From Gemmatimonadaceae bacterium (lineage in GTDB: Bacteria; Gemmatimonadota; Gemmatimonadetes; Gemmatimonadales; Gemmatimonadaceae): a DNA stretch of 64,000 bases. Position numbers and translations under genes: made by a program. Positions within the stretch are counted from its first letter, which is position 1. The number at the start of each line of letters is the position of its first letter. Of this stretch, positions 1 through 64,000 are shown in pieces. Where the stretch lies: NCBI GenBank assembly GCA_030835125.1, contig JAUQWM010000065.1:1-64000 (forward strand), read 5' to 3'. The notes below the pieces were generated by a model. It saw nothing but the letters and a program-made list of their open reading frames with translations. It was not told the origin of the DNA and searched no databases.

Positions 1-53
<53 letters not shown>

Positions 54-833
54 TCATACGCCCGGCTCGTGGAGCCGCTCCAGCCGTTGCTCCAGGTCCT
101 CCCGTTTCGACCTTAGCACCTTCACGCGGGCGCCCGTCACCAGGACCGCATACGCGTCCCCGCGCTCGTGGGCCTCCACGCGTCGCACGCGCGCCAGGTT
201 CACGATCGCCGACCGATGCACGCGCAGGAAGCGCGCCGGATCGAGCCGCCGCTCCAGCGACGCCAGCGTCTCGCGCAACAGGTGCACCTTGCTCCCCAGG
301 TGCAGGCGCGCGTAATAGTCCGCTCCCTCGATCCAGTCCACGTCACGGGTCGGCACCACGATCACGTGCCCCACCTCCCGGACGATCAGCCGGCCCACGC
401 CCGCGGGCCTCGCCGGCGCCATGCGTTCCAGCAGCGACTCCACCTGCGCGCGGTACGCCTCGGCGCCGACCGAGGACTGCCGGGCGCGGGACAGGGCCGC
501 GATGAGTCGATCCCGCGAGACGGGCTTCAGGAGGTAATCCAGCGCGTCCACCTCGAACGCGCGGATCGCGAACGCGTCATGCGCCGTCACGAACACGATG
601 CCTGGAAGCCGGGCCCGGTCGAGGGCGGCCACCACGTCGAACCCGTCGAGTCCGGGCATCTGGATGTCGACGCAGAGCACGTCCGGCGGGTCGGCGTCCA
701 CGGCGGCGATCGCCGCACTCCCGTCGGCAAAGGTCCCGGTGACCTCCACGTCGTCGATGGTGGCCAGCAGCTCGGCGAGGCCTTCGCGCGCGAGCGGCTC
801 GTCGTCCACGACCATCACGCGCAGGGGCTTCAT
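54..833 (-). CDS. LytTR-family response regulator
   Basis: This 259-residue protein is a two-component response regulator of the LytR/AlgR type. Residues about 4-118 form a receiver domain with the acidic pair DD at 10-11, the phospho-acceptor Asp56 in the VDIQMPG motif, and a KP pair near residue 105. Residues about 150-255 form a LytTR DNA-binding domain with the LRVHRSAIVN signature. The start overlaps the stop of the sensor kinase (ATGA), so the two are translated together as a cognate pair. Targets cannot be read from the sequence. The stop codon lies in the heptamer repeat that begins the window. Confidence 0.95.
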   Translation of the reverse strand: MKPLRVMVVDDEPLAREGLAELLATIDDVEVTGTFADGSAAIAAVDADPPDVLCVDIQMPGLDGFDVVAALDRARLPGIVFVTAHDAFAIRAFEVDALDYLLKPVSRDRLIAALSRARQSSVGAEAYRAQVESLLERMAPARPAGVGRLIVREVGHVIVVPTRDVDWIEGADYYARLHLGSKVHLLRETLASLERRLDPARFLRVHRSAIVNLARVRRVEAHERGDAYAVLVTGARVKVLRSKREDLEQRLERLHEPGV

Positions 834-1912
834 GACGTGGCCGCCCTGGCCGGCTCGATCGGCAGGCGGATCTCGACGCAGGTACCCCGCCCTCCCTCGT
901 TAGGCCGGAGCGCGAGCGACGCGGCTTCTCCGTAGAGTCCCGCCAGCCGGGCGCGCGTGTGGCCGAGCCCGATGCCGTCCTGTCGCGCCCCCGTGGCCAA
1001 CCCGACGCCATCGTCCCGCACCTCGATCACGAGGAGTCCCCCCTCGGCGCGGGCACGGACGCTCACCGCCAACGGCCCCTGCTCGCCGTCCGCGCCGTGA
1101 CGGATCGCGTTCTCGACCAGCGGCTGCAGCAGCAACGACGGCACCAGCGCCGCCTGCACCCCATCCGGGACGTCGAGGCTCACGGCGAGCCGGTCGCCGC
1201 GGCGCACCTTCTCGATGTCGATGTAATGACGCAGGGCCTCCATCTCGACGCGCAAGGGCACGTGCTGGGTCTTCGACGCATCCAGCGAGTGGCGGAGGAG
1301 CGACGACAGGTGGTCGACGAGTTCCTCGACCTGCCGCGACTGGCCGCGCCGGGCCAGCACCGTGATGCCGTTCAGCGCGTTGAACAGGAAGTGCGGATTC
1401 AACTGCGCCCTCAGCACGTCCAGTTGCGCGCGGGACAATTCCGCATTCAGGCGCTCCGCCGTCACCTCCAGGGACCGCGTCCGCCTCGTGCCCAGGTACC
1501 CGGTGCTCACCGCGACGAAGGTGATGCCGAGCAGCAGGTTCAGCGGCAGGTTGTGCGTCAGCACGTGCTGGAACGACTGCGCATACGATGCCCCGGCGCC
1601 GAACGTTCCCCGGTGGATCGCACCGACAACGGCGGGCACCAGCACCGCCGGGGCACCGGCCGCGACAACGAGCGCCGGGATTCCCGTCACTCCCCGTTGC
1701 AGCCAGTCCAGCAGGCGCGGCCCGAGCGTCACGATCGCGACGGCCCACAGCGCCCAGCCGAGCGCGTTCGTGCCATCGACGCCGATGAGCGACCGCAGGT
1801 TGAACGGCGCGCCCACCGACATCGACGCCTGGGCGAAGGCCGCGGCGCGCATGGCGAATGCCGCCAGCGCGATGCCGCAGAGGATGGCGAAGAGCCTTCC
1901 GTCTTGCCTCAC
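830..1912 (-). CDS. LytS/YehU-type sensor histidine kinase
   Basis: The 360-residue protein has about four hydrophobic membrane segments in residues 5-145, a short coiled linker, then the His_kinase module whose phospho-acceptor His174 sits in LNPHFLFNAL. A GHKL ATP-binding domain follows, with the N box near VENAIRHGA and a G box near DDGVGL. No extracellular sensor domain is visible, so the stimulus is probably sensed in the membrane. Its stop overlaps the response regulator start. It begins 27 bp after the stop of the orphan permease gene, so signalling and permease may share a transcript. The family pairing of LytS-like kinases with LytTR regulators supports the call. Confidence 0.95.
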   Translation of the reverse strand: MRQDGRLFAILCGIALAAFAMRAAAFAQASMSVGAPFNLRSLIGVDGTNALGWALWAVAIVTLGPRLLDWLQRGVTGIPALVVAAGAPAVLVPAVVGAIHRGTFGAGASYAQSFQHVLTHNLPLNLLLGITFVAVSTGYLGTRRTRSLEVTAERLNAELSRAQLDVLRAQLNPHFLFNALNGITVLARRGQSRQVEELVDHLSSLLRHSLDASKTQHVPLRVEMEALRHYIDIEKVRRGDRLAVSLDVPDGVQAALVPSLLLQPLVENAIRHGADGEQGPLAVSVRARAEGGLLVIEVRDDGVGLATGARQDGIGLGHTRARLAGLYGEAASLALRPNEGGRGTCVEIRLPIEPARAATS

Positions 1913-1939
1913 GACAGGAAGATAGGCGACATCCCCGGG

Positions 1940-4366
1940 TCAGGGGCCACCGCGGAGCGCGTCACAGGGGTCGGCGCCCAGCGCTCGGCGCACGGGCGCC
2001 ACCGCGGCCAGCGCCCCGGCGGCGGCAATCGCGGCCACCGCGGCCAGGACGCGCGCATCGAAGGTGCCGACGCCATAGAGGAGTCCCTGCAGCAGGCGCG
2101 CACTGGCCACCGCGCCCGCCAGTCCCGCGAATGCACCAACGCCCACGAGCGATGCCGACTCCCGCGCCACGAGCCCGACGATCGCCCGCGGCGACGCGCC
2201 GAGGGCGACGCGCACCGCCAGCTCCCCGCGACGCTGCGCGATCAGGAAGGACAGCACCGCGTAGGTCCCGGCGATGGCGATGAGCAGGGCGGTTGCCGCG
2301 TACCACGCAATGAGTTTCGTGGCCGTCGTCATCCGGGCGCCCGATTCGCGGACGACTTCCCGTATCGGGACGATGCGCTCGACGGCAACGTCGGGTGCGA
2401 CCCGCTCCACTATCCGGCGCAGCGAACCGGCCAGCTCGAGGCGGTTGGGAGCGCGCACCACGATCGAGAGACCCGACCGAAGCGCCAGCGACGCGTAGGA
2501 GCCCAGTGCCGGCGAGTACAGTTCCGGGCGAGGCGACTCGGTGATGCTGCGATTCCTGGCGTCCTGCACAACGCCGACGATCGGCATCCACGGGGCGACG
2601 GGTCCGAAGCGGAGCCTCTGTCCGATGGGATCCTCGCCGGTCGGAAACAGGCGACGCGCGAGGCCCTCGCTGATCACCAGGGGAGTGAAGCGATCCGTTG
2701 CCTCATCATCACCGAAGAGGCGGCCGCGCACGACCCTGATCCCCATCGCCGCGAAGTAGCCTTCGCTGACGATGCGCGCGTCGGCGACCGGGTCGGTTCC
2801 GTCGGCCTTGAAGGGCCTTCCCTCGACGGCCATCGCCACGTCGCGCGGTCCGAGGGTCAGCGGCAGCCCGTTGGCGATGCCGGTCGCGGTGACGCCGGGG
2901 ACCGCAGCGATCTCACCGAGGATGCGACGCAACAGCGTCTCGCGCGCGCCCCGGTCGCGGAGGGTCGCGTCCGGAATGTTGAGCCGCATGCCCACCGCCC
3001 CGTCGGGCTGGAAGCCCAGCTCCACCTGCGCGATGCCGCCAGCCGACACGAGCAGGAGACCCGCGCCGTGGAGGAGGATGACCGCCAAGGCCACCTGTGC
3101 CGACGCGAGGATCCTTCGGACACGCGCGGCGCCGAGCGTCTCCCCGATGCGGTCTCGCAAGGCAGCCGTTGGGGCACGACGCGTGACCATGACGATGGGC
3201 AGGGCACCGACGCCAATGCCGACGAGGAGCACAAGGATGACGGTGACCACGAGGGCCGGCGCACCGGGGCCCGCACGCTCGAGCGCCAGCGAGGCGGGCA
3301 GGAGCGATGCGACCAGTCGCGCGCCGGTGAGCGACACGATGAGGCCCAGCATCGCACCGGCCACCGCGAGAACGGTCGCCTCGAGGACCTGGCCGACGAT
3401 CAGCCTTCGCCGTGTCGCCCCCAGCGCGGTTCGCAGCGACAGTTCGCCGATCCGGCCGACAACCACGGCGAGCTGCAGGTTCGCGACGTTCGCGCCCGTC
3501 AGCAGGAGCAAGGCGACCACACCCGCGAGGAGCAATGCAACGACGGGGCGCGCGTCACCGGCCACCGCCGTCGCCAACGGCCTGACGTTCGCCTGGTAGC
3601 CCGCCGGGTCCAGCGCCGACCCGGGATGCGGCCCCGGGAACTCGCGCCCGACGCTGCGAATGGTCCCGGTGACGTCGTTCCGCGCCGCCGCGTGGGTGGC
3701 GCCGGGACGCAGGCGCGCTACGATCGAATACGCGTTCTGGTAGGGGTTCACCGCGGACGGCGAGAGCTGAAGGGGCTCCCACACGGCCACCTCGCGCGAC
3801 GGGAACACCACCTTGGGGCCGAGTACGCCGATCACCGTGTACGGCACCGATTCAAGACGGATCACCGCGCCGACGACCGCACTGTCGGCGTTGAACGCGG
3901 ATCGCCAGAATCGGTGGGTGAGGACCACCACGCGCTGCCCGTCGGGCAGGTCCTCGTCAGGCGCGAAGGCCCGGCCGATCACGGGCCGGATGCCGAGCAC
4001 GGTGAACAGGCTGGCGGAGACGCGGGCGACGACCAGCCGCTCGGCGCTGCCACCCTCGTGCAGGAGGTTGGCGTTGCGGGTCACCCAGGCAGCCACGCCG
4101 TCCAGCGTCCGGTTGTCCTCCGTCACCCGCCGCAACAGGACGTCGGACACGTTGAGTTCCGGGAGGCCATCCACCGGAAGGGTTTGCGTGACGCGCACGA
4201 GCCGATCGGCCCGTGGAAACGGAAGGGGCCGCAGCAACACCGCATCCGCGGCGCCGAGGACCGTGATCGCCGACCCGATGCCCAACCCCAGCGTGAGCGC
4301 GACCGAGAGGGCGTGCAGCGGGCGGCGCCTGATCCGCCGCAGCGCGAACCACAGCTCGTGCAGCAC
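1940..4366 (-). CDS. Orphan MacB/FtsX-family ABC permease (ADOP-like)
   Basis: The 808-residue protein has an N-terminal membrane helix, a large periplasmic MacB-PCD domain, three FtsX helices near residues 270-390, then a second periplasmic domain and three C-terminal FtsX helices ending near 795. This duplicated layout, opening with a phrase like FALRRIRRRPLHALSVALTL, is typical of the Acidobacterial duplicated orphan permease group. No ATPase gene lies beside it, as is usual for this group, so the energy source and substrate are unknown. The start is GTG directly after the TGA of the small secreted protein gene, with no spacer. The neighbouring two-component genes downstream suggest an envelope-stress or antibiotic-response setting, by analogy only. 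Confidence 0.88.
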   Translation of the reverse strand: MLHELWFALRRIRRRPLHALSVALTLGLGIGSAITVLGAADAVLLRPLPFPRADRLVRVTQTLPVDGLPELNVSDVLLRRVTEDNRTLDGVAAWVTRNANLLHEGGSAERLVVARVSASLFTVLGIRPVIGRAFAPDEDLPDGQRVVVLTHRFWRSAFNADSAVVGAVIRLESVPYTVIGVLGPKVVFPSREVAVWEPLQLSPSAVNPYQNAYSIVARLRPGATHAAARNDVTGTIRSVGREFPGPHPGSALDPAGYQANVRPLATAVAGDARPVVALLLAGVVALLLLTGANVANLQLAVVVGRIGELSLRTALGATRRRLIVGQVLEATVLAVAGAMLGLIVSLTGARLVASLLPASLALERAGPGAPALVVTVILVLLVGIGVGALPIVMVTRRAPTAALRDRIGETLGAARVRRILASAQVALAVILLHGAGLLLVSAGGIAQVELGFQPDGAVGMRLNIPDATLRDRGARETLLRRILGEIAAVPGVTATGIANGLPLTLGPRDVAMAVEGRPFKADGTDPVADARIVSEGYFAAMGIRVVRGRLFGDDEATDRFTPLVISEGLARRLFPTGEDPIGQRLRFGPVAPWMPIVGVVQDARNRSITESPRPELYSPALGSYASLALRSGLSIVVRAPNRLELAGSLRRIVERVAPDVAVERIVPIREVVRESGARMTTATKLIAWYAATALLIAIAGTYAVLSFLIAQRRGELAVRVALGASPRAIVGLVARESASLVGVGAFAGLAGAVASARLLQGLLYGVGTFDARVLAAVAAIAAAGALAAVAPVRRALGADPCDALRGGP

Positions 4367-4738
4367 TCAGCGACCAGGCAGTCGGCGCTTTCCCTTCACC
4401 GTTCCAGGTTGGCTGTCGTAGGTGAACGACCCCGTCACGCTGTCGGCGTCGAACTCCAGCGTATACCCGATGTCCATCCCGGGCGCCGTGCTGACGAGCG
4501 CAAGCCGATTCCCATCTCGCTTGCCGGCCTTGACGGGGGACTCGTGGTCGCCAACGAACAGCTTCGCCACCAGGCTGTCGCCGGATGGGGTGAGTTCCAG
4601 GCGTCCTTCGATGGTACCGCCACCGTAGACGACCTCGAGATCCCAGGTGCCGGTCCTGATGGACCCACTGGGAGCGGACTGGGCGTTCGCTGCGCCCGCG
4701 ACGAGCAATGCGACCGCAACGGACAGGAACCTGCGCAT
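4367..4738 (-). CDS. Small secreted protein of unknown function
   Basis: This 123-residue product has a clean signal peptide (residues 1-20, MRRFLSVAVALLVAGAANAQ). The mature part is a short beta-rich domain with alternating phrases such as GTWDLEVVYGGGTIEGRLEL and SVTGSFTYDSQPGTVKGKRRL, suggesting a small barrel or lipocalin-like sheet. I recognise no family with certainty. A GAGG purine run lies about 7 nt before the ATG. The gene runs directly into the permease GTG, so the two are probably co-expressed and the protein may work in the periplasm beside the permease. That link is inference from adjacency. Confidence 0.7.
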   Translation of the reverse strand: MRRFLSVAVALLVAGAANAQSAPSGSIRTGTWDLEVVYGGGTIEGRLELTPSGDSLVAKLFVGDHESPVKAGKRDGNRLALVSTAPGMDIGYTLEFDADSVTGSFTYDSQPGTVKGKRRLPGR

Positions 4739-4836
4739 GGTGGCCTCGTGGAATGCGTGATGTGCATTCCTATTGGAAGCGAGCCACCGAGGCTACGGGG
4801 GTGCAGCGAGGCTGATCCCTGGTGCAGGGGAACAGC

Positions 4837-5669
<833 letters not shown>

Positions 5670-5673
<4 letters not shown>

Positions 5674-6425
5674 GTCCCTTCCTCCGCCAGCACGAGTGAG
5701 CCGTTGAGGACGCGTCGCTCTCCCCACGGGGTGTCCACCAGCAGCGCACCATCCGTCGCCACGCCGGCGACCCGCCCGTCGAGGGGCTCGCGGCAGGTCC
5801 GGCCGAAGGCCATGTCGCGTGAGGCGAACTCGGCGAGTTCCGCGGCCGTGAGATGTCCGCGCGCGGCGGCCGCCGCCCGGATCGCCGGCAGCAGTTCCGC
5901 CAGCACCTCCCGCCGCGACACGTCCTGGCCTAACGCTGCCGCACCCGGGAACCGGGCGAACCGCACGTTGATGCCGATGCCGATCGCGGTCCATTCGGGG
6001 CGATTGCCCCGCCAGCGCGTCTCGACGAGGATGCCCCCGAGCTTGCCGCCCGGCAGGTACAGGTCGTTGGGCCACTTCAGCGACACGGCATCCGGGGCGA
6101 AGCGGTCGAGCACCCGCGCCGCCCGAAGCCCCGCACGGAGCGACAGCACGTCGAGCGCCTCCATGTCGTTCGGGCGCTCGATGAGCGTCATCCAGATGCC
6201 TGCGCCCGCCCGCGATTCCCAGCGGCGGCCCGCCCGCCCCCGCCCCGCTTCCTGGGCATCGGCCAGGATCAGCGTCCCCGCCGGCGCCCGGTCCGCCGCG
6301 ACCGTATTGGCGATGTCCATCGTGGAACTCACGCGGTCGTGCACCACCACGCAGGGCAGTGCGAGCGCCTGGGCGAGTTCCAGGGCGGTGGCGCCTTCCC
6401 AGGTCGCCGTCGACGCCTCAGCCAC
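5670..6425 (-). CDS. birA: Biotin--[acetyl-CoA carboxylase] ligase, class I
   Basis: The 251-residue protein has the biotin protein ligase catalytic core: the biotinyl-AMP loop GRGRAGRRW near residue 65, KWPNDLYLPGGKLGGILVE near 115-135, and a C-terminal SH3-like domain. It attaches biotin to carboxyl carrier proteins. There is no N-terminal winged-helix domain, so it is a class I enzyme that should not act as a biotin repressor. The stop overlaps the coaX ATG, and the start overlaps the end of uppP by 8 bp. One Leu-Gly pair is encoded TTA GGC at the recurring CCTAACG motif (near 5930). Confidence 0.95.
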
Positions 6426-7221
6426 GCGCCGCGATGGTCCACAGGATGAAGGCGCCGAGCGCGAGCCGGTACGCCGCGAAGACCCCGAAGCTGTTCCGCG
6501 ACACGTACCGCAGCAGCACCGCGATCGCGAGCCAGCTGCTCACCCCGGCCGCCGCGATCCCGACGAGGATCGGCACCGTGTCGATCCCGGACCGGAACGC
6601 GTCGGGCGCCTTCAGGACCGCCGCCGCCAACGTCACCGGAAAGCTCATCAGGAAGCTGAAGACCGCCGCCGACTGCCGATCGAAGCCAAGGAACCGGGCG
6701 CCGGTGATCGTCGAGCCCGATCGCGAGACGCCCGGCAGCAGCGCCAGGCACTGGATGAACCCGATCGTGATCGCGTCACGAAACGTCATGCGATCGAGCG
6801 GCTTCGCCCGCGCCGCGAGCCGGTCCACCGCGTACAGCAGCACGCCCATGATCATCAGGTTGATCGCGATCAGTTTCGGCGAGCGGAACGCGGTCTCGGC
6901 CAGGTCCTCCACGGTCAGGCCGGCGATGGCGGCGGGAATCGTCGCCACCACGAGGAAGACGAGGCGCCACTCCGCGGTCGAATGCACGCGCCGCTGCCTG
7001 GCGATCGACAGTGCCGCCTGCGCCAGCGCCAGCCACTCGGTCCGGAAGTACCAGGCCACCGCCACCAGCGTGCCGATGTGCAGCGCGACATCGAAGGCCA
7101 GGCCCGCCGGCTCCCAGCCCAGGAACCACGGAGTGAGCGCCAGGTGCGCCGAGCTGCTGATGGGCAGGAACTCGGACAATCCCTGGATGACGCCGAGGAC
7201 GAATGCCTGGAACGTCGTCAT
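6418..7221 (-). CDS. uppP: Undecaprenyl-diphosphatase
   Basis: UppP (BacA family) dephosphorylates undecaprenyl pyrophosphate to recycle the lipid carrier used for peptidoglycan and other wall polymers. The 267-residue protein is almost all membrane helix. It carries both family motifs: the GLSEFLPISSSAHL box at residues 15-28 and GVSRSGSTI in the second half. The ATG at 7219-7221 is chosen because it gives the typical MTTFQAFVLGVIQG start and overlaps the bshA stop (ATGA). It sits in a run of unrelated housekeeping genes. Confidence 0.96.
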   Translation of the reverse strand: MTTFQAFVLGVIQGLSEFLPISSSAHLALTPWFLGWEPAGLAFDVALHIGTLVAVAWYFRTEWLALAQAALSIARQRRVHSTAEWRLVFLVVATIPAAIAGLTVEDLAETAFRSPKLIAINLMIMGVLLYAVDRLAARAKPLDRMTFRDAITIGFIQCLALLPGVSRSGSTITGARFLGFDRQSAAVFSFLMSFPVTLAAAVLKAPDAFRSGIDTVPILVGIAAAGVSSWLAIAVLLRYVSRNSFGVFAAYRLALGAFILWTIAARG

Positions 7222-8381
7222 GGGACGGTGATGCGCGCGGACGCGGGACGCGGGCGATCCATCACGGCCTTGCGGTACAGCGCCTCGTACTGCGGTACGA
7301 TCGCGTCCTCGGAGAAGCGCGCCCGCGCGTCGGCGGCCGCCAGGGTGCTCATGGCCTGCCATCGCGCGGGATCGGCCAGGATCCCCGTGGCCGCCGCCGC
7401 CAGGCCGTCGATATCCCCGGGCGGGAGCAGGACGCCGGTCTCCCCGTTCCGCACCACCTCGGGAAGGCCGCCGACGTCGCACCCGATCACCGGCACGCCG
7501 CAGGCCAGGGCCTCCAGCGCACTCAGGCCGAACGACTCGCGGTTGCTGGGGAGCAGGAACAGGTCGCCTGACGAGAGCAGCGGCGCGACATCGTCGATGC
7601 GGCCGAGGAAGTGGACGTCGGCGTCGACCCCGAGCTGCTTGGCCTCGTCGCTGGCCTCGACCCGGTCGGGTCCGTCGCCGACCATGACCAGGACGCTCGG
7701 CACGCTCGCCCGGACCTTCGCGAAGATCCGCACCACGTCCACCACGCGCTTCACGGCGCGGAAGTTCGAGACGTGGAGCAGGATCTTCCGGTCCGGGAAC
7801 TGCCGGCGCAGCACCGGTTCATAGCGGTTGCGGTCGTACTGCGCCGGGTCGATGAAGTTGTGGATGACCTCGACCTCGCACCCGGCGCACCCGAAGGTGA
7901 AGATGGTCTCGTCGCGGAGGAACCGCGACACCGCCGAGATGCGATCCGACTTCTCGATCGAGAACTTGATGATCGTGTGGAACGAGTGGTCCTGGCCGAC
8001 GATGGTGATGTCGGTGCCGTGGAGGGTCGTGACCACGGCGATGTCGTCGGCCGTCTCGTGGAGCATCTCGCGGGCGATCCACGCGCTGGTGGCGTGCGGG
8101 ATCGCGTAGTGCACGTGGAGCAGGTCGAGCCCGTGCTCGCGGACCACCTCGTGCATGCGCACTGCCAGCGCCAGGTCGTACGGGGGGTACTCGAAGAGCG
8201 GGTACCGTCCCACGTCCACCTCATGGAAGTAGACGCCCGGCAGGAACGACGGGAGGCGGAACGGCTGCTGGTACGTGATGAAGTGGATCTCGTGGCCGCG
8301 CCTGGCGAGCGCGATGCCGAGTTCCGTGGCCATCGCCCCGGACCCACCGTATGTCGGGTAGCACGTGATGCCGACCTTCAC
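7218..8381 (-). CDS. bshA: N-acetyl-alpha-D-glucosaminyl L-malate synthase
   Basis: BshA transfers GlcNAc to L-malate, the first step of bacillithiol synthesis. The 387-residue protein is a GT4 glycosyltransferase. It has the characteristic start CYPTYGGSGAMATELG (residues 6-21), HEIHFITYQQPFRL, the HVHYAIPHA segment and the C-terminal donor-site ESFGLSALEALACGVPV. These phrases distinguish BshA from general GT4 enzymes. It implies that this organism uses bacillithiol as a low-molecular-weight thiol. bshB and bshC homologues are not in the window. It overlaps uppP and is 3 bp after miaA. Confidence 0.93.
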   Translation of the reverse strand: MKVGITCYPTYGGSGAMATELGIALARRGHEIHFITYQQPFRLPSFLPGVYFHEVDVGRYPLFEYPPYDLALAVRMHEVVREHGLDLLHVHYAIPHATSAWIAREMLHETADDIAVVTTLHGTDITIVGQDHSFHTIIKFSIEKSDRISAVSRFLRDETIFTFGCAGCEVEVIHNFIDPAQYDRNRYEPVLRRQFPDRKILLHVSNFRAVKRVVDVVRIFAKVRASVPSVLVMVGDGPDRVEASDEAKQLGVDADVHFLGRIDDVAPLLSSGDLFLLPSNRESFGLSALEALACGVPVIGCDVGGLPEVVRNGETGVLLPPGDIDGLAAAATGILADPARWQAMSTLAAADARARFSEDAIVPQYEALYRKAVMDRPRPASARITVP

Positions 8382-8384
8382 CGT

Positions 8385-9317
8385 TCAGTTCTCCTTCCCC
8401 TGAAACCATGCGACGGCGCGCTCGAAGGCATCCGGCGCGCCCGGGTCCATGCGGAGGACGCGCTCTCCCGCGAGCTGGTGCCGGAACCACGTCCGCTGCC
8501 GTTTGGCGTACTGCCGGGTCGCCACGATCACCTGCTCCCTGCCCTGCTCGAGCGTGAGCCCGCCCTCCGCCACGCGACGGAGTGTGTCGTAGCCCGTCGC
8601 CGTCCAGGCCCTCGCCGCCGGGTCGATGCGGGCCGCGAGCGAACGGACTTCGTCGAGCCATCCCGACGCCAGCATCCGGTCGACCCGCTCCACGATCGTC
8701 CCCGCCAGTCCCGGACCCGGGTCGAGCACAAGATAGCGGGCGGTCAGCGTCGTTGCGCGCGCATGGACGACATGCAGCTCGCTGAGTCGCCGCCCGGTGA
8801 GCAGCGCCACCTCGATGGCGCGCTCGTGCTGGGCGCGCCCCAGCGAGGCCCGGTCGGGATCGAGCGCCGCGCACCATTCCCGGACCGTCGTGGGCGAAAG
8901 GCCGGCCAGGAACTCCCGCAACGCGTCCCGGCGCGCCGGGTCGAGGGCGGGCTCCTCGAAGAGCGGCGAGAACAACGCCCGCAGGTAGAATCCGGTGCCG
9001 CCGACCACCAGCGGCTGCCGCCCGCCGGCGCGGATGGACTCGACCCACCCCGGCACCGCGGCCGCCCAATCCGCCGCGGTGTAGCGCTCGTCAGGCTCGG
9101 CGACGTCGATGCCATAGTGGGGAACGAGCGCCCGCTCGGCGGGATCCGGCTTGGCGGTGCCGATATCGAAGCCGCGAACCACCTGCCGGGAATCCGCCGA
9201 GATGATCGCCGCCCCCGTCAGCCCGGCCAGCCGCAGCGCGAGGGCCGACTTGCCTGACGCGGTGGGACCGCAGACGACGGAAAGGCTATCGACGGCCGAA
9301 TCGCCGGTCGAGCTCAT
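8385..9317 (-). CDS. miaA: tRNA dimethylallyltransferase
   Basis: MiaA adds the dimethylallyl group to A37 of tRNAs reading UNN codons. The 310-residue protein has the P-loop GPTASGKSALALRLAG (residues 17-32), then ISADSRQVVRGFDIGTAKP, with the substrate-binding GGTGFYLRAL in the middle. A basic C-terminal region includes the conserved RQYAKRQRTWFRHQ stretch. The gene begins 32 bp inside the end of mutL, a common mutL-miaA pairing across bacteria. Length and motifs are complete. Confidence 0.97.
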   Translation of the reverse strand: MSSTGDSAVDSLSVVCGPTASGKSALALRLAGLTGAAIISADSRQVVRGFDIGTAKPDPAERALVPHYGIDVAEPDERYTAADWAAAVPGWVESIRAGGRQPLVVGGTGFYLRALFSPLFEEPALDPARRDALREFLAGLSPTTVREWCAALDPDRASLGRAQHERAIEVALLTGRRLSELHVVHARATTLTARYLVLDPGPGLAGTIVERVDRMLASGWLDEVRSLAARIDPAARAWTATGYDTLRRVAEGGLTLEQGREQVIVATRQYAKRQRTWFRHQLAGERVLRMDPGAPDAFERAVAWFQGKEN

Positions 9318-11016
9318 CCCAGGTCAGCCGAATGATTCCCGAGCGGCCGTGCACGTCGTGCGCGGGCAGCGCGGTCGACACCAGCGCGCGGAACAGCGCC
9401 GCCATCTCGTCAGGCAGCAGGGGCTCGCCGGCCTTCACCGCGGCCTTGCAGGCCACGGTGGCCACCAGCAGCTCGTGTCCCGCGTGCACGGTGGCCCCAC
9501 GGTCCCCGCTCAGCGTGGCCAGCGTCTCGCGCAGGCAGCGCAGCGCGTCGAAGCGGCGGTGCGGCGTGGGAACCGCGTGCACGATCACCGAGTGCCCGCC
9601 GAACGGTTCCAGCTCGAAGCCGAGCTTCGACAGCGCGTCGCGGTGCCCCTCCAGCGATTCGGCGTCCCGTGGCGACAGGTGGACGGTCTCGGGCATCAGG
9701 AGCCGCTGCGACGAGGCGCCACCGCCCGACATCTGCTGGGTGAAGCGCTCGTACAGGACCCGCTCGTGCGCCGAGTGCTGGTCGATGAGCACCACGCCGT
9801 CGTCGTGCTCGTACAGCAGGTAGGTGCGCCGGAGCTGGACCAGGTGCGGGACCGCGACCACGTCCCCGGTGGTGGCCGCATGCCGTTCGCCCGACGGATC
9901 GGGGTCGTCGAACAGCGGCACGCCTCCGCCTGACGAGGGAAGGCTGGCCAGCGGCGCCGGGAGGATGTCGTTGCCGATGACCAGCGGTGCGTGCCAGGTG
10001 CGCACGCCGGCGCCGACGAGCGCCGCGCTGTCCAGGACCCCGAGCGCGCGGCGCACCGCCCGCTCGACCGCGCGTTCCACTTCCCACCGGTCGTGGAAGC
10101 GCACCTCGGCCTTCGCCGGGTGCACGTTGACGTCCACCGCATCCCCGGGAAGCTGGATCTCGAGCGCGAACGAGGGTCGCAACCCGGGCGAGAGCGCGGT
10201 GCGGTAGGCGCTCTCCGCCGCGCGGGTCAGGCCCAGGTCGCGCACCGAACGGCCGTTCACGATCAGCGCGGTGCGGCGGGACGCGGTGCCGACCTCCGAC
10301 GGGCGCTCGGCGAGTCCGCTCACGCGAATCGGGCCAGTGACCGCGTCCACGTCGAGGAACCGGGCCGCCGATCCCGCGCCCCACAGCGCGGCGATCCGGT
10401 CGCGCAGCGTCGCCGCCGGCGCGAGCGCCATCACGTCCTTCGCGTCGGCGGTGACGCGAAGCCGCACGTCACGCCGGGCGAGTGCGATGGCCACGAGGGC
10501 GTCGCTCGTGGCGCGCCATTCGGAGCGGGTGCCCCTGAGAAAGCGCGCCCGCGCCGGCGTGTTGAAGAAGAGGTCCTGGACCGAAACGGTCGTCCCGCGC
10601 CGCCGCGCCGTCTCACGCACGTCGTGCACCGCCCCGCCGGCCGCCTCGACGCACGTGCCCGCGCCGTCGACCATGGAGGTGGTGACCGTGAAGCGGGAGA
10701 CCGAGCAGATCGCCGACAGGGCCTCGCCGCGAAACCCGAAGCTCCGTACCCCCACGAGGTCCGACGCCGACCGGATCTTCGACGTGGCGTGCCGCTCGAG
10801 CGCGAGGCGCGCATCGTCACGGTCCATCCCCAGGCCGTCGTCGCTGACCCGCACCAGGCGCCGCCCGCCCTCCTCGAGTTCCACGTCGACCGTGGTCGCG
10901 CCGGCATCGAGGGCGTTCTCGACGAGTTCCTTCACCACCGAGGCGGGGCGCTCGACGACTTCACCCGCCGCGATCTGGTCGGCGACGTCGCTGGGCAGGA
11001 CGGCTATGCGGGCCAT
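9286..11016 (-). CDS. mutL: DNA mismatch repair protein MutL
   Basis: The 576-residue protein starts with the GHKL ATPase: IAAGEVVERPASVVKELVENALDAG, DDGLGM, and TSKI followed by GFRGEAL. A middle transducer domain and a C-terminal dimerisation/endonuclease domain follow a Pro/Gly-rich linker. The C-terminal domain carries DQHSAHERVLYE, matching the endonuclease motif DQHA(X)2E(X)4E except Ser for Ala, so it is probably a nicking-type MutL rather than a methyl-directed one. No mutS or mutH is in the window. It starts 10 bp after the BatD/E gene. Confidence 0.96.
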   Translation of the reverse strand: MARIAVLPSDVADQIAAGEVVERPASVVKELVENALDAGATTVDVELEEGGRRLVRVSDDGLGMDRDDARLALERHATSKIRSASDLVGVRSFGFRGEALSAICSVSRFTVTTSMVDGAGTCVEAAGGAVHDVRETARRRGTTVSVQDLFFNTPARARFLRGTRSEWRATSDALVAIALARRDVRLRVTADAKDVMALAPAATLRDRIAALWGAGSAARFLDVDAVTGPIRVSGLAERPSEVGTASRRTALIVNGRSVRDLGLTRAAESAYRTALSPGLRPSFALEIQLPGDAVDVNVHPAKAEVRFHDRWEVERAVERAVRRALGVLDSAALVGAGVRTWHAPLVIGNDILPAPLASLPSSGGGVPLFDDPDPSGERHAATTGDVVAVPHLVQLRRTYLLYEHDDGVVLIDQHSAHERVLYERFTQQMSGGGASSQRLLMPETVHLSPRDAESLEGHRDALSKLGFELEPFGGHSVIVHAVPTPHRRFDALRCLRETLATLSGDRGATVHAGHELLVATVACKAAVKAGEPLLPDEMAALFRALVSTALPAHDVHGRSGIIRLTWDELDRRFGRR

Positions 11017-11026
11017 GACTCGCCGG

Positions 11027-13204
11027 TCACCGCGTGATGCTCCACGTCACGTCGCTCCCCTGGGCGACCGGCTCCAGCCGCTGGGCCTCGACCCATCCGC
11101 GGCGCCGGTCCGACAGTTCCACGCGCGTCCAGGCGCCCTGGTGCCCCAGGACACGCGCGACCTCACCCGGCTGCGCCTCGATGCCCGCATCGGCCGAGAG
11201 CACCGGCATCGCGCGCAACCGCGTGGGCGAGAGGACCACGGACACCTCGCGCCCGTCGAGGATCTCACGCTGCCGGATCCCGCCGAGCATAACGAGGACC
11301 GCGCCGGCGACCAGGCTCGACCCGATCCGTGTCAGCGAGGCCACGCCGCGCCGGCGCGCGAGCGCCAGCAGGAGGAACCCCAGCAGCCAGAGCCCCGCAC
11401 CGCACGCCGCCACCATCGTCAGCGAGAAGGGGGGCACGCCATGCCAGAGTCGTGGTGTCCCCGGTGCCAGGCGAAGCCGGTCCCGCGCATCCGTGGCCAT
11501 GGGATCGAGGCGCATCGCTCGCTGCCAGCCGACCACCGCGGCCGCCGTGTCCTCGACCTGCCAGGACGCCGCCGCGAAGTTGTACCAGGCATCCGGCGCA
11601 CGAGGCCGCGCCTGCGCCAGTTCGTGGAACGACTGCCGCGCCGATCCGTACTCGCGCGCGTCCCAGGCAGCGAGTCCATCCGCGAAGACCTTGGCCGCCA
11701 CGAGGTCCTGGGAGGCCCACGCCGCCAGCGCACTCGCCAGGAGCAGCATCACGGTAGTCGCCGCCCGGCGGGCGCGACGCGCGGCAATCGCGCTCCGGGC
11801 GCTCGCCTCGGAATCGATCGCCTTCAGCAGGACGGCCGCCCGCTCGGCGTGACCCGCGAGCACGGTCCCGGCGGGACCCCCAAAGACGGACTCGTCGAGC
11901 GACGACAGCAGCGCCGCGGCGTCCCCCGCGGTGGCGGCCGAAACGCCCGCCCGTCGCAGCGCACGGCCCAGGGTCGCGGGATCGGACATCTCCGACGCGG
12001 TGACCTGCGTCCGGTCGGCGAGCGCGCGCGCGAAGATGCGCCTGACGAGTGCCGCGTCAGCCCCACCTTCCCGCGCCGCCCCGAGGAGTTGCGCCTCGGG
12101 CGACGTCAGCGACGTCGGGCGGCGGCGGCGCCCGACGAACGAGGCGAGGAACGGCAGCGGCGCGAGCGCAACCAGGACCCAGAACAACGGCGCGGTCGTG
12201 ATCGGCGCCGGCACTTCTCCCTCGTAGGTGCGCCGGATGGGCGGCGCCGGCGCCGAGTCGGCGGAGGCGCGATCGGCCACCACCCGCTCGCCGGTCACCA
12301 CCAGCGATTCCGGGAGCGACAGCGCGACCTCGTAGCGCTCGCTGTAGGGATTGAAGAAGGGATACCGGATCGCCGGGACCGACTGGCGGCCCGGCCGCGT
12401 CGGCGTCACGATCCAGTCGAACTCCTTGCGGCCGCGCACCAGCGTCGTCGACGAATCCATCTGCACGCGCACGGCGCCGGGGACGACGTCGGCCCACGGG
12501 ATCGCCAGGTCGGGTCGCGGCAGGAGGGACACGTTGCCCGTGCCGAGGACGACTGCGGTGTACGTGAACGGGTCGCCCGTACGCTGCGGCCGGCCATCGA
12601 GGCGCACCTGCAGCGACAGCCGGCCGACCGCGCCACGGAAATCGGCCGGGCGACCAGCGGGCGGTGGCTCGCGGGCGATCACCACCAGGCCCTGTGTGCG
12701 CGCCGAATGGCTCTCCTCGCGGGCGAAGAACGAGTTCGAGAGCGGCAGCGCGTACTCGAGGCGCGCCGGCGGGATCTCGTGGCGGCCCGCGGTCAATGGA
12801 AAGAGCGCGCGCTGGAAGACGTGCACCTCGTAGCGGCGGTCGCCGGCGATGCGCGGCACGCTGGCGAGCGACGCCAGGTCGAACGCCAGCATCGACCGCA
12901 GTTCCGGCGGGACGAAGACCGGGTTCCGTCGAAGCCGCGCGCGGATTTCGGCACTGAGAAAGACGCCCACCTGGTAGGTCGCCTGTTGCCCGACCCAGAC
13001 CGTGTCGGGAATCGCCATGGCCCGGAAGGCGATGTCCTCGGACGGGTCGAGTCGCGCCCGCGCGGCGATGCCACCCGAAGGGACGTCCTGCGCGACCGCC
13101 CCGGTGACGGGCCAAGCCGCCAGGGCGCCCACGAGCCCGGCCAGCAGGAGCCGCCGTGCCCGCATCCGACCCGCCGTGCGCGGCGCCCCCACCGGGGACC
13201 TCAC
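11027..13204 (-). CDS. BatD-like protein fused to a BatE-like TPR/SH3 region
   Basis: The 725-residue protein has a signal peptide ending near AVAQD. A BatD 'oxygen tolerance' region of beta domains covers about residues 35-335, followed by a membrane helix near 340-355. The C-terminal third has a membrane segment near 480, a TPR-like stretch (AWYNFAAASWQVEDTAAAVVGWQRAM), two more helices and a bacterial SH3 domain ending in RRGWVEAQRLEPV. BatE proteins have this TPR plus SH3 order, so this looks like a BatD-BatE fusion. It lies last in a MoxR-DUF58-Bat cluster thought to act in envelope stress or complex assembly. GTG overlaps the previous stop (GTGA); an ATG at 13165 is the alternative start. 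Confidence 0.85.
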   Translation of the reverse strand: MRSPVGAPRTAGRMRARRLLLAGLVGALAAWPVTGAVAQDVPSGGIAARARLDPSEDIAFRAMAIPDTVWVGQQATYQVGVFLSAEIRARLRRNPVFVPPELRSMLAFDLASLASVPRIAGDRRYEVHVFQRALFPLTAGRHEIPPARLEYALPLSNSFFAREESHSARTQGLVVIAREPPPAGRPADFRGAVGRLSLQVRLDGRPQRTGDPFTYTAVVLGTGNVSLLPRPDLAIPWADVVPGAVRVQMDSSTTLVRGRKEFDWIVTPTRPGRQSVPAIRYPFFNPYSERYEVALSLPESLVVTGERVVADRASADSAPAPPIRRTYEGEVPAPITTAPLFWVLVALAPLPFLASFVGRRRRPTSLTSPEAQLLGAAREGGADAALVRRIFARALADRTQVTASEMSDPATLGRALRRAGVSAATAGDAAALLSSLDESVFGGPAGTVLAGHAERAAVLLKAIDSEASARSAIAARRARRAATTVMLLLASALAAWASQDLVAAKVFADGLAAWDAREYGSARQSFHELAQARPRAPDAWYNFAAASWQVEDTAAAVVGWQRAMRLDPMATDARDRLRLAPGTPRLWHGVPPFSLTMVAACGAGLWLLGFLLLALARRRGVASLTRIGSSLVAGAVLVMLGGIRQREILDGREVSVVLSPTRLRAMPVLSADAGIEAQPGEVARVLGHQGAWTRVELSDRRRGWVEAQRLEPVAQGSDVTWSITR

Positions 13205-14877
13205 CAGTCCTTGCCCCGCCGGGCCGGCGTCGGGCGCGCCTCGCGCTGCTTCCGGCCCTGCACCGCCTGCTCCTCGCGCGCCGCGCTGCTGAGCAACTGC
13301 TCCGCCTGGTCACGGCCTAACGACGGTGGGGGGGGCTGGTCCGGGGTGTCCCGCGGGTCCTGCGGCTGCTGGTCCTGCTCGCGCTGGCTGGGCGACGACA
13401 GCTGGCTGAGCTCATTGAGCGCCAGCTCGTAGTTCCACTTGGCGTCGACGTCGTCGGGCCGCATCAGCAGGACGCGCTTGTAGAGCTCCACCGCCGTCCC
13501 CAGTATGCGACGCGTCGAATCCGCGTCGCGCGCCGACTCCCGCCCGATGCGCAACTGCGCCAGGCCAAGGTTGAAGAGGGCGCGGTACCGGAGCTCCGTC
13601 GACTCGGACAGCGCCGATCGCTCGAGGGGCTCCAGCGACTTCTCCAGCGAGTCGGCCGCCAGCAGCGCCGTGCCCAGGTTGTAGAGCACCTGCGGCCGCT
13701 GGTCGCCGTCGCCGATCGCCTCGCGATAGCTCGCGGCCGCACGCGCGTACTGGCCGCCGGCATACTGGTCGGCCCCACTGGTGACCGCGGCCCCGGGGAG
13801 CGCGCACCCGTTGGCGAGGAGCACCAACCCGGCGGCAGCCGCGGGAACGGCCCGCGCCCCGCCCGCCGTCGCAAGCTTCCGGCGCAGCGGGCCCGTCGTG
13901 TCGATGAGGAGCAGGAGCAGTGCCGGAAGCAGGAAGAGCTGGAAGCGCGGCGTCCCGTTCCGGCCGGATTCCACCTGCCGCGCGGTGGCCCGCAATGACT
14001 GCAACGCGCGACGGATGCGCGTCGCCTTGTCGGTCGCGGCCGCGTCGATGAACGTCCCCTGCGCGGCATTGGCCGCGGCGGCGAGGGTCTCTGGTTCATA
14101 GCGCGTCACCACGACCTGGTCGTTCTCGTCGCGCTTCTGGACGATGCGATCGCCTTCCCGGATCGGGATCGTCGAGCCGGCTTCGGTGCCGAATCCCACG
14201 GTCACGACCGAGATGCCCGCCTTCGCCGCGCGCTCTGCCGCCGCGACGATCTCGGCGCGTTCCTCGAACGCCTCGCCGTCGCTCATGACGACGAGGGCGC
14301 GATCGCCCGCCGAGCGACTCGCCTCGAGCAGGTCCGTTCCCTGGTTGATGGCGCGCGAGATCGAGCTGCCCCCCTGCCCGACGATCGACGGGTCGAGGTT
14401 GTCGAGGAAGAGGTCGAGGGCGCCGTCGTCCACGGTGAGCGGCGACAGGATGTAGCTGCGGCCGGCGAACGCGAGCAGCGCGAACCGGTCGCCGCGCGAG
14501 GCCGCCCGCAGGCGGCGCACTTCCTGCTTGAGCCGCTCGAGCCGGTTCGGCCGGTCGTCCGTGGCTAGCATCGACAGCGAGGCGTCGAGCGCCAGCACGA
14601 CGTCGATGCCCTCCCCGCGCATGACCGTCGTCTCCTCACCCCATCGCGGACCGGCCAGCGCGATCGCCGAAAGCAGCACGGTCAGCGATAGCCGGATCGC
14701 GCGCCCGCCCGGCACGCGGAACGCCGATGCCGGCACGAGCCGCATCACGAGCGGCCGGGCGCCCAGTCGCGACACCCGCCCGACGCGCCGCTGGTAGGCC
14801 GCGCGCACTTCCCACGCCATGGCGAGGGCGGCGATGACGGCGACGCCGATCATCCAGGGCCAGTCGAAGAGTTGCAT
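13201..14877 (-). CDS. BatB-like von Willebrand A protein fused to a BatC-like TPR domain
   Basis: The 558-residue protein opens with a membrane helix, basic linker and second helix near 62-78. A VWA domain follows with the MIDAS motif DASLS (near 93-97), a downstream T/S-containing loop, and MSDGEAFEE. A helix near 320 separates it from a second membrane or lipoprotein-like segment (LLANGCALPGAA) and TPR units (QYAGGQYARAAASYREAIGD, RPQVLYNLGTALL). A Gln/Pro-rich, charged tail ends in KDW. This is BatB joined to BatC. VWA-MIDAS domains usually bind partners through a metal ion. No separate BatA gene is present here. Start and stop overlap both neighbours. Confidence 0.87.
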   Translation of the reverse strand: MQLFDWPWMIGVAVIAALAMAWEVRAAYQRRVGRVSRLGARPLVMRLVPASAFRVPGGRAIRLSLTVLLSAIALAGPRWGEETTVMRGEGIDVVLALDASLSMLATDDRPNRLERLKQEVRRLRAASRGDRFALLAFAGRSYILSPLTVDDGALDLFLDNLDPSIVGQGGSSISRAINQGTDLLEASRSAGDRALVVMSDGEAFEERAEIVAAAERAAKAGISVVTVGFGTEAGSTIPIREGDRIVQKRDENDQVVVTRYEPETLAAAANAAQGTFIDAAATDKATRIRRALQSLRATARQVESGRNGTPRFQLFLLPALLLLLIDTTGPLRRKLATAGGARAVPAAAAGLVLLANGCALPGAAVTSGADQYAGGQYARAAASYREAIGDGDQRPQVLYNLGTALLAADSLEKSLEPLERSALSESTELRYRALFNLGLAQLRIGRESARDADSTRRILGTAVELYKRVLLMRPDDVDAKWNYELALNELSQLSSPSQREQDQQPQDPRDTPDQPPPPSLGRDQAEQLLSSAAREEQAVQGRKQREARPTPARRGKDW

Positions 14878-15779
14878 CAGGCCGCCCTCGCCTTCTCCGC
14901 GGCCGCCAGGGCGGCGTGGATCGCGGCAGCCACGCCGCGCGTCTCGGTGCCGAGGGCCGCCGCGCGTTCCGCGGTGATGCCGCGGCGCGCGAACTTGATC
15001 ATGTCGACCTCGCTCAGCAGCGCGGCGCAGCGCGCGAACGTCCCGAGTCCGGCCCGCCGCAGCGCGGTGGACATCTCGTTCGAGGTCTGCGAGACCGATG
15101 CGCCCGGCACGACCGCGGCGACGTAGTCGCGAAGGACCTCGACCATGAGGGCGACGTGACGCGCGTGCTCACCGGCGGCCAGCAGGCCGATGGCCTCGAC
15201 CCGGGCAAACTCCCGCTCCGCGACCGTGAAGGGCGGCACCCGCGACACCGGGCGCTTCCGGCGCCGGCGCCAGAGCCACGCCACCAGCGCCAGGATGGCG
15301 AGCGCCACGGCAGCGGCGAGCGCCTGGATCCACGGCGGCAGCCCGAAGGTGAAGACGGGGCGCGGCGGCTTCGGCTCCACCGCCGAGCCATCGTCAGGCA
15401 GCACCGACACCACCGTGATGCCGGCGCCGCTGACGGCGAGGCGGCGCGTGCCCACGTCCTGCCTGACGAGTACCTCGGCGAACCGGATGCCGTACGCGCC
15501 CACCCGCCAGGCCGCGAGGCGGTAGGTCGCGGTCTGGTCCACGGCGATGCTGTCGGCGGCCGTCGTCACCTGCACCGGATCGAGCGGCTCGACGACGGCG
15601 CCGGAGTCCGGCGCCGCGGGGAACTCGATCGTCGCGCCGAGGGGCGCGCGCACCCGGACGGTGACGACGAACGGATCGCCAACGCGGACCGTGTCCGGGC
15701 TGACCGTGACCCCGCCCTGCACCCGGCCACCGATCGCGACCGCCTGCACGAGCGCCAGGATCGCCAGCGCGTTCACCAC
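14877..15779 (-). CDS. BatD/DUF4381-like membrane protein of the MoxR-Bat cluster
   Basis: The 300-residue protein has an N-terminal hydrophobic signal and an exported beta-sandwich half with VSPDTVRVGDPFVVTVRVRAP, typical of BatD-like domains. A membrane helix near residues 150-170 is flanked by WLWRRRRKR, and a cytoplasmic alpha-helical half contains EVLRDYVAAVVPGASVSQTSNEM. The helical half resembles the small proteins found between DUF58 and BatA genes in Bacteroidota-type clusters. Function is unknown. It overlaps DUF58 upstream and BatB downstream (ATGA), so it belongs to one transcript. Confidence 0.75.
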   Translation of the reverse strand: MVNALAILALVQAVAIGGRVQGGVTVSPDTVRVGDPFVVTVRVRAPLGATIEFPAAPDSGAVVEPLDPVQVTTAADSIAVDQTATYRLAAWRVGAYGIRFAEVLVRQDVGTRRLAVSGAGITVVSVLPDDGSAVEPKPPRPVFTFGLPPWIQALAAAVALAILALVAWLWRRRRKRPVSRVPPFTVAEREFARVEAIGLLAAGEHARHVALMVEVLRDYVAAVVPGASVSQTSNEMSTALRRAGLGTFARCAALLSEVDMIKFARRGITAERAAALGTETRGVAAAIHAALAAAEKARAA

Positions 15780-16675
15780 CGCCTCCGGACGCGCCGGCCG
15801 CGGGCGCGGAAGAAGCGGAGCAACGCCTCGAGGTATCCATCGCGCGTGTTGACCGGCACCTCGTCAATCGCCAGCCGCCGCAACAACTGGCGGCGTCCGG
15901 CCCGCTCGGCCTCCGAGGCGCGGGCGAATCCCTCGCGAACCCGACGGTCGGAGGTGTCGACGCTCACGACCTGCCCCGTTTCGGGATCGGCGAAGCGCGC
16001 GACCCCGATGTCCGGCAATTGCCACTCGGAGGGATCCTCCAGGGGCGCGACCACGAGGTCATGGCGCTGCGAGACATACTTGAGCGGTCGCTCGAGGCCG
16101 GGGTCGAGCAGGTCCGAGATCAGGAAGACGATGGACCGGTGGGGGAGCAGCCGGTTCAGGTACTCGAGCGCGCCACCGATGTCGGTTCCCTTCCCCTCGG
16201 GTGTGTGGACGAGGACGTCGCGGATGATGCGCAGCGCGTGGCGCCGCCCCTTCCCCGGCGGCACCACGTGTTCCACGCGATCGGTGAACAGCATCACCCC
16301 GACGCGATCGTTGTTGCGGACGGCGCTCATCGTCAGGACCGCCGCCAGCTCGGTGGCCATCTCCGACTTGAACCGGCTCACGGTCCCGAATTGCGAGGAG
16401 CCCGAGACGTCCACGAGGAGCATGACGGTGAGTTCGCGCTCCTCGATGTAGCGCTTGACGAAGGGCCGCCGCATGCGCGCGGTGACGTTCCAGTCGATCG
16501 ACCGCACCTCGTCACCCGGTTGGTACTCGCGCACCTCGGCGAATTCCATCCCGTGTCCCTTGAAGATCGAGCGGTATTCCCCGGCGAACGTGGAGTTCAC
16601 CAGTCGGCGGGTGCGCAGCTCGATGAGCCGCACCTGGCGCAGGACTTCAGGGGGGACCGCCACCTTCTGGATCAC
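15773..16675 (-). CDS. DUF58 domain protein
   Basis: The 300-residue protein carries the DUF58 signature: TFAGEYRSIFKGHGMEFAEVREYQPGDEVRSIDW near residues 30-64, with the DxSxS-like VDVSGSS MIDAS near 87. It is a VWA-fold protein that normally pairs with MoxR ATPases. Translation starts at GTG, 2 nt after a run of 7-bp repeats that fills the gap to moxR. No good ribosome-binding site is visible, so the start is chosen from protein similarity (the MIQKVAVPPEVLRQVRLIEL-type start). Confidence 0.92.
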   Translation of the reverse strand: MIQKVAVPPEVLRQVRLIELRTRRLVNSTFAGEYRSIFKGHGMEFAEVREYQPGDEVRSIDWNVTARMRRPFVKRYIEERELTVMLLVDVSGSSQFGTVSRFKSEMATELAAVLTMSAVRNNDRVGVMLFTDRVEHVVPPGKGRRHALRIIRDVLVHTPEGKGTDIGGALEYLNRLLPHRSIVFLISDLLDPGLERPLKYVSQRHDLVVAPLEDPSEWQLPDIGVARFADPETGQVVSVDTSDRRVREGFARASEAERAGRRQLLRRLAIDEVPVNTRDGYLEALLRFFRARGRRVRRRW

Positions 16676-16677
16676 TG

Positions 16678-16805
16678 TGTCGTGACTCGTGACTTGTGAT
16701 TCGTGACTCGTGATTCGCGTTCGTGTGTCGTGACTCCGACCTCCGACCTCCGACCTCGGACCTACCTCTGGCCTCTGGCCTCTGACCTCTGGCCTCTGAC
16801 CTCGC
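16678..16805. repeat. Compound heptamer repeats between moxR and DUF58
   Basis: This gap is almost wholly 7-bp periodic, but with three successive units: GTGACTC/GTGATTC (about eight degenerate copies), then CGACCTC (three copies), then CCTCTGG/CCTCTGA (five copies). It separates two genes that normally sit in one operon. The period stays the same while the unit changes, which suggests decay and re-amplification of a 7-bp repeat. Confidence 0.88.
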
Positions 16806-16807
16806 AG

Positions 16808-17800
16808 TTACGGCGCCTCGACCGTCCCCAGGATCCTCTTCACGATCTCGTCGGACGTGACTTCCTCCGCCTCCGCCTCGTACGTCGTCAGCACGCGATG
16901 GCGGAGGACGTCCGGGGCGATGGCTTTCACGTCGTCGGGCGTGACGTACGCGCGGCCCCGCAGGAACGCGTGGGCGCGGGACGCCTGCGCCAGCGCGATC
17001 GTCGCCCGCGGGCTGGCGCCGAACTCGATCAGCGGGACCAGGTCCTTCATCCCCGCCTCCCCGGGCGCCCGGGTGGCCAGCACGATGTCCACGATGTAGT
17101 CGACGATCCGCTCATCCATGTACATGTCGGCGATGTGCCGGCGCGCCTCCATGATGGCCGCTGGCGTCGCCACCTGCTGCACGGCGATCGGCTCGCCGCT
17201 GGCCATCCGGCGCATGATCTCCTTCTCTTCCTCGCGGGTGGGGTACCCCACGCGCAGCTTGAGCATGAAGCGGTCGATCTGCGCCTCGGGCAGCGGGTAG
17301 GTCCCTTCCTGCTCGATCGGGTTCTGCGTCGCCAGGACCAGGAACGGCTCCTCGAGCGCGAACGTCTCGCCGCCTAACGTCACCTGCTTCTCCTGCATCG
17401 CCTCGAGCAGCGCCGCCTGGACCTTGGCCGGCGCGCGGTTGATCTCGTCCGCCAGCACGATGTTGGCGAAGATCGGGCCGCGCTTGATGCTGAACGTGCC
17501 GCGCGACTGGTCGAACACCTGGGTGCCCAGCACGTCGGCCGGCAGCAGGTCGGGCGTGAACTGGATCCGGTGGAACGTCGTGTGGATCGTCTCGGCCAGG
17601 GTCCGCACCGTCAGCGTCTTGGCCAGGCCCGGCACGCCCTCGAGCAGCACGTGGCCGCCGGTGAGCAGGCTGATGAGCAACCGCTCCACCATGTACTCCT
17701 GGCCGACGACGCGTCGCGCCACCTGCTGCAGGACGCCCTGCACCAGCGAAGTGTCTACCGCCGCCGCGGTCGCCACGGCACTCCTGGTTCGTTCAGTCAC
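16808..17800 (-). CDS. MoxR-family AAA+ ATPase
   Basis: The 330-residue protein is a MoxR ATPase. It has a Walker A of type EGVPGLAKT near residue 60, Walker B with sensor ADEINRAP near 115, [11 protein letters not shown] and a sensor-1 ATQNP segment, then a lid domain. MoxR proteins act as chaperones for VWA proteins, here encoded downstream (DUF58, BatB). Translation starts at GTG. It is the first gene of the Bat cluster. A 78-bp gap separates it from rluB. I saw no strong promoter there, only a weak TTGGCG box. One Leu-Gly is encoded by TTA GGC near 17376. Confidence 0.95.
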
Positions 17801-17878
17801 GCGTTTCCCCGGTGGTGGGCACGTTGCCGATCCTCGATCCTGCCTGAATTTGTACCGAACTCCGCGCCAACGGTGGCC

Positions 17879-18625
17879 TTACCGGCTGTCCGCGGACTCG
17901 AGCGGGCGGCCGATCACCCGGGCCAGGTCGGATCGCTCCTTCGCCGTCAGGGCCCGTGTCGCGCCCACGGGCAGTCTTCCCAGTGACACGGGCCCGAACG
18001 AGGTCCGCACCAGTCGTTCTACCCGGAGTCCGACCTCGCGGCAGAGGCGCCGGACCTCGCGCTTCCGGCCCTCGGCGATCACGACCTCGAATTCCCAGCG
18101 CCCGTCGGGGGCACCCCGCACCGTGACCCGGCGGGGGACCACGAAGCCGTCGTGGAGCATGACCCCGCGACGTGCCCGCTCCGCCGCCGCCCGGGCATCG
18201 CCCTCGACCGTCGCCACGTACACCCGCTCTACGCCGGCCCGGGGGTGGGTGAGCCGGTTGGCCGCGTCGCCGTCGGTCGTGAGCATCAGCAGCCCCTCGG
18301 TCTCGAGGTCGAGTCGCCCGACATACACCAGGCCCGGCACGTCGTCGATGAGGTCGAAGACCGTGCGCCGGCCCTGGGGATCGGCGCGGGTCGTCATGAC
18401 GCCGGCGGGCTTGTTCAGCACGATCCAGGTCGACGGGACGGCCTTCACGTTCACGCGACGGCCATCCACCTCCACGACGTCCGTGGCCGGGTCGATGCCC
18501 TGCCCCACATGGGCGATGGCGCCGTTGACGCGGACCCGGCCCTCGCCGATGAGGACCTCTGCCCTTCGTCGCGATGCCAGGCCCGCCCGCGCCAGCGCGC
18601 GGTGGAGCCGCATCGTGCCCGGCAT
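17879..18625 (-). CDS. rluB: rRNA pseudouridine synthase, RsuA/RluB family
   Basis: The 248-residue enzyme has an N-terminal S4 RNA-binding domain (RLHRALARAGLASRRRAEVLIGEGRVRVNG). The catalytic pseudouridine synthase core follows with GRLDLETEGLLMLTTDGD, where the Asp of GRLD is the catalytic residue, and the GRKREVRRLCREVG motif. Subfamily RluB (23S U2605) fits the usual scpA-scpB-rluB order, but the exact target cannot be proved. The ATG shares its A with the scpB stop (TGATG). Confidence 0.92.
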   Translation of the reverse strand: MPGTMRLHRALARAGLASRRRAEVLIGEGRVRVNGAIAHVGQGIDPATDVVEVDGRRVNVKAVPSTWIVLNKPAGVMTTRADPQGRRTVFDLIDDVPGLVYVGRLDLETEGLLMLTTDGDAANRLTHPRAGVERVYVATVEGDARAAAERARRGVMLHDGFVVPRRVTVRGAPDGRWEFEVVIAEGRKREVRRLCREVGLRVERLVRTSFGPVSLGRLPVGATRALTAKERSDLARVIGRPLESADSR

Positions 18626-19167
18626 CAGATCGCGCGCGGCTCGGCGCGGAGCGTCACCGCCAGCTCGTCGGCCCGCGGCAACTCCTCGAGGTGGCGGAGC
18701 GCGAACTGCTCGAGGAAGAGCGGCGTGGTGCCGTAGAGCAACGGCCGCCCCATGCCCTCCCCGCGGCCCGTCACGTCGATGAGCGCGCGCTCGTGCAGCG
18801 ACTTGAGGATCGCGCCGCAGTTCACGCCGCGGATCTCCTCGATCTCGGCCCGGCCGATCGGCTGCCGGTAGGCGATGATGGCCAGCGTCTCCAGGGCGGC
18901 GCCCGACAGCCGGTGCGGGCGGGCCGCCAGCTGGGCGCGCTCGATGGCGTCGGTGTACTCGGGCCGGGTGAGGACCTGCCACCCGTCGCCCAGTTCCACC
19001 AGCTCCACGCCGTGGCCGTTCGCCTGGTAGGTGTCGCGGATCTCGCCTAACGCGGCGACGACGGTCGCCGGCGACGCCTCGGGATCGAGGGCCGCGAGCT
19101 CGTCCACGGGAACCGGGCGGTTGCTCGCGAAGAGCGCCGCCTCAAGCAGCCTGGCCAGTGGATTCAC
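18625..19167 (-). CDS. scpB: Segregation and condensation protein B
   Basis: ScpB is the winged-helix kleisin partner in the SMC-ScpAB condensin complex that compacts and segregates the chromosome. The 180-residue product has the two winged-helix domains, with the family phrase LSGAALETLAIIAYRQPIGRAEIEEIRGVNCGAILKSL in the second. It starts at GTG 26 bp inside the end of scpA and couples to rluB downstream. The Ala-Leu-Gly near residue 40 uses the TTA GGC pair. Confidence 0.95.
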   Translation of the reverse strand: MNPLARLLEAALFASNRPVPVDELAALDPEASPATVVAALGEIRDTYQANGHGVELVELGDGWQVLTRPEYTDAIERAQLAARPHRLSGAALETLAIIAYRQPIGRAEIEEIRGVNCGAILKSLHERALIDVTGRGEGMGRPLLYGTTPLFLEQFALRHLEELPRADELAVTLRAEPRAI

Positions 19168-19873
19168 GGGTGATCACCATGGAGCCGAAGGGGGTGGCCT
19201 GGCGGAGGCGCAGCTCGCCGCGCCGGGCCAGTTCGAGGAGGGCGAGGAGGGCGGACAGCACCTCCCACGATTCCGCCGAGGGGCGGATCACGTCGTACCA
19301 GCGGGCATGCGCGCGCAGCGCCAGGATCGCCCGGATCGTGCCGATGAAGCCGTCGACGTCGAGCGGGCGCGGCACCACGTCGTGCAGGTGCGGTTCCCGC
19401 GCCATGCGGAGGACGCGATCCACCGCCGACAGCAACTCGCCGAGCGACAGCGCCAGGGGCGCCGGCGGCGGTTCCACGGCCTGTTGCGGGAGCCAGGCGC
19501 GCGCGAAGCGCGACCGCCGGTCCTCCGCCATCCGGCCCAGGTGGTCGGAGATCTCGCGCACCTGCTGGTACTCGAGCAGGCGCCTGACGAGTTCGGCGCG
19601 CGGGTCCTCCCACGCCTCGTCGTCCTGGTTCCGCGGCAGCAGCAACTGCGCCTTGATGCGCAGCAGTCGCGCCGCCATCTCGAGGTACTCCGCCGCCTGG
19701 TCGATCGCCAGCGTCTGGATCCGGGCGAGGAACTGCTCGGCGATGCGCGCGATCGGGATGTCGTAGATGTCGACCTGCTCGTCGCGGATCAGCGACAGGA
19801 GCAGGTCGAGCGGCCCCTCGAACTGCTGCAGCTCGACGACGAAGGGATCGCCGAGGTTCGCGGGCGCGGTCAT
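19142..19873 (-). CDS. scpA: Segregation and condensation protein A
   Basis: ScpA is the kleisin subunit bridging SMC heads. The 243-residue protein has the conserved N-terminal motif VELQQFEGPLDLLLSLIRDEQVDIYDIPI, the AAEYLEMAARLLRIKAQLLLP helix and a C-terminal winged helix. The ATG at 19871-19873 is chosen because it overlaps the M50 protease stop (ATGA) and gives the standard N-terminus. It forms an operon with the protease upstream and scpB and rluB downstream. Confidence 0.96.
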   Translation of the reverse strand: MTAPANLGDPFVVELQQFEGPLDLLLSLIRDEQVDIYDIPIARIAEQFLARIQTLAIDQAAEYLEMAARLLRIKAQLLLPRNQDDEAWEDPRAELVRRLLEYQQVREISDHLGRMAEDRRSRFARAWLPQQAVEPPPAPLALSLGELLSAVDRVLRMAREPHLHDVVPRPLDVDGFIGTIRAILALRAHARWYDVIRPSAESWEVLSALLALLELARRGELRLRQATPFGSMVITRESTGQAA

Positions 19874-20622
19874 CCGATCCCCATGGCGTAGGGCGACTTC
19901 AGGAAGAACGGGAACACGATTTCCATGGTCGACTGGGCCACCACCGTCACGGGCTTCATCCAGGCCGAGAACACCGGGCGTCCGATGTCCGTCCAGAGGA
20001 GGATGAGGAGGATCACGATGCCGTAGCGTCCCAGTTGCTGGTAGCGGAGCGCCCACGCTGGCGGCAGCAGGTACTTGAAGACATGCGAGCCGTCGAGCGG
20101 GGGGATCGGGATCAGGTTGAAGATCGCCAGCACGAGGTTGAATACCACGCCCTGCACCATCATCACCTGCAGCAGGGAGAGCGTGTCGATCGCCGCGGGG
20201 ATCCCGCGACCGATCAGGCCGAGGAGGACGATGACGACCGCGCACAGCGGGACCAGCAGCAGGTTGGTGGCGACGCCGGCCAGGGAGACGATGATGTCCC
20301 CGCGCCGGTAGTTCCTGTAGTTGCGCGGGTTCACGGGGACCGGCTTCGCGCCACCGAACATGAAGGCCCCATTCGACGCCCAGTACAGCATGACGGGCAT
20401 CAGGATGGTCAGGAACGGGTCGATGTGCTTCACCGGGTTCCACGTCAGGCGGCCCAGCTGGTACGCTGTCGGGTCGCCTTGCCGGAGCGCCGCATACCCG
20501 TGCGCGTACTCGTGGGCCACCATGGAGAACAACAGCACGGGGACCGCGAGCAGGAGATTCTGGAGGTCGGGCAAATGCGCCGGGACGGGGGACGGCAGAC
20601 CGGGGACGAAGGTGGGCTCCAC
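19870..20622 (-). CDS. Site-2 protease-like M50 metalloprotease
   Basis: The 250-residue protein is a minimal membrane-embedded zinc protease of the M50B/Rip3-like group. It has about five to six helices, the zinc motif HEYAH at residues 37-41, and the third ligand region IPIPPLDGSHVF near 165-175. It has no PDZ or CBS domain. The frequent placement of such genes before scpA and scpB matches here. It starts at GTG with a GAGG run about 3-8 nt upstream, behind a good promoter (20644-20672). Substrate unknown. Confidence 0.9.
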   Translation of the reverse strand: MEPTFVPGLPSPVPAHLPDLQNLLLAVPVLLFSMVAHEYAHGYAALRQGDPTAYQLGRLTWNPVKHIDPFLTILMPVMLYWASNGAFMFGGAKPVPVNPRNYRNYRRGDIIVSLAGVATNLLLVPLCAVVIVLLGLIGRGIPAAIDTLSLLQVMMVQGVVFNLVLAIFNLIPIPPLDGSHVFKYLLPPAWALRYQQLGRYGIVILLILLWTDIGRPVFSAWMKPVTVVAQSTMEIVFPFFLKSPYAMGIG

Positions 20623-20643
20623 ACCCTCATCGTGAATCCGCGC

Positions 20644-20672
20644 AAGCTAAGGGAGCGCGGACTGGTAGTCAA
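20644..20672 (-). promoter_or_regulatory. Sigma-70-type promoter of the M50 protease-scpA-scpB-rluB operon
   Basis: Read on the minus strand, TTGACT (20667-20672), a 17-bp spacer and TAGCTT (20644-20649). The -10 box ends 21 bp before the GTG start of the protease gene. It diverges from the rpsT promoter 32 bp away. Confidence 0.65.
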
Positions 20673-20703
20673 AGTCCGCAGCGCCGTAATTCGGTGTCGT
20701 TGC

Positions 20704-20732
20704 TTGACATCCACGTCATCCCGGCCTATGCT
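20704..20732 (+). promoter_or_regulatory. Sigma-70-type promoter of rpsT
   Basis: TTGACA (20704-20709), a 17-bp spacer and TATGCT (20727-20732). This is one of the closest consensus matches in the window. It predicts a leader of roughly 40 nt before the TTG start of rpsT at 20780. Confidence 0.8.
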
Positions 20733-20779
20733 TCGCGGTTCAAAACAGGCACCGCTTTCAGCATTCCGGAGTCCATTCC

Positions 20780-21013
20780 TTGCCACGCATTGCATCGGCG
20801 GCCAAGAACCTGCGCAAGTCCCGCGCGGCCGCAATCCGAAACCGCGCCCAGCGCTCCGCCCTGCGCACCGCCCTCAAGAAGGCGGGCACCAGCGACGCGT
20901 CGCCGGCCGACAAGAAGCGCGCCGTGCAGCTTCTCGACCGCGCCGCCCGCAAGGGCTTGATCCATCGCAACGCCGCCGGGCGTTACAAGGGCCGTATCGA
21001 CGCCTCGAAGTAG
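20780..21013 (+). CDS. rpsT: 30S ribosomal protein S20
   Basis: S20 binds 16S rRNA early in 30S assembly. The 77-residue protein is Lys/Arg/Ala-rich and helical, with the family phrases SAAKNLRKSRAAAIRNRAQRS and KKAGTSDASPADKKRAVQLLDRAARKGLIHRNAAGRYKGRI. Translation begins at TTG, with CGGAG (20767-20771) about 8 nt upstream. There is no in-frame ATG before the conserved N-terminus. Escherichia coli rpsT also uses UUG, where it is linked to autoregulation, so the weak start may be functional here too. It is one of few plus-strand genes and ends before a hairpin terminator. Confidence 0.95.
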   Translation: MPRIASAAKNLRKSRAAAIRNRAQRSALRTALKKAGTSDASPADKKRAVQLLDRAARKGLIHRNAAGRYKGRIDASK

Positions 21014-21039
21014 CTCGAACCGCTGGCGTGCAAGTACAA

Positions 21040-21068
21040 GGGGGTCGCGAGTTTCGCTCGCGACCCCC
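21040..21068 (+). terminator. Hairpin between convergent rpsT and the zinc-ribbon gene
   Basis: A perfect 12-bp GC-rich stem (GGGGGTCGCGAG with its complement) and a 5-nt loop TTTCG. There is no T-run on either side, so it is a terminator-like hairpin that could serve both strands rather than a classic intrinsic terminator. Confidence 0.6.
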
Positions 21069-21100
21069 CGTGCGTTCCTGCCGCCTGCCGCGCGCCCCGA

Positions 21101-21934
21101 TCACATCGCGGCCAGCTCGCCCCCGCAGCGCTCGCAGTACCACTCGGTCGGGTAGTTCATCGTCCCGCACTCCTGGCACTTCAGCGTCTTCACCTGCTCG
21201 GTGGGCATGTCCTTGAGGAACGCCGGCGTCGCGGCCGGCGTACCGACCGACACCCGCGGGGATTGCTCGCGCGCGGACGGGTGCGCCTCGTGGCGATCGA
21301 TCGGCCCGAGGCTCGTCACCAGCGGCACCGACTCCTGGATCCGTGGCGGCGGCGCCGCCGGCATGGGCGCGGGGACGGGCGAGTCGACCACCGAGTTCAG
21401 GAACGCCAGCTCCTCGTAGGCCGCTTCCGAATCCGGGCTCGAGGGCGGCGCGCCCAGCGGCCGTGAGGCCGGGGACGGCGCGGCCGCTGCCCTGGGCGCG
21501 GGCTGCCTGACGAGGGCGAGGATCTCCTGCAGGCGCGCCAGCTCGGACTGCGCGGCGGTGCGCTCGCCCTCGATCCGGCCGATGTCCTCGTCGCAGGTCG
21601 CCAGTTCGCTGTTGGCCCGCTCGGCGGAGTATTCCCCCACCATGGCGCGCAGCTCGATCTCCGCCCGCGCATCGCGACGCACCGACTCCTCGGCGGACAG
21701 CACCCCGACCTTCTCCTCCAGCGAGGTGACGGTGGACAGGAGTCCCTCGGCACGGCTCCGCAACTGCTCCATCACCGTGCCCAGCCGCGCGGCATAGTCG
21801 CCGCGGACGCGGTCGAAGACGTGGGCGGGCGTCGTCTCGCGACGCGAGTTGAGCTGGGCGAGCCACTGCTCGTATCGGCCGCGTTCCTCCAGCAGCGCGT
21901 TCAGCTCGTCCATGGGGGTGGTCTCACTCATCAT
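21101..21934 (-). CDS. Coiled-coil protein with C-terminal zinc ribbon
   Basis: This 277-residue product is of unknown function. Residues about 5-140 are a long charged helical coiled coil (LEERGRYEQWLAQLNSRRE to AQSELARLQEILALVRQ). A Pro/Ala/Ser-rich linker (about 145-240) follows. The tail ends in a four-Cys zinc ribbon, CQECG...CERCGG, preceded by AFLKDMPTEQVKTLK. The layout suggests a soluble adaptor, not an enzyme. Its ATG overlaps the aldolase stop (ATGA), so it is the last gene of the pyr cluster transcript, though a functional link is not obvious. Confidence 0.75.
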   Translation of the reverse strand: MMSETTPMDELNALLEERGRYEQWLAQLNSRRETTPAHVFDRVRGDYAARLGTVMEQLRSRAEGLLSTVTSLEEKVGVLSAEESVRRDARAEIELRAMVGEYSAERANSELATCDEDIGRIEGERTAAQSELARLQEILALVRQPAPRAAAAPSPASRPLGAPPSSPDSEAAYEELAFLNSVVDSPVPAPMPAAPPPRIQESVPLVTSLGPIDRHEAHPSAREQSPRVSVGTPAATPAFLKDMPTEQVKTLKCQECGTMNYPTEWYCERCGGELAAM

Positions 21935-22602
21935 GCGGTGCTCCAGGGTTCAGCCGTTCGCGAGCCGCGCCGCGCGCGCTGCCGGGCCTCGGCCAGGATG
22001 CGGACGTCGTCGGCTCCCAGCGGATTAACGCGACCGAGCAGCCGCGCCGTCAAGAGGATACTGGCGCAGTGCTCCACGCTCTCCATCCGCTGGTGCGCCT
22101 CGGCCAGGGTCCGGCCGAGCGTGGTCGCGCCATGGTTGGCGAGGAGGAACGCGTCATGGTTAGGCAGCCACGCCGCCATCGCCGCGGGGAGGGCCGCGGT
22201 CCCGGGCACGGCGTAGGGGACGAGCGGCACCTCGCCGACCTGCAGGGCCAGTTCAGGCAGCACGTCGCCGGGCAGGCCAAGGCCCGCCACCGCGAACCCG
22301 GTCGCCACCGGCGGGTGCGCATGCACGACCGCCGCGATGTCGGGACGCGCGCGATAGGCCGCGAGGTGCATCGCCACCTCGGACGATGCCTCGTGCGTGC
22401 CCTCGATCCGCGCTCCGCCCAGCGACAGTACCACCAGGTCTTCCTCCTCGACGTCGGCCTTCGAGAATCCGGACGGGGTGACGAGGATCCGATCCTCCGC
22501 CATGCGGACGGACACGTTTCCGTCCGGCCCGGCGATGAGTCCACGATCGTGGAGTCGTCGGCACACGCGGACGATGTCGCGCCGCGCCCCGGCGTCGTGC
22601 AC
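21931..22602 (-). CDS. Class II aldolase/adducin family protein
   Basis: The 223-residue protein has the zinc-dependent class II aldolase fold: GLIAGPDGNVSVRM, ILVTPSGFSKADVEEEDLVVL, the metal ligands in VVHAHPPVATGF, and NHGATTLGRTLAEAHQRMESVEH. Relatives include fuculose-phosphate aldolase, ribulose-5-phosphate epimerase and MtnB, and I cannot choose between them. The start is a GTG that shares its first G with the pyrC stop (TAGTG). The longer open frame upstream overlaps pyrC and has no supporting similarity. No other sugar genes are adjacent. Confidence 0.85.
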   Translation of the reverse strand: MHDAGARRDIVRVCRRLHDRGLIAGPDGNVSVRMAEDRILVTPSGFSKADVEEEDLVVLSLGGARIEGTHEASSEVAMHLAAYRARPDIAAVVHAHPPVATGFAVAGLGLPGDVLPELALQVGEVPLVPYAVPGTAALPAAMAAWLPNHDAFLLANHGATTLGRTLAEAHQRMESVEHCASILLTARLLGRVNPLGADDVRILAEARQRARRGSRTAEPWSTA

Positions 22603-23918
22603 TACCTGCCGTCTCCCATCTCCCGTCTCCCGTCTCCGTAGACGACTCGTCCGCCGACGATGGTACAGGTCGCCCGGCCCGTCAGCGCCTTCCCCCGGTA
22701 GGGTGAGTTCCGTCCCTTCGACAGGAAGGTGTCGGGATCCACGGTCCACGCGACCGCCGGGTCGAAGATTGTGATATCGGCCACAGTTCCACGACGGAGG
22801 GTGCCGCCCTGGAGCCCGAACACGCGCGCCGGCGTGGTGGACATCCGATCGACCAGCAGCGGCCAGGCGATGATCCCCGGCACCACCAGGTGGGTGACGA
22901 CGACGGCCAGCGCCGTCTCGAGACCGACGATGCCGTTGGGCGCATCGGAGAACGCCCGTTCCTTCTCGTCGTAATGATGCGGCGCGTGGTCGGTGGCGAC
23001 GAGGTCGATCGTCCCATCGCGCACCGCCTCACGAAGCGCCTCGACATCGTCCGCGGTGCGGAGCGGCGGGTTCATCTTGGCGTTGGTATCGTAGCCCTCG
23101 ACCGCGTCCTCGGTGAGCGAGAGGTGGTGCGGACAGACCTCCGCGGTCACGCGGATGCCGCGATCCTTGCCCCACCGGATCAGCTCCACCGATCCCCGCG
23201 TGCTCATGTGGCAGAGGTGCACGTGGCCGCCGGTGCGCCGCGCCAGGAGGATGTCCCGGATGGCCATGATCTCCTCGGCCTCGGACGGGATGCCCTTGAG
23301 GCCCAGCCGCGCCGAGACCACGCCTTCGTTCATCGCCCCGCCCTTCGCCAGGGTCGGCTCCTCGCAGTGGTCGGCGACGGGGATGTTGAACGTGCGCGCG
23401 TACTCGAGCGCCGAGCGCATGAGCTGCGCCGACGCCACCGGCTTGCCGTCATCGCTGACGCCGACCGCGCCGGCACCGACCATCTCGCCGAACTCGGCGA
23501 GCGAATCGCCGCGCTGCCCGAGGGAGACGGCGCCAATGGGGTAGACACGCGCCGAGCCGGCACGCTGCGCCTGCCTGACGATGAATCCCACCGCGGCCTG
23601 GTTGTCGGTGACCGGGTCGGTGTTCGGCATGGCGCAGACCGCCGTGAACCCGCCCGCCGCGGCCGCCATGGCGCCGGTGGCGATCGTCTCGACGTCCTCG
23701 CGCCCGGGTTCCCGGAGGTGGCAGTGGACGTCGATGAACCCCGGGGCGACGATCCGGCCGGCGCAGTCGATGACCATGAGCCCGCCGTCCCGCCGGACCT
23801 CGCCTAACGGCGACCCGGCATGGGCGATCGCGTCGCCCTCCACCAGGACATCACCGATGGCATCGAGGTTCTGCGACGGATCAACGACCCGACCGCCCCG
23901 CAACAGTATGGAGTCCAT
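22602..23918 (-). CDS. pyrC: Dihydroorotase
   Basis: PyrC cyclises carbamoyl aspartate to dihydroorotate in pyrimidine synthesis. The 438-residue length and motifs fit the class I (PyrC/allantoinase-like) amidohydrolases. Metal ligands are visible in GFIDVHCHLREPG. A downstream Asp/Lys region AVGVSDDGKPV, DHCEEP, HLCHMSTRGSVELI and VATDHAPH follow in order. The start ATG (23916-23918) gives MDSILLRGGRVVDPSQN. The last dozen codons (YGDGRREMGDGR-type) run through a CGTCTCC heptamer repeat, so the tail is repeat-encoded. Confidence 0.96.
   Translation of the reverse strand: MDSILLRGGRVVDPSQNLDAIGDVLVEGDAIAHAGSPLGEVRRDGGLMVIDCAGRIVAPGFIDVHCHLREPGREDVETIATGAMAAAAGGFTAVCAMPNTDPVTDNQAAVGFIVRQAQRAGSARVYPIGAVSLGQRGDSLAEFGEMVGAGAVGVSDDGKPVASAQLMRSALEYARTFNIPVADHCEEPTLAKGGAMNEGVVSARLGLKGIPSEAEEIMAIRDILLARRTGGHVHLCHMSTRGSVELIRWGKDRGIRVTAEVCPHHLSLTEDAVEGYDTNAKMNPPLRTADDVEALREAVRDGTIDLVATDHAPHHYDEKERAFSDAPNGIVGLETALAVVVTHLVVPGIIAWPLLVDRMSTTPARVFGLQGGTLRRGTVADITIFDPAVAWTVDPDTFLSKGRNSPYRGKALTGRATCTIVGGRVVYGDGRREMGDGR
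22610..22638. repeat. Heptamer repeat (unit CGTCTCC) inside the end of pyrC
   Basis: Three to four copies of a 7-bp unit (CATCTCC, CGTCTCC, CGTCTCC, then a decayed copy) encode the last residues of dihydroorotase just before the TAGTG junction with the aldolase gene. Confidence 0.8.
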
Positions 23919-23924
23919 TCGTAA

Positions 23925-24031
23925 TTGTGACTCGTGATTCGTGACTCGTGACTCGGCACAACGGGTCCAGCTTTGCGCTTTGCAGATCTGCGATCTGCAC
24001 TCTGCACTCTGCACTCTGCACTCTGCACTCC
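23925..24031. repeat. Heptamer repeats between pyrB and pyrC
   Basis: Two arrays lie in the pyrB-pyrC gap: GTGACTC/GTGATTC units at about 23927-23955 and CTCTGCA units at about 23990-24028, the latter about five near-perfect copies. Between them is a short non-repetitive stretch. The GTGAYTC unit is shared with the moxR-DUF58 gap, 7 kb away. Confidence 0.88.
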
Positions 24032-24970
24032 CTACCCTCCCTCCGGCCTCCCCCCCGCCAGCAGGTACAGCACCGCCATCCGGATCGCGACCCCGTTCGT
24101 CACCTGGTCCAGGATCACGCTGTGCGGACCGTCGGCGACATCGGAATCGATCTCGACTCCGCGGTTCATCGGCCCGGGATGCATGATGATGATGTCGCGC
24201 GGCGCGCGATCGAGGCGTTCACGCGTCACGCCGAAGACCCGGTTGTATTCCCGCAGCGAGGGGATGTAGCCCCCCTGCATCCGCTCGAGCTGCAGGCGCA
24301 GGATGTTCAGCGCCTCCGCCCACTCGATCGCCGCCTCGATCCGGTCGAAGACCTTCACGCCCATCTCGTCGATGGCGTTCGGCAGCAGCGACCGTGGCCC
24401 GCACACCGCCACCTCGGCACCGAGCTTCTTGAGCCCCCAGAGGTTCGACCGCGCCACGCGGGAGTGCAGCACGTCCCCGCAGATGCAGACCCGGCGCCCC
24501 GCGAGGTCGCCGAGGCGGTCGCGCAGCGTCAGCAGGTCCAGCAGGCCCTGGGTGGGATGCTCGTGCGTTCCGTCGCCCGCGTTCACGACCTTCGACTCGA
24601 TGCGATCCGCCAGGAACTTCGCCGCCCCCGAGGCTCCGTGGCGGATCACCACCATGTCGATCCGCATCGCCTCGAGGTTCCGCGCCGTGTCCACCAGCGT
24701 CTCGCCCTTCGAGACGCTCGACCCGGCGGCGCCCACGTTGACCGTGTCCGCCGACAGCCGCTTCTCGGCAAACTCGAACGAGATGCGCGTGCGGGTGGAC
24801 GCCTCGAAGAACAGGTTGACGATCGTCATGCCGCGCAGCGCCGGCACCTTCTTGATCGTCCGCTCGCTGATCTCCTTCAGCGGACCCGCGGTGTCGAGAA
24901 TGAGGCGGATCTGCTCTGCGCTGAGCGTCTCGAGACCAAGCAGGTCCTTGCCCAGCACGGGGGAATTCAC
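24032..24970 (-). CDS. pyrB: Aspartate carbamoyltransferase catalytic subunit
   Basis: PyrB makes carbamoyl aspartate from carbamoyl phosphate and aspartate. The 312-residue protein has the carbamoyl-phosphate loop [15 protein letters not shown] (Ala where Pro is usual), [20 protein letters not shown] and [20 protein letters not shown], plus [12 protein letters not shown] near the end. No regulatory pyrI gene is present. Translation starts at a GTG overlapping the pyrR stop (GTGA), so PyrR and PyrB are coupled. Confidence 0.97.
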
Positions 24971-25518
24971 CCTTCGCCCTCCCGGGGCACCGTGACGACC
25001 CCGTCCTCGCCGTCGACCTCGCGGATCAGCACGTCCACGCGCAACTCGGACGGCGCCTGGATCCGCTTGCCGACGATATCGGCGTGGATCGGCAGCTCGC
25101 GCCCGCCGCGATCCACCAGGACCGCCAGCGCGATGCGCGCCGGGCGTCCGAAATCGGCCAGCTCATCCATCGCCGCCCGGACGGTGCGGCCGGTGTAGAG
25201 CACGTCGTCCACGATCACGACCGTGCGGTGGTCGAGGCTGAGCGGGAGGTCCGTCTTCCCCACCACGGGCCGGGGACCGATGGTCTGCAGGTCATCCCGG
25301 TAGAGGGTGATGTCCAGCGCGCCCAGCGCGACGATGGCGCCCTCGCGCTCCGTGATGTAGCCCGCGATGCGCTCGGCGAGTTGCACCCCCCGCCGCTGGA
25401 TCCCCACCAGGATCAGGTCCTCGGTGCCGGAAAATCGTTCGACGATCTCATCGGCCATGCGTCGCAGCGTTCGCGCCATGGACCGGGCGTCGAGGACTAC
25501 CGTCGGCGTTCCGGGCAT
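24967..25518 (-). CDS. pyrR: Bifunctional pyrimidine regulator / uracil phosphoribosyltransferase PyrR
   Basis: The 183-residue protein has a type I phosphoribosyltransferase fold with the PRPP motif [34 protein letters not shown] and DITLYRDD, all typical of PyrR. PyrR proteins bind pyr mRNA to control attenuation and may have uracil phosphoribosyltransferase activity. It heads pyrR-pyrB-pyrC. I did not find the PyrR-binding anti-antiterminator hairpin in the short upstream region. A TATATT box (minus strand, 25529-25534) ends only 10 nt before the ATG, with no clear -35, which suggests a very short leader. Confidence 0.95.
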
Positions 25519-25586
25519 TGTGGCGCCCAATATAACCAGGCGCCGCCGCAGATGGGTCGAAAGTCCGCGGCCGGCCTATTCCGCCG

Positions 25587-26339
25587 TCAGTGGCCCGCGT
25601 CCGGGGGGCCTGCCTCCCCACGCGTGCGCGCCAGCCGGGGCCTGATGTCGATGACCTTCGGGTCGGTCACCGGGGTCGCGCCCGCGCCGCCCTCCGCGCG
25701 GCGGACGGATTCCGGGCGCGGCACCGTCACCGACTCGTCCCGTGGCGGAACGGCGTCAGCCAGCATGCGCGGCAGGGCGACTTCGCGGTCGCCGAAGAAC
25801 GGCGCCCGGGCGGTGGCCAGCTGCACGACGGTCATGCGACGCTCGGCGTGGACCGTCCGGCGCAACTCGGCGACGATGAGGAACCCGGTGCGCGTGATCA
25901 TTGCGAGGCCGACGTACGCCGCGATGTCCGCGACGTTCAGGACGAACTCGGACGTGGCGCCCGTCCGGATCGAGATGAAGTCGACGACGCCGGGCGGCGG
26001 CAGCAGCAGGCTGGCCAGGTTCCCGAAGGCGCCACCCACGATCAGCCCCAGGGCGCGCGGAGCCGACTGGTCCACACGCGCCAGGTCCCGGGCGACCGGG
26101 ACCATCAGGATGATTGCGCCGACCGTGAGCAGCAGGTTGAGCTGCCATGTGTACGCGCCGGCGCTCCATCCAAAGGCGGTCCCATCGTTATGCACCACCG
26201 CCAGCCGGAGGCGGTCGCTGAACACGTGCGAGTCGGCCGTCACGAAGCGCGCCGCAGCGGCCTTCGTCAGCCAGTCGCCCACCGCCACGAGGCCGGCGAT
26301 GCGAATCAGGACGGCCAGGTGGCCTCGGGAGTCGGTCAC
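25587..26339 (-). CDS. Divergent signal peptidase II (LspA-like) with a C-terminal extension
   Basis: Prolipoprotein signal peptidase is the nearest family. The 250-residue protein has GDWLTKAAAARF near residue 21, the HNDGTAFGW box near 50, a GGAFGNL loop, and both catalytic-Asp motifs VVDFISI and LNVADIAAYVG. The usual NLIDR of the third box reads NLASL, so the conserved Asp-Arg pair is missing. About 85 extra residues follow the last membrane helix (Arg/Pro-rich), beyond the normal 160-170 length. The start is GTG at 26339. It may be the cell's LspA or a paralogue. Confidence 0.75.
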   Translation of the reverse strand: MTDSRGHLAVLIRIAGLVAVGDWLTKAAAARFVTADSHVFSDRLRLAVVHNDGTAFGWSAGAYTWQLNLLLTVGAIILMVPVARDLARVDQSAPRALGLIVGGAFGNLASLLLPPPGVVDFISIRTGATSEFVLNVADIAAYVGLAMITRTGFLIVAELRRTVHAERRMTVVQLATARAPFFGDREVALPRMLADAVPPRDESVTVPRPESVRRAEGGAGATPVTDPKVIDIRPRLARTRGEAGPPDAGH

Positions 26340-26608
26340 TCGATGGAAGTTCGGGAGATGACTGGACGTTGGCGAGGGGTGGGGCACCCGGGCGGTCCGT
26401 TGACCCGTCCGGGAGTCTCGAGATGACCGGGTGCAGTCCCCCCTCGGCGGCACCGACAAAGCATGGGCCGTGCCAAAGGGTCGCTACGCTAATGCTATGC
26501 CTGACAACAACATGGACCAACGTCCCTGCAGGCGCGTCGAGGAGGTGCGACATTGGCGACCCCCCGGGAGTCGGCCGACCGCCACACACGGGCTCCGCAA
26601 TAGGGACT

Positions 26609-27436
26609 TCAGCTCTTCAGCGAATCCGCCAGCGTCCGGTAGCGCGCGACCGCGGGATTCTCGGCGGCAAGCTGCTCGACGACCGCGCGGGCGCTGTCCT
26701 TCTGGCCGAGCGCCAGGAAGGCATAGGCGCGGATCAGGGTGGCGTTCCGCTTGAGCCTGGCATCGGCAAGCGTCGGGATCAGCGCATCGACGGCCGCGAG
26801 GGCACCGGCGCCGTCGTGGGCATCGCGCAGCCGCGAATCGGCCGCCATGATCTGGACCTCCGCGTCGTCGGGCCAGCGGCGCTGCATCTCCGCGAACAGC
26901 CGCGCGGCTTCCTCGGCCCGGTTCTCCCGCCGGTCGAGCGACGCCTGGTGATACAGGCCCGCGCGGAGGAGGCGACCGACGTCCTCCGGCTCGCCCGTGC
27001 GCAGCCCCACCCCGCCGGCGTACGAGTAGACGAGTTCCCCCCCATGCTCCGCGGTCTCGTAGATCACGAACAGGCCCGCCACGCCTAACGCTGCCGACGC
27101 GAAGTGGAACAGCCGGCGGCGACTGGCGATGGCCAGCCCGGCCACCTCCACCGCGGCGATCAGCAGGAACAGGTTGCGGGCGCGTTCCCCCCACTCCTCA
27201 TGCTCGATCACCGCCGTCCGCGCGCCGGGGACCCGTTCCGCGGGACCATGGGCGTCCACGCCGGAACGCCACGCCACCACGCCGGCCGCGGCGCCGAGGA
27301 TCAGCGCCGTCGCGGCCGCCTGGTTCATCCACGGCCACTTGCCCGTGATCGACAGGAGCCGGAGCACGCACCCGGCGATGATGAAGCCGACGACGATGTG
27401 CACCACGTACGGGTGCATGGAGGCGATGTTTGGCAT
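26609..27436 (-). CDS. DUF2231-like membrane domain with TPR-like tail
   Basis: The 275-residue protein has a first half of about four membrane helices beginning MHPYVVHIVVGFIIAGCVLRLL, the phrase of DUF2231-type membrane domains that often bind or sense redox cofactors. A second half (about 150-270) has repeated helical pairs such as ARLFAEMQRRWPDDAEVQIMAAD and AYAFLALGQKDSARAVVEQLAAENP, which read as TPR units. The fusion is unusual in my experience. Function is unknown. It diverges from the plus-strand lipoprotein gene at 27592. Confidence 0.7.
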   Translation of the reverse strand: MPNIASMHPYVVHIVVGFIIAGCVLRLLSITGKWPWMNQAAATALILGAAAGVVAWRSGVDAHGPAERVPGARTAVIEHEEWGERARNLFLLIAAVEVAGLAIASRRRLFHFASAALGVAGLFVIYETAEHGGELVYSYAGGVGLRTGEPEDVGRLLRAGLYHQASLDRRENRAEEAARLFAEMQRRWPDDAEVQIMAADSRLRDAHDGAGALAAVDALIPTLADARLKRNATLIRAYAFLALGQKDSARAVVEQLAAENPAVARYRTLADSLKS

Positions 27437-27591
27437 GCGATGGATCTCGAGGGGACGGCCAACATAGCGGCAGCAATCCGGGGCGGCGAGGTGCCTTGCC
27501 GGAATGGTGCGCGAAAGCGCAGAATGACCGTCCGGCCAGCGGCAGGCCATCGGGGTTCTCCTGCCAGAGTCACTCGACAAGAGGATTGCGC

Positions 27592-28614
27592 GTGTCGTCC
27601 ATCCGGGTTCAGTGGCGTCGCCTTCAGGCGGCGGCAGGCGTTGCGACGAGTGTCGCGGTGGCGGCCTGCGCGACCGGCGGCGGCAGTGGAGGCGGATCAG
27701 GCACGTCCGCTCCGGCGGCGGCGGGGTTCACCTTCGAGCAGGCCCTGGCTGCGGATTCGTCGACGTTCGACCCACCCTCCGCATTCAAGGCCGTCGCCGA
27801 GGGCGACTGGGCGCAGGCCGCCATGACCGGGTCACTCGGCGGCGTCACCGTCGAGGGGAGTCGCTGGAAGCTCGGCGACTCCTGCGAGGTGACCTTCACT
27901 TCCGAGCCGGACGTCCTGGCTGCGAGCGAATCCGCGCCCCTGCCCACCCGGAAGCTGGGCGGCGATGCCTGCCGCGGACGGACCGGATTCTGGCAGATGT
28001 CTGCCGGCCGCGTTTACTTCTGGATGCCGCTCGCCGGCGGCTGGAGCGCCGAGTACTACGGCGACTTCCTCGACGACTCCACCATGCTGACCCGGCGGTT
28101 TCCCCTGCGACGCACCGGTGCGCGGGCGTGGCGTGCGGATCCTGAAGCGGCCGTGATCGGTCGCGCGGCCCGCATCGTGGAGGCGCGCACAGCGGCGCGG
28201 GCGTCGTTCGAGGTCACGCGCGCCCTGAAGGCGGTCGGGGAAACGGACTGGGCGACGCGGCCCGGGGCGGGCACGGCGGCGAGCGTCGCCGGCAGCCGCT
28301 GGCGCATGCCCTCGGGGTGCGTGCTGTCGTTCGCGTCGACGGTCCTCGCGCGCGGCACCAGCACGCAGCGCCTGACGAGGTCCCTGACGAGCGCGACCTG
28401 CAACGGACTGCAGGGCAGCTGGCAGCAGCAGGGGAAGCGCGTCTTCTGGCTCGTGAACGTCGACTCGTTGACGGCGGTGGAGACCTATGCCGACATCGCC
28501 GACACCGTCATGCGCGCGCGACACTTCGACCTGAAGCGGGCGTCCATGAAGGAGCCGTTCCAGGGGACGTGGGACCCGACGCGCTCGCACACGCTGACGC
28601 GCGTCAGGCCCTGA
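27592..28614 (+). CDS. Lipoprotein with a duplicated unknown domain
   Basis: This 340-residue product starts at GTG, with GAGG (27581-27584) 7 nt before it. A signal segment ends in an AVAAC lipobox (Cys26) followed by a Gly/Ser linker. Two related domains follow: FKAVAEGDWA...GSRWKLGDSCEVTF near residue 65-100 matches LKAVGETDWA...GSRWRMPSGCVLSF near 215-250. Later C-x-G, FW and Y-x-D-x-x-D phrases match too, including one Cys pair per repeat. I recognise no family. It is probably anchored in the outer membrane or periplasm. The gene at 28630 follows on the same strand after 15 bp and may be its partner. Confidence 0.75.
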   Translation: MSSIRVQWRRLQAAAGVATSVAVAACATGGGSGGGSGTSAPAAAGFTFEQALAADSSTFDPPSAFKAVAEGDWAQAAMTGSLGGVTVEGSRWKLGDSCEVTFTSEPDVLAASESAPLPTRKLGGDACRGRTGFWQMSAGRVYFWMPLAGGWSAEYYGDFLDDSTMLTRRFPLRRTGARAWRADPEAAVIGRAARIVEARTAARASFEVTRALKAVGETDWATRPGAGTAASVAGSRWRMPSGCVLSFASTVLARGTSTQRLTRSLTSATCNGLQGSWQQQGKRVFWLVNVDSLTAVETYADIADTVMRARHFDLKRASMKEPFQGTWDPTRSHTLTRVRP

Positions 28615-28629
28615 TCGGGCGGGTTGGTG

Positions 28630-29106
28630 ATGGCCGCGGCCCGCATGACCATTGGCGGCATGCTCGTCCTCGCCGCGAGTCCGCGGGCGGCGGTGGCGCA
28701 GGATGCGCTGCTCGCTTCCTTCCGTGACACGCTCATCGTCCGCCAGATCGCCCACCGGGCGCCGTGTCCGCAACCGCCCCCGCCGGCCTGGTCGCTGGTC
28801 GACAGCACCATCGGCACCAGCTGGAAGTGCAGCTTGATCGAGGCGTCGGCACGCGCGATCACGCAACGCCGCGATGCGCGGCCGCGGGACGGGGGCGCGA
28901 TGGATCCGCGTAACCCGTTGTGCACGCGACTGGTGGTGGCGCGCAACACCGGCTCCACCGGTCTCCCTGGTGACTGGCTCGTGCTGTTCGACCTGGCGCT
29001 CGACCTGCCGGCGTGGGTGCTGTTCGACCGGCAGACCGGAAGTATCGCGCGCGTGGCGATCGGCCATGGGCAGGCGATCCCGGGAATGCCGCGCTGCCTG
29101 CCTTGA
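28630..29106 (+). CDS. Secreted protein of unknown function
   Basis: This product is about 158 residues with a signal peptide ending near PRAAVAQDA. The mature part carries four Cys spread as APCPQ, WKCSL, PLCTRL and PRCLP, which could form two disulfides, and a hydrophobic core phrase DWLVLFDLALDLPAWVLFDRQTG. No family is recognised. The ATG at 28645 is an alternative start with the same signal sequence. It lies 15 bp after the duplicated-domain lipoprotein gene and abuts the stop of the convergent gene in a TGATCA palindrome. Confidence 0.65.
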   Translation: MAAARMTIGGMLVLAASPRAAVAQDALLASFRDTLIVRQIAHRAPCPQPPPPAWSLVDSTIGTSWKCSLIEASARAITQRRDARPRDGGAMDPRNPLCTRLVVARNTGSTGLPGDWLVLFDLALDLPAWVLFDRQTGSIARVAIGHGQAIPGMPRCLP

Positions 29107-30810
29107 TCAGGGTCGTCCCTGAACCACCTGCCTGACGACAATCTCGCCCCGGGCCAGGGTGACCGAGAGCAGCGATCGTCCGGTCCCCACGGCCCTGGCC
29201 TCGAGCCGTGTGCGCGGAGGCACGCCACAGAACACGACCCCGCCGTCGGCATCGGTCGTCGATGTCATCACCGCCGATCCGCCTTCGGGTGCCAGCGACA
29301 CCCGCTGGTCCGCGAGCGGACGGGACGTCAGGCTGTCGACCAGCGTCAGGCGGAGAACGGCCGCGTCACTCGCGGTGGACGCGCCGCAGAGTTGCCGAAT
29401 CACCTCAGCGCGCCCCGGTGCGCGCACCGAAAGCGAGCGCTCGCTTCCGGGATCGAGCAGGAGCGTGACCTCCCCCGCCCTGACACCGAACCGTCGGGTG
29501 GATTCGTGGTCCGCCACGAGGACCCGCAAGCCTGGCGGCACCGCCGCGAACCGGAATCGACCGCCGGCATCGGTCGCGGTGACCAGCGCGGTGCCAAGGA
29601 TGCGTACGATCGCCCCGCCGAGTGGTCGCCGGTCTTCATCCCGCAGGACGCCCCGGATCACGGCGGGCTCGCCCGCGGTGCCGACCGAGTCCGTCCACAC
29701 ATACCCGCCTTCCTCAACGACACCAACGCGGGTGAAGCGGGTGACCGTCCCGCCGCTCCCCTGCACTTCGAGCAGGTCCTGCGGCATGCGCAGCCACCAC
29801 CGACTCACGTACCACTGGCCCGCCTGCGATCGCGTGAAGTGAACCTCGCCACCCAGTCCGCGCGTCGGCGCCCGCCCCGGAAGGGCGATCCAGGAGAACT
29901 CGACGTGCCGGAGCGCGGCGGTGGAGGAGTCCAGCCAGATCGCGCCGCGGATCTCGGCAGGAGCACCGGGGCGGGTGCGTTGCGGGACCGGCTCGAACAG
30001 CAACGCGACAACCCCCGGACCCGCACCGGTTCCCTCGGCCAGCGTGAAGCAGTGATCACGGACGAAGGCCTCGGAGAGCAGGGCGCTCGCGTCGGGACCG
30101 TGAAACGTCGTGGACTCACCGCTGACTCGTCGCCAGTACCCGATCACCGAGAGGGAGTCGCCGGAGAGGCTGCGGAACGTCGGTTCACCCGGGGCATCGC
30201 GCTCGTCGAAGAAGTGCAGCGACTCCTCCAGCACGGCCAGGCTGCCCGGATCCAGGTTCCTGGTGTATCGGGCGAAGGTCAGCGGCGAGAGTCCGTCGCG
30301 CAGTGAGAGCTCGGTGGACAGGAGGGCGGTCCGCGCGTTGTCCCACAGGGTCGCGATGCGTGTGGCGTCCCCGGCGTCAGTGCGGCACGGCGTGACGCGT
30401 CGCACGCGGACTTCGGGCAGGTCGACCGACCACCCGGCGAAGACCGCGGCCTCGAGCTCCATGTCCAGCCGGGCGGTGTCTCCCGGTGCGAGGTCGAGCA
30501 CCGCCGACCGGAAGCCGCGCCAGCCGATCCGCCTGACGAGCACGCGATACCGGCCGGGGGACGATACGGGCATCAGGTAGCGTCCATTTGCGTCGGCAAG
30601 GACGCTCCTGACGTCGGTCGTCGTGAGGGTGTCGGCGCCGGGGAATCGCAGGAGCGTCACGAGGGCGCCCACGGCCGGCTGACGACCGGCGGTCACCGTG
30701 CCGCGGACGACTTGCGCGCGGGCCGATCCGGGGTTCACCGCCAGCGCGACGAGCGCGAGCACGAGAACGGAAAGGGCGATCAGCGTCGCCCGGCGCATCG
30801 GCCTTCGCAT
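29107..30810 (-). CDS. Large secreted protein with carboxypeptidase-regulatory-like domains
   Basis: The product is about 567 residues with a signal peptide ending near SARAQ. Residues about 35-125 are a carboxypeptidase-regulatory-like beta sandwich (VVRGTVTAGRQPAVGALVTLLR..., YRVLVRRIGWRGFRSA). The middle is a long unknown beta-rich domain. Two more regulatory-like units follow (IRGVLRDEDRRPLGGAIVRIL..., LTLVDSLTSRPLADQRVSL...). Such proteins are surface or periplasmic and abundant in this phylum; substrate unknown. The ATG at 30808-30810 is chosen; 30798 is possible. Its stop abuts the stop of the convergent gene. Confidence 0.72.
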   Translation of the reverse strand: MRRPMRRATLIALSVLVLALVALAVNPGSARAQVVRGTVTAGRQPAVGALVTLLRFPGADTLTTTDVRSVLADANGRYLMPVSSPGRYRVLVRRIGWRGFRSAVLDLAPGDTARLDMELEAAVFAGWSVDLPEVRVRRVTPCRTDAGDATRIATLWDNARTALLSTELSLRDGLSPLTFARYTRNLDPGSLAVLEESLHFFDERDAPGEPTFRSLSGDSLSVIGYWRRVSGESTTFHGPDASALLSEAFVRDHCFTLAEGTGAGPGVVALLFEPVPQRTRPGAPAEIRGAIWLDSSTAALRHVEFSWIALPGRAPTRGLGGEVHFTRSQAGQWYVSRWWLRMPQDLLEVQGSGGTVTRFTRVGVVEEGGYVWTDSVGTAGEPAVIRGVLRDEDRRPLGGAIVRILGTALVTATDAGGRFRFAAVPPGLRVLVADHESTRRFGVRAGEVTLLLDPGSERSLSVRAPGRAEVIRQLCGASTASDAAVLRLTLVDSLTSRPLADQRVSLAPEGGSAVMTSTTDADGGVVFCGVPPRTRLEARAVGTGRSLLSVTLARGEIVVRQVVQGRP

Positions 30811-30912
30811 AACGCATCTGCCATATCCCCTCCGAACCCTTCCCTTCAATCGATCCCGTGCGCACCCGGACTGTGGGGGATCGCTCAATACAGTGGCGGC
30901 CAGGCGAAGACG

Positions 30913-31293
30913 CTACTCGTCGCGGGTCTTCTCCAGCCACACTTCTGCCTGCACCAGCGTCGAGAAGACGGCGATCGGCACGCCCTCGGCCGAGAATGAC
31001 GCGGCGATCGCACGCGCGGTCTCGTGGGTGGGGGTGCCCACGGTGGCCACGAGCGCGGTCGGAGGGAGGGGACCCGCCTTCAGCAGGTTGCGCTCCTCGC
31101 GCACCGTGCGCTGCAGCGTCGCGGCATCCGCCGCGAACTCGGCCGCCCGGAGGTCCACGCACTGGTCGAAGCTGTACGCCCCGGCGGCGACCCGGTCCTC
31201 GATGTACCGCGTAACGTCCGCGAGGGCGATCACGCCCGTACCAAAGGCATCAACCCGACGTCGGGCGCGACTCACAGAAAAGTGCAGGGCCAT
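30913..31293 (-). CDS. Small STAS/SpoIIAA-like protein
   Basis: The 126-residue protein has an alpha/beta pattern (ALHFSVSRARRRVDAFGTGVIAL, then a helix RYIEDRVAAG, TALVATVGTPTHETARAIAASF, VPIAVFSTLVQAEVWLE). The last phrase, a strand followed by the helix AEVWLEK, resembles STAS/SpoIIAA-like single-domain proteins. Sequence evidence for the family is weak. It has no signal peptide, so it should be cytosolic. The start is ATG 31291-31293; the upstream open frame runs into a tRNA gene and is not coding. It lies 102 bp downstream of the large secreted protein gene start, on the same strand. Confidence 0.6.
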   Translation of the reverse strand: MALHFSVSRARRRVDAFGTGVIALADVTRYIEDRVAAGAYSFDQCVDLRAAEFAADAATLQRTVREERNLLKAGPLPPTALVATVGTPTHETARAIAASFSAEGVPIAVFSTLVQAEVWLEKTRDE

Positions 31294-31446
31294 GCCCGGA
31301 AGATGGGGCCACGCTGGCCATGGGCAAGGGACCGGCTCGCCGCGCCTGGATGCGGCCGTGGGCGCGATGCCGGATATGGCAGTCTCCGGGCCCGTCACTT
31401 CCGCCCGCCGCCAACCTAACGAATCCGGATGCCGCCAGGGCGACAA

Positions 31447-31533
31447 CGGACAGGGCGGGATTCGAACCCGCGAGTGAGTTGCCCCACCACACGCTTTCCA
31501 GGCGTGCGCCTTAAACCACTCGGCCACCTGTCC
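31447..31533 (-). tRNA. tRNA-Ser (anticodon GGA)
   Basis: Reading the minus strand, acceptor GGACAGG pairs with CCTGTCC and the discriminator is G. The anticodon stem CACGC/GCGTG holds a loop with anticodon GGA (UCC/UCU codons). A long variable arm and the GGTTCGAATCC T-loop are present. CCA is not encoded. Confidence 0.95.
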
Positions 31534-31544
31534 AACAACACACA

Positions 31545-31621
31545 GGCATCAGGCATCAGGCATCAGGGAGTTGCGACAGGTCTCTGGCGTCCCTGCTCCC
31601 TGATGCCCGATGCCTGATGCC
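31545..31621. repeat. Inverted heptamer repeats between two tRNA-Ser genes
   Basis: Three GCATCAG-type units (31545-31570) face their inverted copies (31596-31621). The two 26-nt arms pair with one mismatch, leaving a loop of about 25 nt. The hairpin lies between two serine tRNA genes that appear to share one promoter. It could be a processing signal or an attenuator. Confidence 0.88.
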
Positions 31622-31634
31622 TCGACAATTCCAG

Positions 31635-31721
31635 CGGACAGGGTGGGATTCGAACCCACGATACCGTTACCGGTATACCGGTTTTCGAGACCGGCTCCTT
31701 CAGCCACTCGGACACCTGTCC
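31635..31721 (-). tRNA. tRNA-Ser (anticodon CGA)
   Basis: Minus strand. Acceptor GGACAGG/CCTGTCC, discriminator G. Anticodon stem CCGGT/ACCGG with loop CTCGAAA, giving anticodon CGA for UCG codons. A long variable arm (GTATACCGGTAACGGTATC region) fits class II tRNA-Ser. CCA is not encoded. Confidence 0.95.
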
Positions 31722-31734
31722 AATAGAGCCAAGT

Positions 31735-31763
31735 ATTGTATTCGCAGTGAGATAGGTAGACAA
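31735..31763 (-). promoter_or_regulatory. Promoter of the tRNA-Ser pair
   Basis: On the minus strand, TTGTCT (31758-31763), a 17-bp spacer and TACAAT (31735-31740), 13 bp before the 5' end of tRNA-Ser(CGA). Position and spacing make this a convincing housekeeping promoter. Confidence 0.75.
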
Positions 31764-31810
31764 GGCCGCCCTCGTCGGCCCTGCGATCCCATTCCGCCTT
31801 TCGTCGCTGG

Positions 31811-32755
31811 CTACAGCAGCGTTTCCTGCTTCGCGCCCGGCTGCGACGGACAGACGAGGACACTGCACGGCGCCGAGCGGGCGATCTTGTCGGAAACGCT
31901 CCCCATGAACATCCGCGCCAGCGGCGCGCGCGCGGCAGTGCTCACGGCCACGAGGTCCGCCCTGCTGGACTCCGCGACCTCCAGTACTGCGCGAGCGGCG
32001 GATCCGGCGCGCATGACCCTCGTGTCCACGATCGCGCCCCCGGCGCGAAGGGGCCCGGCCATCCACTCGAGGTACCGACTCGCGGCATGCTCCCTGTCGC
32101 GCGTGTCCGGGGCCGGCAGGCCGGCCATCTCATCCGGCGGCGGGCCGAACCCGGTGTCGATTGCCGCCAGCGTCGGTGACGGAACCAGCACGTGCACGAG
32201 CGTGACGTGGGCCCGCGACAGGTCGCTGACCTCCACCAGCGCGCTGACAATCCGGTCGTCATCGTCGGTGCCCGCAACAGCCACGACGATCCGTTCCAGC
32301 GGCACGGGACCCGCCGCGCCGACCGGGCGCACGAGCAATACCGGCACCGACGCTGAGCGGATCACGCGATCCGCCACGCTGCCGAGCCACAGGCGCTCCA
32401 CACCACCCCGGCCATGGGTCGTCATCACCACCAGGTCTGCTCCCTGCTCCGCCGCCTGGGCCACGACCTCCTCGCCGGCATCCCCGGTTCGAATGGCTGA
32501 TGTCACCGGGAACGAACTCCGCGTGCGCTCGACCGTCTCGATGCGGGCGACATACTCGCGCAGGCTCGCGCGCAGGTCGGTGTCGAGGCGCGGGTCCAGC
32601 GGCGGGGCTCCACTGATGCGCGATGGCGGGAGCGCCGGCGGATGGACGGTGATGAACTCCACAGCGGCACCCTTCAGGGATGCGATCGCACGCGCCGTCT
32701 CGATCGCGCGTTCGGCAAATGCGGAACCATCCAGCGGCACCAGGATCTTCTGCAT
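31811..32755 (-). CDS. Tandem universal stress protein
   Basis: The 314-residue protein contains two UspA domains. The first starts MQKILVPLDGSAFAERAIETA (residues 1-21) and ends near 145 with GSVADRVIRSASVPVLLVRP. The second starts near LERIVVAVAGTDDDDRIVSAL and ends with MGSVSDKIARSAPCSVLVCP. Both have the G-S-V-x-D-x-I glycine-loop region of ATP-binding Usp proteins. These are cytosolic stress proteins. It is monocistronic on the minus strand, diverging from the orphan plug protein; it ends 48 bp upstream of the tRNA promoter. Confidence 0.93.
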   Translation of the reverse strand: MQKILVPLDGSAFAERAIETARAIASLKGAAVEFITVHPPALPPSRISGAPPLDPRLDTDLRASLREYVARIETVERTRSSFPVTSAIRTGDAGEEVVAQAAEQGADLVVMTTHGRGGVERLWLGSVADRVIRSASVPVLLVRPVGAAGPVPLERIVVAVAGTDDDDRIVSALVEVSDLSRAHVTLVHVLVPSPTLAAIDTGFGPPPDEMAGLPAPDTRDREHAASRYLEWMAGPLRAGGAIVDTRVMRAGSAARAVLEVAESSRADLVAVSTAARAPLARMFMGSVSDKIARSAPCSVLVCPSQPGAKQETLL

Positions 32756-32915
32756 GACGCGCCTCCCGTGGGCAGGCTCCCTTAGTCCCCTTGGGCAAGG
32801 TAGCGCGCGCCGACGGCGTCCGCTTCCGGGAGTCCGTACCGGCAGCGTCCGTGGAACGCCCGGCCGGACTCAGGGGTAGCCGCCCCTCGCGCCTTCCTCG
32901 ATCCGGAGCGGACTC

Positions 32916-33671
32916 ATGACGTCGTGCCGCCGATTGGTGCTGTCCCTGCTGTGCGCGCTCGTGCTCCCCGCCCTCCCGCCCGCGGCCGAGGCGCAGTCGC
33001 TGACGGTGGTCGTCCGCGATTCGGCGGGACAACCGCTCGAGCACGTGAGCCTCGTGCTGCTGAATGCACGCGACGAGGTCTATGCGTCCGCCCGTTCGGG
33101 GGCGGACGGGATCGCGCGCATGCCGCGCGCGGATCCCGGGGTGTTCACCCTCATCGCCCGTCGATTCGGGTTCCGGCCCGAGCGTCGCGCCGGGGTGACC
33201 ATCGCGCCGGGTGACACGGTCGGCATCCGCATAACGATGGAGCGACTGTCGCTCGTCCTCGACCCGATCCTCGTCCAGGCGCAGCGCGACACCGTCAGGC
33301 GCTCGTCCGTCTTCGGCATCAACCTCCGTGCGACCGGGGGCCACATCGTCACGCCGACCGAGGTCGACCGCGCGGTCCTGGGCGCACGTGACCTCGCCGA
33401 CGTGCTCGCGCGGCAACCGCTGGGCGGCATGCGGGTGGACCAGTATCGGCGCTGCCTGGTCTCGAACCGCGGACCGGGCTGCCTGCCCGCGGTCGTGGAC
33501 GGCCAGCTCTTCTTCGATGGCACCACGCTCAACGACTTCGTGCTGCCCGAGCTGATCGACTACATGGTGATCCTGCGCGGGACCGAGGTCGGCGTCCGGT
33601 TCGGGTCGATCGGCACCAATGGGATCCTCCTGATCGCCACCAAGCGCGGCCCGCTGCGCGGCCCGCCCTGA
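32916..33671 (+). CDS. Secreted regulatory-like domain plus orphan TonB plug-like domain
   Basis: The 251-residue product has a signal peptide ending at EAQS, and a carboxypeptidase-regulatory-like sandwich (SLTVVVRDSAGQPLEHVSLVLLN to RITMERL). It then has a domain like a TonB-receptor plug: LADVLARQPLGGMRVD, VVDGQLFFDGTTLNDFVLPELIDYMVILRGTEVGVRFG, GTNGILLIATKRG. No beta-barrel follows, and the protein ends soon after. CGGAG lies about 6-10 nt before the ATG. Similar barrel-less plug proteins are common in Gemmatimonadota genomes to my knowledge, but I know of no function. It converges with tadA 9 bp away. Confidence 0.75.
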   Translation: MTSCRRLVLSLLCALVLPALPPAAEAQSLTVVVRDSAGQPLEHVSLVLLNARDEVYASARSGADGIARMPRADPGVFTLIARRFGFRPERRAGVTIAPGDTVGIRITMERLSLVLDPILVQAQRDTVRRSSVFGINLRATGGHIVTPTEVDRAVLGARDLADVLARQPLGGMRVDQYRRCLVSNRGPGCLPAVVDGQLFFDGTTLNDFVLPELIDYMVILRGTEVGVRFGSIGTNGILLIATKRGPLRGPP

Positions 33672-33680
33672 CGGCGGGCT

Positions 33681-34175
33681 TCAGGCGCGGCGCGTGCCGA
33701 AGAACGCCAGCAGGGGTCGCGCGCACTCGTCGTGCATCACACCGGCCACGACCTCGGGCCGGTGATTGAGGCGCGGATGACGCAGCAGGTCCCCGACGCT
33801 CCCCGCCATTCCCGCCTTCTCGTCCCACGCGCCGAACGTGACGCGGTCCAGCCGCGCGAGGACGATCGCGCCGGCGCACATCGCGCAGGGCTCCAGGGTC
33901 ACGAATAGCTCACAGCCTTCCAGCCGCCAGGTCCCCAGCGCACGGGCTGCTTCGCGGATGGCGACCATCTCGGCGTGCGCGGTAGGATCCTGGTCGCGCA
34001 CGGTGCGGTTGGCCCCGCGCCCGATGATCCCGCCGTGCTTCACGACGAGCGCGCCCACGGGGACGTCGCCTGCCTCCGCGGCCGTCAGCGCCAGGGCCAG
34101 GGCTTCCGCCATCATCGGATGCCCGGGCGACGGCCGAGGCGCGACGGTCTCCCCGGCCCCTGACTCAGCGGTCAT
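33681..34175 (-). CDS. tadA: tRNA-specific adenosine deaminase
   Basis: TadA converts A34 to inosine in tRNA-Arg(ACG). The 164-residue protein has the cytidine-deaminase zinc motif HAE at residues 67-69 and PCAMC with Cys97 and Cys100. TFGAWDEKAGMAGSVGDLL, typical of TadA rather than free-base deaminases, follows. The ATG at 34175 is used; the N-terminal 20 residues are a variable Pro/Gly-rich extension. It lies 32 bp after clpB. Confidence 0.94.
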   Translation of the reverse strand: MTAESGAGETVAPRPSPGHPMMAEALALALTAAEAGDVPVGALVVKHGGIIGRGANRTVRDQDPTAHAEMVAIREAARALGTWRLEGCELFVTLEPCAMCAGAIVLARLDRVTFGAWDEKAGMAGSVGDLLRHPRLNHRPEVVAGVMHDECARPLLAFFGTRRA

Positions 34176-34207
34176 CGAGCCGTGGGCACATCGCACCCGT
34201 CATCGCC

Positions 34208-36805
<2,598 letters not shown>

Positions 36806-36806
36806 C

Positions 36807-36827
36807 GGGACGGGGGACGGAGGGCGG
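36807..36827. repeat. Short GGGACGG heptamer array at the clpB start
   Basis: Three 7-bp units (GGGACGG, GGGACGG, AGGGCGG) lie directly before the TTG start of clpB, where a ribosome-binding site would be expected. On the transcript the array is pyrimidine-rich, which is opposite to a Shine-Dalgarno sequence. Confidence 0.7.
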
Positions 36828-36864
36828 ATGAACGGAGTGGGGCACGTGGCCTCCCTCCATGCCG

Positions 36865-36894
36865 AAATAGGCTACTGACCGAAAGCAATGGCAA
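36865..36894 (-). promoter_or_regulatory. Possible clpB promoter
   Basis: Minus strand TTGCCA (36889-36894), an 18-bp spacer and CTATTT (36865-36870), about 60 bp before the clpB start. The -10 box is weak. No CIRCE element or sigma-32-like box was seen. Confidence 0.35.
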
Positions 36895-36984
36895 TGCCAG
36901 CTCCGGCGCGCCGAAATGACGGACACCTCGCCGATTCGACTGACAGTCGAGCACGCAATGGCAGTCGTGAGGGGGACGCGCGGC

Positions 36985-37013
36985 TTGCCGCGCCAGTCGC
37001 CTCTCGATAGGCT
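36985..37013 (+). promoter_or_regulatory. Promoter giving a probable leaderless mRNA
   Basis: TTGCCG (36985-36990), a 17-bp spacer and TAGGCT (37008-37013). Transcription would begin at about 37019-37021, which is the ATG of the small lipoprotein gene, so the message would have almost no 5' leader. Confidence 0.5.
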
Positions 37014-37020
37014 GTCGGGC

Positions 37021-37338
37021 ATGTCCGCACGCACGGTGACCCGATTTGCGGTGGTGGTCTTCCTGGCCCTTCCCGCCGGGGGCTGCCGCCGGGATCGCGT
37101 GTTCACCGAGATGAGCGACTCGACCTTCGTCCGCACGATGGTCGCGCTCCGGAAGCTCCCCGTCGGCATGATCGCCGACCCCGCGGCGCGGGCGCGCCAG
37201 CGCGACTCCATCCTCACCGCCTACGGCGTCACCGGGGCGCAGGTCGAGTCCACCGCGGTTCGCCTGGCGAACGACCCCGCGCGCGCCGCGGCGATCTGGC
37301 GCGCCATCGAACAGCCGACGGTCAGCTCACCGCCATGA
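37021..37338 (+). CDS. Small lipoprotein of unknown function
   Basis: The 105-residue product has a short signal segment and a good lipobox (VFLALPAGGC, Cys23). It should therefore be lipid-anchored at the cell envelope. The mature part is helical: FTEMSDSTFVRTMVALRKLP, then ARARQRDSILTAYGVTGAQVESTAVRLANDPARAAAIWRAI. This pattern of 'must be processed and checked' helices resembles DUF4296-like small lipoproteins, but I do not claim membership. Upstream lies a promoter that predicts a leaderless message. The stop TGA is the start of the A-run of the terminator on the other strand. Confidence 0.7.
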   Translation: MSARTVTRFAVVVFLALPAGGCRRDRVFTEMSDSTFVRTMVALRKLPVGMIADPAARARQRDSILTAYGVTGAQVESTAVRLANDPARAAAIWRAIEQPTVSSPP

Positions 37339-37369
37339 AAAAAAGGCGGCGCCCCGAAGGACGCCGCCT
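37338..37369 (-). terminator. Intrinsic terminator of the sorting-domain gene
   Basis: Minus strand: stem AGGCGGCG/CGCCGCCT around a 10-nt loop, followed by seven T residues (plus-strand A-run 37338-37344). It lies 22 bp after the stop of the gene at 37391. It is the only classic hairpin plus T-run terminator I found in the window. Confidence 0.85.
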
Positions 37370-37390
37370 GTTCGATTCCGTGGGTGAAGA

Positions 37391-37828
37391 TTACTTCCGG
37401 ATGGTCATCTTCCGGGTAATCGGCGAGCCGTTCACCTCGAGACGATAGGCATAAATACCGGAGGCGGCCTCGCGGTTGGTGCCGCGAACCTTGCCATCCC
37501 AGTACGCCGTATACTCCCCGCACGTCAGGAACACGTTCTCGAGCGGTTGTCCACCGCCCTGCAACACCGGCACCGCCACCAGCTGCGTGAGCAGGTTGAA
37601 GATCTTCAAGGTCACGCGGTACTGCCTGTTCGGGTCGATGCAGGTCGGGAACCCACCCACCGAGAAGGTGATGCGAGTCTCGGGATTGAACGGGTTGGGG
37701 TAGTTCTGCTTGAGTTCAGAACCGGTCCGAATGTCCCTGCTGGACTGCTGACCCTGGGCGGCGGCCGTGGACGCCGATAACGCGAGGAGAGCAAGCACAA
37801 ACAACCGTGCTGCCCAACGTTGCTTCAT
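37391..37828 (-). CDS. Secreted protein consisting almost only of a FlgD/Por-type C-terminal domain
   Basis: The 145-residue product has a signal peptide ending near STAAAQ. A C-terminal-type domain follows: LKQNYPNPFNPETRITFSV near residues 38-57, VTLKIFNLLTQLVAVPVL, a Y-x-A-Y-W-D-G-K turn, GIYAYRLEVNG and TRKMTIRK at the end. This is the FlgD-like/type A sorting domain usually found at the end of large exported proteins, yet here it has no cargo. One Cys pair (TCID, TCGE) sits inside the domain. It has its own strong promoter, a GGAG ribosome-binding site and a T-run terminator, so it is probably well expressed. Confidence 0.8.
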   Translation of the reverse strand: MKQRWAARLFVLALLALSASTAAAQGQQSSRDIRTGSELKQNYPNPFNPETRITFSVGGFPTCIDPNRQYRVTLKIFNLLTQLVAVPVLQGGGQPLENVFLTCGEYTAYWDGKVRGTNREAASGIYAYRLEVNGSPITRKMTIRK

Positions 37829-37902
37829 GTGACTTCTCCGACTGACGAAAGAGGGACGTGCGTCATTCTCCTGTTTCTGGTCATTCAGTAACCACTTTTG
37901 CG

Positions 37903-37931
37903 AACTTAGGAACGCGCTACCAAACTGTCAA
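37903..37931 (-). promoter_or_regulatory. Strong promoter of the sorting-domain gene
   Basis: Minus strand TTGACA (37926-37931), a 17-bp spacer and TAAGTT (37903-37908). The leader is about 70 nt with GGAG some 7 nt before the ATG at 37828. The promoter lies just after the selB stop. Confidence 0.75.
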
Positions 37932-37944
37932 GCAAAGGGTTACG

Positions 37945-39786
37945 TCATTTCGCCGATACGAGTACTCGCCCCGTCGCCCGACGTTCCGTGATCCGCTTCC
38001 GGTCACAGTATTCCAGGAACGGAATGAGGTATTTCCTCGACAGCCCGAGCACGTCCCGCAGTTCCGATGGGCTGTACTCGCGTCCGGTCGTCATCCCGTC
38101 CCGCAGCTTCGTGACCAGCCGTTCGACGACTTCTCCTGCATAAAACCTGCCCGGCTCCACGCCAACCACGAGCCCTTCGCGCTCGAGAAGGCGCAGGATC
38201 GGCACCGGGTCGCGCTGGTGCTCCACCGTGAGCTGGGAAACGTCCGGCGGTTCCGCCCCCGCGGACCTCAGGTCCATCAGGACCCGCTCCTTCCAGGCCG
38301 CATCCCCGGCGCCGACGATGGGTGCCCACCCCGGCCTGGCCAACATCGACCCTCGACGCTCGACCCTTCCGGCGGCCAGCAGGTTTGTGACAGCGCGTTC
38401 GGCGAGGTCGGGCGCGACCCGGAGCGCCGTCGCCACCTCGGCCAGCGGGAGTCCATCGCCCAGCGGCTCGCTGGCATGCGCCGCCTCCACCGCCGCGACG
38501 ATGTCGTCGCCAACCGTGGCGACCACCGCCCCCGGGTAGACCCGGGTCCCGATGGCCACCACGGAGGGAGATTGCAGCAGCGACGAGAGGGCCGCCTGCC
38601 GGACGCCGAGTCGGGGCGCGAGGTGAGACCGCATCACGCCGTGTCGCCCGGCCTCGGCGAGGACGCGCTCCAGGGCCTCGGGGCCGGGTCCCAGGAAGTG
38701 CCAGGGCGCGGCGCGCCGCTGCGGCGGAAGCGGATCCACCACCAGTCCCCCACCGACCGTGGACGGCGGTGATGCATAACGAAGGACGAACCGGTCCCCC
38801 GCCCGTGCCAGCACCGGTTCCTGCAACACCACTCGCGCGGCGCGCCGTTCGCCCGGCTGCAGCGCACCGCCGGGCGCCACGATCCTGGCACCGACATCCG
38901 CCGTGCCGATGTGAAGCCTGATCCATTCCCGCGGCCGCAGCGGATGTGCGGCGGATTCCAGGAGCGACACCTCGGCCCGCAGCATCGACGTCGCGGGCCA
39001 CTGCACGTCACCGCACAGCCACGCGCCCCGGGCCACGTCGGCGAGGTCGGCGCCGGAGATCGCCACGGCGCATCGCGTTCCCGGGGTGGCCGCGGCCACG
39101 GCGCCCCCATGCACCTGGACCCCGCGCACCCGGACCATCGCGCCCGACGGCTGCACGACCAGCGCGTCTCCCGCCGCCACCTGCCCGTTCCAGACCGTTC
39201 CCGTCACGACCGTCCCCGTGCCCCGCACCGAGAACGCGCGGTCCACCGGCATCCGGAACGCGTCGGCGGCGTCACGCACCGGCGCGGCGCGCAGGGCGCT
39301 GCCTAACGCCTGCCGGAGTTCCGCGAGCCCGGCCCCGGTGGTCGCCGACGTCGCCACGACCGGCGCGCCCTCGAGCGCCGTGCCGCGCAGCGCCGAGGCG
39401 ACATCGGCCGTCACCAGCGCGAGCCACTCCTCGTCGACCAGGTCGCACTTGGTGAGCGCCACGACCCCCCCGGTCGTGCCCAGCAGCGAGAGGATCGCGA
39501 GGTGTTCGCGCGTCTGCGGCATGACGCCTTCGTCGGCGGCGACGACCAGGAGCGCCACGTCCACCCCGGTGGCCCCAGCCACCATGGTGCGCACGAACGC
39601 CTCGTGCCCCGGGACATCGATCATGCTGGCCGTGCCGACGCCGTCCAGGACCAGCGGGGCAAACCCGAGCTCGATCGTGATGCCCCGGCGCTTCTCTTCC
39701 GGCAGGCGATCGGTGTCCACGCCGGTGAGGGCGCGCACCAGCGTCGTCTTGCCGTGATCGATGTGCCCGGCCGTGCCGATGATCAT
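37945..39786 (-). CDS. selB: Selenocysteine-specific elongation factor
   Basis: SelB delivers Sec-tRNA to UGA codons marked by a SECIS hairpin. The 613-residue protein opens with the GTPase signature [58 protein letters not shown] and TKCDLVDEE follow, then EF-Tu domains 2 and 3. The C-terminal 230 residues are winged helices (for example [26 protein letters not shown]) that recognise SECIS RNA. This shows the organism can use selenocysteine. selA, selD and tRNA-Sec are not in the window. The ATG overlaps the recO stop (ATGA). Confidence 0.95.
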
Positions 39787-40544
39787 GCCGGGCGGCGGAG
39801 CCGGGCCTCCCAGCCGTCGAGCGCGCGCAGGGCCCGTCCATCCCCCATGTGATGGTGCAGGAACTCGCGGAGGAGGCGCAGGTGCGCGCGCTGGGCAAGG
39901 TCGTCAGTCGCCGGCGCGACGCGATCGGCGAGCCACGCCGAGATGGCCGAGCGCGCATCGGCCGGGAGGTCCCGCCCGATCGAGACGCTCCGCGTGCAGC
40001 GCGCGCAGACGATGCCGCCCCCGTGATGGCTGAACGGGACCGGCAGCCCTTCGGCCACCTCCGATCCGCAGGCACAACAGCGGTCGAGCGTGGGGCTGAA
40101 CCCCAACGCGGCGACGTAGCGCCAGGCCGCCGCCAAGCCGGAGACCGTCGACGTGCCCGCCGGCGATGCCGCAACCTCGTCCAGCGATCGCCCCAGGACG
40201 TCGAAAGCCTCGTCGTGCGGGTCGGCGTGGGCAAAGCGCAGCGCCAGTTCCGCGAGGGCCGAAGCGGTCGCGAACCGGTCGAGGTCCATCGCCAGCGCCA
40301 TGCGGCTCCGGGTGAGGTCGAACCCGGTGAGGTTCGACAGGTCTCGACCCGGGCGCAGGGTGAACTGGGCCACGCCACTGGCGAACAGGTCCAGCGAGTG
40401 GCCGAAGGCGTTACGCGGCTTCCGCGCTCCGCGCGCCAGCACCGACTGCACGCCGTGCTCGCGCGTGACGAGGCGCACGATGCGCGACGACTCCAGGTAG
40501 TCCTGGACGTGCAGGACGATCGCGTCGGTCGCGACCAGGGTCAT
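39783..40544 (-). CDS. recO: DNA repair protein RecO
   Basis: RecO loads RecA at gaps with RecF and RecR. The 253-residue protein has an N-terminal OB fold (TDAIVLHVQDYLESSRIVRLVTREHGVQSVLARGARKP), a helical middle, and a C4 zinc finger (CCACGSE near residue 150, then CARC near 180). ATG at 40544 is chosen because it begins just before the OB fold and fits family length. It overlaps selB downstream and lies 19 bp from the btuB stop. Confidence 0.94.
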   Translation of the reverse strand: MTLVATDAIVLHVQDYLESSRIVRLVTREHGVQSVLARGARKPRNAFGHSLDLFASGVAQFTLRPGRDLSNLTGFDLTRSRMALAMDLDRFATASALAELALRFAHADPHDEAFDVLGRSLDEVAASPAGTSTVSGLAAAWRYVAALGFSPTLDRCCACGSEVAEGLPVPFSHHGGGIVCARCTRSVSIGRDLPADARSAISAWLADRVAPATDDLAQRAHLRLLREFLHHHMGDGRALRALDGWEARLRRPA

Positions 40545-40563
40545 GAAAGCCCGGCGAGCATGT

Positions 40564-42498
40564 TCATCTCCGAAGGCTCGCGGCACGCACCCCGATCGTC
40601 AACGACCGCCCGGGCGCGGGATAGTTCACGATCTCCTGGTACGAGGCGCCAAGGGCGTTCTCGAGGCGCGCGAACAGCTCGATCCCGACCGCCGACCATC
40701 CGGCGGGGATCGCGCGCGTTGCGCCGAGGTCGAGCCGCGTCCAGGATGGGAGCTCTACGGGAGTCGCCGGGAAGGTGGTGAAGTCACGGTCATCGCGGCG
40801 ACCCGTATGGAGGACGGACACGTCCAGCGTGGTGCGACCCAGGTCGAACGCCACCGTTCCGGCCGCCATGATTCCCGGCCGTCGCAGCAACCGATTCCCG
40901 TGGACGAACGTGTCCGACGCGCCCGACTGCAGCCCGGCGTCATCCACGCGGGAGCGGAGGAAAGTCGCGGAGAGGCTCGGCCGCGTGCGGCCCATCGTGG
41001 CCCCGGCTTCGACCTCGAGACCGCGCGCGGACGCCGCCGCAACGTTGAAGTAGTTGGGCTGGTCCGGCGAGACGAACGCGTACTGGATCATGTCGCGGAA
41101 CCGCTGGTCGAACCAGGTCGCCGACATCGTCAGGCGCCCGCCGGCGACCACCTGGCGAACCCCGGCTTCCCAGCCGCGTGACCGTTCGGGCACCAGGCTG
41201 GCGTTGCCGGTCGAGAACGCCGTGTTGAACGACTCGAAGAAGGTGGGCCCCTTGAACGCGGTGCCGGCGGTGGCCCGCAGCGTGGCGCCTCGCCAGGCGC
41301 TGACTGAGACGCCGAGCCGCGCCGTGCGGAACGCGCCGAAGGTGCTGTTCTCATCGTAGCGGGCGCCCGCCGTGACGGAGAGCGGGCCGTGCCCCGCCAG
41401 CCACTGCCCGTACACCGCGCCGTTGTGGCGGTCGGCGCTGAACCGGCTGCGCTCGACGCTGTAATTCGAACTGTCGTGGCCCCGCTGTCCCTCGCGCGAC
41501 AGCTCACCGCCGATCGTCAGCACCGACGCGGGCGACAGCAACAGGTTCAGGCGGGCGTCGGCGACCCGGCGTCGAACGCTCGTCTGCGCGTCGTAAGAGG
41601 AGAACCCGATGGTGTCCGCCGGCGAATCCGGTCGGTCGTCGTCCCTGCCCTTCGTGTCCAGCGCCGACAGGGACAGCGCGCCGCGCACGCGCCGGGAGAA
41701 GGCATGGTCGACCGAGGTCGCGACGACGAGGCGCCGGTTCACTCGATAGGCATTGCGGTCGGTGACTGTCCCGGCGCCGTCGGTCGGGAAGTGGTACTCG
41801 TCGTCGACCCCGCGCACGGTGAACGTGAGGCGCGTGGCGCTGCCGGGAAGCGCCTGCACCGTCCCGGTGAGCGTCGCCCGTGCGTAATCGCTGTTGAAGG
41901 CAAGGATCCCGTCGCTCTCCTCGCGCGCGGCGCCCGCCGAGACCCGGAACCGTCCCGGACCGCCCGAGACGCCGGCGCGCGCCCGGGTGCTGCCGTACCG
42001 GCCCGTGGCCAGCTCCGCCTCGACTCGCGAGGCCGATGGCTGCCTGGTGAAGACCTGGATCACGCCGCTCACCGCGTCCGTGCCGTACAGGACGCTGGCG
42101 GGACCGCGCACGACCTCCACGCGGTCCACCTCATCGACGGAGAGCCAGGCCAGGTCCACGGCGCCGCCGGGATCGTTGACCTGCACACCGTCGACCAGCA
42201 CGCGCACGTAGTCGTTCTCGCCGCCGCGGAGGAACAGCGACGACTGCGCGCCGGGCCCGCCGCTGCGCGCGATCGACACGCCGGGCACCAGCCGGAGCAC
42301 TTCGGCCAGGTCGCGTACGCCACTGCGCTCGATGGATGCCCGGTCGATCACCGTGGCTGCCGCGATGCCATGACCCGTCGGTGTATCCACGCGCGTGGCG
42401 GTGATCACCACGCGGGGAAGCGAGTCGCGTTCCCCGGCCTGCACCGCAGGCACGGTGGAGGCAACGGCGAGGCAGAAGACACCGATCGTCATCGTCAC
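40564..42498 (-). CDS. btuB: TonB-dependent vitamin B12 receptor
   Basis: The 644-residue outer-membrane protein has a signal peptide ending near AVQAG, a TonB box near LPRVVITATRVD, a plug domain (DLAEVLRLVPGVSIARSGGPGAQSSLFLRGGENDYVRVLVDGVQVND, then VEVVRGPASVLYGTDAVSGVIQVFT) and a long beta-barrel. It is the last gene of the riboswitch-controlled operon btuF-btuC-btuD-btuB, so cobalamin or a relative is the likely cargo. The plug resembles BtuB rather than siderophore receptors in length. The gene lies 13 bp after btuD. Confidence 0.9.
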   Translation of the reverse strand: MTMTIGVFCLAVASTVPAVQAGERDSLPRVVITATRVDTPTGHGIAAATVIDRASIERSGVRDLAEVLRLVPGVSIARSGGPGAQSSLFLRGGENDYVRVLVDGVQVNDPGGAVDLAWLSVDEVDRVEVVRGPASVLYGTDAVSGVIQVFTRQPSASRVEAELATGRYGSTRARAGVSGGPGRFRVSAGAAREESDGILAFNSDYARATLTGTVQALPGSATRLTFTVRGVDDEYHFPTDGAGTVTDRNAYRVNRRLVVATSVDHAFSRRVRGALSLSALDTKGRDDDRPDSPADTIGFSSYDAQTSVRRRVADARLNLLLSPASVLTIGGELSREGQRGHDSSNYSVERSRFSADRHNGAVYGQWLAGHGPLSVTAGARYDENSTFGAFRTARLGVSVSAWRGATLRATAGTAFKGPTFFESFNTAFSTGNASLVPERSRGWEAGVRQVVAGGRLTMSATWFDQRFRDMIQYAFVSPDQPNYFNVAAASARGLEVEAGATMGRTRPSLSATFLRSRVDDAGLQSGASDTFVHGNRLLRRPGIMAAGTVAFDLGRTTLDVSVLHTGRRDDRDFTTFPATPVELPSWTRLDLGATRAIPAGWSAVGIELFARLENALGASYQEIVNYPAPGRSLTIGVRAASLRR

Positions 42499-42511
42499 TG
42501 GGGAAACTTTG

Positions 42512-43300
42512 TCATGGGTGGTGGGTGGGCCGGCGGAGGGGCACCAGCGTGGGCGCGCCCACCGCGGGATCGCGCGACACGACCAGCGGCCACTGGTAGA
42601 CCGCTTCGAGCACTGACGCGCGCATCACCTCGTCCGGCGTGCCGTCGGCGGCGACCGTACCGCGGTGGAGCAGGACGACGCGGTCGGCGAATCGCGAGAC
42701 GAGGTTGAGCTGGTGGCTCACGGCCAGCACCGCGCGGCCACGTCGCGCCAGCCCGGCAAGCAGCTCGAACGCGGCCATCTCGTGGGCGATGTCGAGGAAC
42801 GTGGTGGGTTCATCGAGGACGATGGCGTTGCATTCCTGCGCGATCGCGCGCGCGAGCCGGATGCGCTGCCATTCCCCGCCGGACAGCTCGTCGGTGCGGC
42901 GCTCCAGCAGGTCCTCGACGCCGGCCATCGCCGCGGCCTCGCGCACCGCGTGGGCGCCCCGCGCGTCGCCGCCCCACGCCCCCGCGTGCGGCGCCCGCCC
43001 GAGCGCGACGTACTCGATCGCCCGCATGGGGAAGGCCGGCTCCTCGCGCTGGACGACGACGGCCACGCGCGTCGCGAGGTCCCGCTGCGACAGCCCCGTG
43101 ACGTCGGCACCTTCCACGCGCACGCACCCCGCCCGGGTCGGGACGCGGCGCAGGAGCGCGCGCACCAGCGTGCTCTTGCCGCTCCCGTTGGGGCCGACCA
43201 CCGCGGTGAGCGCGCCGCGCGCGGCGCCCAGCGAGACACCCTCCACCGCGGGCCGCGCAGCGCCCGGGTACGCGATCGTCACCCGGTCCCAGGCGATCAC
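42512..43300 (-). CDS. btuD: Cobalamin ABC transporter ATP-binding protein
   Basis: The 262-residue ATPase has Walker A GPNGSGKSTLVRALL near residue 36, a Q-loop, signature LSGGEWQRIRLARAIAQE and Walker B AIVLDEPTTFLD. It powers BtuC with BtuF. Its ATG overlaps the btuC stop. Alternative substrates of this FecE/BtuD family are siderophores, but the B12 riboswitch upstream of the operon favours cobalamin. Confidence 0.93.
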   Translation of the reverse strand: MIAWDRVTIAYPGAARPAVEGVSLGAARGALTAVVGPNGSGKSTLVRALLRRVPTRAGCVRVEGADVTGLSQRDLATRVAVVVQREEPAFPMRAIEYVALGRAPHAGAWGGDARGAHAVREAAAMAGVEDLLERRTDELSGGEWQRIRLARAIAQECNAIVLDEPTTFLDIAHEMAAFELLAGLARRGRAVLAVSHQLNLVSRFADRVVLLHRGTVAADGTPDEVMRASVLEAVYQWPLVVSRDPAVGAPTLVPLRRPTHHP

Positions 43301-44256
43301 CGCATCCTCCGCAGCAGCGACAGGAAGAACGGCACGCCGATCACGGCCGTCACCGCGCCTAACGGGAGCTCGGACGGCGCCCGGACGGTCCGCGCCGCCA
43401 GGTCCGCGCCCACGACCAGCGTGGCGCCGGCGATGGAGGAGACGGCGAGGATCGCCCGGTGCCGGGCACCGGCCAGCGCCCGCGCGACGTGCGGCACCAG
43501 GAGCCCCACGAAGCCCACCAGCCCCGCCGCCGCGACCGTGCCCGCCGCCAGCAGCGAGGCAACGAGGTACAGCTGGCGCCCCGCGCGCTCCGGCGACACC
43601 CCCAGCGCGGCGGCGGCGTCATGGCCGAGGGCGAGGGCATCCAGGTCGCGTGCCCAGTGCAGGAGCAGCGGCCCCGCGAGCGCCAGCACCAGCCCGAGAC
43701 GCGCGACGTCGCGCCACTCCGCGGCACCGAGCGAGCCCATCATCCACCACAGCGCGCCACGCGCCGCCTCGGCCGGCGCGCCGGCGAGCAGCACCATGAT
43801 GACGGCGTTGGCGAAGGCCCCGACCACCACGCCCGCCATGAGCAGCACGCGCGCGTCCGCCTGGAAGCCGCTGGCCCGCGCCACCCAGATGACGACCACC
43901 ACGGCGGCGAGCCCGCCGCCGAACGCCGCCAGGGCGAGCAGCGACGGGTCGGTCCCGCCCATCGACACCACGACGACGGCGCCGACCGCCGCGCCACCGG
44001 ACACGCCGAGGAGGTACGGCTCGGCCAGCGGGTTGCGCAGCGCGCCCTGGAGGACGCCGCCGCTCAAGCCTAACGACGCGCCGACGAGCACGGCCAGGGC
44101 CACGCGGGGCGCCCGGACGTCCAGCACGATCGCCCGGGTGACCGGGTCGGCGCCGCCGGCGAGGACCCGCCACAGCTCGGCGGGCGCAATCGCCACCGGG
44201 CCCACCGCCAGCGCCACCAGCGCCGCCGCGCCGAGCACCGCCACCAGCACAAGCAT
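43297..44256 (-). CDS. btuC: Cobalamin ABC transporter permease
   Basis: The 319-residue membrane protein of the FecCD/BtuC family has about ten helices. Family phrases include RAPRVALAVLVGASLGLSGGVLQGALRNPLAEPYLLGVSGGA and VGFVGLLVPHVARALAGARHR. The ATG is chosen at 44254-44256; the gene lies 8 bp after the btuF stop. Two Leu-Gly pairs use TTA GGC (near 43358 and 44069). Confidence 0.94.
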   Translation of the reverse strand: MLVLVAVLGAAALVALAVGPVAIAPAELWRVLAGGADPVTRAIVLDVRAPRVALAVLVGASLGLSGGVLQGALRNPLAEPYLLGVSGGAAVGAVVVVSMGGTDPSLLALAAFGGGLAAVVVVIWVARASGFQADARVLLMAGVVVGAFANAVIMVLLAGAPAEAARGALWWMMGSLGAAEWRDVARLGLVLALAGPLLLHWARDLDALALGHDAAAALGVSPERAGRQLYLVASLLAAGTVAAAGLVGFVGLLVPHVARALAGARHRAILAVSSIAGATLVVGADLAARTVRAPSELPLGAVTAVIGVPFFLSLLRRMR

Positions 44257-44264
44257 GCGGCCGC

Positions 44265-45173
44265 TCAGGGCAGGATCCCCGGGTGGAGGAGGCGGGCGAT
44301 GGAGACGGCGGCCTCGCCAAGGCGAACGCCGGGCCGGCCGACGAGGAGCGTGTCCATGACCAGCAGCCGGCCCTCGCGGACGGCCGGGAGCGCCTTCCAG
44401 CGCTCGCTCGTCGCGAGCGTGCCGGTCGTTTCCGGGGCGCCCAGCACATACCGGGGATCCCGGCGCAGGACTTCCTCGAACGCGACCTGCGGCGACGGGC
44501 TGCCGAGGTCGGCGAAGACGTTGCGGCCGCCGGCGACCTCGACCAGCTCGGACAGGAAGCTGCCGGCGCCGATCGTCATGAGCGGCGCCTCCCAGGCGAG
44601 CATGAAGACCGTCGGCCGTTCGCGTCCGCGCGTGGCGTCGCGGACGCGGTCGAGCGTGGCCCGGACGGAATCGACGACCTGGCGCGCCCGCGCCGCTTCG
44701 CCGACCGCGTCGCCGAGGAGGAGGGTCGCCCGCTCGAACTCCGCGAGGCGGTCGATGCGCAGCGAGAGGACGGGGATCCCGGCGCGCCGGAGGGCGAGGG
44801 CGGCGTCGCGGTTGTCGCCCGTGGCGTACAGCACGACGAGGTCGGGCCGGGCGCCGACGATCGCCTCGAGCGACGGCCGGATCCCGTCGCCGAGGTCGGG
44901 GACCGCGCGGGCAGGCGGCGGCCAGGTGTCCCAGCGCGTGCGGCCCACGACCCGGCCGCCGGCGCCTAACGCGAAGAGGATCTCGGTGGTGGCCGGGTTG
45001 AGCGAGACGATCCGCGACCGGGTCGCCGCCGCCGGCAGCGGGTCGCCCGCGTCGTCCACCCGGCCAGCCTCCGGCGCGGCAGGCGCGCACGCCAGCGCGA
45101 GCAGGGCCGCCAGCATGGCGGCCGTCCCCCGGTCCTTCGTCCACCCGCGCGCGAAAAAGCAGAACACGGACAC
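44265..45173 (-). CDS. btuF: Cobalamin-binding periplasmic protein
   Basis: The 302-residue protein is a class III periplasmic binding protein (BtuF/TroA fold): RIVSLNPATTEILFALGAGGRVVGRT, PDLGDGIRPSLEAIVGARPDLVV and FEEVLRRDPRYVLGAPETTG. The signal segment ends in a LALAC lipobox, so it may be a lipoprotein. Two starts are possible: GTG at 45173 (charged n-region, used here) or ATG at 45116, preceded by a GGGGGA run. It is the first gene after the cobalamin riboswitch. Confidence 0.92.
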   Translation of the reverse strand: MSVFCFFARGWTKDRGTAAMLAALLALACAPAAPEAGRVDDAGDPLPAAATRSRIVSLNPATTEILFALGAGGRVVGRTRWDTWPPPARAVPDLGDGIRPSLEAIVGARPDLVVLYATGDNRDAALALRRAGIPVLSLRIDRLAEFERATLLLGDAVGEAARARQVVDSVRATLDRVRDATRGRERPTVFMLAWEAPLMTIGAGSFLSELVEVAGGRNVFADLGSPSPQVAFEEVLRRDPRYVLGAPETTGTLATSERWKALPAVREGRLLVMDTLLVGRPGVRLGEAAVSIARLLHPGILP

Positions 45174-45271
45174 TCACCCAGTGATGGGAGAACGCCCGTG
45201 CGCGGAGCGGACCGGAACGGACCGCGTCGCCACCGGCCCTCCCCCGAGGGAACCATCGGTGTGGCCCGTGC

Positions 45272-45420
45272 GGGGGTCGTCTCCTGGCTCCGGGATCGCC
45301 GGGCTCGCCTTCCCGACCTTGCGGTCAGTGGCGCTCGAGCCCGGGAGGTGCCTCCCGTTACAGTGGCGGGGCCGCACCGGCATTGCACCGGTTTCCGTGG
45401 CCCCTGCACGTCACCTGAGT
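45272..45420 (-). ncRNA. Cobalamin riboswitch
   Basis: On the minus strand the aptamer reads, in order, GGCCACGGAAACCGGTGCAA, a CCGGTGCGGCCCCGCCACTG box (45361-45367 complement), GGGAGGCACCTCCCG hairpin, a second GCCACTG (45326-45332), GGGAAGGCGAGCCC, and the AGCCAGGAGAC motif (45275-45289). These are the conserved B12 elements in the right order. About 100 nt of expression platform lies before btuF. The 5' edge is only about 15 nt from the stop of the upstream gene, so transcription may enter by readthrough or from a promoter inside that gene. Confidence 0.93.
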
Positions 45421-45434
45421 TGTTGCGGGCTAAC

Positions 45435-46682
45435 CTATCGCGGGACGTCCCGATGTTCAACCGCGAGCGCGTCCTGCAGGCGCGCCATCAGCGTGGCACG
45501 CCGGGCGCGATAGTGGTCCTGCGCAGCCGCCGACTGGCGCGCCGGGTCCTGGAAGACGGTATCGAGCGCGGCGACCTCCCGGGCGAGGGCGTCGGCGAGC
45601 GGTTGCGCGGCGACGGGCGACGGCGCCGCGTTTACGGGCGCGCGGGCGCTGCCGGACCCACGGGAGCCGCGCCGTCCGAGCACGATGCCTAACGCCACCG
45701 CCGCCACGGCGACCGCGAACAGCGCGAGGCGGCCGGCCCGGCTGGCACCGCCACCGGCCGCCCCGATGGTGAACGACTGGTCGCCGCCCACCGCCGACGC
45801 CAGGTAGCGCTGGAACGTGCGGCCCTCCATCGTCACCGGCGCCTCGGCGACCAGCCCGCCGCCCGACACCGTCACGCCTGCTCCCTCCACCAGCACCTCG
45901 AGCGTCTCGACCGCGCTGGTCATCGGCACCTCGAGGCGGGCGCCCGCGGGCATCCCGTACGTCAGCACCAGTTGCCGCGCGCCCGGCGGGACCGGCACGA
46001 TCATCTCGGCGGCACCGTCCGGGAAGCGGAACGCGTCAGGCGGCATGTCGCCGCCGCTCGAGCCCGGGTCGAGGACCCCCTCCGGCAGCCGCACGCTCCA
46101 GGTGGCCGTACCGCCCGCGCCGGCCACGAGCGTGCGACTCGAGTCGTTCGCCACCTCGTAGACGTCCACCACGCGGCGGACGCCGGACTCGTCAGGCGGC
46201 GACACCACGAAATGTCGCGCCCGGATCGTCGTGGGAAACGGGACCGACGTGGTGTCGTAGACGGCCACGTCGGCGGCCGGCCCGGTGACGTCGCGCTCGC
46301 GGAGGGGCGCGGTGAAGTAGGCGATCCCGTCGTGGCGCGTCGACACGATGTACATCGAGCGCGGGCCCGCCAGCCGGTACCGGAGGCGATAGGTGCCGTC
46401 GGCCGCGCTCCGCACCGAGTCCACCGGGCCCGACGAGTCGGCCGAGATGCGATGGAGCACGACGACCTGCCCGGCCAGTGGTTCCCGGGCCGCACCGCCC
46501 TTGAGCACGCGGCCGGATACCGAGCGCGCCTCGCCCGGCGTGCCCGGCGTGCCGGTGGCTGGGGGAAGGACACCCTGGCCGCCGACGCGTCCCGCGGCAA
46601 GGACGAGGGCGCCGACAACGGCCGAGCGCAGGACCGGGAGCCTCGTTGCGCGTTTCGCGATGCGCGGAGCGCGCGGGCTCAC
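45435..46682 (-). CDS. Membrane-anchored regulatory-like domain protein
   Basis: The 415-residue product has a signal or anchor near residues 20-36 and a carboxypeptidase-regulatory-like domain (VSGRVLKGGAAREPLAGQVVVLHRI, YRLRYRLAGPRSMYIVSTRHDGIAYFT). A second beta domain with VPVPPGARQLVLTYGMPAGARLEVPM follows. A membrane helix lies near residues 313-331 (RLALFAVAVAAVALGIVLG) with RRGSRGSGSAR after it. A roughly 80-residue cytosolic helical tail follows. Function is unknown; the extracytoplasmic half may sense or hold wall polymers. The start is GTG overlapping the DUF151 stop (GTGA). The product may be co-transcribed with the downstream B12 riboswitch. Confidence 0.75.
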   Translation of the reverse strand: MSPRAPRIAKRATRLPVLRSAVVGALVLAAGRVGGQGVLPPATGTPGTPGEARSVSGRVLKGGAAREPLAGQVVVLHRISADSSGPVDSVRSAADGTYRLRYRLAGPRSMYIVSTRHDGIAYFTAPLRERDVTGPAADVAVYDTTSVPFPTTIRARHFVVSPPDESGVRRVVDVYEVANDSSRTLVAGAGGTATWSVRLPEGVLDPGSSGGDMPPDAFRFPDGAAEMIVPVPPGARQLVLTYGMPAGARLEVPMTSAVETLEVLVEGAGVTVSGGGLVAEAPVTMEGRTFQRYLASAVGGDQSFTIGAAGGGASRAGRLALFAVAVAAVALGIVLGRRGSRGSGSARAPVNAAPSPVAAQPLADALAREVAALDTVFQDPARQSAAAQDHYRARRATLMARLQDALAVEHRDVPR

Positions 46683-47197
46683 AGGTTGAACTTGCCGAAG
46701 TCTTCCGGACGCAGCGTGGAGAGGTACTTCTGCAACTGCTCCACGGTCATGTCCTCGGTGCTCTGCGCCGGCGGCGTCTCGGGCACGACGTCTTCGTCGC
46801 CTTCCTCCTCGGCCAGCGCCACGAGTAGCGACTCGTCGGCGAAGATCGGCGCCGGGAAGCGCAGGGCGATGGCGATGCTGTCCGACGGGCGCGCATCCAC
46901 GTGGACGACTTCATCGCCGCGCACGATGTGCATCTCGGCGAAATACGTTCCCTTGGCGACCTTGGTGATCTGCACGCGCCGCAGCGCACCGCCGAGGCCG
47001 GCGATGAGACTCTTGCAGAGGTCGTGCGTCAACGGCCGCTCCTTCCGGACGTTGTTGATCTCCATGAGGATCGAGTCCGCCTCGGCGGACCCGATCCAGA
47101 TGGGCAGCAACCGCTCGCCTCCCTTTTCCTGGAGGATGACGACGTGAGCCTGCGACGCCCCGTCGATCGCGAGCCGCACTACCTGGACCTCTACCAT
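46679..47197 (-). CDS. DUF151 bifunctional nuclease family protein
   Basis: The 172-residue protein has the DUF151 fold: VVILQEKGGERLLPIWIGSAEADSI (residues 18-42), the TYFAEMHIVRGDEVVHVDARPSDSIAIALRFPAPIFADE core, and a charged C-terminal tail with an EEEGDEDVV stretch like those of UVR-related relatives. Members cut DNA and RNA in vitro and occur widely in bacteria. The start is ATG 47195-47197; a GTG three codons upstream is possible. It lies 31 bp after metK. Confidence 0.88.
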   Translation of the reverse strand: MVEVQVVRLAIDGASQAHVVILQEKGGERLLPIWIGSAEADSILMEINNVRKERPLTHDLCKSLIAGLGGALRRVQITKVAKGTYFAEMHIVRGDEVVHVDARPSDSIAIALRFPAPIFADESLLVALAEEEGDEDVVPETPPAQSTEDMTVEQLQKYLSTLRPEDFGKFNL

Positions 47198-47228
47198 CGT
47201 GTTCACCACGCTGCCGACGACTCGTGAA

Positions 47229-48401
<1,173 letters not shown>

Positions 48402-48483
48402 GGGGAGTGAATTCGGGGTGAGTGAAGTCGTCGGCGAAACGTAAGGAGGGTGAGGCGGCCGACGGCAGTAGCGGCGTCGACGC

Positions 48484-50244
48484 CTACGCGCCCTCGCCGG
48501 GCAGCGGGCCGTCGCCGAGCGCCGCGACGAGCCTGAAGCGCAATTCCCGTTCCGCGTCAATAGCCGTGCGGGCATTGGCGGCGGCCGTCGCGGCTTCGGC
48601 GGCGAGCGCGGTGCTGATGCCGCGCACCAGGAACTTCGTGGCGGCCACGGCGCGCGGGTTGACGCTCAGCTCGCGCACCCCCAGCCCGATGAGGGCGAAC
48701 GCCATCAGCGGCTGCGACGCCATCTCGCCACAGACCGCGACGTCGATGCCCTGCGCGTCCGCGACATCGACGATCCGCCGGATCAGGCGCAGCACGGCCG
48801 GGTGCAGGGCGGTAAAGCGGCTGGCGAGGTTCACGTTCCCGCGGTCGACCGCGAGCGTGTACTGCACCAGGTCGTTCGTGCCGATGCTGAAGAAGGCCAC
48901 CTCGCCGGCGAAGGTGTCGGCGGCCACCGCGGCGCCGGGGGTCTCCATCATGACGCCGAGGGGCACCTGGCGACGGAAGGGAACGCCGGCCGCCGTGAGT
49001 TCCGCGGCCGCCTCGTCGAGCAGCGCGCGGGCCGCGCGAACTTCCGCGACCGACACGATCAGCGGCAGCATGATGCGCACGTCGCCGTGCAAGGCCGCCC
49101 GCAGCAGGGCCCGCAGCTGCACCTTGAACAGGTCGGGGGAGTCCAGGCACATGCGAATGGCGCGCCAGCCCAGGAACGGGTTGGGCTCCGACGGGTAGCC
49201 GCCGACCGGCAGCTTGTCGCCGCCGATGTCGAACGTGCGGACGATGACCGGGTGGCCGGCGAAGGCCTCGACCACGCGGCGGTAGGCGCGGTACTGCTCC
49301 TCCTCGTCCGGCATGGTGGCGCGGCCCACGACCAGGAACTCGGTGCGCATGAGGCCCACGCCGTCGGCGCCGCTTCGCGCGGCCGCCTCGGCCTCCTCGG
49401 GAAGGTCGACGTTGGCGCGCAGGGTGAGGCGGACGTGATCGGTGGTGATCGCCTCGACGTCGGTGAAGCGCGCCAGCTCGGCGTCGTTGCGGGCCTGGGC
49501 ATCGGCGCGGGAACGGAAGGCCTCGAGCTCGTTGGGGCTGGGCTCGATGACGAGGAGGCCACTGGAGGCGTCGAGCACCGCCGACTCGCCGCCCTTGAGG
49601 CGGCTGGTGGCGTCGCGAAGCCCGACAACCGCCGGGATACCTAACGATCGGGCGAGGATGGCGACGTGGGACGTCCGGGTCCCCGAGTCGGTGGCGATGC
49701 CGGCGATGGCCTCGCGGTCGAGCTGGACGGTGATGCTCGGGGTCAGGTCGTCGGTGACAAGGATCGCGTTGGTGCCCTTGGGAACGTCCACCGGGTCGTG
49801 GTCCGGCAGGTCCATGAGCATCGTCAGCACGCGGATGTGCACGTCGGTGAGGTCGCCCACGCGCTCGCGGAGCATGGGAGCGGCGCTGCGCGCGAACTTC
49901 TGCCGCCACTCCAGCATCACGACGTCGAAGGCCTTGTCCGCGTCCAGGTTCTGCCGGATGTAGGACTCGACCTCGGCGAGCAGCGCGGCGTCGGCGAGCA
50001 TCCCGATCTGCACCTCGAAGATCGCGGCCTCCTCGGGACCGGCGTGCTGCTCGGCGCGATCGCGGACCTGCAGGAGCCGCGTGGTCGCGCGGGCGACGGC
50101 GTCCCGGAAGCGGGCGATCTCCTCGTCCACCTGCTCATCGGCGATGACGCGGTGCGGCACCTCCGGCACGTCCCACCGGAGGAGGCGCACCGGGCCGAAG
50201 ACGATGCCCGGTGAGGCGCTGATGCCGTGGAGGACGCGATTCAC
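48484..50244 (-). CDS. ptsI: PTS enzyme I (phosphoenolpyruvate-protein phosphotransferase)
   Basis: Enzyme I takes phosphate from PEP and passes it to HPr. The 586-residue protein has the HPr-binding N domain, the active-site His in [21 protein letters not shown] near residue 195, and [17 protein letters not shown]. The PEP-binding barrel ends with [29 protein letters not shown]. The ATG overlaps the HPr stop (ATGA). It is the last of the seven PTS genes in transcription order. One Leu-Gly uses TTA GGT near 49640. Confidence 0.96.
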
Positions 50245-50516
50245 GCGTCGCGCTCCCCGAACCGCGACCGGACCAGCGCCGCGAGGGCGTCGACCGCCGC
50301 CTCGGCGTCCTCCCCCGAGGCGCGGAGGCTGAGCGTGGACCCGTACTCGGCAGCGAGCAGCATCACCCCCATGATGCTCTTGCCGTTCACCTCCATGTCG
50401 TCACGGCGGATGGTGACCTCGCACCGGAAGCGGGACGCGGTCTTCACGATCTCGGCCGCCGGTCGCGCATGGAGCCCGTTGCGGTTCTCGATCCGCACCT
50501 CGCGCTCGCACGTCAT
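50241..50516 (-). CDS. ptsH: PTS phosphocarrier protein HPr
   Basis: The 91-residue HPr has the phosphorylated His16 in NGLHARPA and the regulatory Ser47 in VNGKSIMGVM, the site used by HPr kinase. A cognate hprK lies upstream in the same cluster. It overlaps EIID upstream and EI downstream by 4 bp each. Presence of both His and Ser sites fits a regulated relay. Confidence 0.95.
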   Translation of the reverse strand: MTCEREVRIENRNGLHARPAAEIVKTASRFRCEVTIRRDDMEVNGKSIMGVMLLAAEYGSTLSLRASGEDAEAAVDALAALVRSRFGERDA

Positions 50517-51277
50517 CGGATCATCGAGTAGAGGAGGAACAACAGGAGGACACCCATCGAGAGCTTCCAGCCCTCGAGGCGCCCGTGAAGGCTGACCAGC
50601 AGCACGGCGCCCGCCACCACGCCGACGAGCGTGCCGCCGAGCAGGACCTGTCCCGGCCCGATCACCCGATGCAGCGCCAGGGGCAGGGCCATCCCGGCCA
50701 GCGCCGCGGCGACCTTGCCCAGCTGCGGCGGGGCATGCTGCAGGACCGGGTTACCTAACGACTGCGCGATCGCCAGGCCGCGGCTCCAGCCGGCCTGCAG
50801 CCCCCAGACCCGGAGGCCGAGGTGGCCGGTGTTGTACAGCAGGAGGAAGACCAGTGCCGTCAGGAGCGGGGACGCACCGGCCCCGAACGCCACCAGGGCG
50901 GCGAAGGAGCACAGCGGGAGGAAGGTCGCCCACACCAGCCGGTCGCCGAGGGCGCCGAGCGGGCCGCACAGCGCGGTCCGGAACCGCTCGATGCGCTCCG
51001 GCGCCGCGCCCTCCAGTTCGGCGCGAGCGAGCGCGCCAACCGCGACGCCCGCCAGGTACGGGTGCGAGTTGAAGTACTGGCTCTGCCGCGCCAGGGCCTT
51101 GCGATATGGGTCGCCGCCGACCCCGCCCGGCAGCCGCCGCAACGCGGGCTCCACGCAGAACCCGATGCCGTTGCCGAGCATGGTCTCGTAGTTCCACGAG
51201 CCCTGCACGGCCAGCAGCCGGAAGAAGATCGCCATCCGCGTCCGGAACGGGAGGGTGGGAGGGGCGTCGCGCGTCAT
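50513..51277 (-). CDS. PTS mannose-family EIID component
   Basis: The 254-residue protein has the EIID phrases MAIFFRLLAVQGSWNYETMLGNGIGFCVEPAL and ARQSQYFNSHPYLAGVAVGALARAELEG, and C-terminal membrane helices. EIID forms the membrane part of mannose-type permeases with EIIC. The sugar cannot be told from sequence. The ATG at 51277 overlaps the EIIC stop. Confidence 0.93.
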   Translation of the reverse strand: MTRDAPPTLPFRTRMAIFFRLLAVQGSWNYETMLGNGIGFCVEPALRRLPGGVGGDPYRKALARQSQYFNSHPYLAGVAVGALARAELEGAAPERIERFRTALCGPLGALGDRLVWATFLPLCSFAALVAFGAGASPLLTALVFLLLYNTGHLGLRVWGLQAGWSRGLAIAQSLGNPVLQHAPPQLGKVAAALAGMALPLALHRVIGPGQVLLGGTLVGVVAGAVLLVSLHGRLEGWKLSMGVLLLFLLYSMIR

Positions 51278-51957
51278 GCCAGCGCCACCAGGCTGAGGCC
51301 CGCCGCCAGGCCGACCAGGAACTCCCAGCGGAACCCCGGCACGGCGTGGAACAGCTTGTAGACGGCACCTAACGACACGGCCCCGGCGACACCGGCGACC
51401 ACGGCGCGGGACAGCGCCGGTCCGCTGCCGAACCGCTCGAGCACCTCGCCCTGCAGCGGGTGGAACGCCAGGAGGCCGGCGGCCGTGAGGATCGTGCCCC
51501 GGACGAAGTCGGCGGCCAACCCGGCCACCTGCAACCCCACCACCGTGTTGCGCGCCCCGCTCGCCACCGCCTCGTGGCGGTCGCGCGCCAGGCTCGCGTT
51601 CAGCCGCCGCACCTGCACCATCGACCACCCGCCCACCCAGGCCACGGCGAGTGCCGCCAGCACCGCCGTCGCCAAGCGGCCCGCGTCGAACGCGGTGGAC
51701 GACGCATACAGGAAGCCGCCGATCACCGACGCCGAGCCCCACTCCGGATAGCGGCTCGCGCCGAACGGGAGCGTCTCGACCGCGAACAACTCGAGCGTCG
51801 CGCCCGCCAGCAGTCCCGCCGCCGGGGCCCCCACCAGGGCGCCGGCGAGCGTCGCGCTGACGATCGGACGCGACAGCATCGCCTGGGGGAAGCTGACCGT
51901 GTCCAGTCCCAGGATGCCGCCGAGGAGGGCGAGGATGAGCAGGTCGGCGCCGGTCAT
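51274..51957 (-). CDS. PTS mannose-family EIIC component
   Basis: The 227-residue membrane protein has about six to seven helices, beginning LLILALLGGILGLDTVSFPQAMLSRPIVSATLAG, with the ETLPFGASRYPEWGSA motif near residue 62-77 typical of the EIIC(man) family. It overlaps EIIB and EIID (ATGA). One Ser-Leu-Gly uses TTA GGT (near 51369). Confidence 0.93.
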   Translation of the reverse strand: MTGADLLILALLGGILGLDTVSFPQAMLSRPIVSATLAGALVGAPAAGLLAGATLELFAVETLPFGASRYPEWGSASVIGGFLYASSTAFDAGRLATAVLAALAVAWVGGWSMVQVRRLNASLARDRHEAVASGARNTVVGLQVAGLAADFVRGTILTAAGLLAFHPLQGEVLERFGSGPALSRAVVAGVAGAVSLGAVYKLFHAVPGFRWEFLVGLAAGLSLVALA

Positions 51958-52442
51958 CCGCCCGTCCCGTCCAGCAGTTCCCCGAGCGGCATCGGACGTG
52001 CCGCGGGCACGTCCTGCGCCGTCACCTCGAGGCCCTTCGCGGCGAGGTCGCGCAGTGCCTGCTCCTCGTCAGGCGTCAGGAACACGTAGCGGAGGCGTTG
52101 CGTGCGCCCCGGCCGGTGGTGGATGCCGCCGAGGTTCACGCGGTCGATGGCGCCGGTCGCGTCCACGAGGCGCGTCATGGTCGTGATGTCCCCGGTCAGC
52201 AGCAATCCGCGCCGCGACTCGCCCTGGTAGCGCTCGAGGTTCGCCGCCGCGTCGTCGACGGAGTCGAAGTAGACGTCCATGTCCGGCGGCACGCCCATGC
52301 GGTAGAGCTCCTGCTCCCAGTCGCTCCCGGCCACCTCATCGTCCACCAGCACGATGAATCGCAGGTCCAGCGGTTGGCCCCAGCCCACCACGACCTGGCC
52401 GTGAATGAGCCGGTCGTCGATTCGATACAGCTCAAGCGCCAC
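51954..52442 (-). CDS. PTS mannose-family EIIB component
   Basis: The 162-residue EIIB has the active-site His14 in RIDDRLIHGQVVVGW. The VNLGGIHHRPGRTQRLRYVFLTPDE segment is typical of this family. It accepts phosphate from EIIA and gives it to the sugar. It overlaps EIIA by 11 bp and EIIC by 4 bp. Confidence 0.95.
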   Translation of the reverse strand: MALELYRIDDRLIHGQVVVGWGQPLDLRFIVLVDDEVAGSDWEQELYRMGVPPDMDVYFDSVDDAAANLERYQGESRRGLLLTGDITTMTRLVDATGAIDRVNLGGIHHRPGRTQRLRYVFLTPDEEQALRDLAAKGLEVTAQDVPAARPMPLGELLDGTGG

Positions 52443-52824
52443 GCACGCCTCCCGTCACCACCAGCGCCGCCCGCCCCTTCTCGGCCGCCCGCTCCACCGC
52501 GGCGGCATCGGCCTCGCCGTCCTGGAAGGTGAAGTCGAGCAGCGTCGCGAGGTTCACCCCCGTCACCACCACCAGGGCGGGTCGCTCGCGCTGCAGGCGC
52601 CGCGCCGCGATCGTGCAGCTCCCGGCGGGGAGGTCGGTGAAGATCACGGTCGCGCCTGACGAGTCCACCACCTCCCGCAGCCGCAGCTCGACGTCCCGCG
52701 CCGACAGGCCGCGGTTGGTGACGCCGAGGAACCGGTCCGACCGCCCGGTGATCTGCTCGACCGCCGAGAGGAGGCCCTCGGCGAACGCGCCGTGACCGGC
52801 GACCAGCGCCTTCACGTCACTCAT
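52432..52824 (-). CDS. PTS mannose-family EIIA component
   Basis: The 130-residue EIIA has the phosphorylatable His11 in AGHGAFAEGLLSAVE, VIFTDLPAGSCTIAARRL and VVVTGVNLATLLDF, all typical of EIIA(man). It passes phosphate from HPr to EIIB. The gene overlaps hprK by 8 bp. Confidence 0.95.
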   Translation of the reverse strand: MSDVKALVAGHGAFAEGLLSAVEQITGRSDRFLGVTNRGLSARDVELRLREVVDSSGATVIFTDLPAGSCTIAARRLQRERPALVVVTGVNLATLLDFTFQDGEADAAAVERAAEKGRAALVVTGGVRGA

Positions 52825-53782
52825 CGTCCTGCACGAGGTAATGCCGCGCGTCCCGCGCCTGCTTCATCCGGCCCATGAGGCGCTGGTTGAACGCCTCGGC
52901 CGGGTTCTCCCCGTAGTAGCGCAGCAGGTGGTTCATCGCGATGACCTCCGAGATCACCGTGATGTTCTTTCCCGGATTCAGGTACACGGTGATGCGCGGC
53001 AGCTCCACACCGAGGATCGACGTCGCCTGCGGCTCGAGCCCGGTCCGCTCGACCGGCGCGTGCTCCGACCATTCCTCCAGCTGCACGACCACCTCGATGC
53101 GCTTCTGCTGCCGCACCGCGCGGATGCCGAAGATCGAGCGCACGTCGATGAGCCCGACGCCCCGGATCTCCATGAAGTGGCGCTGCAACTCGTGCCCGCG
53201 CCCGATGAGCAGGTCGTTGCCGCGCCGGAAGCAGATGACCAGGTCGTCGGCGACGAGCCGGTGCCCGCGCTCGACGAGGTCGAGCACGCACTCCGACTTG
53301 CCGATCCCGCTGGCGCCGGTAAAGAGGAGGCCCACGCCGAAGACGTCGGCCAGGGACCCATGCATCGTGCTGCTCGGCGCGAAGAGCTCTTCCATCACCG
53401 GCTTCAGCCGCCGGTACACCTCGGCGGTCTTGAGCGGCGACCGGAAGACCGGCACGCTCGCCTCCATCGCGAGGCTCACCAGCGGGCTCACCGCCTCCAG
53501 GCCCTTGGTGATGAACACGCAGGGGACGGGGAACGAGAAGAACTGCTTCAGGATGCGCCCGCGCTCCGCCTCGGGCAGGGTGCTGAGGTAGGTGATCTCG
53601 GTCTCGCCGAACACCTGCACCCGCTGCGCGATGAAGCGCCCCACGTAGCCGGCCAGCGCGAGGCCGGGACTGGAGACATCGGGATTCTCGATCTCCCGCT
53701 CGTGGCCATCGCTGCTCCCCAGCTGCTCCAGCTGGAGGGGCGCCTTGAGGCGTTCGATCAGCCTGCCGACGGTGACTGGCAT
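52817..53782 (-). CDS. hprK: HPr kinase/phosphorylase
   Basis: HprK phosphorylates or dephosphorylates HPr at its regulatory serine. The 321-residue protein has the N-terminal half with VPCVFITKGLEA, His141 in STMHGSLADVFG, and Walker A TGASGIGKSECVLDLVERGH (155-174). The signature MEIRGVGLIDVRSIFGIRAVR and a C-terminal helix region follow. It opens the PTS run and lies 7 bp after a ribosome-hibernation factor, an arrangement like the rpoN-hpf-hprK loci of Proteobacteria but without rpoN or rapZ. Confidence 0.95.
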   Translation of the reverse strand: MPVTVGRLIERLKAPLQLEQLGSSDGHEREIENPDVSSPGLALAGYVGRFIAQRVQVFGETEITYLSTLPEAERGRILKQFFSFPVPCVFITKGLEAVSPLVSLAMEASVPVFRSPLKTAEVYRRLKPVMEELFAPSSTMHGSLADVFGVGLLFTGASGIGKSECVLDLVERGHRLVADDLVICFRRGNDLLIGRGHELQRHFMEIRGVGLIDVRSIFGIRAVRQQKRIEVVVQLEEWSEHAPVERTGLEPQATSILGVELPRITVYLNPGKNITVISEVIAMNHLLRYYGENPAEAFNQRLMGRMKQARDARHYLVQDDE

Positions 53783-53789
53783 GGGCTCG

Positions 53790-54098
53790 TCAGGCGCGCA
53801 CCGTGCGACGCGTGCGGCGCGTCGTCGCGCGACCGAGCCGGCGGAGTTGCGCCTCGAGGTGCGCCAAGGCGGCGGTCAGCGCGGGCCCGAAATAGCGGCC
53901 GCTTCCCTCCGCGACGATCCGGCGGCCCCGCGCCGTCACTTCCAGCTCGACCCGGCGCATGCGGCCGTCTTCCTCGAACCTTATGACCCCGGCGACCGGC
54001 CGCGCCAAGCGCAGGCCCAGCTTCTCGAGCGCGCGGGCGGCCTGCAGCCGCACGCGCTCGGGCACCGTGGCGTGGTGTGACTGAAAAACGATCTCCAC
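53790..54098 (-). CDS. hpf: Ribosome hibernation promoting factor (short form)
   Basis: The 102-residue protein has an HPF/RaiA-like alpha/beta fold: VEIVFQSHHATVPERVRLQAARALEKLGLRL, RFEEDGRMRRVELEV, and a helical segment ALTAALAHLEAQLRRLGR. It ends in an Arg/Thr-rich tail. No C-terminal dimerisation domain is present, so it is the short form. The start is GTG (54096-54098). The family call is good but the sequence is more divergent than typical HPF. Its position before hprK is a helpful sign. Confidence 0.8.
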   Translation of the reverse strand: MEIVFQSHHATVPERVRLQAARALEKLGLRLARPVAGVIRFEEDGRMRRVELEVTARGRRIVAEGSGRYFGPALTAALAHLEAQLRRLGRATTRRTRRTVRA

Positions 54099-54103
54099 CG
54101 CTG

Positions 54104-55207
54104 CTATCCTCCCCCTGTCACTTCGCCCAGATGGCGCTCGGTCTCGCGCGCGGCGCGTTCCCACGTGAACCCCGCCGCGAAGGACCGGGCCTGCGCCCCG
54201 AGCCGCTCCGCCAGCGGCCGGTCCAGCGCGAGGCGTCGCATGTGCGATGCCAGCGCCGCCACGTCGCCATGGGGCACCAGGTATCCGGTTTCACCATCGC
54301 GCACCGACTCGCGGATTCCCGGTGAATTGGACGCGATGACCGCCGTCCCGCACGCGGCTGCCTCGAGGTTGGTGATCCCCCAGCCCTCCTTTGGCGACGT
54401 GAAGACCAGGGCCCACGCGCGGCGCAGGAGCCGCAGCTTCTCCTCCTCGCTGATTCGCCCAAGAAACGTCACGCGATCACCAAGGTCAAGCGAACCCGCG
54501 AGGCGCTCCAGTTCGGGTCGATAGTCCCCTGCCCCGGCGACCTCCAGCCGCGCCCCGGGAATGGCAGCCTGCGCAAATCCACGAAGGACCAGGTCGACCG
54601 CCTTGTACCGCTTGAGCCGGCCCAGGTAGGCAAAGAGTGGCGCTTCCGAGCGGGCGCTGGCGTCAGGCGTGAAGTGCGCGGCGTCGATGCCACAGTAGAT
54701 GACGCGGATCCGCTCGCGCCGGATCCCCCGTTCCACGAGGTCGTCCGCCGTGCTCTCGCTGATGGCCTCGAACGGAACGTCCCGGTAGATCCACGGGATG
54801 GGCCGCTCGGCCAGCCAGACGGCCGCCGCCACCGGGGCCGGCAGTTCCTGGAAGGCCGTGCCCCCGAACAGGTGCGGCACCACCGCCACGACCGGGACCG
54901 CGCCCCACCGTGGCGTGTGGAGCGGCATCTTGTTGATGTCCTCCACGATGACGTCGAGCGCCCGGCCGGCGAAATGTTCGCGATAGCCGCGCCGCGCCAG
55001 GAGCCGGAAGGTCCCGCGCGTCCCCACGCGGGTCACCTCGATGCCATCGAGTACGGCGGTGGGGGCGCACCCGGGCCAACCGCCGCACAACAGGCTGACC
55101 TCGTGACCCATCGCAGCCAGCCGGCCGAAGATCTCGTGCAGGTGGATCTCGGCGCCGCCCGCCTGGGGGTTTTCGCGGTCCTGCCAGTTCACGACCAGGA
55201 TCCGCAA
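54104..55207 (-). CDS. GT4 family glycosyltransferase
   Basis: The 367-residue enzyme has an N-terminal nucleotide-fold start (ILVVNWQDRENPQAGGAEIHLHEIFGRLAAMGHEVSLLCGG), ISESTADDLVERGI, and the donor-site segment PKEGWGITNLEAAACGTAVIASNSPGIRESVRDGETGYLV of GT4 retaining transferases. Acceptor and sugar are unknown. The gene abuts nusB and precedes hpf by 5 bp. It has no clear partners for a polysaccharide locus here. Confidence 0.9.
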   Translation of the reverse strand: MRILVVNWQDRENPQAGGAEIHLHEIFGRLAAMGHEVSLLCGGWPGCAPTAVLDGIEVTRVGTRGTFRLLARRGYREHFAGRALDVIVEDINKMPLHTPRWGAVPVVAVVPHLFGGTAFQELPAPVAAAVWLAERPIPWIYRDVPFEAISESTADDLVERGIRRERIRVIYCGIDAAHFTPDASARSEAPLFAYLGRLKRYKAVDLVLRGFAQAAIPGARLEVAGAGDYRPELERLAGSLDLGDRVTFLGRISEEEKLRLLRRAWALVFTSPKEGWGITNLEAAACGTAVIASNSPGIRESVRDGETGYLVPHGDVAALASHMRRLALDRPLAERLGAQARSFAAGFTWERAARETERHLGEVTGGG

Positions 55208-55639
55208 TCAGATCCTCCCGAGGCGACGGGCCAGCGCATCGAGCACCCCGTTCACGAAGCGCGCGCTGCCTTCCGTGCCGAACCGCTCCGCCAGGTGAAT
55301 GGCTTCCTTGATGACGGTGACCGGCGGCGTCTCCCCGATCCGCAGTTCCGCGGACGCAAGGCGAAGCACCGACCGGTCGATCGCGCTCAGCCGCTCGAGC
55401 CGCCAGTTGGTCGTGACCGCGGCGAGGGCGACGTCGATCTCCGCCATCGTGCGCGCGGCTTCCGCGAGGATTGGCGTCGCGACTGCGCGCTCGTCGGGCC
55501 CGACGGCAAGGTCGCCAAAGAGACGCTCGCCCACGTGAACGAGCCCGCCATCCGGTACCAGGTCCCAGGCGTACAGTGCCTGCAGCGCGCGGGCACGCGC
55601 GCGGCGGCGCACCCGGATTTCACGCGGTGTCAGCGGCAT
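55208..55639 (-). CDS. nusB: Transcription antitermination protein NusB
   Basis: The 143-residue helical protein has RRRARARALQALYAWDL near the N-terminus, IDRSVLRLASAELRIGETPPVTVIKEAIHLAERFGTEGSARFVNGVLDALAR at the end, both standard for NusB, which acts in rRNA antitermination with NusE. It overlaps ribH by 20 bp, a common ribH-nusB order. Confidence 0.95.
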   Translation of the reverse strand: MPLTPREIRVRRRARARALQALYAWDLVPDGGLVHVGERLFGDLAVGPDERAVATPILAEAARTMAEIDVALAAVTTNWRLERLSAIDRSVLRLASAELRIGETPPVTVIKEAIHLAERFGTEGSARFVNGVLDALARRLGRI

Positions 55640-56099
55640 CGAGGCGGTCGAGCAGGTCCACCATCTCGAGCGCGGCGAGCGCCGCGTCCCAGCCCTTGTT
55701 GCCGTGGTCGCCGCCGGCGCGGGCCAGCGCCTGCTCGGTCGTGTCGCAGGTCAGGACGCCCAACGCGACCGGGGTCTCGAATTCCGCCGCCGCCTGCTGC
55801 AGCGAACGCGCGCACTCGCCAGCGACGTAGTCGAAGTGCGGCGTGTCTCCGCGAATGACGGCGCCGACCGCCACGACCGCGTCGTATCGATCCATCGACA
55901 GGAGCCGCCGCACCGCCACACCCAGTTCCCACGCGCCCGGGACCCAGACGACGTCGATGTCGTCCAGGGCCGTGCCGTGGCGCGTCAGGGCGTCGAGCGC
56001 CCCATCGACCAGCTTCTGCGTCACGTCCTCGTTGAAGCGGCTCGCGGCCACGGCCACGTTCCGTCCGGCCCCCTGCGGGGTCCCGCTGAATTCGGCCAT
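55620..56099 (-). CDS. ribH: 6,7-dimethyl-8-ribityllumazine synthase
   Basis: RibH joins the ribityl-pyrimidine and the four-carbon butanone phosphate to lumazine. The 159-residue protein has VAVAASRFNEDVTQKLVDGAL, VPGAWELGVAVRRL, AVGAVIRGDTPHFDYVAGECAR and CDTTEQALARAGG-NKGWDAALAALEM, all typical. The ATG abuts the ribBA stop. Confidence 0.96.
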   Translation of the reverse strand: MAEFSGTPQGAGRNVAVAASRFNEDVTQKLVDGALDALTRHGTALDDIDVVWVPGAWELGVAVRRLLSMDRYDAVVAVGAVIRGDTPHFDYVAGECARSLQQAAAEFETPVALGVLTCDTTEQALARAGGDHGNKGWDAALAALEMVDLLDRLDAADTA

Positions 56100-57307
56100 C
56101 AGGTCGAGAGCAGGTGACCGAGCTTGTCGCGCTTGGTGTCGAGGTATCCGGCGTTCTCGTCGGTCGTGGGCGCGGCGAGGTTCACGCGACCCACGATCTC
56201 GAGCCCATACCCGCCCAGGCCGACCATCTTCTTCGGGTTGTTGGTGAGCACCCGGATCTTCCGGACGCCGAGGTCGAGCAGGATCTGCGCGCCGATGCCG
56301 TAGTTCCGGAGGTCCGGTGCGAAGCCCAGCTTCTCGTTGGCCTCGACCGTGTCGTGCCCGGCGTCCTGCAGGGCGTAGGCCTTGAGCTTGTTGAGCAGGC
56401 CGATGCCGCGCCCTTCCTGGTCGAGGTACACGATCACGCCGGCCCCGTCGGCCACGATCGCCGACATCGCGTTATGCAGCTGCCAGCCGCAGTCGCAGCG
56501 CCGGGAATGGAACACGTCGCCCGTCAGGCACTTGGAGTGCATGCGCACCAGCACGCTCTCGGCGGCGGCGATGTCGCCGTACGTGATGGCCACGTGCTCG
56601 CGGTCGTCGACGTCGTTGCGGTAGCCGACGATCCGCCAGTCGGCGGCGCCGATGTCCGTCGGCAGGCGTGCCTCGGCGACCCGGTGGACCAGGCGCTCCG
56701 TCGTCAGGCGGTGCGCCACCAGGTCGGCGACGGTGATGAACGTGAACCCGTGCGCCGCCGCATACCGGTCGAGCGCATCGCGGCGCATCGGCCGGCCATC
56801 CTCGTCGAGGATCTCGCAGATCACGCCCGCCGGCGTCAGTCCCGCCAGCCGGCACAGGTCCACCGCCGCCTCGGTATGGCCGACGCGCTGCAGCACCCCG
56901 CCCCCGCGCGCACGCAGCGGGTGGACGTGCCCCCCCAGCCGGATGTCGGACGGTCCCCTGGCGGGATCGGCGGCGATGCGCAAGGTCGTGGCGCGATCGG
57001 AGGCACTGATCCCCGTCGTCACGCCGTGCTGCGGCGCGGCGTCGATGCTGACGGTGTAGGCGGTGCGCAAGGCGTCGGTGTTCTCCCGCGCCTGCATCGC
57101 CAGCCCCAGTCGGGCCACGCGCTCCGGCTCGAGCGCCAGGCAGATCATGCCCTTCGCGCGGAGCATCACGTTGACCATGTCGGTGGTCACCAGCTCCGCC
57201 GCGCAGATCAGGTCGCCCTCGTTCTCACGGGACTCATCGTCGGCCACGACCACGAACTTGCCGTCGCGGATGTCCCGGATTGCCTGTTCCACCGTCCCGA
57301 ATGCCAT
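56099..57307 (-). CDS. ribBA: Bifunctional DHBP synthase / GTP cyclohydrolase II
   Basis: The 402-residue fusion makes both precursors of riboflavin. Residues about 1-205 are RibB with VVVADDESRENEGDLICAAE and the H-T-E-A region GHTEAAVDLCRLAGL. Residues about 210-402 are RibA with zinc Cys in KCLTGDVFHSRRCDCGWQL, QEGRGIGLLNKLKAYALQDAG and LTNNPKKMVGLGGYGL. It lies in the ribD-ribE-ribBA-ribH order. No FMN riboswitch was seen upstream of the cluster. Confidence 0.97.
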   Translation of the reverse strand: MAFGTVEQAIRDIRDGKFVVVADDESRENEGDLICAAELVTTDMVNVMLRAKGMICLALEPERVARLGLAMQARENTDALRTAYTVSIDAAPQHGVTTGISASDRATTLRIAADPARGPSDIRLGGHVHPLRARGGGVLQRVGHTEAAVDLCRLAGLTPAGVICEILDEDGRPMRRDALDRYAAAHGFTFITVADLVAHRLTTERLVHRVAEARLPTDIGAADWRIVGYRNDVDDREHVAITYGDIAAAESVLVRMHSKCLTGDVFHSRRCDCGWQLHNAMSAIVADGAGVIVYLDQEGRGIGLLNKLKAYALQDAGHDTVEANEKLGFAPDLRNYGIGAQILLDLGVRKIRVLTNNPKKMVGLGGYGLEIVGRVNLAAPTTDENAGYLDTKRDKLGHLLST

Positions 57308-57357
57308 GCCTGAATCCTAGTGGGTGCCCGGCACCGGCAGCCAGCACGGAAAGGCGC

Positions 57358-57963
57358 TCAGGACGCGCCCCGGGGGGCTTGATACGGCCCGAGCAGGGCC
57401 TGGACGTACTTCCCGACCACATCGGATTCGAGGTGGACGCGGTCGCCGGCCGCCAGGCGACCTAACGTGGTATGGTGCTCCGTCCACTCGATCAGGGCGA
57501 CCTGCAGGGTACCCGGTCGCAGCGCGTTCACCGTCAGGCTGACCCCGTCCACGGTAATCGACCCATGCGGCACCAGCAGCCGCTCGACCTCCGGCGGGAC
57601 GGCGATGTCCACGAGCAGCGCGGACTCCCGTCGCGAAACGCCGGTCACCGTGCCCATGGCATCCACGTGTCCCTGGACCAGGTGTCCACCGAGCCGGTCG
57701 CCGACCTTCATGGCCCGCTCGAGGTTCACCGTGGTTCCCTCCCCCCAGGCAGACACCGCGGTCCGGTCCCGGGTCGTGACCATCGCCGCCACCGTGAACC
57801 AGCCGTCGCCACACTCGCGCACCGTGAGGCAGGCGCCATTCAGCGCGATGCTCTCGCCGGGCCTTAGGTCCGACCAGCCGCAGCGCACCCGGAACTCCCT
57901 CCCGGCCCCGACCTCGGCAACCGCCTCGATGGTGCCCACCGCCTCGACGAGTCCGGTGAACAT
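57358..57963 (-). CDS. ribE: Riboflavin synthase
   Basis: The 201-residue protein has two lumazine-binding repeats: MFTGLVEAVGTIEAV, LRPGESIALNGACLTVRE in the first, and HLVQGHVDAMGTV, GSITVDGVSLTVN in the second. It dismutates lumazine to riboflavin. ATG (57961-57963) shares its A with the ribD stop (TGATG). One Thr-Leu-Gly uses TTA GGT near 57462. Confidence 0.96.
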   Translation of the reverse strand: MFTGLVEAVGTIEAVAEVGAGREFRVRCGWSDLRPGESIALNGACLTVRECGDGWFTVAAMVTTRDRTAVSAWGEGTTVNLERAMKVGDRLGGHLVQGHVDAMGTVTGVSRRESALLVDIAVPPEVERLLVPHGSITVDGVSLTVNALRPGTLQVALIEWTEHHTTLGRLAAGDRVHLESDVVGKYVQALLGPYQAPRGAS

Positions 57964-59051
57964 CAGCGTCCCTCGCGTGCCAGGACGATCATGTGGTCTT
58001 CGCCCACCCACTCGGAGCTGATCCGTTTCCACCGGTGAGCGTCGGAGGGCGCCAGCGAGGCGAACGCCGGGAGCGCACCCTCGCCCAGCAGCACCGGCGC
58101 CTGGAAGATGATCAGCCGGTCCACGAGGTCGTGATGGACCAGCGCCGACGCCAGGGAGGCGCCTCCCTCGACGAGGACCGAACGGATGCCGCGCACCGGC
58201 AGTTGCCGCAGTGCTTCGGCGAGCGAGGAGGCCGCGACGACCTCCACGCCGAGTGCGCGGAGCGAGTGGTCGTAGCTCGGGTCGGGGGTGGTGGCGAAGA
58301 CCAGGACGGGTGCCTCATCGGTGTGCTGCGCCAGCCGCGACGTCAGCGGAAGACGGCCGCCCTGCGAGAACACCACCCGCAGCGGCGGGACGCGCGGTGA
58401 TGGCGCGTTGCGCACGGTGAGGAAGGGATCGTCCGCCAGGATGGTCCCCATGCCCACGCCGACCGCGTCGTGGCCGGCGCGCAGGTGATGCACGCGCTTC
58501 AGGGCCTCGGAGCCGGTGAGCCAGCTGGTGGTGCGACCTGCGCGCGCGATGGCGCCGTCGAGCGAGACGGCCAGCTTGAGCGTCACCCAGGGACGATCGG
58601 ACTGGAAGGCGTGGAGGAACGGCGCGTTGAGCTCCGCAGCCTCGGACGCGGCGGTGCCGACGTCGACCGCGATCCCCGCCGCGCGCAGCCGTTCCACGCC
58701 GCCGCCCGCCTCGGGGTTCGGGTCGCGCACCGCCACCACGACCCGTGCCACCCCGGCGTCGATGATGGCCGGCACGCACGGCGGCGTCTTGCCGGTGTGT
58801 GTGCACGGCTCGAGGGTGACATGGAGCGTGGCGCCGCGGGCGCGAGTGCCGGCGGCGCGCAGGGCCTCCACTTCCGCGTGCTGGTCGCCGAAGCGCCGAT
58901 GCGCGCCCTCGCCGACCACCACGCCGTCGCGTTCGATCACCGCGCCGACCATCGGATTGGGGGACACCTGGCCCCAGCCGAGCCGCGCCAGTTCGAGGGC
59001 GCGGCGCATGAACCGCTCGCCCGGCTCCCCGGCGGCGGGACGGCCGGCCAT
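57963..59051 (-). CDS. ribD: Bifunctional riboflavin deaminase/reductase
   Basis: The 362-residue protein has an N-terminal deaminase with zinc motif HAE (near residue 52) and LEPCTHTGKTPPC. A C-terminal reductase follows, with PWVTLKLAVSLDGAIA and GASLASALVHHDLVDRLIIF. It acts on the GTP cyclohydrolase II product. It starts 1 bp before the purM stop, so purM and the rib genes share a transcript. Confidence 0.96.
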   Translation of the reverse strand: MAGRPAAGEPGERFMRRALELARLGWGQVSPNPMVGAVIERDGVVVGEGAHRRFGDQHAEVEALRAAGTRARGATLHVTLEPCTHTGKTPPCVPAIIDAGVARVVVAVRDPNPEAGGGVERLRAAGIAVDVGTAASEAAELNAPFLHAFQSDRPWVTLKLAVSLDGAIARAGRTTSWLTGSEALKRVHHLRAGHDAVGVGMGTILADDPFLTVRNAPSPRVPPLRVVFSQGGRLPLTSRLAQHTDEAPVLVFATTPDPSYDHSLRALGVEVVAASSLAEALRQLPVRGIRSVLVEGGASLASALVHHDLVDRLIIFQAPVLLGEGALPAFASLAPSDAHRWKRISSEWVGEDHMIVLAREGR

Positions 59052-59052
59052 C

Positions 59053-60084
59053 CTACACCCCGTCCAGCTGGACCCGCCCTTCCCCGGCCACCACGTCGCC
59101 GGCACGCCACGCGGCGACGCCCGCCGCCCGCGCCGACGCGATCACCTCGTCGGCATGAGCCGCGGGCAGCACGACCATCAAGCCGACGCCCATGTTGAAC
59201 GCGCGGAAGCACTCCGCCAGCGGCACCGCGCCGGCGCGCTGGAGCTGCCGGAACACGTTCGGCACCTCCCACGTGGCGGCGTTCACCACGGCGTCGCATC
59301 CCGGCGGAAGGGCGCGGTTCAGGTTGCCGGGGATGCCGCCGCCGGTGATGTGGGCGAGGGCGTGGATGCGGGAGAGGTGACCGCGGAGGATGGACAGGTA
59401 CGAGCGATGGACCCGCAGCAGGACGTCCGCGACCGTGGCGCCATCCTCGCCCGGGAACGGGTCATGGACGCCGAGGCCCATCCGCTCGCCGACGATCCGC
59501 CGCGCCAGCGAGTAGCCGTTGGTGTGCAGCCCGGTCGAAGCCAGCGCGATAATCGCGTCTCCCACCCGCACCCGGTCCGGTCCCAACGTCGCCGACTCTT
59601 CCACGGACCCGACGATGAACCCGGCGAGGTCGTAGTCGGGCGGCGTGTAGAGGCCCGGCATCTCGGCCGTCTCGCCGCCGATCAGCGCACACGCGTTCTC
59701 GCGGCACCCCGCGGCGATGCCCGTCACCACGGCCTCGGCGACGGCCGGCTCGAGGACGCCGAACGCGACATAGTCGAGGAAGAACAGCGGCACCGCGCCC
59801 TGCGCCAGGATGTCGTTGACGCAGTGGTTGACCAGGCAGTGGCCGATGGTGTCGTGGCGGCCGGACTCAATCGCGACCTTGATCTTGGTGCCCACGCCGT
59901 CGGCGCTGGCCACCAGCAGCGGACGCTCGCCCGCGGGGGCGCGGAACAGCCCGCCGAAGGAGCCGAACGCGCCCACCGCGCCGGTCGTGCGCGTGGATTC
60001 CACCAGCCGCCGGTACCGCTCCTTGGCTTCCTCGGCGGCCTCGATGTCGACGCCGGCCGCGCGATAATCCAGCGAGCCGCTCAC
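59053..60084 (-). CDS. purM: Phosphoribosylformylglycinamidine cyclo-ligase
   Basis: PurM closes the imidazole ring in purine synthesis. The 343-residue protein has SADGVGTKIKVAIESGRHDTIGHCLVNHCVNDILAQGAVPLFFLDY, LIGGETAEMPGLY and HITGGGIPGNLNRALP, all standard AIRS motifs. The start is GTG overlapping the kinase stop (GTGA). It is the only pur gene here. Confidence 0.97.
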   Translation of the reverse strand: MSGSLDYRAAGVDIEAAEEAKERYRRLVESTRTTGAVGAFGSFGGLFRAPAGERPLLVASADGVGTKIKVAIESGRHDTIGHCLVNHCVNDILAQGAVPLFFLDYVAFGVLEPAVAEAVVTGIAAGCRENACALIGGETAEMPGLYTPPDYDLAGFIVGSVEESATLGPDRVRVGDAIIALASTGLHTNGYSLARRIVGERMGLGVHDPFPGEDGATVADVLLRVHRSYLSILRGHLSRIHALAHITGGGIPGNLNRALPPGCDAVVNAATWEVPNVFRQLQRAGAVPLAECFRAFNMGVGLMVVLPAAHADEVIASARAAGVAAWRAGDVVAGEGRVQLDGV

Positions 60085-61001
60085 TCGTCCAGCTCCTCCT
60101 CGAAGGCCACCAGCTTGCGGAATTCCTCGAGGCGCCGGGCGATGTCCACGCGATGGATCTCCATCAGCCGGTCGATCGAGAAGCGCTCGACGGCGAACGA
60201 GCCTAACGTCGATCCGTAGACGACCGCCCGGCGCATCGCCGCCTCGTCCGACCGCCCGGTGCGCGCCAGGTACCCGACGAACCCGCCCGCGAACGAGTCC
60301 CCCGCGCCGGTCGGGTCGAAGACTTCCTCCAGCGGATACGCCGGCGCGAAGAACACCGAGTGCGCGGAGAACATGTAGGCGCCATGCTCGCCCTTCTTGA
60401 TGATCACGTGCCGGGGCCCGCGCGCCAGGATCCAGCGGGCGGCGCGGACCAGGTTGTACTCCTCGGTCAGTTGCCGCGCCTCACCGTCGTTGAGCAGGAT
60501 GATGTCCACCCGCTCCAGCAGCTTCAGCAACTCGTTGCGCCGGCTCTCGATCCAGAAGTTCATCGTGTCGCACGCGACCAGTCGCGGCGTGTCGACCTGG
60601 TCCAGGACGTCGTGCTGCAGGCGCGGGTCGATGTTCCCGAGGAAGACGTACGGCGACTTCCGGAACTGCGGGGGAATCTGCGGATGGAACTGCGAGAATA
60701 CGCCAAGCCGCGTCTCGAGCGTTTCCGCCGCGTTGAGGTCGTGGCGATACCGGCCGCGCCAGCGGAACGACTCCCCGTCCGCATGCATCAGGCCGGACAG
60801 GTCCACGCCGCGCGCGCGCAGCGGTTCCAGCTTCTCCACGGGGTAGTCGTTGCCGACGACGCCGACGAGGTTCACCGCCGTCAGGTGCGACGCCGAGGCC
60901 GAGAAGAAGGTGCCCGACCCGCCAACGGCGTCCTCGATCTTGCCGAAGGGCGTCTCCACCGAGTCGAGTGCCACCGAGCCGACGACGAGAATAGCGCTCA
61001 T
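60081..61001 (-). CDS. PfkB-family sugar/nucleoside kinase
   Basis: The 306-residue protein has the ribokinase-fold start (ILVVGSVALDSVETPFGKIEDAVGGSGTFFSASASHL), an RWRGRYRHDLNAAETLETRLG lid region, and the anion-hole DPTGAGDSFAGGFVGYL near residue 230. The substrate (ribose, adenosine or another sugar) cannot be told. It is followed by purM, so nucleoside metabolism is possible. One Thr-Leu-Gly uses TTA GGC near 60203. The ATG at 61001 is chosen. Confidence 0.88.
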   Translation of the reverse strand: MSAILVVGSVALDSVETPFGKIEDAVGGSGTFFSASASHLTAVNLVGVVGNDYPVEKLEPLRARGVDLSGLMHADGESFRWRGRYRHDLNAAETLETRLGVFSQFHPQIPPQFRKSPYVFLGNIDPRLQHDVLDQVDTPRLVACDTMNFWIESRRNELLKLLERVDIILLNDGEARQLTEEYNLVRAARWILARGPRHVIIKKGEHGAYMFSAHSVFFAPAYPLEEVFDPTGAGDSFAGGFVGYLARTGRSDEAAMRRAVVYGSTLGSFAVERFSIDRLMEIHRVDIARRLEEFRKLVAFEEELDE

Positions 61002-61035
61002 GAGACGGGGGACGGGAGACAGGTGACGGGAGAGT
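61002..61035. repeat. Degenerate heptamer repeat before the PfkB kinase
   Basis: Degenerate 7-bp units (GGGGACG, GGAGACA, GGTGACG, GGAGAG) lie directly upstream of the kinase start, in the 112-bp gap to argS. The core resembles the GGAGACG (CGTCTCC complement) unit seen in pyrC. The rest of the gap shows nothing clear. Confidence 0.65.
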
Positions 61036-61113
61036 CCTGCACGGCGGACAGGGTCCGGGTGCTGGCGTGAGCCGACAACGTGGTCATGGGATGGCGTCCC
61101 CCGCCCCACCTCC

Positions 61114-62757
61114 TCACATCCGCTCCGGCGCGGTGATCCCCAGGATCGACAACCCGTTCTGGAGCACCACCTGGGTCGCGCGGGCCAGTGCCAACCGTGC
61201 CTCGCGCACGCCATCGGGCGCCTCGAGCACGCGGACCCGGTGATACCAGTTGTGCGCCAGCCGCGCCGTCTCGTGCAGCGACGCGGCCAGGCGTTGCGGC
61301 TCCCGCGCCTCGGTCGCGCTGGCGACCAGCCTCGGGAAGTCGAGCAGCGCCGCCACCAGGGTCCGCTCCGATTCCTCGGTCAGCGTGCCGTAGTCAATCC
61401 CGACGCCGGTGACCGTCGACGCGTCGATGCCGCCGACCCGGAAGATGCCGCTCATCCGGGCATGCGCCATCTGGATGTAGTAGACCGGGTTCTCCTCGGA
61501 TTGCGTGCGCGCGAGGTCCACGTCGAACGTGAGCGGCGTGTCCGCCTTGCGCATGAGCAGGAAGTACCGGACGGCGTCGCGCCCGACCTCGTCCACCAGG
61601 TCCCGTACCGTGACGTAGCTGCCGGCGCGCTTGGAGATCTTCACCTCCTCGCCGCCTCGCATCACGGTCACCATCTGGTGGAGCTGGTACTCGGGATAGC
61701 CCTCGGGGATGCCGACGTCGAGGGCCTGCAGGCCGGCGCGCACGCGGACCACCGTGCTGTGGTGGTCCGCCCCCTGGACGTTGATCGCGTGGCGGAACCC
61801 GCGCTGCCACTTGGTCACGTGGTACGCGACGTCGGGCACGAAGTAGGTGTAGGTGCCGTCGGACTTGCGCATGACGCGATCCTTGTCGTCGCCATAGTGC
61901 GTCGTCCGGAGCCAGGTGGCGCCGCCTTCCTCGAAGGTGTGTCCCGCGTGCTGCAGCAGGCCAACCGTCTCATCGACCTTGCCGTCGCTGTACAGCGACG
62001 ACTCGAGGTAGTAGACGTCGAAGCGAACGCCGAGCGCCCTGAGGTCGTGGTCCTGCTCCTCGCGCAGCGCCTGCACGGCGAACCCGCGCACCCGCTCCAG
62101 GTCCCCACCCATCGGGTCGTCCGGGTGCTTCGCCGCGTACGCGGCCGCGATGTCCCTGATGTACTCGCCGTGGTAACCTCCCTCGGGGAGCTCCAGGATG
62201 CCGGTGGCGCGTTCGACCAGGCGGGCGCGCACCGACAGGGCGAGGTTCTGGATCTGGACCCCGGCGTCGTTGTAGTAGAACTCGCGGGTGACGGCCCAGC
62301 CGGTCCATTCCAGCAGGTTGGCGATCGCGTCGCCTAACGCGGCCTGCCGCCCGTGGCCCACGTGGAGAGGACCGGTCGGGTTGGCCGACACGAACTCGAC
62401 GTTGAAGGGTTGCCCCCCGCCCGTCTCGTGCCGCCCGTAGCTCCCGGCCGCCGCGAGGACGCCCGCGAGGCCGCTGGCCGCGGCGCCAGTATCGAGCCGG
62501 AAGTTGATGAACCCCGCCCCGGCGATCGTGGCGTCGCGGACCCCCGCCGCCCCGACATCCATCGCGGCAATCAACTGGGCGGCAATGTCCTGCGGTTTCC
62601 GCCGCAGCGAACGCGCCAGCGTCATCGCGAGGTTGGTGGTCCAGTCGCCGAACGACGGATCGCGCGGCCGTTCGACGACCGGCTCGATCGGATCCGTCGC
62701 TCCGAGCGACCGCGCCGCCGCTATGAGGGCGTCGCGGATGATCGCGTCAGGCGTCAC
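61114..62757 (-). CDS. argS: Arginyl-tRNA synthetase
   Basis: The 547-residue class I synthetase has the N-terminal Arg-tRNA domain, the HIGH-like VSANPTGPLHVGHGRQAALGDAIANLL, and the late KISKRAG-like KMSKS-equivalent near 61630. The DALR anticodon domain ends in VLQNGLSILGITAPERM. GTG (62755-62757) is chosen for length; the upstream open frame is the fmdB tail. It overlaps the fmdB stop by 11 bp. One Ala-Leu-Gly uses TTA GGC near 62335. Confidence 0.96.
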   Translation of the reverse strand: MTPDAIIRDALIAAARSLGATDPIEPVVERPRDPSFGDWTTNLAMTLARSLRRKPQDIAAQLIAAMDVGAAGVRDATIAGAGFINFRLDTGAAASGLAGVLAAAGSYGRHETGGGQPFNVEFVSANPTGPLHVGHGRQAALGDAIANLLEWTGWAVTREFYYNDAGVQIQNLALSVRARLVERATGILELPEGGYHGEYIRDIAAAYAAKHPDDPMGGDLERVRGFAVQALREEQDHDLRALGVRFDVYYLESSLYSDGKVDETVGLLQHAGHTFEEGGATWLRTTHYGDDKDRVMRKSDGTYTYFVPDVAYHVTKWQRGFRHAINVQGADHHSTVVRVRAGLQALDVGIPEGYPEYQLHQMVTVMRGGEEVKISKRAGSYVTVRDLVDEVGRDAVRYFLLMRKADTPLTFDVDLARTQSEENPVYYIQMAHARMSGIFRVGGIDASTVTGVGIDYGTLTEESERTLVAALLDFPRLVASATEAREPQRLAASLHETARLAHNWYHRVRVLEAPDGVREARLALARATQVVLQNGLSILGITAPERM

Positions 62758-63106
62758 CCGAGCCCGATCCCTTCGCCGGCTTGTCGCCGCCCGACTTGTC
62801 GCCGCTCGACTTCCCGCTCCCCGACGAGTCGGTCGCCGGTTTCTCGGCCCCCGACTTCGAGGACTCGCCCGAGCCACCCGACTCGGCGGAGCCGCTCGCC
62901 CTCCGCTGGTCCTTCTTCCCGTCCTTCCCGTAGTCGGTGATGTAGAACCCCGACCCCTTGAACAGGAGGGCGGATCCCCCTGACATCCTGCGCTCCCCGA
63001 TCTCGCCGCATTGCGGACACTTCAACTGGCTTTCGGCCGAGCTGATGGTCCGGAAGAAATGCTCGAATTCGTGGCCGTTGGGACAGCGATACTCGTACGT
63101 TGGCAT
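62747..63106 (-). CDS. FmdB-family zinc-ribbon protein with Ser/Gly-rich tail
   Basis: The 119-residue protein opens with MPTYEYRCPNGHEFEHFF, the FmdB regulatory-domain start, and later has KCPQCGEIGERRMSGGSALLFKGSGFYITDY. Usually the first knuckle is CxxC; here it is CPNG, with one Cys missing, so zinc binding may be weak or three-coordinate. After residue 68 there is a 50-residue low-complexity tail of Ser, Gly, Lys and Asp. Function of FmdB-like proteins is mostly unknown. A promoter and an inverted repeat precede it. Confidence 0.85.
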   Translation of the reverse strand: MPTYEYRCPNGHEFEHFFRTISSAESQLKCPQCGEIGERRMSGGSALLFKGSGFYITDYGKDGKKDQRRASGSAESGGSGESSKSGAEKPATDSSGSGKSSGDKSGGDKPAKGSGSGDA

Positions 63107-63132
63107 GGTGGCGATGAAGCGGACGACGGTGA

Positions 63133-63184
63133 GAAGCTGAAACTAGCCCGCGTTCCAAGTCATTACAAGGGAATGACTTGTCAA
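63133..63184 (-). promoter_or_regulatory. Promoter and operator-like inverted repeat before fmdB
   Basis: On the minus strand, TTGTAA, a 17-bp spacer and TAGTTT form a possible promoter. The 9-bp inverted repeat CAAGTCATT (7-bp spacer) AATGACTTG at 63156-63180 covers the -35 region, so a repressor dimer could bind here. A second TTGACA box (63179-63184) lies just upstream without a good -10. Confidence 0.5.
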
Positions 63185-63231
63185 AGCAGCCCGAAAGCGG
63201 TTTCGAATGCGCGTGACTCGACCCCGGGCGC

Positions 63232-64000
63232 TCACGCCGGCACGAACGCGCCCCACTCCTGGCGCAGCACATCGGCGATTTCACCGACCGATGCGCGAGC
63301 CCGCACCGCGTCGATGATCGCGGGCATCAGCAACGGCCTCGCCTGTCCCGTCGGAGCGTCGTCCCGGTAGCCTCGTGCCCTGGCCTGCACCGCCGAGAGT
63401 GCCTCGCGATGCGCGACGGGATCGCGGCCCGACTTCCGCTCCGTGAGGCGCGCCACCTGGTCCGCCTCGAGGCGCCGATAGTCGGGTCGCGGCGGCTCGA
63501 CGGTTGCGTCGCCATCGGGGAACCGGTTCACGCCCACGATCACGGTCTCGCCCGATTCCACGCGCAGCTGGTGCGCGTAGGCGGACCGACCGATCTCCTG
63601 GTGCAGGAACCCGCTCTCGATCGCGCGCGTGGCGCCCCCCATCTCCTCGATGCGCGTCATCAGGGCAAGCGCTTCGCGCTCGAGTTCGTCGGTGAGGTGC
63701 TCGACGAAGTAGCTGCCGGCGAGGGGATCGACCGTGTTGGCGATCCCGGATTCGTACGCCACGACCTGCTGCGTGCGCAGGGCGAGCGTCGCCGCCTCGC
63801 GCGTCGGGAGGGACAGCGCTTCGTCGTAGCCGTTGGTGTGGAGGGACTGGGTCCCGCCCAGCGTAGCGGCGAGCGCCTGGATCGTGACCCGGACCACGTT
63901 GTTGAGCGGCGACTGCGCCGTCAGCGTGACGCCGCCGGTCTGCGTGTGGAATCGCAGCCGGCTGCTGGCCTCGGAGGCGCCGAACCGTTCGCGCATCAGG
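63232..64000 (-). CDS. Methylmalonyl-CoA mutase catalytic subunit (partial)
   Basis: The C-terminal 256 or so residues of the mutase barrel are present; the N-terminus is beyond the window edge. Family phrases are RFHTQTGGVTLTAQSPLNNVVRVTIQALAATLGGTQSLHTNGYDEAL and GSYFVEHLTDELEREA. The protein ends at residues such as IADVLRQEWGAFVPA without a B12-binding domain (no DxHxxG box), so it needs a separate small cobalamin-binding subunit, as in some two-gene mutases. It links this region to the B12 uptake operon. It may be a related acyl-CoA mutase (isobutyryl- or ethylmalonyl-type). Confidence 0.9.
   Translation of the reverse strand, partial: LMRERFGASEASSRLRFHTQTGGVTLTAQSPLNNVVRVTIQALAATLGGTQSLHTNGYDEALSLPTREAATLALRTQQVVAYESGIANTVDPLAGSYFVEHLTDELEREALALMTRIEEMGGATRAIESGFLHQEIGRSAYAHQLRVESGETVIVGVNRFPDGDATVEPPRPDYRRLEADQVARLTERKSGRDPVAHREALSAVQARARGYRDDAPTGQARPLLMPAIIDAVRARASVGEIADVLRQEWGAFVPA

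Follow-up and report, generated by a model that had tools for sequence, protein, structure and literature searches.

A single-copy, cargo-less sorting-domain-like protein conserved across the class Gemmatimonadetes, a possible partner of a sortase-less SprA/PorV-type translocon

The closest described counterparts of the protein reported here carry a C-terminal domain (CTD) of the type IX secretion system (T9SS). The type A sorting domain (PF18962, TIGR04183) has a YPNPFNPxT start, an SGxY motif, a C-terminal KM/K strand, a predicted Ig-like sandwich and an extreme C-terminal position, all of which our protein shares. According to passages of PMC11285876, PorU and PorZ of Porphyromonas gingivalis are machinery proteins with uncleaved CTDs. 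Passages of PMC7712824 report that the CTD of the small P. gingivalis protein PorA (246 aa) binds PorV and that PorA reaches the surface, and that Fjoh_0547 of Flavobacterium johnsoniae (112 aa) is still secreted by sprA and porV mutants. In Flavobacterium, the CTD of a substrate lies within the SprA pore and is bound to the extracellular loops of PorV, with one conserved Lys, as stated in part of PMC10994853. With regard to distribution, one source describes T9SS as found only in Bacteroidetes (an excerpt of PMC4793230) and another considers that T9SSs may be present in Gemmatimonadetes (PMC11285876, in the part consulted).

The window, namely the whole 64,000-nt stretch of Gemmatimonadaceae DNA that was analyzed, carries on its minus strand a gene for a CTD-like protein with no cargo. 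The gene, its signals and its conserved neighbors are as follows.

37391..37828, minus strand: gene for the 145-aa stand-alone CTD-like protein, stop codon included (ATG start; orthologues and dN/dS)
37757..37828, minus strand: signal-peptide-like segment, residues 1–24 (sequence; conserved across orthologues, Q25 invariant)
37394..37714, minus strand: CTD-like domain with predicted Ig fold, residues 39–145 (alignments and predicted structure)
37640..37642, minus strand: Cys63 codon, first of a clade-specific pair (orthologue alignment)
37520..37522, minus strand: Cys103 codon, second of the pair (orthologue alignment)
37903..37931, minus strand: promoter-like element TTGACA-N17-TAAGTT (recurs in 15/27 orthologue upstream regions)
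37833..37839, minus strand: ribosome-binding site GGAGAAG (sequence; GGAG in most orthologue upstream regions)
37344..37369, minus strand: intrinsic terminator, an 11-pair stem-loop followed by a T-run (terminator scan)
37945..39786, minus strand: selB-like gene, conserved upstream neighbor (Pfam; adjoins in 38/49 loci)
39783..40529, minus strand: recO, conserved upstream neighbor (Pfam; upstream in 47/49 loci)

The initial annotation had described a signal-type N-terminus followed at once by the domain, with a good ribosome-binding site, a T-run terminator and a strong promoter. The first three were borne out. The 145-aa protein consists of a hydrophobic N-terminus running to STAAAQ, about 14 linker residues and a domain that begins L39KQNYPNPFNPET, ends in SGIYAYRLEVNGSPITRKMTIRK and extends to the last residue; judging from the sequence, the signal would be cleaved near AAA|Q. 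GGAGAAG lies at 37839–37833, and the terminator stem and T-run occupy 37369–37344. The promoter stood in part. A perfect TTGACA hexamer, a 17-nt spacer and TAAGTT are present at 37931–37903, and TTGACA-N16-18-TAAGTT, one mismatch being allowed per hexamer, recurs in 15 of the 27 orthologue upstream regions, roughly 105 nt from the start codon, and occurs once in the window, but a sigma-70 scan called no promoter by its criteria. In the orthologues the element takes the form TTGACA-N17-CCTA(A/T)GTT, which is far from TATAAT and could be the usual −10 form in this bacterial group.

Downstream, a convergent small ORF at 37015–37338 (plus strand) has a lipoprotein-like start, GGCRRD, and matched nothing in a Pfam search; we presume a resemblance to DUF4296 lipoproteins from its pattern. 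It was rejected as a partner of the CTD protein, as it adjoins the CTD gene in just 4 of 49 loci by tblastn.

A search for orthologues of the same length, which had been proposed as a check, was successful. With the single 145-aa protein as the query, full-length relatives were found in 51 of 60 related genomes, with E values down to 4e-71. A profile built from 29 orthologues matched 156 of the 200 genomes sampled from the phylum. Six of the matching genomes are from a different class (f10), and the matches displayed for them sit in longer frames, so that 150 of 194 sampled genomes remain for the class Gemmatimonadetes, with exactly one match in 144 of the 150. The order recO-(selB)-CTD is conserved: of 49 loci, 47 have recO upstream in the same orientation and 38 have selB. 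Some of these loci come from the same contigs, and the 49 are thus not all independent; one further locus, L187, was taken from a genome without the CTD gene. In the window, clpB stands behind the CTD gene. The f8 genomes, which are weak by profile, have the same order (L208, L209). The dN/dS values of the four orthologue pairs calculated were 0.06–0.21, indicating purifying selection. These results show that the CTD-only family is single-copy and vertically inherited in the class. The initial observation was thus real, and its interpretation was partly supported.

In a survey of named genomes, in which 54 of the 80 loci returned were examined, 10 of the 11 Gemmatimonadota loci were stand-alone forms of 148–168 aa, the other (L081) being a fused 529-aa form. 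In other phyla, 42 of 43 loci were C-terminal tails of proteins of at least 313 aa; the sole exception, L047, was a frame of 90 aa that lacks a signal-type segment. Fused CTDs are presumably the ancestors of the stand-alone domain. Only one CTD-like domain was found in the window's genome (next match at E 0.35) vs 58 in the T9SS-rich f10 genome G060, and several relatives in families f2–f4 retain one or a few larger CTD proteins. Five of the six f10 genomes (L202–L205 and L207) share a second near-stand-alone form located away from recO-selB; it has a signal-type segment, about 70 residues and then a CTD in which the Lβ3β4 glycine is retained. Its length is 192–193 aa in four genomes and 230 aa in L207, where the start is earlier.

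The window protein scored below threshold with both sorting-domain models, at 14.5 bits against a cut-off of 27 for Pfam Por_Secre_tail (PF18962) and 13.6 bits against 23 for NCBIfam TIGR04183. It was nevertheless assigned to the CTDs on the basis of the orthologue profile, an alignment with CTDs from other phyla and the predicted Ig-like sandwich, and it bears the type A marks YPNPFNPET, SGIY and RKM..RK. The set examined for residue conservation comprised 66 distinct orthologues. A match was obtained at 83 of 84 loci, the window protein brought the total to 84 sequences, and 18 that were identical over their last 100 residues were removed. Position 140 was basic in all 66 (K in 55, R in 11), and the 27 fused CTDs had K in 26 and R in 1. 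We infer that this position corresponds to the published conserved Lys of the last strand, in the C-terminal motif. The Lβ3β4 glycine was present in only 3 of the 66, all in f6, compared to 26 of the 27 fused CTDs; A, S, Q, T or R replaces it in the stand-alone family. The alignment also revealed longer loops specific to the family, one preceding strand 3 and one preceding the strand that bears Trp110. The window family thus differs from the type A sorting domain in being cargo-less, in falling under both cut-offs, in the replaced glycine and in the two loop insertions.

Members of f6 have a basic extension at the C-terminus, which in L168 and L192 is of the RRSRFWPFGRRG type; in f7 the YPNPF motif has decayed. 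Family f6 (L168, L169 and L192), in which SprA was not detected, is the sole group that retains the Lβ3β4 glycine. According to passages of PMC11285876, secretion is affected by replacing the C-terminal residues of PorU and by the G699R substitution in RgpB, whereas G699P has no significant effect and C-terminal extensions are tolerated. The lost glycine and the f6 tail are therefore no proof of lost export.

The initial annotation had noted an inserted Cys pair and taken it as a sign of a stable product. Cys63 and Cys103 are present, but the pair is a trait of a clade and not of the family core: both were found in 40 of the 66 distinct orthologues, neither in 24 and the second site only in 2. 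The pair is nearly confined to family f1, where it lies in the longer loops, and L191 of f2 also has both; the two second-site-only orthologues, from f3, hold a local Cys pair within one loop. The all-or-none presence of the two sites supports a predicted Cys63–Cys103 disulfide.

The AlphaFold2 model had a mean pLDDT of 80.4, with mostly >90 over the last 80 residues, and was made from an alignment of 37 rows that included fused CTDs, which may bias it towards CTDs. The domain is predicted to fold as an Ig-like beta-sandwich. In VIA-align, the top match was the PorU CTD (Z 9.7, rmsd 2.4, 93 aligned residues), and the PorZ CTD and pilus chaperones gave Z scores of 8.8 and 9.4, respectively. The fold alone is thus no arbiter of CTD identity, as the pilus chaperones score so high. 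In Foldseek, generic Ig folds ranked first. A PDB search with the orthologue sequence profile returned just two light-harvesting matches at chance level. The window domain resembles the CTDs of PorU and PorZ structurally, but each of those ends a protein of hundreds of residues, whereas here the CTD is the whole mature protein.

Genes for the type IX machinery were searched in the genome and the class, as a check for PorU, PorV and SprA had been suggested. It was answered in part. A SprA/Sov translocon is encoded on another contig of the window's genome (TIGR04189, 573.6 bits over 2068 aa against a cut-off of 200). A PorV/PorQ-family barrel, encoded beside era in the same genome, passed the cut-off of the subfamily model PorV_fam (103 bits, cut-off 90) and was far under the equivalog cut-offs (PorV, 48.6 against 250; PorQ, 40.2 against 220). 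Other FadL-type barrels exist, for example BamG (PMC12611786, in the part consulted), and the match may be another of these. No PorU sortase was found in the window's genome, a 99% complete assembly, with either NF033707 or Peptidase_C25. Across the genomes searched, PorU exceeded its cut-off in all 6 f10 genomes and in none of the 30 from the class, and Peptidase_C25 agreed with this pattern save for one partial match in G071. GldM (TIGR03517) gave no match in 36 genomes, the PorU-bearing f10 genomes included, or in 14 controls, which makes this search uninformative.

PorV/PorQ-family genes often adjoin genes of about 1,100–1,400 aa with a weak terminal CTD (G063, G038, G108, G121 and G060; L200). 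These look like cargo-shuttle pairs; PorU was not found in the class. The SprA gene neighborhood is conserved across the class (L128, 1831–9423, and other SprA loci), and we take the genes beside SprA to be similar to LptF/LptG and GspE/GspF/PilT.

The CTD gene and SprA tend to occur together. Among the 200 genomes, 133 had both, 23 the CTD only, 11 SprA only and 33 neither; some of the 11 may reflect assembly gaps. By genus, the numbers were 66, 12, 7 and 8, respectively, out of 93 (Fisher p = 0.003; counts tallied by hand, no tree correction, and many of the double absences supplied by genus g23). Among the genomes listed, which leave out 24 and 36 rows without a match in the CTD and SprA searches, respectively, the CTD-less genera with at least three genomes (g23 and g47) were also without SprA. 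In family f1, the median CTD score was 186.6 where SprA was not found and 219.3 where it was (p = 0.012; 10 vs 47 genomes, no tree correction). When the rows used to build the profile were removed, the medians were 177.4 and 216.8 (p = 0.0014; 6 vs 31 genomes, three of the six being from one genus). Genus g39 has SprA and a strongly diverged CTD (72–85 bits). PorV_fam gave no match over the cut-off in f6 (G071 and G079) or in the f7 genus g83 (G143 and G148), in which the CTD is kept and SprA was undetected.

We tentatively favor, with rather less than even confidence, the reading that the CTD has been domesticated to serve a sortase-less translocon of the SprA/PorV type as its dedicated partner or gate. 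The protein would be exported by Sec and would fold as a 3+4 Ig-like sandwich. Its conserved C-terminal strand, with K140 or R, would dock with the PorV/PorQ-type barrel at its extracellular loops, with the SprA pore, or with both, a step modeled on cargo CTDs in Flavobacterium. Having neither cargo nor sortase, the protein would no longer be an address label but a standing channel partner, such as a gate, a plug or a surface cap. The loss of the Lβ3β4 glycine and the family-specific loops would fit a shift from a general sorting signal to a dedicated partner. The reading is favored by the conserved single-copy family and its gene order, the single CTD of the genome, the SprA and PorV_fam matches with PorU not found, the co-occurrence with SprA, the basic residue at position 140 and the PorU CTD as top structural match. 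The 12 of 93 genera that have the CTD without detected SprA were counted against it, as were the 11 genomes with SprA only, the diverged CTD of g39, the results for PorV_fam in f6 and g83, the subfamily level of the PorV/PorQ match and the high ranks of generic Ig folds and pilus chaperones. A more specific form of it is unlikely, in which the translocon is a one-client outer-membrane channel and the cargo-less CTD its built-in gate, seated permanently in the SprA/PorV-type pore and replacing the Plug of Bacteroidota.

Those same 12 genera favor an alternative that is nearly as probable, in which the domesticated CTD no longer needs SprA or PorV and acts as a small and stable Ig-like protein in the periplasm or at the surface, with a structural, chaperone-like or signaling role. 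The gene stays despite the basic tail of f6 and the loss of YPNPF in f7, the glycine is lost, the disulfide-type Cys pair is conserved in f1, and there is a precedent, as passages of PMC7712824 describe PorA and the 112-aa Fjoh_0547 as arriving at the surface or in the medium independently of Sov/SprA or PorV. It is opposed by the positive co-occurrence with SprA, the lower family-profile scores in f1 where SprA was not found, and the basic C-terminal residue, thought to face PorV, in 66 of 66 orthologues. The two readings were ranked close together because cargo CTDs bind SprA and PorV, yet PorA and Fjoh_0547 exit without Sov/SprA.

It is rather improbable that the protein is a normal T9SS substrate of very small size, the final client left to a reduced system, with a task outside the cell. 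SprA and a PorV/PorQ-family barrel are encoded, the domain is at the extreme C-terminus in most orthologues, and f2–f4 relatives still have one or more larger CTD proteins, but the protein has no effector part beyond the domain, scores under the sorting-domain cut-offs and lacks the glycine, and PorU was not found. Of the roles put forward in the initial annotation, a plug or a scaffold is possible. A decoy or inhibitor competing with other CTDs for the sorting machinery, which the likeness to cargo tags would favor, is very improbable, since with no other CTD found in the genome at E <0.3 and no PorU found there would be little to compete with. The suggestion of a truncated remnant of a larger cargo protein agrees with the fused state of 42 of 43 loci outside the phylum, but is scarcely credible, and refuted as a recent event, given stand-alone orthologues class-wide in one gene order, an intact signal-type N-terminus and purifying selection.

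Stand-alone or near-stand-alone CTD proteins are known from Fjoh_0547 and PorA. Fjoh_0547 is likened here by description only, as a CTD-only-sized protein in part of PMC7712824, and it lives beside a full T9SS, unlike the window family. PorA is similarly a small CTD protein, but it has a FimH-like N-terminal domain and a host with a full T9SS, whereas the window protein has no extra domain and no PorU was found with it. Two claims were accordingly dropped: that a stand-alone CTD is unheard of, as passages of PMC7712824 already describe Fjoh_0547, and that SprA in this phylum is new, as part of PMC11285876 already suggests T9SS there. A literature search of titles and abstracts, with subscription journals and preprints outside its scope, returned no description of a class-wide stand-alone CTD in Gemmatimonadota. 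Nor did it return a cargo-less CTD family that is class-wide and single-copy, has diagnostic residues of its own and accompanies a retained SprA, the sortase being undetected.

Since the bare tag is kept as one gene copy in most of the class, the tag-cutting enzyme is undetected and the channel is usually retained, a secretion tag has probably turned into a protein with its own job in Gemmatimonadetes. A match resembling a sorting domain in these genomes need not mean a cargo, which is a warning for annotation. Type IX secretion has been studied almost only in Bacteroidota, in which many cargos, a sortase, a motor and a channel occur together. A class with the channel and one bare tag, in which the sortase was not found, is a natural minimal system, and such a system would reveal what SprA does when it has no cargo to pass and how a secretion signal can turn into an independent protein.
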